Shown: positions 1 to 37,154 of the stretch, one piece after another
Position numbering within the stretch: position 1 is the stretch's first letter
How the letters are laid out: each line of letters begins with the position of its first letter
DNA from: Bacteroidales bacterium
GTDB lineage: Bacteria > Bacteroidota > Bacteroidia > Bacteroidales > UBA932
Reading direction: 5' to 3'
Length of the DNA stretch: 37,154 bases
Assembly (NCBI GenBank): GCA_028686425.1
Contig: JAQUBZ010000024.1
Location: 1 to 37,154 of the forward strand
Made by a program: the position numbers and the translations under genes
The notes under the pieces: generated by a model
Database searches by the model: none
Told to the model about the DNA's origin: nothing
Seen by the model: the letters and a program-made list of their open reading frames with translations, nothing else

Positions 1-281
1 AGAGCATATCCGATGACATGATAATTGACGATACCGCACATTTTCTCAATTTCCGGAAATTGTCCTTGAAGCTGCATTGAAACGGAGTGGTTTGATGAAT
101 AACCGCTCTCATTTCCAATCAGATAGATTCTGTCCTTGTTAGTATGGAATCTGTCAATTCCAAGCATGCTGTTGCCATAATCTGCAATAAGTATCACAAA
201 CATAAGCGATACTGCAAGCCCAAATAGATTGATGGCTGTATAAAGTTTATTTTTGCCTAAGAATTTAAAAAATGTCTTCAT
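1..281 (-). CDS. FtsX/MacB-like ABC transporter permease, N-terminal part (runs off the window)
   Basis: The minus strand is open from an ATG at 281 to the window edge, giving the first 93 residues. It begins MKTFFKFLGKNKLYTAINL and runs into a single hydrophobic helix (about residues 14-38, with INLFGLAVSLMFVILIADY). A short basic N terminus, one membrane helix and then an extracytoplasmic domain is the usual start of the FtsX/MacB-type permeases abundant in Bacteroidetes. These normally work with an ATPase and an HlyD-like adaptor in efflux or envelope transport; neither partner is in view. The residues after the helix (GIDRFHTNKDRIYLIGNESG) resemble the start of the MacB periplasmic core. 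The promoter at 307-333 is of sigma-54 type, so expression probably depends on an enhancer-binding regulator. Substrate cannot be inferred. Confidence 0.8.
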   Translation of the reverse strand, partial: MKTFFKFLGKNKLYTAINLFGLAVSLMFVILIADYGNSMLGIDRFHTNKDRIYLIGNESGYSSNHSVSMQLQGQFPEIEKMCGIVNYHVIGYA

Positions 282-306
282 TACTCAGTTTTATTAAACA
301 TATCAA

Positions 307-333
307 GATGGATGTTTTGCGAATAGTGTGCCA
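307..333 (-). promoter_or_regulatory. Sigma-54 (-24/-12) promoter of the ABC permease gene
   Basis: Read on the minus strand, 333-318 is TGGCACACTATTCGCA. The GG of the -24 element and the GC of the -12 element have the exact spacing of the sigma-54 consensus TGGCAC-N5-TTGC, with one mismatch (TCGC for TTGC). The predicted start near 307 leaves a leader of about 25 bases before the ATG at 281. The two palindromes at 388-428 sit where an enhancer-binding protein would be expected. Confidence 0.8.
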
Positions 334-387
334 ATATGTATAATACGCTGTATGTCAATAGTATATTGTGTATGGTTGCAGTCCCGT

Positions 388-428
388 GTGTCCATTTTTT
401 AGACACTACGTGTCAAGTGATTAGACAC
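388..428. promoter_or_regulatory. Two tandem enhancer (UAS) palindromes, GTGTC-N9-GACAC
   Basis: GTGTC-N9-GACAC occurs at 388-406 and again at 410-428, both with perfect 5-base arms. The centres are 22 bases apart, about two helical turns. They lie about 90 and 112 bases upstream of the predicted sigma-54 start, a normal distance for a bacterial enhancer-binding protein. The regulator is not in the window. Confidence 0.7.
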
Positions 429-441
429 ATGGGGACAATAT

Positions 442-475
442 AAAAGGAGTGTCAATTTTGCCTGACACTCCTTTT
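442..475 (-). terminator. Intrinsic terminator after the peptide transporter gene
   Basis: Perfect 13-base inverted repeat: AAAAGGAGTGTCA (442-454), an 8-base loop, and TGACACTCCTTTT (463-475). It lies 20 bases past the stop of the minus-strand transporter gene. The A/T ends of the stem supply the U-tract in either direction. Confidence 0.75.
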
Positions 476-494
476 ATGAATTTATTTCTATAGA

Positions 495-2060
495 TTATTT
501 ATCTGCTGTAACTTTTTCAAGCCATTTGACCATTCCGAACATTACACTCATAGATATTATGCAAACCACAAAGAATACTGTCCAGCATTTCCAAATAGGC
601 CATGCATTATACATCAAAGGTCCAATCCACAATAGGAGATTTCCAACGGCAGTTGCTCCAAGCCATAAGCCTTGACATAGACCCAATAAGTGTTTAGGTG
701 CAACTTTAGAGACGAAAGACAATCCTAAAGGTGAAATAAACAACTCTGCTACAGTCAGGAAGAAGTAGGTTACGATAAGAACCCACCAATGTGCTTTGGA
801 TGCTAATTGTGCGTCAATAGGTGAAGCTTTAAACTCCGTTGCAGACGGATATCCCTGGATGTATGAGAAAATAGCAAGAAATAAGAAAGCCAAACCGGCA
901 ATGAGCATACCGATGCTGATCTTTTTAGGGGTAGATATCGCTCTCTTTTTACGAGCAAATGTTGAGAATATCCACATAATGACAGGGGTCAGAACAATCA
1001 CAAAGAATGGATTGATAGCCTGCCATATTTCCGGAGCTACAGCTGAAGAGTCAACGAAGTCTCGAGCAAAGAAAGAGAGGGACATTCCATTTTGATGGAA
1101 TGAGAACCAGAAGAAAATAACAATACCCAGAACGGCAAACAAAGCAGTCATACGTTGTTTTATCTCTTTTGCCATAGCTGTCTTCTCTTCAGGAGTATAT
1201 GAAACGGATTCTTGTTTTGACTTTTTCGCAGGTGTAGGGAATTGTTTCTGACATAAGATGAAAATCACTAAAGATATCAACATCGCAACAACGGAAGCAA
1301 TAAATGAATAGTGAATACCTTCATTGAAAACCTGTAAATAACTTTGACAACTATTGGCAAGGTCCGAAATGTTACCACCGGCAGCCGCCAACAATTGATT
1401 AAGGTTATTTAATGATTCCGGAAGCATGTTATTGGCATTGTTTAAGAACTCATGGCAAAGGGCGGGAAGCTGTGCGTTATACACAAGGTTGTTTGCACCC
1501 AACCACCACTCTCTCAGGAGGGGAGCCACAAAAGGAGCGATTAAGCCACCGATATTGATAAAGACATAAAAAATCTGGAAGCCTGAATCTCTTTTGCTTT
1601 TAGCTAACTTTAATGCGTCCGGACCGTTTTTAGCCGCTTCTATTTCAAAATTGTCATACATCTGACCAACAATTGCCTGAAGGTTTCCTTTAAATAAACC
1701 ATTACCGAAGGCAATCAGAAATAGAGCCAGACAGGTCAGAGGAAGCAGCCAACTTGTATTGGCGGTTGTTGCTAAAATAGGAATAGACAAAAGGATATAT
1801 CCACAAGCCATGGTTATGAGCCCTTTCTTAATGGTTCCCTTATAATTTTGGGTACGGTCGGCAATGATACCACCGACTAAACTAAGGATGTATATTCCGG
1901 CATAAAAAAATGAATAAATAGTCCCGCTTGTCTCTTCGGAAAGTCCAAATTTTGAACAAAGGAACAACACAAGTACGGCGTTCATGATGTAGTAGCCGAA
2001 ACGCTCTCCCATGTTACTGAGAGCCGCTGCCAACAATCCTTTTGGATGATTTTTGAACAT
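495..2060 (-). CDS. POT/PTR-family proton-dependent oligopeptide transporter (MFS)
   Basis: A 521-residue polytopic membrane protein with about 12-14 hydrophobic segments, the usual size for a bacterial POT transporter, which couples proton entry to uptake of di- and tripeptides. The first helix carries the family signature region as NMGERFGYY (residues 16-24), and the loop after helix 2 carries GGIIADRTQNYKG, like the MFS/POT loop. The signature is normally ExxER; here the first glutamate is asparagine while ExR is kept, so coupling may differ from model POTs. A long polar insert (about residues 180-250) separates two helices in the middle of the protein. The start is the first ATG and matches the usual MFKNHPKGLL-type beginning. 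It is a single-gene unit with its own terminator. Confidence 0.9.
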   Translation of the reverse strand: MFKNHPKGLLAAALSNMGERFGYYIMNAVLVLFLCSKFGLSEETSGTIYSFFYAGIYILSLVGGIIADRTQNYKGTIKKGLITMACGYILLSIPILATTANTSWLLPLTCLALFLIAFGNGLFKGNLQAIVGQMYDNFEIEAAKNGPDALKLAKSKRDSGFQIFYVFINIGGLIAPFVAPLLREWWLGANNLVYNAQLPALCHEFLNNANNMLPESLNNLNQLLAAAGGNISDLANSCQSYLQVFNEGIHYSFIASVVAMLISLVIFILCQKQFPTPAKKSKQESVSYTPEEKTAMAKEIKQRMTALFAVLGIVIFFWFSFHQNGMSLSFFARDFVDSSAVAPEIWQAINPFFVIVLTPVIMWIFSTFARKKRAISTPKKISIGMLIAGLAFLFLAIFSYIQGYPSATEFKASPIDAQLASKAHWWVLIVTYFFLTVAELFISPLGLSFVSKVAPKHLLGLCQGLWLGATAVGNLLLWIGPLMYNAWPIWKCWTVFFVVCIISMSVMFGMVKWLEKVTADK

Positions 2061-2151
2061 AAATTAAGTTATTAGTTATTATAAAATGATTTAAATAAAT
2101 TGCTCATTTCAACATATAAGTCACAAAGATATTAATTTTTGATAATTTTCC

Positions 2152-2180
2152 TTGTATTTTATAAACTTTCGATAACTTTG
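2152..2180 (+). promoter_or_regulatory. Bacteroidetes-type promoter for the DUF4831 gene
   Basis: TTG (2152-2154), 18 bases, then TAACTTTG (2173-2180) fits the Bacteroidetes TTTG-N19-21-TAnnTTTG pattern. The predicted start is near 2187, about 95 bases before the ATG. The 220-base gap also has to hold the unlocated promoter of the divergent peptide transporter. Confidence 0.5.
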
Positions 2181-2280
2181 CTTTAGTGCAAAATAAATAG
2201 TATATTCGCCTTTTGTAATAAAACTCGTCAACCGGATATTTTGGAGTGATATTTGATATAATTAAAGAAAAAGTATTTAT

Positions 2281-3363
2281 ATGAGCAATTTATTTAAAAC
2301 GGGATTGTGTGCTCTGATGGTGGGTATTTCTGCTGCGACTTTTGCCCAGACAAATGTCAATGCCATCCCCAATGGAGCGGTAATATATTCATTGCCAAAC
2401 ACTTCAATTAGTTTGTCGGTAGAAGCGACAAGCGAAATATTTACAGCAGGGCCATACGCCAGATATGCACAAAAGTATCTTGGCGCCGAAGCCCGCACTC
2501 AGGACGAGGTGAGCTATCGCCTTGGTTCGATTCAGTTTGTACCCTATATCGAAGCTGATCCCAATTCCAAAATAGCGATTAATTTGAATGGCAAAGGGGT
2601 GGCCGCTGCCAATTTTCTGCAATTTTGTGCACAAGGGCTGATTATCACTTCCGACAGCTATACGGGGAAGTCTGAATCGTGGCGATTCCCTTCAATTGCC
2701 AACAACGATCAATTTGCCGGTAAAGGGGTAGGTGGCAATTTGACAAGTACCACCACTACTCTTTATAAGACGGTCAGGACTGAAAACGGATTCAGGCGTG
2801 TAGCCGTTCCTCAAAATCAGGTAGTCGAGAAGTCTGCCGAAAAGAAGGCTGAAGAGATTGCCAACAGTATATTTGATCTTCGTCGTCAGAGAGTTCAGAT
2901 TATTACGGGCAATACCGATGCTACTTTCAGTGGAGAGGCGTTGGGGGCTGCAATTGCGGAGATTAACCGATTGGAGCAGGAATATCTCAGCCTGTTTTTC
3001 GGGGTGACCGAAACATCTATTCAGAAAATGAGTTTTGACGTGATACCTCGTGCCGACAATCCGAAGCAGATATATGTCGCATTCCGTATTTCCGACACGC
3101 AGGGTCTGCTTCCTGCCAACAATATGTCAGGAAGGCCCATTGTCCTCGAATTGACTATCGATCAGGCTGAACTGAACAGCGCCATTACGGGAAATGTACA
3201 GTCAGGCAAGAGCAAAGAACAGCAACTTATATATTACAGGGTCCCTGCAGTTGCCACTGCCAAAATCATGGATGGTCAGACACTGCTGCTTCAGACAAGA
3301 GTTCCGGTATATCAGCTCGGACGTACTCTGTCTTTCCCTATTGATATAGCAATATCCAAATAG
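2281..3363 (+). CDS. DUF4831 family secreted protein
   Basis: A 360-residue protein with a Sec signal peptide (about residues 1-22, ending TFAQ). The segment after it (GAVIYSLPNTSISLSVEATSEIF... then GPYARYAQKYLGA) matches my recollection of DUF4831, a family largely confined to Bacteroidetes and of unknown function. The rest alternates short beta-like segments with a charged stretch around residues 180-200 (VVEKSAEKKAEEIANSIFDL). No catalytic motif is apparent. The location is probably periplasmic or outer-membrane-associated. It lies 35 bases upstream of pepD on the same strand with no terminator between, so the two are probably co-transcribed. The family call is good; the role is unknown. 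Confidence 0.75.
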   Translation: MSNLFKTGLCALMVGISAATFAQTNVNAIPNGAVIYSLPNTSISLSVEATSEIFTAGPYARYAQKYLGAEARTQDEVSYRLGSIQFVPYIEADPNSKIAINLNGKGVAAANFLQFCAQGLIITSDSYTGKSESWRFPSIANNDQFAGKGVGGNLTSTTTTLYKTVRTENGFRRVAVPQNQVVEKSAEKKAEEIANSIFDLRRQRVQIITGNTDATFSGEALGAAIAEINRLEQEYLSLFFGVTETSIQKMSFDVIPRADNPKQIYVAFRISDTQGLLPANNMSGRPIVLELTIDQAELNSAITGNVQSGKSKEQQLIYYRVPAVATAKIMDGQTLLLQTRVPVYQLGRTLSFPIDIAISK

Positions 3364-3398
3364 ACAACTTATTATATAATTTTTGAACACTGAATATT

Positions 3399-4862
3399 AT
3401 GACAATTTCAAATTTAAATCCACAGAGAGTCTGGAAGAATTTCTATTCTCTCACACAGATTCCCCGTCCTTCCAAAAAAGAAGGCAAGGCTGTATTGTTT
3501 CTCGAAAAATTTGGTAAAGACCTCGGTCTCGAAACCATAAAGGACGAATTGGGCAATATTATCATCCGCAAACCTGCAACTAAAGGGATGGAGGACAGAA
3601 TGGGCATTATTCTTCAAGCCCATATCGATATGGTTCCTCAAAAAAACAACGATAAAGTACACAATTGGGAAAAAGACCCGATCGAACCGCGTATTGTAAA
3701 GCAGGATGGTGAAGATTGGGTATATGCAACAGGTACTACTCTTGGCGCTGACGATGGCCTCGGCTGCGCGGTGGCAATGGCTGTACTTGAGGCAAAAGAT
3801 CTTGTCCACGGCCCTGTAGAAGCATTGTTTACAATTGACGAAGAGACAGGAATGACCGGTGCAAGAGGTTTGAAGGCAGGATTGCTTAAAGGAGATATTC
3901 TTGTAAATCTTGACTCGGAAACAGAGGGTGAACTATACGTGGGATGTGCAGGCGGTCTTGATGCAACTGCTACATTCAAATACAAGGAAGAAGACCTTCC
4001 TAAAGGCTATAAAGTATTTGAAATCAACGTTAAGGGACTTCGCGGAGGTCACTCCGGAATGGAGATTAATGAAGGTCGCGGCAATGCAAACAAGACAATG
4101 GTCCGTATTCTTCTTCCTATTTTGAGAGATTTGAAAGGCAAGCTGGTTTCTATCGAAGGCGGTAATCTTAGAAACGCCATCCCTCGTGAGGCAGTTGCCA
4201 AAGTGGCTGTTCCAAAAGAGAATGCAGACAAAGTCAATGAATTGGTTAACCGCGTGTTCGCAGAGGTCAAGAATGAGATTTCAGCCATTGACCCTAATGT
4301 CCGGATATTTGCAGAGCCTTCTACTGCAAAGAAGGTTATGGCCGGCAATGTTGCACTGAAGATGGTCAAGGCCGTTTATGCCTGCCCTAATGCCGTTGAC
4401 AGAATGAGCCTTGCAATGCCTGATCTTGTCGAGACTTCCAATAACCTTGCTATTGTCAAATCAGAGAAAGGTCAGATATTTATCAAATGTCTGCTCCGCG
4501 GTTCTCTCGATTCTGCCAAAATTGATTTGGGCGAATCTATCCGTGCCGCTTTTGAACTTGCAGGTGCAAAGGTTACAATGACAGGCGGTTATTCAGGATG
4601 GCAGCCAAACATGAATTCTCCGATTTTGAAGACCATGAAATCAATTTACAAGAAACTTTACGGAGTTGAAGCTGACGTGAAAGCTATTCACGCCGGTCTT
4701 GAGTGTGGTATTCTCGGTGCAACTTATCCTCATTGGGATATGATTTCATGCGGACCTACCCTCAAATCTCCTCATTCTCCGGACGAAAGAGTATATGTCG
4801 CTTCGGTTCCAAAATGGTGGGATTTCATCGTTAAAGTGCTGGAAGATGCTCCCAAAAAGTAA
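3399..4862 (+). CDS. pepD: Aminoacyl-histidine dipeptidase (M20C zinc peptidase)
   Basis: A 487-residue cytoplasmic protein without a signal peptide, the normal size for PepD. PepD is a two-zinc M20 peptidase that cleaves dipeptides such as beta-Ala-His and other Xaa-His. Visible metal and catalytic motifs are HIDMV (H75, D77), the bridging aspartate in GADDG (D118), and the general base and metal glutamates in DEETG (E148-E149). The late ligand histidine is expected in the segment near SCGPTLKSPHSPDERV. GGHSGMEI in the centre is the usual start of the lid/dimerisation domain. It sits downstream of the DUF4831 gene and just before the separate promoter of the ribosomal operon. Confidence 0.93.
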   Translation: MTISNLNPQRVWKNFYSLTQIPRPSKKEGKAVLFLEKFGKDLGLETIKDELGNIIIRKPATKGMEDRMGIILQAHIDMVPQKNNDKVHNWEKDPIEPRIVKQDGEDWVYATGTTLGADDGLGCAVAMAVLEAKDLVHGPVEALFTIDEETGMTGARGLKAGLLKGDILVNLDSETEGELYVGCAGGLDATATFKYKEEDLPKGYKVFEINVKGLRGGHSGMEINEGRGNANKTMVRILLPILRDLKGKLVSIEGGNLRNAIPREAVAKVAVPKENADKVNELVNRVFAEVKNEISAIDPNVRIFAEPSTAKKVMAGNVALKMVKAVYACPNAVDRMSLAMPDLVETSNNLAIVKSEKGQIFIKCLLRGSLDSAKIDLGESIRAAFELAGAKVTMTGGYSGWQPNMNSPILKTMKSIYKKLYGVEADVKAIHAGLECGILGATYPHWDMISCGPTLKSPHSPDERVYVASVPKWWDFIVKVLEDAPKK

Positions 4863-4868
4863 TTATAA

Positions 4869-4899
4869 TTTGTCAATTAAATAATAATCACTATATTTG
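4869..4899 (+). promoter_or_regulatory. Promoter of the rpsF-rpsR-rplI operon
   Basis: TTTG (4869-4872), 19 bases, then TATATTTG (4892-4899): a full match to the Bacteroidetes promoter consensus. It starts 7 bases after pepD ends. Transcription should begin near 4905, inside or at the edge of the hairpin at 4901-4926. Confidence 0.8.
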
Positions 4900-4900
4900 C

Positions 4901-4926
4901 AGCCCTTTTGGAAATCCAAAGGGGCT
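4901..4926 (+). promoter_or_regulatory. Hairpin at the pepD/rpsF boundary (terminator for pepD or rpsF leader element)
   Basis: The arms AGCCCTTTTGG (4901-4911) and CCAAAGGGGCT (4916-4926) pair over 11 bases with one G-U, around a 4-base loop, followed by a U-rich run (TTTATTATTTTATT). It looks like an intrinsic terminator for read-through from pepD. Because it begins at the predicted rpsF start site, it could also form at the 5' end of the ribosomal mRNA. I did not see the CCG-bulge motif described for S6:S18-binding leaders. Confidence 0.6.
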
Positions 4927-4955
4927 TTATTATTTTATTAATTAAATACTTAAAA

Positions 4956-5339
4956 ATGTCAAAACAGTACGAAACCGTTTTCATTGCAACTCCCGTTTTA
5001 TCTGAAGCCCAGATGAAGGAAGCGGTTGCCAAGTACACGGACTTCATCAGAGAGAATGGTGGAGAAATCGTGTATGAAGAAGATTGGGGCCTTAAAAAGC
5101 TGGCTTATCCAATCCAGAAAAAAACTACAGGTTTTTATCATTTGATTGAGTTCAAATCCGAACCTGAAGTTATTGCCAAACTTGAAACACAGTACAAACG
5201 TGATGAACGTATCATCCGTTTTCAGACTGTATCTTTGGACAAACACGCTATTGCTTATGCTGAACGTCGCCGTTCAAAGAGAAATGAAACACCGGCTCAA
5301 CCTGCTGCTGCAGCTGCCGAAACAACAACTAACGAATAA
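4956..5339 (+). CDS. rpsF: 30S ribosomal protein S6
   Basis: A 127-residue protein starting [17 protein letters not shown], with the characteristic S6 pattern: beta strand, helix, [20 protein letters not shown], then [28 protein letters not shown]6 binds 16S rRNA in the platform of the small subunit together with S18, whose gene follows. An in-frame ATG exists 48 bases upstream (4908) but lies within the leader hairpin and would add a non-homologous tail, so the ATG at 4956 is chosen. The alanine/proline/threonine-rich C-terminal tail is typical. It is the first gene of a three-gene ribosomal operon. Confidence 0.97.
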
Positions 5340-5351
5340 GGAGATACAATT

Positions 5352-5618
5352 ATGGCACAACATGATGACATTCGCTATTTAAATCCTCCTACAGTTGAGG
5401 TTAAAAAGAAAAAATACTGCCGTTTCAAAAAAGCGGGTATTAAATATATTGATTACAAGGATGCCGAATTCTTGAAGAAATTCTTGAATGAACAGGGTAA
5501 AATCCTTCCTCGCCGTATTACCGGTACTTCTTTGAAATTCCAAAGAAAGGTTTCTCAAGCTATCAAAAGAGCAAGACATCTCGCTTTGCTTCCTTACGTA
5601 ACCGATTTATTGAAATAG
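5352..5618 (+). CDS. rpsR: 30S ribosomal protein S18
   Basis: An 88-residue basic protein containing [18 protein letters not shown], then [19 protein letters not shown] and [12 protein letters not shown], the conserved S18 core. It pairs with S6 on the platform of the 30S subunit. The gene begins 12 bases after rpsF. One cysteine sits in the N-terminal YCRF; there is no full CxxC zinc ribbon. Confidence 0.97.
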
Positions 5619-5628
5619 GAGAAATATT

Positions 5629-6081
5629 ATGGAAATTATATTAAAACAGGACGTTGTCAATCTTGGGCATAAAGACGACATCGTAACAGTAAAAGACGGC
5701 TACGGAGCCAACTATCTTATTCCGCAAGGTATGGCAATCATGGCTACCCCTACTGCCAAAAAGATTCACGCTGAAAACATGAAACAACGCGCTCATAAAG
5801 AGGCTAAGATTCGTGAAGATGCTACAACTCTTGCAAACAAACTTGAAGGTTTGACAGTTAAGGTTGCCACAAAGGTAAGCCAGACCGGTAAGATTTTCGG
5901 TTCCATCAACAATATTCAGGTTGCAGACGCTCTTTTGGCTATGGGACATGAAGTCGATCGCAAGAACATCTCTATAACAGGAGAGGACAATGTTAAACAA
6001 GTTGGTGTTTATGATGCAGTTATCAAATGCTATCGCGATATCAAGGCTAACATTAAAATCGAAGTTGTAGGTGAAGAGTAA
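5629..6081 (+). CDS. rplI: 50S ribosomal protein L9
   Basis: A 150-residue protein starting MEIILKQDVVNLGHKDDIVTVKDGYGANYLIPQG, the conserved N-terminal L9 domain that binds 23S rRNA. A long helix (residues about 40-75, charged and lysine-rich) and the C-terminal domain with GKIFGSINNIQVADAL follow. The length is normal. It starts 10 bases after rpsR and is the last gene of the operon; the terminator at 6101-6134 follows within 20 bases. Confidence 0.97.
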   Translation: MEIILKQDVVNLGHKDDIVTVKDGYGANYLIPQGMAIMATPTAKKIHAENMKQRAHKEAKIREDATTLANKLEGLTVKVATKVSQTGKIFGSINNIQVADALLAMGHEVDRKNISITGEDNVKQVGVYDAVIKCYRDIKANIKIEVVGEE

Positions 6082-6100
6082 TCTTTACTTCAAATAATAT

Positions 6101-6134
6101 AAAAAAGCTCCGTAATTGCTTACGGAGTTTTTTT
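6101..6134. terminator. Bidirectional intrinsic terminator between rplI and the GH92 gene
   Basis: CTCCGTAA (6108-6115), loop TTGC, TTACGGAG (6120-6127), preceded by six A and followed by seven T. It serves the plus-strand ribosomal operon and, because of the A-run, also the minus-strand mannosidase gene that ends at 6154. Confidence 0.9.
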
Positions 6135-6153
6135 ATGCCGGCCTTATACGGAT

Positions 6154-9100
6154 TTATTTGATAATCACTTCATCTACAAAGATATATCCTTGACCTCCGG
6201 CACCGAGATGCCATTTGGGAATTGTTCCGTAATTTTTGGCAAATACCTTGATATAGCGAGCATCGACTCCGGTTGTGTCTGATCCGTCTGAAGGGGTGAT
6301 TGTCAGAATCATATCGTGAATTTGAGGAGTGTAATCGTCCTCTGATACTTTATGTCCGATTCTCCCTGCAAAACTGTAATTCTTTCCATCCGCAGATGTG
6401 TAAAATTCAACATATCGCGGCATCCATATCCATGACTTGATGTCCTGCAGAAATCCGGCACCCACCTGAGTAATGTGTTTGACCTCTTTCATGTCTATTA
6501 CGGCCTCAAAATCTTTGTTCTGATATCCCTGCCATCCTCCAAGCCTGAAATTAAGAGCACCGCGTATGCCGTCAATCAGTCCCTCATCACCGCCCGCACT
6601 ATACTGTCTGCTGTATTTTTTTGTAATTTTTACTGAAAACGTATTGACAACCTTGTTTAATACGGTATTAGTGATGAAACTCCTATTTCCGTTTTCATCC
6701 TCACAATAAGCGCTTATTTCAGCGGAATAATCCACCGTAAACGGGGCTGTGTAGTGCTGATACCCCGAATCTGCATCTTTATCCCTGTTGTATATCTTGT
6801 ACATAATCAGATAATCATCTTTTAATGCCTCAATTGAAACCTGCGTTTTCTCTCTGAACATGGCATTTTCAACCTTGAACCACGGATTGACGACTATTTC
6901 TTCCGAAATAGCAGATACAGGTCTGTCCTCCACTTTTGCTCCGAATGATTCGTCAGGCTTATCCTGCATTGCAAATGTAAAAGTACTTCCGTCCATAATG
7001 TCCGAGTGGTGGAAATATGATTTGGAGTATGCCGTATCATTTTTAGATAGAGATGAAATGTATATATTTTCAGGGGTATTTGCCGGAGCGCTTATTGTAA
7101 ATTTTTTTCCGTTTTCAAGATTAATGACTGCTTTTCTGAAAATAGGGGAGCCGAACACATAAATATCGCTTCCTGGTGTGACAGGGTAGAATCCCAATGC
7201 ACTTAACACGTACCATGCCGACATCTGTCCGCAATCTTCATTTCCGCACAGGCCGTCAGGATATGGTGTGAACAATGTGGTCATGATTTGTCTTGCTATT
7301 TTCTGGGATTTCCAAGGCCTGCCTATATACGAATACAAGTATGCAATGTGGTGGCTCGGCTCATTTCCCTGTACATATTGTCCTATCATCCCCGTCATGT
7401 CTGCCGAATTCCATCCGGAAATATCACTTGAGGCTGAAAATAAGTCATCCATCCGCTTATCGAACTTCTGTTCTCCTCCGAAAAGAGAAACCAGTCCGGA
7501 AATGTCCTGTGGCACATGGAATGAATACTGCCACGAATTGGCTTCGGTATAGTGGACATTAACCTCGCTCGGATTAAACGGGTCGAGCCATATTCCGTTG
7601 ATTCGCGGACGCATAAATCCGGTTGACGGATCATATATATTTTTGTAGAATTGAGCCCTCTTGATATAGGTATTATAGGTGGTAGTGTATGGATTGAAGG
7701 AGTTTTGAACTACGAGTTTGAATATGGTATCGGTTTCGGCTACTGCAACTGATCTGTTGCCGGACTCCTTCTTCCTCATATAGTCGGCAACTTGGGCAAT
7801 GCACCAGTCATCGTAAGCATATTCAAGAGTTTTAGATACAGATTCGTGCTCTTTTTCGGCAAGGACGAGGCCGTTGTCACGATAGACGTCTATGCCGAAT
7901 TCCTGTTTGTTGGAACTCTCAACCATGGCTTCCAAAGCGTGATCTATGTCAAAATCGGTAATGCCTTTGGCTATCGCATCTGCAATGACGGAGATGGAAT
8001 GGTATCCTATCATGCAATTTGTCTCATTGCCCGACAGCTCCCATATAGGTAATTTGCCACACTGATCGTAGATTGCCAGAAACGATTTGATAAAGTCAAC
8101 CGTCCTCTCTCTTTCTATAATTGTAAATAGCGGGTGAAGTGCTCTGAATGTATCCCATAAAGAAAATACAGTATATTGTTCGTGGTATTCCGCCTTGTGA
8201 ACCATGCGATCCATTCCACGATACTCTCCATTTACATCAGAATAGAGGCAGGGGGAGATAGCAGTGTGATAAAGCGCTGTGTAGAAAGTAGATTTGTCGC
8301 GTTCCGTGGCCTCTTTGTCAACTTCTATTTTTGAAAGGTATCTTTCCCACGCTTTTTCTGCCGAGTAGAGCATTCCGTTAAAACCTCTCATGGTGACTTC
8401 CGATTCCATATTCAATTTGGCATTGGCTTCCGATACGGATGATATGCCCACCTTGACGGTAAGGTTGTCGAATATGTTGCGCTTGAATCGGAGAATAGCT
8501 TTCGATCCGAACGTTCTTTCCTTATTAAGTACCTGTACATCATCTATTTGATTGGAAAACTCCATATAGAAATAGACAATCTGATCGTTGGCCCATGATT
8601 TGGACTGCCTGTACCCCTGTATTGCCTTTTTGTTGACGACTTCAATATAGGAGTCTATTACATCGTCTCGATGCTCAAGATCAATAATTATCTCAGGTTG
8701 AGTTTTTTTAGGGTATTTGTATTTGTGCATTCCTGCACGACGTCCTACTGTGAGTTGTGCATTTACTCCCCATTTGTCGAGAAATACTTCATAGTAGCCC
8801 GGTGAAGCTTTTTCGTTCTTATGGTTGAAAGGAGATTTGTAATACTCCGTAAAGATGTAATCCGCAGGGTATTCACCTCCATTTGAACCACTCTCTTTAT
8901 CCATCCGTCTGACGGTTTTTTCATAGTCCGTCACCGGCATTACCAAAATATCACAATAGTCGGCGCACCCTGTTCCGCTCAGATGTGTATGGCTGAATCC
9001 CCATATTGTCGAATCGGAATAGTGGTATCCGGAGCATCCGTCCCAATTGTCTTCTCTCGTGTCCGGCCCGAGTTGCATCATTCCGAAAGGATATACAGCT

Positions 9101-9246
9101 CCGGGAAATGTGTGTCCGTGGAAATCTGTTCCCACAAAAGGATTTACATATTTAATATATGACTCTTTCTCGATAATTCTGAATCCTGCATGGCATAGTA
9201 CGGGCAGTGTTGCGGTCAAAACTAAAATGGCAATTCTTTTAATCAT
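6154..9246 (-). CDS. GH92 family alpha-mannosidase with C-terminal F5/8C-like domain
   Basis: A 1030-residue exported protein with a signal peptide (about residues 1-21, ending CHAG; the cysteine is not in a good lipobox). The GH92 N-terminal segment is clear: YVNPFVGTDFHGHTFPGA, YPFGMMQLGPDT, GFSHTHLSGTGC. The catalytic (alpha/alpha)6 region carries GNEPSHHIAYLY (near residue 629) and GNEDCGQMSAWYV (near residue 669), the segments holding the acid and base residues in this calcium-dependent inverting family. GH92 enzymes remove alpha-mannose, often from N-glycans or yeast mannan. After about residue 830 there is a small beta-type linker domain, then a discoidin (F5/8 type C)-like domain (about 880-1030, with YVEFYTSADGKNYSF and ARYIKVFAKNYG). 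There is no SusC/SusD pair nearby, so it is not in an obvious polysaccharide-utilisation locus. Confidence 0.93.
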   Translation of the reverse strand: MIKRIAILVLTATLPVLCHAGFRIIEKESYIKYVNPFVGTDFHGHTFPGAVYPFGMMQLGPDTREDNWDGCSGYHYSDSTIWGFSHTHLSGTGCADYCDILVMPVTDYEKTVRRMDKESGSNGGEYPADYIFTEYYKSPFNHKNEKASPGYYEVFLDKWGVNAQLTVGRRAGMHKYKYPKKTQPEIIIDLEHRDDVIDSYIEVVNKKAIQGYRQSKSWANDQIVYFYMEFSNQIDDVQVLNKERTFGSKAILRFKRNIFDNLTVKVGISSVSEANAKLNMESEVTMRGFNGMLYSAEKAWERYLSKIEVDKEATERDKSTFYTALYHTAISPCLYSDVNGEYRGMDRMVHKAEYHEQYTVFSLWDTFRALHPLFTIIERERTVDFIKSFLAIYDQCGKLPIWELSGNETNCMIGYHSISVIADAIAKGITDFDIDHALEAMVESSNKQEFGIDVYRDNGLVLAEKEHESVSKTLEYAYDDWCIAQVADYMRKKESGNRSVAVAETDTIFKLVVQNSFNPYTTTYNTYIKRAQFYKNIYDPSTGFMRPRINGIWLDPFNPSEVNVHYTEANSWQYSFHVPQDISGLVSLFGGEQKFDKRMDDLFSASSDISGWNSADMTGMIGQYVQGNEPSHHIAYLYSYIGRPWKSQKIARQIMTTLFTPYPDGLCGNEDCGQMSAWYVLSALGFYPVTPGSDIYVFGSPIFRKAVINLENGKKFTISAPANTPENIYISSLSKNDTAYSKSYFHHSDIMDGSTFTFAMQDKPDESFGAKVEDRPVSAISEEIVVNPWFKVENAMFREKTQVSIEALKDDYLIMYKIYNRDKDADSGYQHYTAPFTVDYSAEISAYCEDENGNRSFITNTVLNKVVNTFSVKITKKYSRQYSAGGDEGLIDGIRGALNFRLGGWQGYQNKDFEAVIDMKEVKHITQVGAGFLQDIKSWIWMPRYVEFYTSADGKNYSFAGRIGHKVSEDDYTPQIHDMILTITPSDGSDTTGVDARYIKVFAKNYGTIPKWHLGAGGQGYIFVDEVIIK

Positions 9247-9272
9247 GATGGAGTGTTTTGATATTTATGCTT

Positions 9273-9304
9273 CAAATATATCAAAAATTTATTACATTTG
9301 TCAA
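9273..9304 (-). promoter_or_regulatory. Promoter of the GH92 gene
   Basis: On the minus strand, TTG (9304-9302), 21 bases, then TATATTTG (9280-9273). The predicted start is near 9267, about 20 bases before the ATG at 9246. It overlaps the plus-strand promoter candidate for the glycosyltransferase gene. Confidence 0.55.
9293..9300 (+). promoter_or_regulatory. -7 element of the GT2 gene
   Basis: TACATTTG matches the Bacteroidetes TAnnTTTG core, but no good -33 element is visible. The predicted start near 9306 leaves a leader of about 75 bases that includes the inverted repeat at 9318-9351. Confidence 0.45.
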
Positions 9305-9317
9305 TTTTATAACACTT

Positions 9318-9351
9318 CTTCAGGCATGACGGTCCGTTTTGCGGCCTGAAG
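9318..9351 (+). repeat. Inverted repeat in the leader of the GT2 gene
   Basis: CTTCAGGC (9318-9325) and GCCTGAAG (9344-9351) are perfect 8-base arms around an 18-base loop. It lies between the predicted promoter and the ATG at 9383. No U-tract follows, so it is not a standard terminator. Confidence 0.5.
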
Positions 9352-9382
9352 TGATATGTTCGAAAGATAATTAATTTACAAT

Positions 9383-10393
9383 ATGGATGTTGCTGTAGTA
9401 ATACTGAATTGGAACGGAAAGAAATTTCTTGAAGAATATCTGCCTGTTTTGGTAAAAAATACCGAAAGCAGCAATTATTTCATTGTAATCGCAGATAATG
9501 CTTCTACTGATGGTTCACAGGAGTGGTTGGAGGCTCATTTTCCTCAAATAGAGCTATTGCAGTTCGACAAGAACTACGGTTTTACGGGAGGATATAACAG
9601 AGCTTTCAATGAGATTGACGCCGATTATTATGTGCTTCTCAATTCCGATATTGAAGTCACTCCTCTATGGCTGGATCATTTGTTTAACTTTATGGAAGAG
9701 GCTCCCAATGTAGGGATTTGTCAACCCAAAATACTTTCGATGCATGATAAGCACTCTTTCGAGTATGCAGGAGCAGCCGGAGGGTTCATAGACAGGTACG
9801 GCTATCCATTCTGCAGAGGCCGCATATTGTCCAAAATCGAAAAAGATGAGGGGCAATATGACGAACCGATGGAGACTTTCTGGGCTACGGGTGCATGCCT
9901 TATGATACGTTCTTCATTGTATCATCATCTCGGCGGACTTGACGAAAATTTCTTTGCACACATGGAGGAAATCGACTTGTGTTGGAGGGCCAAACTGCTC
10001 GGATACGAAGTGTGGTGCGTTCCATCATCGGTGATATATCACGTAGGGGGTGGTACTTTGCCCAATAATTCCCCTCAGAAACTATATCTCAATTACCGAA
10101 ACAATCTGCTGATGTTGTATAAAAATCTTCCGGAAAAGATACGTGGAAGAAGATTGTTTGTCAGAAGGTGTCTTGATGGGGCTTCTGCAATGGTATATCT
10201 GTTTACAGGCAAATGGAGTTTCTTTAAATCCGTTCTAAGAGCGCATTCCGATTATTCCAAAATGAAAAGAGAGATGGACCCTTCACCTTTTTCGGAAGAG
10301 AAAAACAATAGGGGATATTATTCCGGAAGTATAGTGGCTAAATTCTTTCTGTCGAGAGGTAAATTGACATTCAGACAGTTACGTCAGTTTTAA
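9383..10393 (+). CDS. Glycosyltransferase family 2
   Basis: A 336-residue GT-A fold enzyme. It opens with the nucleotide-sugar-binding strand VAVVILNWNGKKFL, followed by VIADNASTDGSQEWL and the DxD-equivalent YVLLNSDIEVTP (near residue 90). The acceptor/base region is FWATGACLMIRSSLYHHLGGLDENFFAHMEEIDLCWRAKLLGY, where ED-type residues (EEID) sit at the catalytic base position. This pattern is typical of WbbL/rhamnosyltransferase-like GT2 enzymes that build lipopolysaccharide or capsule. The C-terminal ~90 residues are basic and amphipathic (KLYLNYRNNLLMLYKNL), suggesting membrane association. It is not inside a visible polysaccharide cluster, so donor and acceptor are unknown. Its last 23 bases overlap the convergent LysR-like gene. 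Confidence 0.93.
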   Translation: MDVAVVILNWNGKKFLEEYLPVLVKNTESSNYFIVIADNASTDGSQEWLEAHFPQIELLQFDKNYGFTGGYNRAFNEIDADYYVLLNSDIEVTPLWLDHLFNFMEEAPNVGICQPKILSMHDKHSFEYAGAAGGFIDRYGYPFCRGRILSKIEKDEGQYDEPMETFWATGACLMIRSSLYHHLGGLDENFFAHMEEIDLCWRAKLLGYEVWCVPSSVIYHVGGGTLPNNSPQKLYLNYRNNLLMLYKNLPEKIRGRRLFVRRCLDGASAMVYLFTGKWSFFKSVLRAHSDYSKMKREMDPSPFSEEKNNRGYYSGSIVAKFFLSRGKLTFRQLRQF

Positions 10394-10643
10394 GATATTT
10401 CAGAGAGTCGATGCTCTGATATAGTTTCAAGATTTCATAAGACTTCTTATAAAATGCCTCTCCTATCTCTGTAAGGAGCACCGTGTTGCTTATCCTGACA
10501 AACAGTGCAGAACCTATCTCCTGTTCGAGTCTCGAAATATGTTTTGTTACAGCCGGCTGGCTGATTCCCAATATTTTTGCAGCCTTACTAAAGCTAAGTT
10601 GCTCAGCAACAGTGCAAAATACTTGTAATCTCGTATCTGTCAT
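10371..10643 (-). CDS. Stand-alone LysR-type winged helix-turn-helix protein (no effector domain)
   Basis: A 90-residue protein that is almost exactly the N-terminal DNA-binding domain of a LysR regulator: RLQVFCTVAEQLSFSKAAKILGISQPAVTKHISRLEQEIGSALFVR, then the wing and a linker-like helix (AFYKKSYEILKLYQSI). A normal LysR protein has about 200 further residues of co-inducer domain; here the frame stops after a short tail. Either it is a genuine single-domain regulator, a form I believe also occurs in other Bacteroidetes, or it is a decayed gene. A clean start, a promoter and an intact recognition helix favour a real protein. Its 3' end overlaps the convergent glycosyltransferase gene by 23 bases. 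Confidence 0.75.
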   Translation of the reverse strand: MTDTRLQVFCTVAEQLSFSKAAKILGISQPAVTKHISRLEQEIGSALFVRISNTVLLTEIGEAFYKKSYEILKLYQSIDSLKYLKTDVTV

Positions 10644-10660
10644 ATATGCCTTATTTGATA

Positions 10661-10668
10661 CAAAGTTA
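10661..10668 (-). promoter_or_regulatory. -7 element of the LysR-type small regulator
   Basis: On the minus strand this reads TAACTTTG, followed by a very short leader (about 12 bases) to the ATG at 10643. A TTG 22 bases upstream (10693-10691) may be the -33 element. The latter overlaps the -33 of the divergent PadR promoter. Confidence 0.5.
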
Positions 10669-10687
10669 AAAATAATTTAAAAAACAG

Positions 10688-10717
10688 TTGCAATCTAAAA
10701 TATATCGGCTACCTTTG
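10688..10717 (+). promoter_or_regulatory. Promoter of the padR-DUF2812 operon
   Basis: TTG (10688-10690), 19 bases, TACCTTTG (10710-10717): a good Bacteroidetes promoter. It is bracketed by the inverted repeat at 10701-10734. Confidence 0.7.
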
Positions 10718-10734
10718 TATCGTCAACCGATATA
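10701..10734 (+). promoter_or_regulatory. Candidate PadR operator (TATATCGG / CCGATATA)
   Basis: TATATCGG (10701-10708) and CCGATATA (10727-10734) form perfect 8-base arms flanking the -7 element. A further half-site TATCG (10718-10722) makes TATCG-N5-CGATA with the right arm. PadR regulators commonly repress their own promoter, and a dimer bound here would block it. Confidence 0.55.
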
Positions 10735-10763
10735 ACGGAAGGCAATATAATTGGAAAGATAAA

Positions 10764-11078
10764 ATGAATACATCAAATGTGGTTTTGTCGGAGGCGGTTT
10801 ATTACATATTATTGGTACTGATGGAACCTCTTCACGGATATGGAATTATGCAAAAAACTGCCGAATTGAGCGGTGGGCGTCTGATTATTTCGGCAGGAAC
10901 GCTTTACGGTGCCATCTCTTCATTGATAGAAAAAGGGTGGATACTTCCTGTCAAATGTGACGATATCAGCCGCAGAAAAGAATATGTGATTACTCCGGAA
11001 GGGCGTTCCGTACTTGAAGTGGAACTTGATCGTTTAAAAGAACTTGTTCGGAATGGAGAAGATATTTTGAATAAATGA
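10764..11078 (+). CDS. PadR-family transcriptional regulator
   Basis: A 104-residue protein with the PadR winged helix: LSEAVYYILLVLMEPLHGYGIMQKTAELSGGRLIISAGTLYGAISSLIEKGWI, then the wing (RRKEYVITPEGRSVLEVELDRLKELVRNGEDIL). The YGAISSLIEKGWI recognition helix and the TPEGR wing are hallmark features. The short C-terminal helix is typical of subfamily 2, used for dimerisation. It is followed after 15 bases by a DUF2812 gene, a pairing seen very often with this PadR type, where the regulator usually represses the membrane partner. A candidate self-operator overlaps the promoter. Confidence 0.93.
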   Translation: MNTSNVVLSEAVYYILLVLMEPLHGYGIMQKTAELSGGRLIISAGTLYGAISSLIEKGWILPVKCDDISRRKEYVITPEGRSVLEVELDRLKELVRNGEDILNK

Positions 11079-11093
11079 TAACAACAAACAAAA

Positions 11094-11672
11094 ATGGATA
11101 TGGAATATAAAAAAGTATGGAGATTTTTCTCTATTGCCGATTTTGAACAAGAGGAGAGGTGGCTCAACGATATGAGTGCTTCCGGATGGAACTTTGTAAG
11201 GACCAACGGACTTATCTTCACTTTTAGAAAAGGCACTCCGGGTGAATTTATCTATAAGATGGATTTGCCTGAAAATAATGCTCACGGGCTTGGAAAAGAG
11301 GAGTACTATCTTTTTCTTACCGAATGCGGCAACAGAATTGTCTGTCAGAACAAAGATTGGATTTATCTTCGCAAAAGTGCTGCCGACGGACCTTTTGAAA
11401 CATCCGACAATACTTATCCACGTCTGAAGATGGTAAACAAGGCGTATGGATATGCCAACAAAGTATTATGCAGGTTATTGAGCGTGTTTACGATTATAGC
11501 GCTTGTGCTAAAGGTATTGGCAATTTCGCTTTCTTCCGATTGCTTAGACGGGATGTCTTATGGAGTGGCTTTTGGCGCCATAATGTCTCTGGCTTTGATA
11601 TTTGTCCCGATTATCAGCCGATTGCGGCGTAAAATGAACATATTGGTGGATGAAATAGGCATTAAAAGATAG
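11094..11672 (+). CDS. DUF2812 domain membrane protein
   Basis: A 192-residue protein. Residues about 5-70 fit DUF2812 (YKKVWRFFSIADFEQEERWLNDMSASGWNFV, then PGEFIYKMDLPE), a cytosolic domain of unknown function. Two hydrophobic helices follow at about 123-147 and 155-177, ending with a basic tail (RLRRKMNILVDEIGIKR). It is encoded directly behind the PadR regulator and is its likely main target. Family members may respond to membrane stress or small hydrophobic compounds, but that is inference. The first two codons (MDM) give a choice of start; either ATG is plausible. Confidence 0.85.
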   Translation: MDMEYKKVWRFFSIADFEQEERWLNDMSASGWNFVRTNGLIFTFRKGTPGEFIYKMDLPENNAHGLGKEEYYLFLTECGNRIVCQNKDWIYLRKSAADGPFETSDNTYPRLKMVNKAYGYANKVLCRLLSVFTIIALVLKVLAISLSSDCLDGMSYGVAFGAIMSLALIFVPIISRLRRKMNILVDEIGIKR

Positions 11673-11759
11673 AGGCATAATTTTTGTGCACTATAACCGA
11701 TTGTCTCTAAACATATAACTTAAATATCAACATATATTATAAATCATAATTTGTAAAGG

Positions 11760-14567
11760 ATGAAAAAATTAACTTTATTTATTGTTGTTCTGTTTACAAC
11801 AATGATGGCATTCGCTCAAGTTAATCCGAATGCTCCTCTTGAAAGAGATTCCCAGACAAGGTACGGGAAGCTTGACAACGGTCTGACATATTTTATCAGA
11901 CATAATGACAAACCAGCTCAAAGAGCTGAATATTATCTATTTACCAATGTCGGTGCTATTCAGGAAACTCCGGCACAGGCCGGACTTGCCCATTTCTTGG
12001 AGCACATGGCTTTGAATGGAACTAAGAATCTTCCCGGCAAAATGATGCTTGATTATTTTCAGAGCATAGGGGCAAGTTTCGGTGGCAACATCAATGCTTC
12101 AACAGGTGTCGAACAGACAATGTATATGCTTAACAATATCCCTACCACACGTCAGGGTATTATTGATACCGCATTGCTGATTATGCACGACTATTCGGGA
12201 TATGTAACCAATGACCCTGTCGAAATTGACAAGGAAAGAGGAGTTATTGTTGAAGAGTGGCGTACACGCAGAACAGCAGATTGGAGGATGATGGAAAAAC
12301 AATGGGAATACCTTTATACGGGTTCAAAATATGCCACCTGCAATATCATAGGTACCAAAGAGAATCTTGAAACTTTCCCGGCTTCAGAATTGCAGGACTT
12401 TTATAAGACATGGTATCGTCCTGATTTACAGGCTATAGCAATTGTCGGAGATATAGATGTAGATGCTGTTGAAGCTCAATTGAAAGATTTGTTCAAAGAT
12501 ATTCCGGCACGCGAAAATCCGAAACCGAAAGATGTTCACAAACTTCCTTCAAATGCAGAACCTATAGTAGGTATTATCACAGACCCTGAGGCAAGAATGA
12601 CATCAGTTTCATTATATGTCAAGACTGATCCTCTTCCAAAAGAGTACAAAGCTATCGGAGCAGGCTTTATGATTGATATGATTCAAGATGTGATTGCTGC
12701 CATGTTTTCAGAGAGATTTGAAGACTTGACAAACAAGGCGGATGCTCCGTTCCTTGCAGCCGGTGCATCATTCAACACCCTTGTTGTCACATCAGACGCT
12801 TTCGTTGTAAATGCAATAGCCAAGGATGGAGATGGTTTGTCTGCATTTAAAGCTGCTTTGACAGAGGTTGAAAAGGCAAAGAGATTCGGATTTACCGAAG
12901 GTGAATATGAAAGAGCAAAAGCAAATATTATTAAATATGCTGAAAGAGATGCTTCCAACGCAGGCAGTCGTAAAAACAGCGATTTTATCGGTGATTTCTA
13001 TATGGACTTCTTCATGGGCGTTCCTGCAATGTCTCCTGAATACAAAGAAGCTCAATATAAAGGATATCTTTCAATGATTCCTCTTGCTCAAATAAATCAG
13101 ATTGTCGCCGCTCTCCCTCTTGACAAGGATCTCGTAATATTATATACTGCTCCCGAAAAAGAAGGTCTGACTCATCCGACCAAAGATCAACTGATTAATA
13201 CTGTCAAAGAGGTCAAAACCGCACAACTTCAATCAAATGCGGTCGAAGAAGTAATGGAACCGCTTGTCAATGCCGATTTATTGAAAGGTTCTCCTGTAAA
13301 GAAGGAAGAAAAAGGTATGTATGGCTCGACAGTTTGGACATTGAAGAATGGTATCAAGGTAATTGTAAGACCTTCAGACTATAACAAGGAAGAGGTAAGA
13401 CTTTCTCTGAAAGTAGATGGCGGTAAATCTCTTATAGCTATTGAAGATCTTCCGTCTATGGACGATAATGTTCTTTCATTATACGGTTCAATGGCCGGTG
13501 TTTCCAAATTTCCTCAAAGCAAGTTGAGTAAAATGCTGGCAGGCAAAGTTGCCGGTGTTTATCCTTCAATCGGTGAGATTGGACACGGAGTATCGGGAAA
13601 TTGCTCTCCAAAAGACTTTGAAACCATGATGCAGTTGGTTTATCTTCAGATTTGCGATCCCCGCTTCAATGCCGATGAGTTTGCACCTGTCATGGCGCAG
13701 TTGAATGCAATTGTTCCAAACATCGAAAAGCAGCCGAATTTCATTATGTCAACAGCATATATTAACACTGCATATAACAACAACCCTCGTAAAGAGATTA
13801 TTTCTTCAGAAATGTTGTCGAAGATTTCCCTTGCTTCCCTTGAAAAATCATACAAGGCATTGTTCTCAAATATGGCAGGAGCACAGGTATTCATTACGGG
13901 TAATGTCGATCTTGCAACTATCAAACCTATTGTTGAAAAATACATAGGTTCTCTTCCTGTTGCACGTAAAGAGAGCAAATATATAGACCATAACCTTGAA
14001 GTAGTTCCCGGTAAAGTTGAAAAGATCTTCACAACTGCCATGGAAACTCCAAAGACAACATCATTGATGGTATTTAGCGGCAAGACCGATTATACTCTTG
14101 AAAATACAACATTGATGAGAGCTTTCAAATATATCCTTAATCTGGTCTATACCGAAACTATCAGAGAAGAAGCAGGTGGAACTTACGGGGTGTCAACACA
14201 ATCAGGTATTTCGCAATTGCCAAAACAGCAAGGTCAGATGATTTTCCAGTTTGATGCAGATCCGGACAAAGCCGAAATGTTGCTTAATCTTGCTATTTCA
14301 GGTATTGAAAATATTGCCAAGAATGGCCCTACCGATGCCCAGATGACAATGACTAAAGAGAATTTCCTCAAGAATATCCCTGAAAACAGAATCAACAATG
14401 GCTATTGGTCAAATTGCTTAAGCACATACTATAAATTGGGAGTTGATCTCGATACCAAGAGTGAAGAGATTGTAAATTCTCTTACGGCAGCGAAGATTCA
14501 AAAGTTTGCAGCAGATCTCCTAAATCAGGGAAATGTTGTAAAAGTTGTAATGAGTCCTGCTAAATAG
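11760..14567 (+). CDS. M16 family zinc metallopeptidase (pitrilysin/insulinase-like), exported
   Basis: A 935-residue protein with a signal peptide (about residues 1-20, ending AFAQ). The inverted zinc motif HxxEH is present as HFLEH (H78, E81, H82), and the third ligand falls at E159 in VEIDKERGVIVEEW, the 77-residue spacing known from pitrilysin. This is the large two-unit form: a catalytic half, then a second half from about residue 510 that lacks HxxEH but keeps the M16C core and the GGTYGVS segment near residue 800 that completes the active-site chamber. It probably degrades peptides in the periplasm. It is transcribed alone: an 87-base gap lies upstream and a strong terminator downstream. 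Confidence 0.93.
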   Translation: MKKLTLFIVVLFTTMMAFAQVNPNAPLERDSQTRYGKLDNGLTYFIRHNDKPAQRAEYYLFTNVGAIQETPAQAGLAHFLEHMALNGTKNLPGKMMLDYFQSIGASFGGNINASTGVEQTMYMLNNIPTTRQGIIDTALLIMHDYSGYVTNDPVEIDKERGVIVEEWRTRRTADWRMMEKQWEYLYTGSKYATCNIIGTKENLETFPASELQDFYKTWYRPDLQAIAIVGDIDVDAVEAQLKDLFKDIPARENPKPKDVHKLPSNAEPIVGIITDPEARMTSVSLYVKTDPLPKEYKAIGAGFMIDMIQDVIAAMFSERFEDLTNKADAPFLAAGASFNTLVVTSDAFVVNAIAKDGDGLSAFKAALTEVEKAKRFGFTEGEYERAKANIIKYAERDASNAGSRKNSDFIGDFYMDFFMGVPAMSPEYKEAQYKGYLSMIPLAQINQIVAALPLDKDLVILYTAPEKEGLTHPTKDQLINTVKEVKTAQLQSNAVEEVMEPLVNADLLKGSPVKKEEKGMYGSTVWTLKNGIKVIVRPSDYNKEEVRLSLKVDGGKSLIAIEDLPSMDDNVLSLYGSMAGVSKFPQSKLSKMLAGKVAGVYPSIGEIGHGVSGNCSPKDFETMMQLVYLQICDPRFNADEFAPVMAQLNAIVPNIEKQPNFIMSTAYINTAYNNNPRKEIISSEMLSKISLASLEKSYKALFSNMAGAQVFITGNVDLATIKPIVEKYIGSLPVARKESKYIDHNLEVVPGKVEKIFTTAMETPKTTSLMVFSGKTDYTLENTTLMRAFKYILNLVYTETIREEAGGTYGVSTQSGISQLPKQQGQMIFQFDADPDKAEMLLNLAISGIENIAKNGPTDAQMTMTKENFLKNIPENRINNGYWSNCLSTYYKLGVDLDTKSEEIVNSLTAAKIQKFAADLLNQGNVVKVVMSPAK

Positions 14568-14632
14568 TAAAAAATAAAACTCTACAAAGCCTCTACAAGG
14601 CTCGTAGTGTAATTTTCATAACTGTTTTTGTT

Positions 14633-14669
14633 AATGCCTGTGTATTAAATAAATACGCAGGCATTTTTT
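14633..14669 (+). terminator. Intrinsic terminator after the M16 peptidase gene
   Basis: AATGCCTGTGTATT (14633-14646) pairs with AATACGCAGGCATT (14652-14665) with a single G-U, followed by more T (to 14669). A weaker hairpin (AGCCT-N5-AGGCT with CTAC/GTAG flanks, about 14582-14606) lies between the stop codon and this terminator. Confidence 0.85.
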
Positions 14670-14704
14670 ATAAGCGCGATATTCTCTATTTGGTCTGTCA
14701 AAAT

Positions 14705-14732
14705 CTCTACAATTACATGTAGAGTTTTTTTT
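14705..14732 (+). terminator. Second terminator-like hairpin just upstream of the DUF47 operon
   Basis: CTCTACA (14705-14711), 6-base loop, TGTAGAG (14718-14724), then eight T. It ends 43 bases before the DUF47 ATG. It could be a back-up terminator for the peptidase, or an attenuator if the DUF47 promoter lies upstream of it. A TAACTTGC (14735-14742) directly after it resembles a weak -7 element. Confidence 0.6.
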
Positions 14733-14775
14733 GTAACTTGCATTGTCAAAATGAACAATCAAGCACCGAAATACC

Positions 14776-15423
14776 ATGTTTTCACTCAAAAAAACCAACT
14801 ACGCAATAGAGAATATCGATAAGTTTTTCGACACAATCGATCAGGCTCTGCTCATATTCAAAGCAGGAGTCAAGGATTATCTATATTCAAACAGGGAAGA
14901 TTTCAATAAGAATATCGAGACTATGTCGCAACTTGAAACCGATGCCGGTATTTTGAGACGGGAGATAGAGAGTAATCTCTACACGCAATCCGTCCTTGTA
15001 CGATTCAGAGGAGATATTATGCGGTTGCTTGAGAGTATGGATCATATAATGAATATACTCAACAACAGTCTTTTTCAATTTGAAATAGAGCTTCCGTTTA
15101 TTCCGTCAGAGCTTAACAATTCATTTATGAAACTTACGGAATTGTCAACTCTTTCGGTGGAAAGTGCAATTCCGGCAGCAAAGGCCTATTTCAGGAATCC
15201 CGATACGATTACCGAGAAGATACACAGGGTATATTTTTATGAAAAAGAGACAAACAAACAGGCTCAGGCCATCAAGCGGCATGTGTTTCATGATATGCAC
15301 GATATTAAATTGAGCGAAAAGTTTCATTTGAGATATTTTGCGCTTCATATTGAAGATTTGTCGGATGCAGCCGAAAAAGTTGCCGACCAGCTGTCGGTAA
15401 TGTCAATCAAACGCGGACTTTAA
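14776..15423 (+). CDS. DUF47 family PhoU-like protein (phosphate transport accessory)
   Basis: A 215-residue all-helical protein starting MFSLKKTNYAIENIDKFFDTIDQ. It matches the DUF47/TIGR00153 pattern: a long N-terminal helix, HIMNILNNSLFQFEIELPFIPSEL in the centre, and HLRYFALHIEDLSDAAEKVADQL at the end, where the ExxDxxD-like acidic face (EDLSDAAE) resembles the metal-binding helices of PhoU. DUF47 proteins are normally encoded beside low-affinity PiT phosphate transporters and are thought to control them. Here the next gene, 6 bases on, is a PiT-like domain fused to a DNA-binding domain. First gene of a six-gene operon. Confidence 0.9.
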   Translation: MFSLKKTNYAIENIDKFFDTIDQALLIFKAGVKDYLYSNREDFNKNIETMSQLETDAGILRREIESNLYTQSVLVRFRGDIMRLLESMDHIMNILNNSLFQFEIELPFIPSELNNSFMKLTELSTLSVESAIPAAKAYFRNPDTITEKIHRVYFYEKETNKQAQAIKRHVFHDMHDIKLSEKFHLRYFALHIEDLSDAAEKVADQLSVMSIKRGL

Positions 15424-15429
15424 CACAAT

Positions 15430-17088
15430 ATGATCTACATAGGTGCCATAATAGCGATACTGATTGTAATATACAGCTTGCTCAAGGTTGACGCGACAGT
15501 CGCGTTCGGACCTATGATGTCTGCCGGTATATTCAAGCCCAAGACATTCAAATCCGGTATGTTGGCGGCAGTTATTATCACACTGCTTCTTATGATACTC
15601 GGATATGTTCCGTACATTCAGCTCGACTATGGTAATAATCTTTCCCGTCAGGCTATTCTGATTTGTGCCGTGTCGGCATTTGTAACCGTGCTGGTTACTT
15701 CTCAATTTACAAAATTCAGTTCGATTACATACTCTTTCATATCGGCTCTGTTTGGTGCATTGCTGTATATTTCGGGAAGTACTTGTCTGCCGATAGCCGT
15801 CAAGGTGTTTATGTCATGGATGGTGGCTCCGGTAATGGGCTTCATGACAGCAATCATCATATATGTCATATACAATTTCATTGTGGTTAAAATCAATGTT
15901 CACTTGCTTAAACTCAATATTTTTGTAGAATATCTGATGATTATTGGAAGTGTCATTCTTGCTTTTGTATTTGCCCTCAATAACGGACCTATACTTATGA
16001 TGATAGCAAATTCTTCATTATCAGGTAGTTTTTCAATACTTGTGTTCGTATTTGCCATAATCGGGCTATTTCTTATGCTTGATAAAAAGATGACGGCAAG
16101 AATGTATGAGATGCTGGATCATGAGTTTGATATTCAATCACCTGCTGCTATTTCGATACTGTTTTCGACAGCAATTGTATTGCTGCTGTTCTCTTCCCAA
16201 TCGTTTACATCGTCAATAGGTCTTTGCGTCTCTCCGATATTTTTGCCGAGTGTCATGTTTATGTCCCTTATCGGTGTAGGATTGGTCCAAAATAAAGAAA
16301 AGATAGAGAGGACAACCGTCAACAGATTGCTGCTCTCATTTATTGCCACTCCGGTTATTGCTTTTCTATTGTCGTACAGCATCTGTTCGTTATTCAATAC
16401 AAGTAATCTCACAAAGATTGCGGAACATGCGGTAGAAGAGAGCACAGCTCCTGATTATAATTTATTTTTATTCATTGTGGTTCTGTCAGTTATCGCCCTT
16501 GTGCTGTTTTTTATAAACTATCAGCAGAAGGCTAAGGCTGAGGAGAGACGAAAATCTCTGGTGCAGCAACAATTAATCTATGAAAATCAAAAAGCTTTGA
16601 ATGCCATTGAAGTAAAAGGCATTTTGGCTGAAAATATCAGCCTGCACAACAGATTGGAGAAGAAGAGGCAGGAATTAATCGACGTGGCTTTGAACATAAG
16701 CGAGCAGAAGGATTTTTTAGCCTCCATCTATAATAAAATGAGGGGGCTTGATACAATGAAAGAGGGCAGTGATAAGGATGCCGCCATCAGAGATGTACAG
16801 CAGATTCTGTTTCAGAGAATGTCTTTCAGACAGGAAATAGACGGATTTTACACTCAGGCGGAGATACTGCACAAAGATTTTTCCATCAAACTGCAGGAGA
16901 AGTTTCCCAATCTGACCGAGCAGGAAAAGAAGCTTGCCACACTCCTAAGACTCGGTTTCTCCACCAAAGAAATAGCTACGCTTATGAATATTTCCACCAA
17001 GAGTGGGGAAATCAGCCGCTACAGATTGAGAAAAAAATTGAATTTATCACGAGAAGACAATCTCATTAAATTTATAAAAACACTTTAA
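15430..17088 (+). CDS. PiT (phosphate transporter)-like membrane domain fused to coiled coil and LuxR-type HTH
   Basis: A 552-residue fusion in one uninterrupted frame. Residues 1-320 are polytopic (about 10 helices) and follow the inverted-repeat plan of PiT/PHO4 transporters. Repeat 1 has VDATVAFGPMMSAG (20-33), SSITYSFISALFG (97-109) and MSWMVAPVMGFMTA (128-141). Repeat 2 has FALNNGPILMMIANSS (181-196), SFTSSIGLCVSPIFLPS (258-274) and LSFIATPVIAFLLSY (302-316). The GANDxxN signatures are degenerate (VDATVAF; ALNNGPI), so transport may be lost. A last helix (345-363) leads to a charged coiled coil (366-430). The C terminus is a LuxR/GerE-type HTH: NLTEQEKKLATLLRLGFSTKEIATLMNISTKSGEISRYRLRKKL (494-537). 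This is the tail of Bacteroidetes TPR-TM-HTH regulators, here with PiT in place of TPRs. Inference: a membrane-bound transcription factor sensing phosphate. Confidence 0.85.
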   Translation: MIYIGAIIAILIVIYSLLKVDATVAFGPMMSAGIFKPKTFKSGMLAAVIITLLLMILGYVPYIQLDYGNNLSRQAILICAVSAFVTVLVTSQFTKFSSITYSFISALFGALLYISGSTCLPIAVKVFMSWMVAPVMGFMTAIIIYVIYNFIVVKINVHLLKLNIFVEYLMIIGSVILAFVFALNNGPILMMIANSSLSGSFSILVFVFAIIGLFLMLDKKMTARMYEMLDHEFDIQSPAAISILFSTAIVLLLFSSQSFTSSIGLCVSPIFLPSVMFMSLIGVGLVQNKEKIERTTVNRLLLSFIATPVIAFLLSYSICSLFNTSNLTKIAEHAVEESTAPDYNLFLFIVVLSVIALVLFFINYQQKAKAEERRKSLVQQQLIYENQKALNAIEVKGILAENISLHNRLEKKRQELIDVALNISEQKDFLASIYNKMRGLDTMKEGSDKDAAIRDVQQILFQRMSFRQEIDGFYTQAEILHKDFSIKLQEKFPNLTEQEKKLATLLRLGFSTKEIATLMNISTKSGEISRYRLRKKLNLSREDNLIKFIKTL

Positions 17089-17100
17089 AACAATTTATTT

Positions 17101-18525
17101 ATGAAAGCTAAATTTACATTATTGGTCATGATGCTGTCACTGATGGCATTCACCGCCAATGCGCAAGTTAATGGTGCGAATTGCTGTGAAAATAAAGGGC
17201 AGGAAGCCTCTAAGGACGAGATTCGCTACAATCAGTATGGAGTTCCGGTCAACAGAACCAAACTTCAGGTTGAAGAGAGAAACGGTATTTTGGTAATGGA
17301 ATCTAAAAACAGTGATTACCGTGTATGGTTTGATACCAGAGTACAGGTAGATGGAGCTGCATTTTTTGGAGAAAATAAAGATTTTGATCCAATAGGAAAC
17401 GGTGTATCTATCCGCAGGGCCCGTTTTGCAATGAAAGCGCAGGTAACTCCGGATTGGTACGGTGAAATCGATACCGATTTTGCAAATGGTGTATTTGAGT
17501 TGAAAGATGCTATTATCCGCTACTCCGGACTTAAAAATTTTGAATTTACAGTAGGTAATTTCAAGGAAGGTTTTTCGATGGAGGCGACCACAACTTCAAG
17601 ATACCTCCCATTTATGGAGAGACCTATGATAGTTCATGCGTTTGCCCCTTCAAGACATATCGGATTGCAGGGCAACTTCAACAAGAATTGGTTTCTTGCA
17701 ATAGCAGGTATTCATTATCAGGCAGTTGAAGACTTGGAAACAAGGGTTAACGTTGAGGACAACAACAAAGACTTTGGAAGAAATACAGGCTATTCATATA
17801 CAGGAAAGATTGTTGCAATGCCGTTTGCTTCAAATCCCAATTATGGTTTGCACTTTGGGGCAGCAGCTTCTTACAGAACACCTAAATCGGACATGGCTAC
17901 AAGCGAGTATGGCGGAGTAAGATATTCTACAAGAAACTCTACATCTATCAACCGCAAGAAATATCTTGATACTGACGTTATTAAGGACGTGAATCACGAT
18001 TTGCTGTACGGCGCCGAATTTGCCGGTTTCTACAAAGGTCTTCGTTTTCAGGGAGAATATATAGGCAACAATACCTATTTGAATACGGTACCCGGAGCAA
18101 GCGATAAGACTGTCTATAAATTCAACGGATGGTATGCTTATGCAGGATGGTTAATCTTTGGCGGTCAATATCAATACAATACAAGTGAAGGTGAGTTTAC
18201 ACAACCGAGAAGAGGCAAGAGCTGGGGAGATATCGAACTGCTTGCAAGATATGACTATATCAATCTCAACAGCGGTAATATTTACGGTGGTTCCGCTCAG
18301 GCATACACAATAGGTTTGAACTATTACATCAACAACAATTTCAAAGTAATGGTCAACTATCAATACAACGACAATGACCGTTATGCCAATGGTAAAGGCA
18401 AGTTATATACAGGTTATGATGCTTCAGGCAAACCTACAAAGGACTATACAAAGATTGTGACCGAAAAGGGTATGGCCGGTGTTGATTACAGCATGTTGTC
18501 AATTCGTTTTGAAATCGACTTTTAA
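17101..18525 (+). CDS. OprO/OprP-type porin (phosphate/polyphosphate-selective family)
   Basis: A 474-residue outer-membrane barrel with a signal peptide (about residues 1-21, ending ANAQ). The mature N terminus (NQYGVPVNRTKLQVEERNGI) resembles the short periplasmic part of Bacteroidetes porins. The family core is clear: RVWFDTRVQVDGAAFF, then ISIRRAR-like SIRRARFAMKAQVTPDWYGE, IDTDFANGVFELKDAIIRY and FTVGNFKEGFSMEATTTSRY. Many amphipathic strands end in an aromatic-containing terminus (MLSIRFEIDF), as expected for barrel assembly. In Pseudomonas, OprP takes up phosphate and OprO polyphosphate or pyrophosphate. Selectivity here is not proven, but its place 12 bases after the PiT-HTH gene supports a phosphate role. 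Confidence 0.9.
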   Translation: MKAKFTLLVMMLSLMAFTANAQVNGANCCENKGQEASKDEIRYNQYGVPVNRTKLQVEERNGILVMESKNSDYRVWFDTRVQVDGAAFFGENKDFDPIGNGVSIRRARFAMKAQVTPDWYGEIDTDFANGVFELKDAIIRYSGLKNFEFTVGNFKEGFSMEATTTSRYLPFMERPMIVHAFAPSRHIGLQGNFNKNWFLAIAGIHYQAVEDLETRVNVEDNNKDFGRNTGYSYTGKIVAMPFASNPNYGLHFGAAASYRTPKSDMATSEYGGVRYSTRNSTSINRKKYLDTDVIKDVNHDLLYGAEFAGFYKGLRFQGEYIGNNTYLNTVPGASDKTVYKFNGWYAYAGWLIFGGQYQYNTSEGEFTQPRRGKSWGDIELLARYDYINLNSGNIYGGSAQAYTIGLNYYINNNFKVMVNYQYNDNDRYANGKGKLYTGYDASGKPTKDYTKIVTEKGMAGVDYSMLSIRFEIDF

Positions 18526-18563
18526 TTATTACCCTAATGTTTAACTATTTAACAATTAAGACA

Positions 18564-19373
18564 ATGAAACGATATATATTAGCTTTGCTGGCAATTGTTG
18601 CCGTATTTACAACATCTTGCGTTAAGGATGACATTTATGAAGGTCCTGCAAGTATCGAAAAGATAGAATTTACTCCCGGTTCGGTAACCCCTAAGGATGC
18701 CGTTACCGTATCTGCCACCATCACAGACCTTAAAAGTGTAACTTCTGCCGTTATCAAATATAAAGTCAATGGGGCAGGTGCTCAGACAATCAATATGACA
18801 AATTCAGGCTCTGTCTATTCAGGCATTATCCCCAAACAGGCAGACAAGAGTGTCGTAACATTTGTAATCGAGGCTGTCAACGCATCAGGTTATACTGCCG
18901 TTTCAGTTGAGAAAACATATACCGTGGCGGCTGTTGTTGTTGATTATTCCGGTTTGATTCTCAATGAATTGAATGGTAACGACAAATTCATTGAACTTTA
19001 CAATAAAGGTAAAAAGGACATTCCTCTGGAAGGTGTTTATATTCAGAAAGACGGAGAGATTAACTGGACTTGCAATGACAAAACTCTTGCAGCAGGTGCT
19101 TATATTCTGTTGTACAGCGAAGATGTTGCTGCCGATCATCCGGGCTATGACGAAGCATTAATCTTCCACAGCGGACTGTCGGCTAAAAAGAATGTACGCA
19201 TCCAGCTGTTTAACCCGGCAGGAACAAGCCTTGACGACTTTAATCTTACGGCAATTGCAAAGACTGCCAAAGGGTCATACAGTCGTGGAACAGATGGCAA
19301 ATGGTATCATGCAGAAGCAACTCCGGGCAAGGTAAATGCAGCCGGAACAGAATTGGTTGAAGGATTAGAATAA
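18564..19373 (+). CDS. Surface lipoprotein with lamin-tail domain (LTD)
   Basis: A 269-residue lipoprotein. The start chosen is the ATG at 18564, which gives a standard lipoprotein signal MKRYILALLAIVAVFTTSC (C19); an upstream in-frame ATG at 18537 would only add nine residues before it. The residues after the cysteine are VKDD, which fits the Bacteroidetes lipoprotein export signal (K followed by two acidic residues), so surface exposure is likely. Residues about 25-125 look like an Ig-like beta domain; about 130-269 form a lamin-tail domain (LILNELNGNDKFIELYNKGKKDI, ... GAYILLYSE). LTDs are found in secreted nucleases, phosphatases and adhesins; no catalytic domain is attached here. It may bind substrate for the OprO-type porin encoded 38 bases upstream. 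Confidence 0.85.
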   Translation: MKRYILALLAIVAVFTTSCVKDDIYEGPASIEKIEFTPGSVTPKDAVTVSATITDLKSVTSAVIKYKVNGAGAQTINMTNSGSVYSGIIPKQADKSVVTFVIEAVNASGYTAVSVEKTYTVAAVVVDYSGLILNELNGNDKFIELYNKGKKDIPLEGVYIQKDGEINWTCNDKTLAAGAYILLYSEDVAADHPGYDEALIFHSGLSAKKNVRIQLFNPAGTSLDDFNLTAIAKTAKGSYSRGTDGKWYHAEATPGKVNAAGTELVEGLE

Positions 19374-19382
19374 ACATATATT

Positions 19383-20027
19383 ATGGCTAAAGAAGAAATG
19401 AAGATTGGGGAGATCTCTAAGCCCCGTTTTGAGTTCCGTTCATTCGGACAGTGTTTTTGCGAAGCGCACAAGAGGATGGCACGTCTATCAATGCCCGTTC
19501 CCGAAAAGGTGTGGGAGCGCAGCAGCGATGAGATATACATAATCTCTCGTAAAAATGACATCAACAATACCAAAATACGTGATGGCAAGATGGATATCAA
19601 GACTTTTGTACAGGCCGTAGATGGTCTTGAACAGTGGAATCCACTCATGAAAGGCGAATTTCCTATTTCGGCAGAAGTGCTTGAAAAGGAGGTTTTTCCT
19701 GCATTTATGGTTGAAACCCCTTCTTTGACTAAAGCTACCTATACTTACGAAGAATTTATCAAGATGGTTGAAGACAATCCCGATCTTGCTGCTGTACGTG
19801 TACACAAGCAGCGTTTCGGCTATATGGTCAACGACACTATCTGCGAAGTTGGAAATGTTCTGATTAACGGAGCCAAGATTGTTACAATCAACTCTGAATC
19901 AACTGAAATAGAGGATATTAAGAAGACAATAAAAGATGTGGGTCTTGAAGGAGTCGAAAATATCAACTATCTTCAGGCCATCAAACGTGTGATAGGCATG
20001 AGTAACAAACCATTAGCAAACGAATAA
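19383..20027 (+). CDS. Divergent CYTH-like protein
   Basis: A 214-residue cytosolic protein that I do not recognise as a named family, but whose strand order resembles CYTH/triphosphate-tunnel proteins. DEIYIISRKND is followed by TKIRDGKMDIKTFVQ, like the CYTH 'LRxRxG-xxLTxK' strand. VRVHKQRFGYMV, ICEVGNVLINGAKIVTINSES and a closing helix (IEDIKKTIKDVGLEG... NYLQAIKRVIG) match the CYTH second half. The N-terminal ExExK metal motif is not intact (RFEFR in its place), so it may be catalytically altered or a partner of the next protein. It starts 9 bases after the lipoprotein gene and ends 2 bases before the next CYTH gene. Confidence is high that the gene is real, moderate for the fold. Confidence 0.65.
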   Translation: MAKEEMKIGEISKPRFEFRSFGQCFCEAHKRMARLSMPVPEKVWERSSDEIYIISRKNDINNTKIRDGKMDIKTFVQAVDGLEQWNPLMKGEFPISAEVLEKEVFPAFMVETPSLTKATYTYEEFIKMVEDNPDLAAVRVHKQRFGYMVNDTICEVGNVLINGAKIVTINSESTEIEDIKKTIKDVGLEGVENINYLQAIKRVIGMSNKPLANE

Positions 20028-20029
20028 TC

Positions 20030-20500
20030 ATGGCACAGGAAATCGAACGCAAATTTTTGGTCGCAGGCAATTTCAAGAATGAAGTTACAAAGGCGACACG
20101 TATCACACAAGGCTATCTTTGCTCTATTCCGGAAAGGACTGTCCGTGTGAGAGTTAAAGGCGAGAAAGGGTATATTACCATCAAGGGGATAGGCAACGAC
20201 AGCGGAGCCAACCGTTTTGAGTGGGAAAAAGAGATTCCGGTTTCGGAAGTTCAAGATCTGCTGAAAATATGTGAGCCTGGTGTGATAGACAAGACCCGAT
20301 ATCTTGTTCCTGCCGGCAGGCATACATTTGAAGTTGATGAATTTTACGGAGACAATGACGGACTTGTCGTTGCGGAAGTTGAACTTTCAGAAGAAAACGA
20401 AGAGTTCATCAAACCTGCATGGCTCGGAAAGGAGGTTACGGGAGATGTCAAATACTACAATTCGATGCTGATGAAAAATCCGTATAAGAATTGGAAATAA
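20030..20500 (+). CDS. CYTH-domain triphosphate tunnel metalloenzyme (probable tripolyphosphatase)
   Basis: A 156-residue protein starting MAQEIERKFLV, the canonical ExExK metal motif (E4, E6, K8). The remaining CYTH strands are intact: RTVRVRVKGEKGYITIKG, NRFEWEKEIPV, HTFEVDEFYGDNDGLVVAEVELS, and WLGKEVTGDVKYYNSML at the end. This is the short single-domain form represented by NeuTTM and the Clostridium thermocellum TTM, which hydrolyse inorganic tripolyphosphate using Mg2+ or Mn2+. The substrate here is inferred from family and from the phosphate-related operon. It starts 2 bases after the CYTH-like gene and is the last gene before the terminator at 20511. Confidence 0.9.
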   Translation: MAQEIERKFLVAGNFKNEVTKATRITQGYLCSIPERTVRVRVKGEKGYITIKGIGNDSGANRFEWEKEIPVSEVQDLLKICEPGVIDKTRYLVPAGRHTFEVDEFYGDNDGLVVAEVELSEENEEFIKPAWLGKEVTGDVKYYNSMLMKNPYKNWK

Positions 20501-20510
20501 TCTTAATGAC

Positions 20511-20548
20511 CGGTGTCGTGTCCGGCGAAGGGCATGACACCGATTTTT
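20511..20548 (+). terminator. Terminator closing the DUF47-to-CYTH operon
   Basis: CGGTGTCGTG (20511-20520) pairs with CATGACACCG (20533-20542) with one G-U around a 12-base loop, followed by ATTTTTA. It separates the six-gene operon from the SLC13 transporter gene. Confidence 0.8.
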
Positions 20549-20582
20549 AATTGTATAGTGCATAATTTTTAATTTTTGAACA

Positions 20583-22199
20583 ATGAACGAAACTTCATCT
20601 TCACAGGTAGAGGCAAAAGTATTTGACCCGCTGGATATGAGCAACTACAAAATAGAAAAGTTGCCTAAAATGCAGAAATCGGGGTTTGAGAAATGGATGT
20701 CTATAGTGGGCGGTCCGCTCGCTTTAGTGGTATTTATATTTATTTACCGGTTCGCCGATATTTCCTTTCTGAATACAATTGGGACTGAAGGGCTCAGTAA
20801 AACGGCATTACAGAGGTATGACGTATTGGGGGCGGCGGGCTTTTCGAGGATAAACTATGCCATGCTGGCAATATTTGTCTCGTCCATAATACTTTGGATT
20901 ACTGAAGCTATTCCAAATTATCTTACTTCTCTGATGGTGATTTTAGCGATTGTCCTTACGGGGGTTACTACCGAAAAGACCGCTTTTGCACAGCTCGGCC
21001 ACCCTGTGATGTGGCTGAACATCCTCTCTTTCGTCCTTGCAAGTATGCTTGTCAAAACTCAGGTAGCCAAGAGGTTTGCCCTTTGGTTTGTAATCCGTTT
21101 CGGTAAAAATTCGGCAGGTGTGATGATAAGTTTCATTGTGATTAATCTTGTCCTTTCGGCATTTATTTCGGCAACTACAGCCAAGGCGGCAATTCTGCTT
21201 CCTATTTTTATGGTGGTTTGTGCCATATATGGAGCAACGGGAGGCGATAACAGAAACAATTTCGGGCGAAATCTTGTCCTCCAGAATCTGTTTCAGATTA
21301 ATTTGGGGGCAAATGGCTTCCTTACAGGCTCCGGAGCCACATTGCTGGCAGGTTCTCTGATTGCCGGAGCTATGGGCAAAGACTCTTTCGGCTATACAGA
21401 CTGGCTTGTTCCGGCTTTGCCTATGAGTATAATTTTGATATTGATTGCATGGTTTGTCGGGACAAAATTGATATTTCCACTGAAAAAAGAGGAGAAAACT
21501 CCTCAGATTGAGGGTGGAATGGAGCGTCTGAAAGAGGAATTGCACAAACTCGGGCCGATGAAAACAGAGGAATTTAAGGCTGTCGCCATATTTGTCGGAG
21601 TGCTGGCTATGTGGGCTACCGAAAATATTCACGGCATCAGCCCTACATCCGTTGCCTTTATCGGGGCGGTTATTGCCCTCATCCCCAAAATAGGTGTTGT
21701 CAAATGGAACGATGTCGATATTCCGTGGCATCTGCTTCTTTTCTCAGCCGGCGCCTATACTCTCGGGGCCGGACTTGATGCTTCCGGACTTCCCGGTACA
21801 TTGGTGGCTCAAGCTTTTGATGCAATAGGCATTACGGCTCAAACGCCATTTTGGGCATTGTATTTGCTGCTGACAGGTACTATGCTGGCAAGCGCGATGA
21901 TATTCCAGTCTAAGACAATGCAGACTTTGATTTTCATTCCTATAGCCATCAGTGTGGCGCAACAGTTCGGTTATCCGATTATGTCTCTGGCTTTTCCTGT
22001 TGCAATGTTGGTAGGACATGTGTATGTGTTGCCGTTCAATTCCAAACCTGCAGCGTTGCTCTATACAACAAACCATTATAGTTGGAGCGATACATTCAAA
22101 TTCGGAATAACGATGATGATAATCAGCTGGGGAATGATAATTTTATGGGGTGAAACAGTACTGAAATGGCTGGGTTATACAAATGGAGTATTTTTTTAA
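20583..22199 (+). CDS. SLC13/DASS family anion transporter
   Basis: A 538-residue polytopic membrane protein with a cytosolic N-terminal tail of about 50 residues, then about 12 helices in two repeats. Features of DASS (divalent anion:sodium symporters) are visible: ILWITEAIPNYLTSLMVIL near the start, AFISATTAKAAILLPIF in repeat 1, and SAMIFQSKTMQTLIFIPIAI with GHVYVLPFNSKPAALLYTT in repeat 2. The two substrate/sodium-binding SNT motifs of characterised members appear as SAT and SKT, so the substrate may not be a classical dicarboxylate. Phosphate or sulfate would fit the neighbourhood, but this is speculation. It begins after the terminator at 20548 and is followed by two genes with gaps of 15 and 25 bases. 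Confidence 0.88.
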   Translation: MNETSSSQVEAKVFDPLDMSNYKIEKLPKMQKSGFEKWMSIVGGPLALVVFIFIYRFADISFLNTIGTEGLSKTALQRYDVLGAAGFSRINYAMLAIFVSSIILWITEAIPNYLTSLMVILAIVLTGVTTEKTAFAQLGHPVMWLNILSFVLASMLVKTQVAKRFALWFVIRFGKNSAGVMISFIVINLVLSAFISATTAKAAILLPIFMVVCAIYGATGGDNRNNFGRNLVLQNLFQINLGANGFLTGSGATLLAGSLIAGAMGKDSFGYTDWLVPALPMSIILILIAWFVGTKLIFPLKKEEKTPQIEGGMERLKEELHKLGPMKTEEFKAVAIFVGVLAMWATENIHGISPTSVAFIGAVIALIPKIGVVKWNDVDIPWHLLLFSAGAYTLGAGLDASGLPGTLVAQAFDAIGITAQTPFWALYLLLTGTMLASAMIFQSKTMQTLIFIPIAISVAQQFGYPIMSLAFPVAMLVGHVYVLPFNSKPAALLYTTNHYSWSDTFKFGITMMIISWGMIILWGETVLKWLGYTNGVFF

Positions 22200-22214
22200 T
22201 GTGAGGTAAACAAG

Positions 22215-23669
22215 ATGATAGAAATTAAGACAAAGATTCACGATAGCTTTTCTGTCGAATTTAAAGAGAGTTTTGTAGTAGGTTCCAAAGAGAAAGACAA
22301 CAATTTTGCTGTCAATACATGGATTTTTGTCCCTAACAGTCTTGATATCAACCCTCAGACATACGGAAAAGATCAGTTTTACAGGGATGTCAAGAGTAAT
22401 GTCCGCTTGATAACTCCTGTTTATATCATGAGGGACATTGTAGGGGGTAAAGCGGTTCCACTCAACTATTTGCGTAATGCAATGAGCAATATGGCGAGTG
22501 CTCCCACAAAAAGCAATATTTCCGAATTCGAGTATCAGATAAAGATGTTTTGTGCAATCGCCAAAAGTTCCATGAGAGATGAAGTTGCGCATATTCTCTC
22601 AAGCACACAGACAGACGACATAATATTTCTGAGCGAAGAGTATCAAAAAAATCTTACAAATATCGTCCGCTATTACAGAGGGTTGAGACAGATTATCAAT
22701 GTCCCTACAATTACAGATCAGATAAGAGAGTATTTCAAGTTCGGAGATGAATTTTTAGGACATATATCTTCACTTTATACATTCAGGGTGATTAAAAAAT
22801 TGGCCAAAGCTACTCCGGATACACAAATTAAAGTGCTTTTGCTCGATTTTATAAAGGAAAATGAGGATTATAAAAAATCAATGGGATATCCTGTTGTGAT
22901 CAAGGGAGATAACTCCAATAATCAGAATCTGGTATTCAGGCATGGAATACTTAAAAAGTATGTTGAAAGTGACTTGTTTATCAAACTTGACAAAAAGAAG
23001 GACGGATTTGCCCTTGAACAGATACTATATGCCGTTGCTGCGGGAGTGGCAATGATATTTGCCACGGTAGTATCATTCTCAGTACAGAGAAATTACGGTT
23101 CTCTTTCAATTCCATTGTTCTTTGCCCTGATTATCAGCTATATGCTAAAAGACCGAATCAAGGAACTGATGCGTTATTTCTTTGCTCACCGGCTTGTGGC
23201 CAAATATTTTGATAATAAGGCAATTGTAAAGATTAAGGATCAGGAGGTAGGGTGGATGAAGGAGGGGGTGGACTTCATTACGGACCAAAAGACCCCTAAA
23301 GAGGTCCTTGATATAAGAAACAGATCTCTGTTGGTACAGGCTGAAAACCGAATTTTTGACGAGAAGATAATACTGTACCGAAAACTCGTATATATTGATA
23401 GTAAAGAGCTGTCAGACAATAATATTTATCCTGTGTCGGGGATTAATGATATCTTCAGGCTCCATGTCACCAGATTTACGCAGAAGATGGACAATCCGCA
23501 ACAGCCGTTGACAATCCTTGATGCCGATGGAAATGTATCCGAAATCACAAGTCAGAAAATTTACTACATCAATATCATTATTCAGGTCAGATATGGGGAA
23601 AATATCGACTACAAGAGGTTCAGAATAGTTATGACGAGAGACGGAATACAGAAAGTAGAGGAATTGTAG
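22215..23669 (+). CDS. Conserved-looking membrane protein of unknown function (two central helices)
   Basis: A 484-residue protein that I do not recognise. Residues 1-265 are soluble and mixed alpha/beta (start MIEIKTKIHDSFSVEF; helical around 90-220). Two adjacent hydrophobic helices occur at about 272-291 (ILYAVAAGVAMIFATVVSF) and 297-312 (LSIPLFFALIISYML), followed by a basic stretch (KDRIKELMRYFFAHRLVAKYF). The C-terminal 150 residues are soluble and beta-rich (RKLVYIDSKEL, KIYYINIIIQVRYG). Both soluble parts should face the cytoplasm if the helices form a hairpin. No signal peptide or catalytic motif is seen. It starts 15 bases after the SLC13 gene and precedes the DUF2147 gene by 25 bases, so it is probably in the same operon. 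Confidence 0.8.
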   Translation: MIEIKTKIHDSFSVEFKESFVVGSKEKDNNFAVNTWIFVPNSLDINPQTYGKDQFYRDVKSNVRLITPVYIMRDIVGGKAVPLNYLRNAMSNMASAPTKSNISEFEYQIKMFCAIAKSSMRDEVAHILSSTQTDDIIFLSEEYQKNLTNIVRYYRGLRQIINVPTITDQIREYFKFGDEFLGHISSLYTFRVIKKLAKATPDTQIKVLLLDFIKENEDYKKSMGYPVVIKGDNSNNQNLVFRHGILKKYVESDLFIKLDKKKDGFALEQILYAVAAGVAMIFATVVSFSVQRNYGSLSIPLFFALIISYMLKDRIKELMRYFFAHRLVAKYFDNKAIVKIKDQEVGWMKEGVDFITDQKTPKEVLDIRNRSLLVQAENRIFDEKIILYRKLVYIDSKELSDNNIYPVSGINDIFRLHVTRFTQKMDNPQQPLTILDADGNVSEITSQKIYYINIIIQVRYGENIDYKRFRIVMTRDGIQKVEEL

Positions 23670-23694
23670 CACGAAAGTTGCTGTTGTAAGATGT

Positions 23695-24078
23695 ATGAAA
23701 AAATTTGCTTTTATTATTGCATCGTTGCTGCTGTTAAGTACAAACGGCTATTCTCAATCTGCAAAAGAGGACATTATCGGCGTTTGGATTAACGAGCATA
23801 ACGACTCCAAGGTTGAATATTACATCGGGGCAGATTCTCTGTTTTACGGAAAACTCGTGTGGGTAAAGGAAGCCAAACATCAGGACAGGGTGGGTCTTGT
23901 GTTTATAAAGGGGATGAAGTACGATTCTCAAAGCAATACATGGAAGACCGATTATATGTTTTCACCCGATCACAATATGGTTGCAAAAGGTGTTCTCAGG
24001 CTTGAAGACGGTATTCTTTATGTAAAGGGGCGCAAGTTCGGAATATCTGCGACAGAGAGATTTACAAGAGTGAATTGA
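23695..24078 (+). CDS. DUF2147 family exported protein
   Basis: A 127-residue protein with a signal peptide (about residues 1-21, ending GYSQ). The mature part matches DUF2147: IIGVWINEHNDSKVEYYIGADSLFYGKLVWV, then KGMKYDSQSNTW and the closing YVKGRKFGISATERFTRV. The family is a small beta-barrel of lipocalin-like appearance, periplasmic and of unknown function. Last gene of the SLC13 operon. It ends 4 bases before the convergent DUF5020 gene, and I see no strong hairpin in the gap. Confidence 0.85.
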   Translation: MKKFAFIIASLLLLSTNGYSQSAKEDIIGVWINEHNDSKVEYYIGADSLFYGKLVWVKEAKHQDRVGLVFIKGMKYDSQSNTWKTDYMFSPDHNMVAKGVLRLEDGILYVKGRKFGISATERFTRVN

Positions 24079-24082
24079 CCTC

Positions 24083-24766
24083 CTATCTGAAAGTCCATTT
24101 TAGGGCGGCTGTAGGTATGACACAGAACTTATCGGCAATGGTAAGATTGTATGTCAACCTCAATTCTCCACCTATACTGAGATTGAAATCTTTATTGATA
24201 CAGCTGAAACTGTTGAGGTTAAGCCATAACTGAGGCTCCGCGACAAATCTTATACCTTCAAATTCCCAAAGATCGGTAAATCCGTTGAAAGTCAACTTCG
24301 AGTCAAACATATCGACAAACCATGCTCCTGAAAATTTGGGACTGCTCTTTTGTGCCTGTTTGACATGGTACATATACATCAGTGTGGCTGAAAATCCGCG
24401 GAGTTTGTCATCACTTGTAAAAGAGTATGTAGGCCCTGCCTGAAATGTATGGTGATAGATAGGATAAGACCCTCCGCAATATTCAACCCTTACAGATAGA
24501 GGCCCTTTCCAGAATTGAAGCTGTCTCTCGATTTCCCAATACATGCTCGATATCCCTTCGCACATATAGTTGAAATCGGCGATGAAATATGTGCTTCCCC
24601 ATTTGTCAAACCCCACATATTCGATGGAAGATGTGATAGTGGCGCTCTGCCTGGTCTCGTCATACATGAAGATGCCATAGTTGTAATGGGTGTGAATGTT
24701 GAGCTGTGCGCTCATCGTCAAAGATGTACAGAGCAGAATTATCGACAGAAGCAGCTTGTGTTTCAT
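24083..24766 (-). CDS. DUF5020 family outer-membrane beta-barrel protein
   Basis: A 227-residue protein. The frame is open to 24883, but the ATG at 24766 is preferred because it starts a clean signal peptide (MKHKLLLSIILLCTSLTMSAQ) and because the upstream part would run through the preQ1 riboswitch of the divergent gene. The mature protein alternates hydrophobic and polar residues in about ten strands with many aromatics (HTHYNYGIFMYDETRQ, YFIADFNYM, IYHHTFQAGPTYSF, SIGGELRLTYNL), ending TAALKWTFR with the C-terminal aromatic of a barrel. I assign DUF5020, a Bacteroidetes family resembling Tsx-type nucleoside channels. The ligand is unknown; the divergent queuosine-precursor transporter is suggestive only. 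Confidence 0.75.
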   Translation of the reverse strand: MKHKLLLSIILLCTSLTMSAQLNIHTHYNYGIFMYDETRQSATITSSIEYVGFDKWGSTYFIADFNYMCEGISSMYWEIERQLQFWKGPLSVRVEYCGGSYPIYHHTFQAGPTYSFTSDDKLRGFSATLMYMYHVKQAQKSSPKFSGAWFVDMFDSKLTFNGFTDLWEFEGIRFVAEPQLWLNLNSFSCINKDFNLSIGGELRLTYNLTIADKFCVIPTAALKWTFR

Positions 24767-24806
24767 ATTTTTCAAGTTTAAACAAGCTAAAATAAGAAAT
24801 AAAAAG

Positions 24807-24814
24807 TACTTTTG
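24807..24814 (+). promoter_or_regulatory. -7 element of the yhhQ operon
   Basis: TACTTTTG fits TAnnTTTG. Transcription would start near 24820, placing the entire riboswitch (24841-24872) in the leader. No convincing -33 element is seen. Confidence 0.5.
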
Positions 24815-24840
24815 CAAATTATTATTAACCAGCCGTTGGG

Positions 24841-24872
24841 CCGTGTGCTTGAACACCACGTAAAAAACAAGA
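24841..24872 (+). ncRNA. PreQ1-I riboswitch
   Basis: Stem P1 is CGTG (24842-24845) with CACG (24857-24860). The 11-base loop TGCTTGAACAC carries CTTG (24848-24851), which pairs perfectly with CAAG (24868-24871) after the A-rich tail TAAAAAA, forming the H-type pseudoknot of preQ1 class I. The ACAC just before the 3' arm of P1 matches the ligand-binding cytosine region of the Bacillus subtilis riboswitch. It lies 3 bases before the start codon of the queuosine-precursor transporter, so control is probably at translation. Confidence 0.85.
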
Positions 24873-24874
24873 TT

Positions 24875-25555
24875 ATGAGACAAAAAGTATCTATTCCGTT
24901 TATGTTGTTGGGCATTCTCTTCTGTGTATGCCTGATTACTTCCAATTTATTGGAAACCAAAGTTATACAAATATTTGGCGTGACTATCACCGCCGGTTTG
25001 CTGGTTTTTCCCATATCCTATATAATCAATGACTGTATTGCGGAAGTCTGGGGCTTCGGCAAGGCAAAACTGATTATCTGGTGCGGATTTGCCATGAATT
25101 TTATAGTGATGGCATTTTATGCAGTGGCGGTAGCACTTCCTGCTGCCCCTTTTTGGGAAGGAGGGGAGCATTTCAATTATATTTTCGGACTAGCTCCGAG
25201 AATAGTTGTGGCAAGTTTGTGTGCATTTTTGCTCGGTTCGTTTCTCAATGCATACGTCATGAGCCGAATGAAGATTTTACAGAAAGGAAAGGGATTTTCG
25301 ATACGTGCTATTGTCTCTACATTGGTTGGCGAAACAGCCGATTCGGCAGTTTTCTTTCCCATAGCATTTGGCGGTCTCGTTACATGGAAAGAGTTGTTGA
25401 TAATGGCCTTAACTCAAATTGTGCTCAAATCTATGTATGAGGTGGTGATATTACCTATAACTATTCAGGTGGTCAAATCCATCAAACAACACGAAGCATC
25501 CGATGTCTATGACAAGGACATTTCATATAATATTTTTAAATTTAAAGAAAAATAA
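24875..25555 (+). CDS. yhhQ: Queuosine precursor (7-cyano/7-aminomethyl-deazaguanine) transporter
   Basis: A 226-residue inner-membrane protein with about six helices, matching the YhhQ/TIGR00697 family: FMLLGILFCVCLITSNLLETKVIQIFG, LLVFPISYIINDCIAEVWGF, then APRIVVASLCAFLLGSFLNAYVMSRMK, and the signature STLVGETADSAVFFPIAFGG. It imports queuosine precursors for tRNA modification. The start at 24875 is fixed by homology and by the preQ1-I riboswitch ending at 24872; an in-frame ATG at 24812 lies within the leader. The riboswitch independently supports the function. The DUF748 gene follows after 5 bases, in the same transcript. Confidence 0.93.
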   Translation: MRQKVSIPFMLLGILFCVCLITSNLLETKVIQIFGVTITAGLLVFPISYIINDCIAEVWGFGKAKLIIWCGFAMNFIVMAFYAVAVALPAAPFWEGGEHFNYIFGLAPRIVVASLCAFLLGSFLNAYVMSRMKILQKGKGFSIRAIVSTLVGETADSAVFFPIAFGGLVTWKELLIMALTQIVLKSMYEVVILPITIQVVKSIKQHEASDVYDKDISYNIFKFKEK

Positions 25556-25560
25556 TCAAG

Positions 25561-27957
25561 ATGGCATTAAAGAAAAGGGACAAAGTATTGATTTGGTTCG
25601 TTGGAATCGTAGTGTTTATTATAGCAGCCGTATCAATTGCGGCCTCTCCAATCGCCAAACAATATGTCGAAAATCACGATACGGAGTTGATAGGGCGCGA
25701 AGTCTCAATTGACAAGCTCATATTCAATATATTTAACGGAAAGTTGAGATTTACCGATGTTGTTATTTTTGAGGCGGATGGAAAGACACCGTTTATGACG
25801 TTAGACACACTTGCCGTACAGGGAAAGCTGACCAAGTTGCTCAATAAAGAGGTCATAATAAGACACGCATACATTAAATCTTTGGATGCCAAAATAATAC
25901 AGAATGAAAAAGTCCTCAATCTCGATGATGTGATTGACTTTTTCACCCTTGAAGAAGATAGCTCTCCAAGTGAATGGAGTGTGGGACTGTATGATATTAA
26001 AATCAGGGACGGCATAATCCGATACAACGATTTGGCCCTGAATACCGCTCTTACCCTTAATAATCTGAATCTGAATGTTCCCGGTCTTTACTTGTCCGGC
26101 ACGAAAGAGACTGATGCCGGTATCGAGTTTGACCTTGCCGACAATGGCCATTTTAAGGTTAGGATGGCTTATGGAGCTCAAAACAGTTCATTCAATCTGT
26201 CCATTGATATTGCAGATCTGGGGATAGGAATTGTAAAGCCTTATATTGAACAATCCCTGAACATTGGAGATGTAAGCGGACTGCTTTCGGCCAATCTTGT
26301 ACTGCAGGGAGATACAGAGCATTTCTCCCAAATGAAAATATTCGGAAATGCCATGTTGAATAAGTTCCTGATGCAGGATATTGAAAATGAAGAGCTGTTA
26401 TCCATTGATAAAGTGAATGTTGAAATAGATACACTTGATCTCTCTTCCGGCAAATACCATTTTGCACAAGCTGGCGTATCGGGTATAAACCTGAATTATA
26501 CAATATTCAAGGATAGTACCGACAATATCTCAAAATTGCTTAAATCCGTACCGCAAGATATTGTGGAAGAGAATGATACGTTAGATGGTAGCCAGATTGC
26601 GGAAGCATTGGACACATTGGCAGATTATAGTGTGCAGGACAGCTCTTATGCCATTGAACCTGCGACTTCCGAAATAGCCGCGGCTCATAGAGCAGACTTA
26701 ATCATCAGGCGTGTGGACATAGATGGTGTCGATATCAGATATACCGACAGAACATTTGAACAACCATTTGAATATGAGATATTTAATCTCGCCATTCATT
26801 CGCGTAATCTTAATCTGCGTTCACGCAGCAATCTGAAACTGACTGCCGACATAAAGGGTGGAAAGATTAATGCTTTGTGGTTTGGAAATTTGTATTCTCT
26901 TGCCAATCAGAATCTTACAGTGGAAATACTAAATCTGAATCTGGCAGATTTCTCTCCTTATTGCCAATCATTTACTGCGTATCCGATTGATAATGGAGTG
27001 ATGACATTTCTAAGTACCAATGAGGTGCGCGATTTTAATTTGAAAAGTGATAACTCGCTGAATATACACGGTTTGGACATTGGCAAAAAGGTCAAAAAAA
27101 TGAAACCTCAGGTGGATGTACCGCTGAAGGCCGCTGTATATATTCTTGAAGATAAAGATGACAGAATAATGGTGGATTTACCGGTGACAGGCAATATCAA
27201 CTCTCCGGAATTTTCTTATAAGAGACTTATTTTTAAGACTTTGGGCAATTTATTGGTAAAAGTCACACTCTCTCCGTTTGAATATTTGGCAAGTTCATTA
27301 GGGCTCTCTCCCGACAAACTTGCCTCGATTGAGATAGATCCTACTATGGATTATCTTACATCCGAACAGACAGATATGATTAACCATATCAGGAGTGAAG
27401 CAATAGATAAGTCCCAATTGCAACTTGTTATGGAACAAAGATACAATCCTGATCAGGTTATTGATATGTATGGTGTATGCAAATTGAAAGAAGATTATTA
27501 CAAGGAGCTTTTGAGGGTCGAAAGAAATATGAGCAGAATGCCTGCCCTGACTGAAATTGAAAGGAAAAAGGCTCGTGAGATAAAGAACAAAGATTTGGAT
27601 TTCATGATATATGTTCAAAAGCGGCTTGATTCGCTTGGCATGTCTCAAAGCAAATTCAATTCGGTTGAAGCTGCTTCAAGCGCTATTTATGTGAGAGATA
27701 GCCTATTGGCTGAGATTTCAGAGATGTCGTACAGAAGGGATTCATTGGTGTTTGCACTTTTGAGACTTGACAATGCTATTGTCAGCACCCCTGTTCCGGA
27801 CTCTTTAAGGGGGTATAACGGAAAACCCGAATACAAAGTCAATTTTGTAATCAATTCGGCTATCGACCTGAATCTCGATTTGAATGAGAAGACGGGAATA
27901 ACTCCCGCAGATACTTCCGTAACTACTTCTGTTCGTGACACCTTAAAGCTCGAATAA
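25561..27957 (+). CDS. DUF748/AsmA-like inner-membrane-anchored envelope protein
   Basis: A 798-residue protein with one N-terminal helix (about residues 9-30), then a large periplasmic beta-rich domain. The opening after the helix (GREVSIDKLIFNIFNGKLRFTDVVIFEADGKTPFMTLDTL) is the AsmA/DUF748 N-terminal pattern; PFEYLASSLGLSPDKLASIEID followed by helical YNPDQVIDMYGVCKLKEDYYKELL matches the DUF748 C-terminal part. AsmA-like proteins (TamB, YhdP, YdbH) are thought to move or hold phospholipids between membranes, so a role in envelope lipid homeostasis is likely but not shown. It is encoded 5 bases after yhhQ. Its final 35 bases overlap the convergent cutC gene. Confidence 0.85.
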   Translation: MALKKRDKVLIWFVGIVVFIIAAVSIAASPIAKQYVENHDTELIGREVSIDKLIFNIFNGKLRFTDVVIFEADGKTPFMTLDTLAVQGKLTKLLNKEVIIRHAYIKSLDAKIIQNEKVLNLDDVIDFFTLEEDSSPSEWSVGLYDIKIRDGIIRYNDLALNTALTLNNLNLNVPGLYLSGTKETDAGIEFDLADNGHFKVRMAYGAQNSSFNLSIDIADLGIGIVKPYIEQSLNIGDVSGLLSANLVLQGDTEHFSQMKIFGNAMLNKFLMQDIENEELLSIDKVNVEIDTLDLSSGKYHFAQAGVSGINLNYTIFKDSTDNISKLLKSVPQDIVEENDTLDGSQIAEALDTLADYSVQDSSYAIEPATSEIAAAHRADLIIRRVDIDGVDIRYTDRTFEQPFEYEIFNLAIHSRNLNLRSRSNLKLTADIKGGKINALWFGNLYSLANQNLTVEILNLNLADFSPYCQSFTAYPIDNGVMTFLSTNEVRDFNLKSDNSLNIHGLDIGKKVKKMKPQVDVPLKAAVYILEDKDDRIMVDLPVTGNINSPEFSYKRLIFKTLGNLLVKVTLSPFEYLASSLGLSPDKLASIEIDPTMDYLTSEQTDMINHIRSEAIDKSQLQLVMEQRYNPDQVIDMYGVCKLKEDYYKELLRVERNMSRMPALTEIERKKAREIKNKDLDFMIYVQKRLDSLGMSQSKFNSVEAASSAIYVRDSLLAEISEMSYRRDSLVFALLRLDNAIVSTPVPDSLRGYNGKPEYKVNFVINSAIDLNLDLNEKTGITPADTSVTTSVRDTLKLE

Positions 27958-28570
27958 TAGCTATACGAGATCCGTGTACCTCCGTAACAGATGTTTTTTC
28001 AATAAGTTGAACTACATTGTCGGGGGTCACTCCGGCTCCGGCCATGATGATTGTGCGACCGGAAGCCTGCTTCACCATGCGTGCTATTGTATCCGCTCCC
28101 TGAAATGCTCCTTCACTGCCCCCCGAAGTAAGCACTCTGTCAACTCCGAGAGAGATTACATCTTCCAATGCACTGAAAATATTTGAGGTACAGTCGATTG
28201 CCCTGTGAAAAGTGACGGAAAGAGAAAGCTTGCGGGCAAATTCCACCATTTGACGGCATACAGGCATATTGACCGTTCCGTCACTATTTAAGGCCCCTAT
28301 TACCACACCGCTAAAACCGAATTGACCGCATGTCTCAATGCCTGTCATGATTTCATCTATTTCCCTTGCGGAAAATACAAAATCGCCACCGCGTGGGCGC
28401 AAAAGTACATTAGTTGTGATGTTGAGGCGGCTCTTTGCTTCAATCATCTCCTCCATAGTGGGAGAAATGCCGCCGACACTGAGGTCAAAACACAACTCGA
28501 TACGGTCTGCTCCTGCATTTTGAGCCTCAATGGCTGCATTTATATTCTCAGCGCAAATCTCTATATTCAT
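27923..28570 (-). CDS. cutC: CutC family protein, C-terminally shortened
   Basis: A 215-residue TIM-barrel protein starting MNIEICAENINAAIEAQNAGADRIELC. CutC motifs continue as VLLRPRGGDFVFSAREIDEI, GVVIGALNSDGTVN, FHRAIDC, DRVLTSGG and IMAGAGVTPDNV. CutC was linked to copper tolerance in E. coli, though its enzymatic activity is not established. Typical members are about 240-250 residues and continue after the VTEVHGS strand with a further helix and conserved tail. Here the sequence after EVHGS becomes IAIIRALRCHEQK and stops inside the antisense end of the DUF748 gene. The barrel may lack its last helix, so activity is uncertain. Confidence 0.88.
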   Translation of the reverse strand: MNIEICAENINAAIEAQNAGADRIELCFDLSVGGISPTMEEMIEAKSRLNITTNVLLRPRGGDFVFSAREIDEIMTGIETCGQFGFSGVVIGALNSDGTVNMPVCRQMVEFARKLSLSVTFHRAIDCTSNIFSALEDVISLGVDRVLTSGGSEGAFQGADTIARMVKQASGRTIIMAGAGVTPDNVVQLIEKTSVTEVHGSRIAIIRALRCHEQK

Positions 28571-28574
28571 AGTG

Positions 28575-28582
28575 CAAATATA
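28575..28582 (-). promoter_or_regulatory. -7 element of cutC
   Basis: TATATTTG on the minus strand, 5 bases upstream of the ATG at 28570, would give a nearly leaderless mRNA. A TTTG 23 bases upstream (28609-28606) may be the -33 element, somewhat far away. Confidence 0.45.
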
Positions 28583-28651
28583 GTGAAGATGCTCGATTTG
28601 ATTGTCAAATCTAAATAATTATGTAAATTGCGGTAAAATAGTACATAAATT

Positions 28652-31219
28652 ATGAAAAAAACAATATTAATCATTGCCGTAGTGTTGGCATTTGCCTCCT
28701 GCAACAATACTTCCCAATTGCAAAACGACTTGAATGATAAGTTGGAAGCACTTGATTATCAGTCACAATTCGATAAAATATTGGCGCAATGCCCTGATGA
28801 TGACACCAAAGATGCCATATCGTTTCTATACGCATATATGCCATTGGGAGATATAGCCGATTATGAACCACAGCTCTATCTCGATGGGGTGAAATATGCT
28901 TTTATGGCTAAAAAGGAGATGACCTGGGGTCCGACAATTCCGGAAGATATTTTCAGACATTTTGTCCTGCCGTTGAGGGTCAATAACGAAAACCTTGATT
29001 CGGCGAGGACTGTATTTTATAAAGAGCTTAAAGACAGAGTATCAGGACTTTCAATGTATGATGCGGTACTTGAAGTAAATCATTGGTGTCACGAGAAAGT
29101 GGCATATACTCCGAGCGATGCACGCACTTCTTCTCCATTGGCCTCTGTAAGAACGGCTTACGGTCGATGTGGGGAAGAATCTACTTTTACAGTCTCGGCA
29201 CTTCGTTCCGTAGGTATTCCGGCAAGACAGGTCTATACTCCGCGCTGGGCACATACAGATGATAATCATGCATGGGTTGAAGCGTGGGTTGACGGAACGT
29301 GGTATTATCTCGGAGCTTGTGAGCCTGAAGCCAAACTTAATGTGGCATGGTTCAGTTCAACGGCACTGCGGGCATTGCTGATGCACAATCGTGTTTTTGG
29401 ATATTATGTTGGAAATGAAGATGTTATTCAACGTACAAAATGTTTCACCGAGATTAATGTGACGTCCAATTATACTCCGGTGGAGAGACTTGTTGTAAAA
29501 ATCAAAGATACTGACGGCAAAGTGGTTGATGGAGCAAAAGTTGAGTTCAAGATATACAACTATGCCGAATTGTACAGTGCAATTACAGGATTTTCAGATA
29601 AAAAAGGGGAGGCTTCTGCTATCTTTGGTAAAGGAGATGTGGTTGTATGGGCCTCTAAAGGGGATAAATTCGGCTATGTCAAAGCCAATTCCGGTGAAGA
29701 TTCGGAGTATGATATTGTGCTGAATAGAACTATCGGTGATGCGTTTTCAGAGGATTTGGACATAATCCCTCCTATGGAAGGCAAGGTGGAAGTGGAACTA
29801 TCTCAAGATGAGATAGACACCAATAATGCAAGATTGCATTATGAAGATTCTCTCCGCAATCGGTATGTATCAACTTTTATAAAACCATCCAACGGAACAC
29901 GCGAAGAAAAGGCTCTTGCAGCATCAAGAGGCAATTGGAGGGAGATAATGGATTATATGACCAATATTTCCATGTCGGCACTAAAGTCTGATGAGGCTTC
30001 ACGCGAGCGTTATTTCAATGGACTTGAATTGCTTAATCTCGTCAGCGAAAAAGATTTGAGAGATACACCTTCTTGGCTGTTGCTTAGCCATTTGGATAAT
30101 TACGATGGGGCTCCTGACGAAAAATTGTCGGACCTGTATCTCAAGTATGTACTTAATCCACGCATAGCCAATGAATTGCTCTCTCCGTGGAGAAGTGATT
30201 TGATGCATGACGAACAGATTGCAGAGTTAGGGGGCTCTGTTGATGCGATTATCGATTTTGTAGGACACATTAAGGTTTTAAACCAATATAATCCTCAAAA
30301 TATTCCGATTACTCCATGTGGAGTGATGAAACTTCGTGCTGCAGACTCCAATTCGAGGGATATATTTTTTGTAGCTATGTGTCGTGCATGGAATATTCCT
30401 GCACGAATCGAAGAAATCGGTGGTAAAGTTCAGTATTGGGGCATAGAGAAGGGAGAGTGGATTGATGTCTCTTTCGGACATGGTCACGAAGTAGAGGACA
30501 ATCCTATAGGGAATACTCCAAAAGGTTGGCTGAAAATCAATTATGCGGGTAACAGCTTCCTTGCCGACCCCAAATTCGAGACACATTTCACTGTGGCCAA
30601 GATTTCTGATGGTTCGATTAATACGTTGAATTTCAGGGATAAAGAGGGGATTGAGGGGACAATGTCATGGAAAAATACTTTTGATAAAGATGTAGAGTTG
30701 GACTGTGGCTATTATATGCTTACTTCGGGGACGAGAATGGCAAGCGGCAAGGTGTTGTGCAGAGTTGCCTTCTTTAATATTGTTAGTGGGCAGACTACTG
30801 ATGTTGAGCTTATTATGAGAGAAGATAAGAATGATTTACAGGTAATAGGCAATACAAATGCGGAGCCGCTGCTTCCTTTGACGGGGAGAGGAATGTTTGT
30901 GGTTGGATTTATGAAGGCCAATCATGAACCGAGCAATCACATAATAAGGGATATTTTCAGGGAACAGTGGGATATGCCGGTTGTATTAATGTACAGCAGC
31001 GACAAGGAGTTTGACAAATTTGTAAATGACGCTTTTCCACAAGCACCGGACAAAGTGATGGTTATAGTTGATAAAGACAATTTATTCAGGCAAATCTGCT
31101 CGGATATGAAGATTGACAACCCTGAAATGCCTCTTGTGGTACTTGCAGACAGCTTCGGACGCATCTTTTATGTTTCTCAAGGGTATAAAGTGGGTATAAC
31201 GGAGCAACTCAGAAGATAA
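28652..31219 (+). CDS. Transglutaminase-like lipoprotein with a second degenerate unit and thioredoxin-like end
   Basis: An 855-residue lipoprotein (signal with AFASC, C17; no clear surface-export signal after it). A transglutaminase-like cysteine protease core is present: C173 in AYGRCGEESTFTVSALRSVGIPARQVY, H206 in DNHAWVEAWVDG, and an acidic residue in LGACEPE (about 224). A beta-type domain (about 270-360) follows. Around residues 585-640 a second, weaker copy occurs: SRDIFFVAMCRAWNIPARIEEIGG, then YWGIEKGEWIDVSFG, which aligns with the first core but lacks the complete triad. The last ~100 residues (DMPVVLMYSSDKEFDKF ... PLVVLADSFGRIFYVSQGY) resemble a thioredoxin fold without CxxC. It probably acts on peptides or peptidoglycan in the periplasm. 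Stand-alone, convergent with the GH97 gene. Confidence 0.85.
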   Translation: MKKTILIIAVVLAFASCNNTSQLQNDLNDKLEALDYQSQFDKILAQCPDDDTKDAISFLYAYMPLGDIADYEPQLYLDGVKYAFMAKKEMTWGPTIPEDIFRHFVLPLRVNNENLDSARTVFYKELKDRVSGLSMYDAVLEVNHWCHEKVAYTPSDARTSSPLASVRTAYGRCGEESTFTVSALRSVGIPARQVYTPRWAHTDDNHAWVEAWVDGTWYYLGACEPEAKLNVAWFSSTALRALLMHNRVFGYYVGNEDVIQRTKCFTEINVTSNYTPVERLVVKIKDTDGKVVDGAKVEFKIYNYAELYSAITGFSDKKGEASAIFGKGDVVVWASKGDKFGYVKANSGEDSEYDIVLNRTIGDAFSEDLDIIPPMEGKVEVELSQDEIDTNNARLHYEDSLRNRYVSTFIKPSNGTREEKALAASRGNWREIMDYMTNISMSALKSDEASRERYFNGLELLNLVSEKDLRDTPSWLLLSHLDNYDGAPDEKLSDLYLKYVLNPRIANELLSPWRSDLMHDEQIAELGGSVDAIIDFVGHIKVLNQYNPQNIPITPCGVMKLRAADSNSRDIFFVAMCRAWNIPARIEEIGGKVQYWGIEKGEWIDVSFGHGHEVEDNPIGNTPKGWLKINYAGNSFLADPKFETHFTVAKISDGSINTLNFRDKEGIEGTMSWKNTFDKDVELDCGYYMLTSGTRMASGKVLCRVAFFNIVSGQTTDVELIMREDKNDLQVIGNTNAEPLLPLTGRGMFVVGFMKANHEPSNHIIRDIFREQWDMPVVLMYSSDKEFDKFVNDAFPQAPDKVMVIVDKDNLFRQICSDMKIDNPEMPLVVLADSFGRIFYVSQGYKVGITEQLRR

Positions 31220-31230
31220 TCTCTCCTCCT

Positions 31231-33606
31231 TTACTTTATCGCTATCGCTACTCCTCCGCCCGGCGCGAGAGGAATCTGTAGTATCGTTTCAGATGTAACT
31301 TCTTGAGAATAAATCTTATAACTTTGAGGAGCGGTATCCCAATGGGCATCATCGCCATCAGCATAAATAGTCGCGATGTATTTTGTGTCGGGATTAAGTC
31401 CTATTTTTGAAAGGTCAATTGTAGCAGTGCGTGGATTCTCATCTGTAATGCCCCCGATATACCATTCGTTCAGCCCTTTCGCCTTTCTGGCTGTGGTAAT
31501 ATAGTCACCCGGCTCAGCTTCAAGCACTTTGGTGTCGTCCCAATCAACAGCCACATCTTTGATAAACTGAAATGCGTCAGGAAAACGTCTGTAATTATCC
31601 GGAAGGTCCGCCACCATCTGCAAAGGAGAATACATTGTGACATAGAGAGCAAGCTGCTTTACAAGTGTCGTGTGAACTCTTGAAGGTGAAGTTCCGTCAC
31701 CATAGTGTGACATTTTCTGCTCGAAAATCCCAGGAGTGTAATCCATCGGGCCTCCCATAATCCTTGTAAACGGCATGATAGTAGTATGTTCCGGAGAGTT
31801 CCCTTTCTCGAAAAATGTCTCGAATTCGGTGCCTCTTCCCGATTCGGCGGCAAGAAAATTGGGATATGTGCGGTGCATTCCGGTAGGTCGTACCGGTTCG
31901 TGGGCATCAACCATAATCTGATAATCTGCCGCTCTCTTCAGACAGTGAATATAGTGGTTGACCATTGTCTGACCATAGTGATGTTCTCCCCTCGGAATAA
32001 TCGGTCCGACATAACCGCTTTTCACGACACTATAGTTATTGTCCTTCATGAACTGATATGCCCTGTCGAGATATCTTTCGTAATTGGCGGCAGATCCGGA
32101 AGTCTCGTGATGCATCACGAGCTGTACTCCCTTGCTCTTTGCATATTCTCTCAGCTGTACTACGTCGAAATCGGGATATGGCGTCATGAAATCAAATACA
32201 TATTCTTTGAATACTCCGGTCCAGTTCTCCCATCCTATGTCCCAACCCTCGACAAGGACTCCGTCTATTCCATTTTCAGAGGCGAAATCAATATATTTCT
32301 TTACATTTTCAGTGTTGGCGGCATGCCTTCCATTAGGGGTAAGCTTCGCAAAATCGGTTACTCCAAGTTTGACATTGTTGTCATCAGAATAGCACCAGGT
32401 GCCATAATTAGGAAGGAACATCTCCCACCACACTCCAATAAATTTCTGAGGCTTGATCCATTGTGCTGCTTCGCCCTCTCCTGTGGTCTCATCATACCCG
32501 ATGGCACAAGGTTCGTTGAGGTTGAGAATCAGCTTGCTTTCAAGGATTGCAGGAGCATTGTCAGTTACAATGACTGTACGCCACGGCGTATTTTGAGGGG
32601 TCTGAATATAACCTCTGTTTCCTATTGCATCGGGAACAAGGTGTGCGGTAAATTTGGCACCTGTCACCTCAAGCTGCATTGACGGGTAGTTGTTAAGAGC
32701 AGCTTCGTGAATATTCACAAAAATCCTTTCCTGAGCCGTTGTGTCTTGAGAATCATACTCATTTTCAGCAGGTTCCGACATCATCATGACGGGTGTCTGA
32801 ACTCCGGGAACAGGCATAGGATATACACATGAATTGCCTGAGCGGTCAAATGAGTCATATTTTTCGGGTATTTCGCTGATTTTTGACTTTTCATAGAGAT
32901 ACTCGTTGGAATCGTAGTCTCCCGCAATCCAGAAAGCAGTCAGGTCTTCGGCCATAGTAAACTCTGTAATCTCTTGTGATATAAAGAAATAACCAAGATT
33001 CTTCTGCTTTGGAAATTCGTATCTGAAACCGAGCCCGTCATTGAAAAGCCTGAAACGGATTACGATTTCTCTCTCTTGCGGGGCACTGATAGATGCTCCT
33101 TCGTTCTCATTATTGGTGTTGGCAATTCCGATGTCCGACAATCTCTGAACAAGAGTGACAGCCATTTCATTATGATTATCGCGTATGCTACTGACTTCAC
33201 CCCATATAGGTTTCCATGTCTGGTCAAAAGTGTTTTTTTCGACTTTCTCAATTCTGAAACAGTCTTTAAGGCTTGATCCATTGAGCGTACCACCATCGGT
33301 AGCCTTGATTCCTGCTCCATTTCCATTATAGTTTCCTAATGGCGGCTCCATGGTTATAGGCTTGAATATCTGAAGATTATTGACTCCTCCCTGATGCCGG
33401 ATGTCAAGTCCGAGTTTACTTGGCTGAATGATTTCCCTGCCGTCAAATGTAAGAGAGTATAAAGGTTCTCCCTTATGGGACAGATAAAAATTCATTTTCA
33501 GTCTTCCATCCGGAGAAGTGAATGAATCTGCCGGTGTCAGTGAAGAATTTATGCTGCAGGATACAGCCAGCAAGACAATTGAAAAATATAACAATAGACG
33601 TTTCAT
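31231..33606 (-). CDS. GH97 family glycosidase (SusB-like, predicted inverting alpha-glucosidase)
   Basis: A 791-residue lipoprotein-type exported enzyme (signal with LLAVSC, C17). It follows the GH97 plan: an N-terminal beta-supersandwich (to about residue 385, with SFTSPDGRLKMNFYLSHKGEP), a TIM barrel and a C-terminal beta domain. The barrel carries DGVLVEGWDIGWENW (about 448-462), MHHETSGSAANYERYLD (about 499-515) and GPIIPRGEHHYGQ, which closely parallel the inverting calcium-dependent enzyme SusB of Bacteroides thetaiotaomicron, where glutamates in these segments are catalytic and bind Ca2+. It is therefore probably an alpha-glucosidase rather than a retaining alpha-galactosidase, which has an aspartate nucleophile. 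No SusC/D genes are near. It is divergent from the LD-carboxypeptidase gene over a region with two GTTTGAAAC palindromes. Confidence 0.93.
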   Translation of the reverse strand: MKRLLLYFSIVLLAVSCSINSSLTPADSFTSPDGRLKMNFYLSHKGEPLYSLTFDGREIIQPSKLGLDIRHQGGVNNLQIFKPITMEPPLGNYNGNGAGIKATDGGTLNGSSLKDCFRIEKVEKNTFDQTWKPIWGEVSSIRDNHNEMAVTLVQRLSDIGIANTNNENEGASISAPQEREIVIRFRLFNDGLGFRYEFPKQKNLGYFFISQEITEFTMAEDLTAFWIAGDYDSNEYLYEKSKISEIPEKYDSFDRSGNSCVYPMPVPGVQTPVMMMSEPAENEYDSQDTTAQERIFVNIHEAALNNYPSMQLEVTGAKFTAHLVPDAIGNRGYIQTPQNTPWRTVIVTDNAPAILESKLILNLNEPCAIGYDETTGEGEAAQWIKPQKFIGVWWEMFLPNYGTWCYSDDNNVKLGVTDFAKLTPNGRHAANTENVKKYIDFASENGIDGVLVEGWDIGWENWTGVFKEYVFDFMTPYPDFDVVQLREYAKSKGVQLVMHHETSGSAANYERYLDRAYQFMKDNNYSVVKSGYVGPIIPRGEHHYGQTMVNHYIHCLKRAADYQIMVDAHEPVRPTGMHRTYPNFLAAESGRGTEFETFFEKGNSPEHTTIMPFTRIMGGPMDYTPGIFEQKMSHYGDGTSPSRVHTTLVKQLALYVTMYSPLQMVADLPDNYRRFPDAFQFIKDVAVDWDDTKVLEAEPGDYITTARKAKGLNEWYIGGITDENPRTATIDLSKIGLNPDTKYIATIYADGDDAHWDTAPQSYKIYSQEVTSETILQIPLAPGGGVAIAIK

Positions 33607-33612
33607 AATATT

Positions 33613-33653
33613 CCGGTTTGAAACGTAAATATAATAAAAAAGTTTGAAACCGG
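33613..33653. promoter_or_regulatory. Two GTTTGAAAC palindromes forming a larger inverted repeat (candidate operator)
   Basis: GTTTGAAAC is palindromic around a central G and occurs at 33616-33624 and 33642-33650. With flanking CCGG the two make CCGGTTTGAAAC ... GTTTGAAACCGG, 11 of 12 paired. Between them lies a minus-strand -7-like TATATTTA (33633-33626) for the GH97 gene; the right copy lies just upstream of the plus-strand TAACTTTG (33663-33670). Confidence 0.55.
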
Positions 33654-33662
33654 ATTTTTTGA

Positions 33663-33670
33663 TAACTTTG
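33663..33670 (+). promoter_or_regulatory. -7 element of the LD-carboxypeptidase gene
   Basis: TAACTTTG, 23 bases before the ATG at 33694. The nearest TTTG upstream (33643-33646, inside the palindrome) is 16 bases away, slightly short of the usual 19-21. Confidence 0.55.
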
Positions 33671-33693
33671 TATGGTTAAATCTTGATTGAACT

Positions 33694-34689
33694 ATGAAAA
33701 GAATAATCATCTGTGTCATCGCACTTGCCATTGCTGCATGTTTGCAGGCGACAGGGCCCAAAGTAAACAAAGTCAAAGGAATAGTACGTCCCGATTATCT
33801 GTGCAAAGGGGATAGTGTGGGGATAATGACGGTCTCTTCTCCTGTGGAAAGTTCACGTGGTAAAGCCGATTCTCTCATCGCTCTTGTGGAATCGTGGGGG
33901 CTGAAAGTACGTCTGGGAGAGAATCTGTTTAAAAGAGAGGCGGGAGCCTTCACTGTTTCAGACAAGGAGAGAGGAGAGGAGCTTCAGCGGATGATAGACA
34001 ACGACAACCTGAAAGCGATAATCTTTTACAGAGGTGGATATGGAGCAATCAGAACCCTTGATTATGTGGATTTTACCCGATTGAAAAAGCATCCGAAGTG
34101 GATTGTGGGTTTCAGCGACCTGACTACCTATCTTTCAATATTCTGCAACATGAAGCTGGAATCCATTCATGGCGGGATGCTCACCTCCTACAGCCTTACT
34201 AATCCTGATGATATCGATACAAAGAGTGCCCGCGCCGCCCTTTTCGGCGAAATCAAGAGCTATACAACCGAACCGAATCCCTACAATCGCTGCGGAAGTG
34301 TGGAGGGTGTCATTGCCGGCGGGAACATGACGCTTCTTTCAATTGCGATGGGAACTCCGGATGACCTGAAAATACGCGACAATACCATCTTGTTCATTGA
34401 GGAGGTTGACGAGTCAATGAGCACAGTTGACCGTTTTATGCAGCAATTGCTCCGCTCAGGCAAACTCGACAAGATAAAGGGGCTGATAATAGGCAATTTC
34501 ACAAGGCCGAAAGAGGAGGATTATTGGGGAGAGAGTGTATATGACCTCCTTAATTCATATACGAAAGAGATGAAGATTCCTGTTTTGTACGGGCTGAAAT
34601 CGGGACACGGCAAGATCAACCACAGCATCTACATGGGGCGCTATATAAAACTGACAGTCACCCCCGAAGGAGGAGAGATTGTATTCTAA
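33694..34689 (+). CDS. S66 family LD-carboxypeptidase (muramoyltetrapeptide carboxypeptidase), exported
   Basis: A 331-residue protein with the Ser-Glu-His triad of the S66 family: S141 in WIVGFSDLTT, E236 in LFIEEVDE, and H305 in GLKSGHGKINHSIYMGR. RGGYGAIRTLDYVDF (113-127) is the conserved oxyanion/recognition region. The family removes the terminal D-alanine from murein tetrapeptides. Unlike cytosolic LdcA of E. coli, this protein has a signal with a plausible lipobox (AIAAC, C16), so it probably acts in the periplasm or on the outer membrane. It is divergent from the GH97 gene and shares its intergenic palindromes. I see no good terminator after the stop codon. Confidence 0.9.
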   Translation: MKRIIICVIALAIAACLQATGPKVNKVKGIVRPDYLCKGDSVGIMTVSSPVESSRGKADSLIALVESWGLKVRLGENLFKREAGAFTVSDKERGEELQRMIDNDNLKAIIFYRGGYGAIRTLDYVDFTRLKKHPKWIVGFSDLTTYLSIFCNMKLESIHGGMLTSYSLTNPDDIDTKSARAALFGEIKSYTTEPNPYNRCGSVEGVIAGGNMTLLSIAMGTPDDLKIRDNTILFIEEVDESMSTVDRFMQQLLRSGKLDKIKGLIIGNFTRPKEEDYWGESVYDLLNSYTKEMKIPVLYGLKSGHGKINHSIYMGRYIKLTVTPEGGEIVF

Positions 34690-34851
34690 AAATAAAAATG
34701 ATTTAACAATAGAGTCGAATGAAGACGAAAAAGAATAACTTTGTAGATATACACTATATCCAAAGTGGAAAATCGGCAAAACTGATGAGCTATTACACTA
34801 TGCTGTTTCTTTTTAAATAGTAAGCTATAATTATATGTCAATATTGAAATT
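34690..34851. other. Gene-free stretch holding the promoter region of the broken hipB-like gene
   Basis: Part of the 304-base gap between the LD-carboxypeptidase and hipA genes. It contains a -7 match TAACTTTG (34736-34743) and the palindrome at 34746-34760, then AT-rich DNA up to the remnant gene at 34852. No other coding potential is seen. Confidence 0.6.
34746..34760 (+). promoter_or_regulatory. Perfect palindrome GATATA-CAC-TATATC (candidate HipB-type operator)
   Basis: Perfect 6-base arms 3 bases apart, placed 3 bases after the -7 element TAACTTTG (34736-34743), where a repressor would block transcription. It is probably the left-over autoregulatory site of the broken hipB-like gene. 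A related imperfect site (GATATAT-N9-AAATATC, 36636-36658) lies upstream of the intact hipB gene. Confidence 0.45.
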
Positions 34852-35009
34852 ATGGATAATATTCACATGCTTGCTGACACTGAGATAACCCGCAGGATTG
34901 CAGCAAAGATCAGAGAGACACGGCTCAAACAGAATATTACAAAATTGTAAATTCTCTCCAAAAGAATAAACGCAAGAGAGCTTCAAAACAAAATCAACAA
35001 TCAAAATAG
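34852..35009 (+). pseudogene. Remnant of a hipB-like XRE regulator gene with internal frame-breaking deletion
   Basis: The first 30 codons from ATG 34852 read MDNIHMLADTEITRRIAAKI then RETRLKQNIT, a typical start of a Bacteroidetes HipB-type XRE regulator, up to the first HTH helix. The frame then hits TAA at 34948. In another frame, about 34951-35009 reads NSLQKNKRKRASKQNQQSK and stops, the lysine/arginine-rich tail seen in such regulators; the intact hipB here ends NHRKRASKKQ. The missing middle (about 50-60 residues, including the recognition helix) indicates an internal deletion with loss of frame. Its end runs into the 3' end of the convergent hipA gene. Confidence 0.7.
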
Positions 35010-36262
35010 GACAGGCATCTGTCCAGTGATGGTGAGAATATGTTTTGTTCACGTCTGGAAATGCCGAGCACGTTTGCCAATGACCGCCAATCTTTTACTG
35101 ATTGAACCACCTCTGAAATAATCTTATTTGCAGTGTCTCGATTGAGCATATATTCTTCACACGAATTCAATAGCGTGTTCAAATCGGATTTGTTTGTGGC
35201 AGAATTTATCAGGAGACTTTGATATTCATCAAGAGTGGGATTTATATCGTAGGCGGGAGACAATGTCCATCCTTTTGCCGTCAAAAGGAACCCATGATTG
35301 CGGAAGTGGTCATCGCTGTTGCCAATGCAGATATTAAAAGCCACGCGTCTGTAAAGCTCTTGAAGATTGTTTTCCACATCAGTACAGTGTCGAATCATGA
35401 AATCAACTATATCCAGGTATCCATTGCCGGTGTTTGCGTTGTCTCCATCATTCAAGCCCAATAAAGTCATTGCCGATGCAAAATGAATACGTCGTCCATC
35501 GCTATTTCTGTCGAAACGATAGGATAACAATGTATGGTATCTGTCATTGGAGGTAATAACTCTTGTCTTTGCACTATTGATTCCGGCTGACAAGGCAAGC
35601 CGATGGCAGCAATGTTCCCATAATCCTGTGTCATAATCATCTTTCAGTGATGGGAATTTCGCGATACAAAGTTCTTTGTTTTCATCAATAACACTTGCTT
35701 TTGGCCGTGCCCCACCTAGGGATGATCCTGGATTAACCAGTTGCATAATCCAGTTTCTCGATGGCGTTTCCTTTTTTTCTTCACTTTTTTCTATTTCCAG
35801 ACTGGCTGAAAACAGCAATCCGATATCTGTCAGTGGGGGAATCTGAAGGGTATTTCTAACATTGATGTATGCTCCATCCATTTCTTCCTTAAAACGGAAA
35901 CCTCCCATGCGGGAGAAGTCGTCAATTCCGGTCAGATAATCAAAAGATGAGAGTTTTCGAACAGGTCTGTTTTCTTCACGTGCGATAATCTGTTCTCTGC
36001 GATTGAGAAGAGTACGCCCCCAGCGGTCAGGGAGAGCATCCGAGAAACATCCGAATATATCTTTTTCTGGTTGAGTATATTGATGTCCGGTGAAATTATG
36101 CAAATCTTCACCGAAGAATATATTCCCATATTTTTTTAACCATTCATTGGAATACATAAATCCATAACTGTCAGAGCCACGAAGAGATTCGTAGGTGAGT
36201 TCGCCGAAGAATTCAGGTTCTTTCAGACAGTCAAAATCAGCAAATACAAACAGTCGTTTCAT
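34994..36262 (-). CDS. hipA: HipA-family serine/threonine kinase toxin
   Basis: A 422-residue protein. The frame is open to 36376, but the ATG at 36262 is used because it begins the conserved MKRLFVFADFDCLKEPEFFGEL and starts 1 base after the hipB stop codon. The HipA N-terminal domain (FGCFSDALPDRWGRTLLNRRE) is followed by the kinase core: Gly-rich loop with the autophosphorylation serine, NPGSSLGGARPKA (about 178-189), catalytic ICIGNSDDHFRNHGFL (D317 and N322 align with D309 and N314 of E. coli HipA), and the Mg-binding D339 in LSPAYDINPT. All key residues are intact, so it is probably active. HipA of E. coli phosphorylates glutamyl-tRNA synthetase; the target here is unknown. Confidence 0.92.
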   Translation of the reverse strand: MKRLFVFADFDCLKEPEFFGELTYESLRGSDSYGFMYSNEWLKKYGNIFFGEDLHNFTGHQYTQPEKDIFGCFSDALPDRWGRTLLNRREQIIAREENRPVRKLSSFDYLTGIDDFSRMGGFRFKEEMDGAYINVRNTLQIPPLTDIGLLFSASLEIEKSEEKKETPSRNWIMQLVNPGSSLGGARPKASVIDENKELCIAKFPSLKDDYDTGLWEHCCHRLALSAGINSAKTRVITSNDRYHTLLSYRFDRNSDGRRIHFASAMTLLGLNDGDNANTGNGYLDIVDFMIRHCTDVENNLQELYRRVAFNICIGNSDDHFRNHGFLLTAKGWTLSPAYDINPTLDEYQSLLINSATNKSDLNTLLNSCEEYMLNRDTANKIISEVVQSVKDWRSLANVLGISRREQNIFSPSLDRCLSYFDC

Positions 36263-36263
36263 G

Positions 36264-36584
36264 TTATTGTTTTTTTGATGCGCGTTTTCGGTGGTTAAGG
36301 TTGAGGTCCTGAAGGGTGCGGCCGAGAGCATCTTCTTTAGCAAGCAGTAATATGTCATCTTCAAGCTGCAGAGCATACAGGACTCTCAGATAGATGCCGA
36401 TTGATACGGTCGGAGTTCCTTTTTCTATACGATTGACGGTCAATGGGGAACATGTTGCACGCTCGGCAACTTGAGCTATGCTCAAATTTCTGCGCAGACG
36501 AGCCAGTCTAATCTGCTCACCCACGATCTTCATCGATTGTTCCAGCTTTCTTGGCAATCTGTTGCCCATTGTGTTTTTAGTCAT
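36264..36584 (-). CDS. hipB: HipB-like XRE antitoxin/repressor
   Basis: A 106-residue XRE-family protein with the helix-turn-helix IVGEQIRLARLRRNLSIAQVAERATCSPLTVNRIEKGTPTVSI and a dimerisation segment (GIYLRVLYALQLEDDILLLAKE), ending in a basic tail NHRKRASKKQ. It is encoded immediately before hipA with one base between stop and start, the standard antitoxin-toxin order. It should neutralise HipA and repress the operon. Two starts are possible (MTKNTMGNRLP or the internal MGNRLP); the first is listed. A -7 element (TATATTTG, minus strand 36615-36608) lies 24 bases upstream. Confidence 0.88.
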   Translation of the reverse strand: MTKNTMGNRLPRKLEQSMKIVGEQIRLARLRRNLSIAQVAERATCSPLTVNRIEKGTPTVSIGIYLRVLYALQLEDDILLLAKEDALGRTLQDLNLNHRKRASKKQ

Positions 36585-36607
36585 AATCTAATCAATCATA
36601 TAATATG

Positions 36608-36615
36608 CAAATATA
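36608..36615 (-). promoter_or_regulatory. -7 element of the hipBA operon
   Basis: Minus-strand TATATTTG, 24 bases upstream of the hipB start at 36584. An imperfect inverted repeat GATATAT-N9-AAATATC (36636-36658) lies just upstream and could be the HipB operator. No clear -33 element. Confidence 0.5.
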
Positions 36616-36701
36616 ATATTTATTATTTATTTAATGATATATTGTGAAAAGAAATATCTATTTGCACTGCTCCTCAATACCTGCATGCGTTGTGACTTAA
36701 T

Positions 36702-36823
36702 ACCGAAATCACATCGGTTCAAAACAATTCCGATGCGGTTCTTTTTGGTGTAACACATACTGTAAAGTACAAATACACAGATATATATACTTCAAATATA
36801 TCGGTTCTTTTTGAGCCGATGTA
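36702..36823 (+). promoter_or_regulatory. Cluster of ATCGG half-sites with two operator-like inverted repeats
   Basis: Within 120 bases: ACCGA-N7-TCGGT (36702-36718), CATCGG-N12-CCGATG (36712-36735), and ATATCGGTTC-N5-GAGCCGATGT (about 36798-36822). The string CGGTTCTTTTTG occurs twice (about 36736-36747 and 36802-36813). The half-sites resemble TATATCGG/CCGATATA at the padR promoter (10701-10734). The cluster lies upstream of the promoter of the 63-residue membrane protein gene. Apart from these sites and the hipBA promoter, 36585-36881 shows nothing. Confidence 0.5.
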
Positions 36824-36843
36824 AAAACACCTTGTTTCTTGAT

Positions 36844-36851
36844 TATCTTTG
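36844..36851 (+). promoter_or_regulatory. -7 element of the 63-residue membrane protein gene
   Basis: TATCTTTG, giving a predicted start near 36858 and a leader of about 24 bases to the ATG at 36882. No -33 match is found at the usual spacing, so activation by a protein bound at the ATCGG repeats is conceivable. Confidence 0.5.
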
Positions 36852-36881
36852 CATCGAATTAACAATTAAACATTTATTATT

Positions 36882-37073
36882 ATGCAAAAGCTTTTGGGAA
36901 CTTTTTTATTATCGATGGTGGTCGAATTGCTGCTCGTTCCGCTCAGGGGAATATATATGCCGTATGTGGTGCGCGCGATGCTGACATTGTTATTGATTGC
37001 CGCTTTTACATTTTTTGTATTGCGCAGCATTGCTGTCCGGAGAAATTGTCTCGGACATAGTTTAATTAATTAA
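36882..37073 (+). CDS. Small membrane protein of unknown function (two helices)
   Basis: A 63-residue protein not recognised as a family. It has two hydrophobic helices, about residues 3-21 (KLLGTFLLSMVVELLLVPL) and 31-48 (RAMLTLLLIAAFTFFVL), separated by a short loop (RGIYMPYV), and ends in a basic, polar tail (RSIAVRRNCLGHSLIN). The gene is supported by a promoter-like TATCTTTG at the right distance, an A-rich start region typical of Bacteroidetes, and strong hydrophobic periodicity rather than by homology. The unusual operator-like cluster upstream suggests regulated expression. Confidence 0.6.
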   Translation: MQKLLGTFLLSMVVELLLVPLRGIYMPYVVRAMLTLLLIAAFTFFVLRSIAVRRNCLGHSLIN

Positions 37074-37119
37074 TGTATAGTATTTTACAAGGCAAAAATT
37101 ATTTTTCGATTAGAACTCG

Positions 37120-37127
37120 TAAGTTTG
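37120..37127 (+). promoter_or_regulatory. -7-like element near the window end
   Basis: TAAGTTTG matches TAnnTTTG and may drive a gene beyond the window. The downstream sequence is too short to support anything more. Confidence 0.3.
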
Positions 37128-37154
37128 CAAGCTGGCACTAAAGCCATTTTTTGC

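Follow-up and report, generated by a model that had tools for sequence, protein, structure and literature searches.

The window analysed here is a stretch of 37,154 nucleotides (contig JAQUBZ010000024.1, positions 1 to 37,154) from a Bacteroidales bacterium of the UBA932 lineage. It carries on the forward strand a run of genes that begins with a DUF47/PhoU_div gene, continues after only 6 bases with a single open frame of 552 codons with an ATG start, and goes on with genes for a porin, a lipoprotein, a CYTH-domain protein and an anion symporter (Table 1). The 552-codon frame joins a PiT-like membrane domain to a LuxR-type helix-turn-helix (HTH). Elsewhere in the window, positions 10764-11669 encode a PadR-type regulator and, behind it, a DUF2812 protein.

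Table 1. Features of the fusion gene, its operon and the region upstream, in window coordinates
Feature	Positions	Strand	Basis
Two CTCTACA candidate operator copies, starts 14580 and 14591, 11 bp apart	14580..14597	+	Motif count
Promoter-proximal CTCTACA candidate operator	14705..14711	+	Motif count
CTCTACA on minus strand (TGTAGAG)	14718..14724	-	Sequence
TAACTTGC, variant of the -7 box TAnnTTTG, 29 bp behind the proximal CTCTACA copy	14734..14741	+	Sequence
DUF47/PhoU_div, partner gene	14776..15423	+	Pfam PhoU_div 8.2e-13
PiT-like membrane domain and LuxR-type HTH, 552 aa	15430..17088	+	ORF, Pfam, homologues
Residues 1-335, decayed PiT/PHO4 membrane domain	15430..16434	+	Pfam, profile-profile comparison
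D21, counterpart of the Asp of GAND-1 (human PiT2 D28)	15490..15492	+	D or E in 20/20 decayed members
N184, counterpart of the Asn of GAND-2	15979..15981	+	Asn in 73/73 aligned rows
D234, new Asp	16129..16131	+	Invariant in 20/20 decayed members; Ala in intact L027
Residues ~345-364, extra membrane helix, then positively charged stretch	16462..16521	+	Read from sequence
Residues ~365-489, helical coiled-coil-like linker	16522..16896	+	Low-confidence model, alignment
Residues 490-552, GerE/LuxR HTH	16897..17085	+	Pfam, model
Porin_O_P outer-membrane porin	17101..18525	+	Pfam 9.9e-44
Lamin-tail-domain (LTD) lipoprotein	18537..19373	+	Pfam
214-aa protein, conserved in cluster, without Pfam or NCBIfam match	19383..20027	+	Domain scans, locus comparison
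CYTH-domain protein	20030..20500	+	Domain scan
DASS/SLC13-type sodium-coupled anion symporter	20583..22199	+	Domain scans
484-aa protein without Pfam or NCBIfam match	22215..23669	+	Domain scans

Both parts of the fusion exceed their Pfam cut-offs, PHO4 with 3.9e-9 (36.4 bits, cut-off 33.7) and GerE with 8.9e-7 (28.9 bits, cut-off 23.5), and the first-pass annotation was thus right to read a PiT/PHO4 fold and a LuxR HTH in one frame; the 'SWxxxP'-type repeats that it pointed out map to conserved columns (S129, W130, P134; P308). The profile check that it proposed for PHO4 also turned out well beyond the Pfam match itself, as 14 membrane domains with decayed motifs, the type found in the window, matched 11 unfused relatives with 99.4% probability (E 2.1e-21, 314 columns) and 11 canonical PiT proteins of the order with 81.6% (E 1.1e-5, 207 columns) in profile-profile comparisons. 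A chance PHO4 match was rejected. By sequence, the window protein matched no PiT structure and the intact member L027 matched TmPiT (6l85); the single-sequence AlphaFold2 model of the fusion (mean pLDDT 49.5, about 40 in the membrane part and 71-87 in the HTH blocks) is too poor for judging the fold.

By profile, the window protein is a LuxR-type regulator. The Pfam scan found no receiver or kinase domain in it, and the NCBIfam response-regulator matches covered the HTH part only, far under their cut-offs. One chain holds both an input and a DNA-binding output, as in membrane-bound one-component regulators, and the same chain combines a transporter domain with a signalling output, as in transceptors.

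Spread of the fusion and its gene neighbourhood

Full-length homologues of the window protein, 27-35% identical to it, were found in 25 of 249 genomes of its family, and a profile search detected full-length fusions in 27 of 393 genomes of the order, representing 18 families. The fusions of the order include one broken by TAA (L046) and one with TGA at a contig end (L062). At E 0.001, GerE was matched by all 25 family members (A1) and PHO4 by 14 of them; among 25 further members from the order (A2) the counts were 23 and 24, respectively. One fused protein of the order, L065, has a degenerate HTH that no longer matches GerE. Scanning contigs with the window protein gave just one HTH match (L016), and viral contigs gave no match. 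In a phylum sample of 392 genomes searched at E 1e-60, all 14 matches besides the window end with the transporter domain, as judged by reading their tails, and GerE was absent in both relatives that were scanned. Outside the class, the C-terminus of many unfused relatives is prolonged by a hydrophilic stretch, which in L107-L116 comprises about 140 amino acids with shared patterns, a different module standing where the order has the HTH. On a quick tree of the aligned rows, in which long branches meet, the fused and unfused states need five changes, at least three of them forced by starred branches, so the fusion may have arisen more than once. The alignment leaves out L046 and L062 with their stop codons, as well as L049, L052 and L056 as near-relatives of kept rows, and L065 and the fused-like L072, which is cut by a contig end, were taken out of the unfused group. 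Among the matches listed in a search of the open-licence literature, covering titles and the starts of abstracts, no description of the PiT-HTH architecture was found.

The first-pass annotation had suggested looking for the same architecture beside DUF47 elsewhere, and DUF47 indeed adjoins and precedes the fusion in 49 of the 50 loci examined, the sole exception (L062) lying at a contig end. DUF47, fusion and porin stand together in all 25 family loci; the porin is missing in three of the 25 further loci of the order, namely L045 and L066, both at contig ends, and L065. Of 17 large fused loci, all but L135, around L065, keep the gene order DUF47, fusion, porin, LTD, 214-aa protein, CYTH, DASS (16/17), and relatives of the ~484-aa protein close the cluster in 10 of the 17, window included. 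Outside the class, five of six large loci read unknown-CYTH-DASS-DUF47-PiT-porin with an unfused PiT, and five unfused loci of the order have fewer cluster genes behind DUF47 and PiT, with CYTH in three and the unknown in one. Of the 249 family genomes, 47 carry the 214-aa gene, all 25 with a full-length fusion among them, and the relatives matched in the family are mostly 74-92% identical to the window copy. Its product was modelled by single-sequence AlphaFold2 with a mean pLDDT of 32.9; its motifs have a CYTH-like look, and hhalign against the CYTH family found nothing (0.2%).

In 22 genomes the 214-aa gene comes without a full-length fusion, and we inspected nine of them. Seven had a readable start, and all seven of these sister operons (L160-L165, L168) keep porin, LTD, 214-aa protein, CYTH and DASS, with DUF47 and the fusion both absent. 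The remaining two were G058, whose contig lacks a porin, and G102. In the latter (L041, 880-1884; also L167, 6219-7199), DUF47 runs directly into the coil and the LuxR HTH with no membrane domain between them, and the gene adjoins Porin_O_P; the L041 junction is free of N, and an N-run lies inside its DUF47.

Decay and constraint in the membrane domain

Among 46 aligned fused rows, 20 have decayed transporter motifs and 26 have motifs that are intact or nearly so; in the family of the window, 20 of 25 fusions are decayed. The window protein reads LKVDATV and ALNNGPI at the places of the two GAND-type signatures, a GANDVANA-type signature being present in neither repeat, and apart from D21 and N184 the listed positions of the two signatures and the two ST loops hold different residues, with N185 and one Ser as further exceptions. 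By this signature the protein is not classed as a phosphate transporter. The first-pass annotation had described the GANDxxN signatures as degenerate in both repeats; this is correct for the motifs as such, but the acid of the first (D21) and an Asn of the second (N184) are kept. The human PiT2 counterpart of D21, D28, is critical for phosphate transport (PMC3126765). The intact fused and the unfused rows form one PiT subfamily with GAND in repeat 1 and GANN in repeat 2, and in no aligned row does repeat 2 read GAND, the motif being either GANN or gone. The ST loops of this subfamily mostly carry Q where canonical PiT proteins have H. Single losses in signature 1 were found in L063, which lacks the acid, and in L060, which lacks the first Asn, and L064 has GTND.

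The constraint is inverted between decayed and intact members. Mean identity in the decayed group (20 rows) is 0.34 for the membrane domain and 0.77 for the HTH, and in the intact group (21 rows) it is 0.66 and 0.58, respectively. Purifying selection still acts on the decayed membrane domain, with dN/dS of 0.05-0.23 in nine measurable pairs that share members; a tenth pair (L017/L018) was saturated, and four intact pairs, likewise with shared members, gave 0.03-0.05. A pseudogene was rejected, as dN/dS lay well under 1 in the nine decayed pairs.

Signature decay combined with purifying selection fits sensing better than transport. The earlier proposal that the decay points to sensing is thus supported for the 20 decayed rows and does not extend to the 26 of 46 fused rows that keep their motifs; motif decay is not a property of the fused architecture. 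Because these 26 rows have motifs intact or nearly so, the ancestral fusion was presumably a working transporter to which a regulator had been added, and the intact members are probably true transceptors. Genus g11 contains both intact and decayed forms, so the change from transporter to receptor may be traced in living species, even within one genus.

Repeats upstream of DUF47

The upstream regions of fused loci are rich in CTCTACA-type repeats. Of 49 distinct upstream regions of fused loci, 46 carry CTACA on the operon strand, versus 3 of 26 unfused regions (a set of 38 unfused regions contains duplicates), and the fused regions hold 121 operon-strand copies versus 13 on the opposite strand. 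In 43 less redundant fused regions, [CA][TAC]CTACA occurs 90 times versus 7.1 expected (largest of 300 shuffles, 17), an enrichment that is partly circular because the motif was picked by eye from the same upstream regions in which it was counted; the phasing, the strand bias and the comparisons with unfused and regulator-less operons are less so. A looser motif has a copy in 42 of these 43 regions and two or more in 38 (110 copies versus 23.9 expected), and in the unfused set it has a copy in 7 of 26 regions and two in none (7 copies versus 5.5 expected). Distances between copies cluster near 11, 22, 33, 43, 54, 66 and 98 bp, and the resulting phasing of about 11 bp (R 0.639) lies above the largest value from 5000 random placements (0.418). 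None of these nulls corrects for kinship between the loci.

The consensus -7 box of Bacteroidetes promoters is TAnnTTTG. An exact box is present in 32 of 43 fused loci, with 2.8 expected, and is absent in the window and 10 other fused loci. Of 31 loci in which the spacing could be measured, 22 have their nearest repeat 34 or 56-70 bp upstream of the box, a position that suits an activator, and in L020 it is just 7 bp from the box. In the window, the copies at 14705-14711 and 14718-14724 make up an inverted repeat with T8 behind it, and the pair could therefore also be read as a terminator-like element.

The repeats track the fused HTH in three comparisons, i.e., with the unfused relatives, with L065 and with the operons that have no regulator pair. 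Strict copies are absent upstream of L065, whose HTH is degenerate, and within 250 bp of the porin in all seven sister operons lacking DUF47 and the fusion; there, the looser motif matches AAATACA once each in two of the seven. Helically phased repeats that co-occur with the fused HTH make a putative target upstream of DUF47 likely, the place where the first-pass annotation had sought one. Its broader expectation, that the protein controls phosphate genes at large, found less support. Paired exact CTCTACA sites 10-40 bp apart gave 23 matches in 20 genomes, seven of them at this operon, compared with 14 for a reversed control pattern, so the regulon seems to be local and to consist of its own operon, and single or variant sites may occur elsewhere.

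Proposed mechanism, alternatives and known systems

We favour, with moderate confidence, the reading that the window protein is a membrane-bound one-component transcription factor whose input, a former PiT transporter working with DUF47, governs binding to the CTCTACA repeats and activation of its own operon. The input domain would no longer be a normal transporter and would retain part of the ion or anion site (D21, N184). It would cooperate with the product of the preceding gene, the PhoU-like DUF47 protein, whose role in signalling is suggested by analogy with PhoU and the Pst-PhoR system (PMC8871633). The added membrane helix, behind which follow a positively charged stretch and then the HTH, would bring the C-terminus to the cytoplasm, the side on which the HTH has to lie; models in the literature disagree on the location of the ends of PiT proteins. 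The coiled coil may pair the subunits and present the LuxR-type HTHs, which would bind the repeats lying on the same face of the DNA upstream of DUF47. Since the repeats are mostly upstream of the -7 box, binding is predicted to activate the operon, i.e., DUF47, the regulator itself, Porin_O_P, the LTD lipoprotein, the CYTH protein and the DASS transporter. We think that the window protein works like a transceptor reduced to one component. Points against this reading include the position of the proximal window repeat within a terminator-like hairpin, the lack of an exact -7 box in the window and 10 other fused loci, the short distance between repeat and box in L020, the three fused loci that have an HTH and no strict repeat, and L041 with its DUF47-HTH chain.

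Phosphate is favoured as the ligand by DUF47, Porin_O_P and CYTH. DUF47 is a relative of PhoU and a usual partner of PiT proteins, and CYTH enzymes often act on (poly)phosphates. It is rather unlikely that the same regulator responds to sulfate or to a different oxyanion on which the DASS transporter and the porin act, although a DASS symporter is indeed encoded in the operon. Residues H502 and D506 of human PiT2, which are critical for Pi transport (PMC3126765), are L and N in the intact L027, and the GANN in repeat 2 of intact and unfused rows resembles the sulfate permease CysP. The D-to-N change in repeat 2 is common to this PiT-like subfamily and CysP, in which D-to-N and D-to-G changes have been linked to sulfate (PMC5840216). 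These similarities are countered by the PhoU kinship of DUF47, by the action of CYTH enzymes and by Porin_O_P, which is named for phosphate. One Porin_O_P protein is encoded in the PhoBR operon of Flavobacterium johnsoniae, where it was not induced (PMC8115612).

The membrane domain could also be a mere anchor or platform, with DUF47 as the real sensor that passes its state to the HTH. Such a division of labour, which we regard as unlikely, would agree with the constant proximity of DUF47 to the fusion (49/50 loci), with the joint absence of both in 7/7 sister operons and with L041, where DUF47 is joined directly to the coil and HTH. A mere anchor is hard to reconcile with purifying selection on the membrane domain, with the invariance of D/E21, N184 and D234 and with the strong conservation of transporter motifs in 26/46 fused rows.

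It is improbable that the window protein still transports and that its HTH tunes expression to transport, which would make it a true transceptor. Another PHO4 gene is present in 7 of 20 decayed-form genomes and the other 13 have no further match, so the fusion may retain some transport; in the source genome itself (2.2 Mb, 92% complete), a single PHO4 gene was found besides the fusion, in a frame of 753 aa on contig C25. PstB exceeds its cut-off in 6 of 50 member genomes and in only 1 of 25 within the family, which would likewise suit a protein that still transports. The replacement of the listed signature and ST-loop residues, save N185, one Ser and the retained acid and Asn, argues against it, as do the DASS transporter in the operon and Na_Pi_cotrans proteins in 23 of 25 family genomes, by which most genomes have another possible phosphate carrier.

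The CTCTACA repeats might instead be the site of another regulator, with the fused HTH acting elsewhere. NarL-type proteins often use inverted repeats, and three fused loci with an HTH (L023, L032, L041) have no strict repeat, but the repeats follow the HTH when set against unfused relatives, L065 and regulator-less operons, and we consider a second regulator decidedly improbable. An assembly artefact or chance fusion has a negligible probability and was ruled out by the full-length homologues in 25/249 and 27/393 genomes, whose 27-35% identity also settles the concern of the first-pass annotation about a sequencing join of two genes.

If the favoured reading is true, it would be a candidate route by which anion uptake, probably of phosphate, is controlled with no kinase involved, in a set of 50 genomes that mostly (44) show no PstB over the family cut-off. 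Transceptors are rare, and the route from transporter to receptor is, to our knowledge, an open question. In the present fusion, intact and decayed versions occupy the same operon with a predicted operator as readout, so the question could be addressed by swapping domains or residues between them. What sets the system apart is a transporter fold joined directly to a DNA-binding domain, together with the decay series and the predicted operator. We see the evidence as evenly balanced on whether they amount to a new type of switch, in which an anion transporter is fused to an HTH acting on a phased array and in one family has turned into a pure receptor.

Several known systems share parts of this design. 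Long LuxR-tailed proteins of about 950-1000 aa from the same family (partial matches) and the NCBIfam BT3442 family, to which the window protein has a weak match, possess a related C-terminal coil and HTH, and their match to the fusion is limited to these parts. CadC and ToxR are likewise membrane-anchored DNA-binding proteins without a phosphorelay, but they differ in having an N-terminal DNA-binding domain, one membrane helix and no transporter fold. With PiT/SLC20 transporters (Pfam PHO4), the window protein has in common the two-repeat membrane fold and the DUF47 partner; it differs by its decayed signature residues, its GANN subfamily and the added C-terminal helix, coil and HTH. In the sulfate permease CysP the Asp of the second signature is replaced by Asn, as here, and no regulator domain is described for it (PMC5840216, PMC11535334), the comparison being with published descriptions; the CysP group combines this Asn with a Gly in signature 1, whereas the fusion keeps the Asp there. 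A further parallel in design is provided by the transceptors CbrA and CrbS, in which an SLC5 domain and a histidine kinase combine transporter and signalling output on one chain, and CbrA has a small adjoining partner gene, CbrX, where the fusion has DUF47 (PMC13022988, PMC8871633). CbrA, however, couples its SLC5 domain to a histidine kinase output and a separate response regulator, whereas the fusion carries its PiT domain and the HTH on the same chain.
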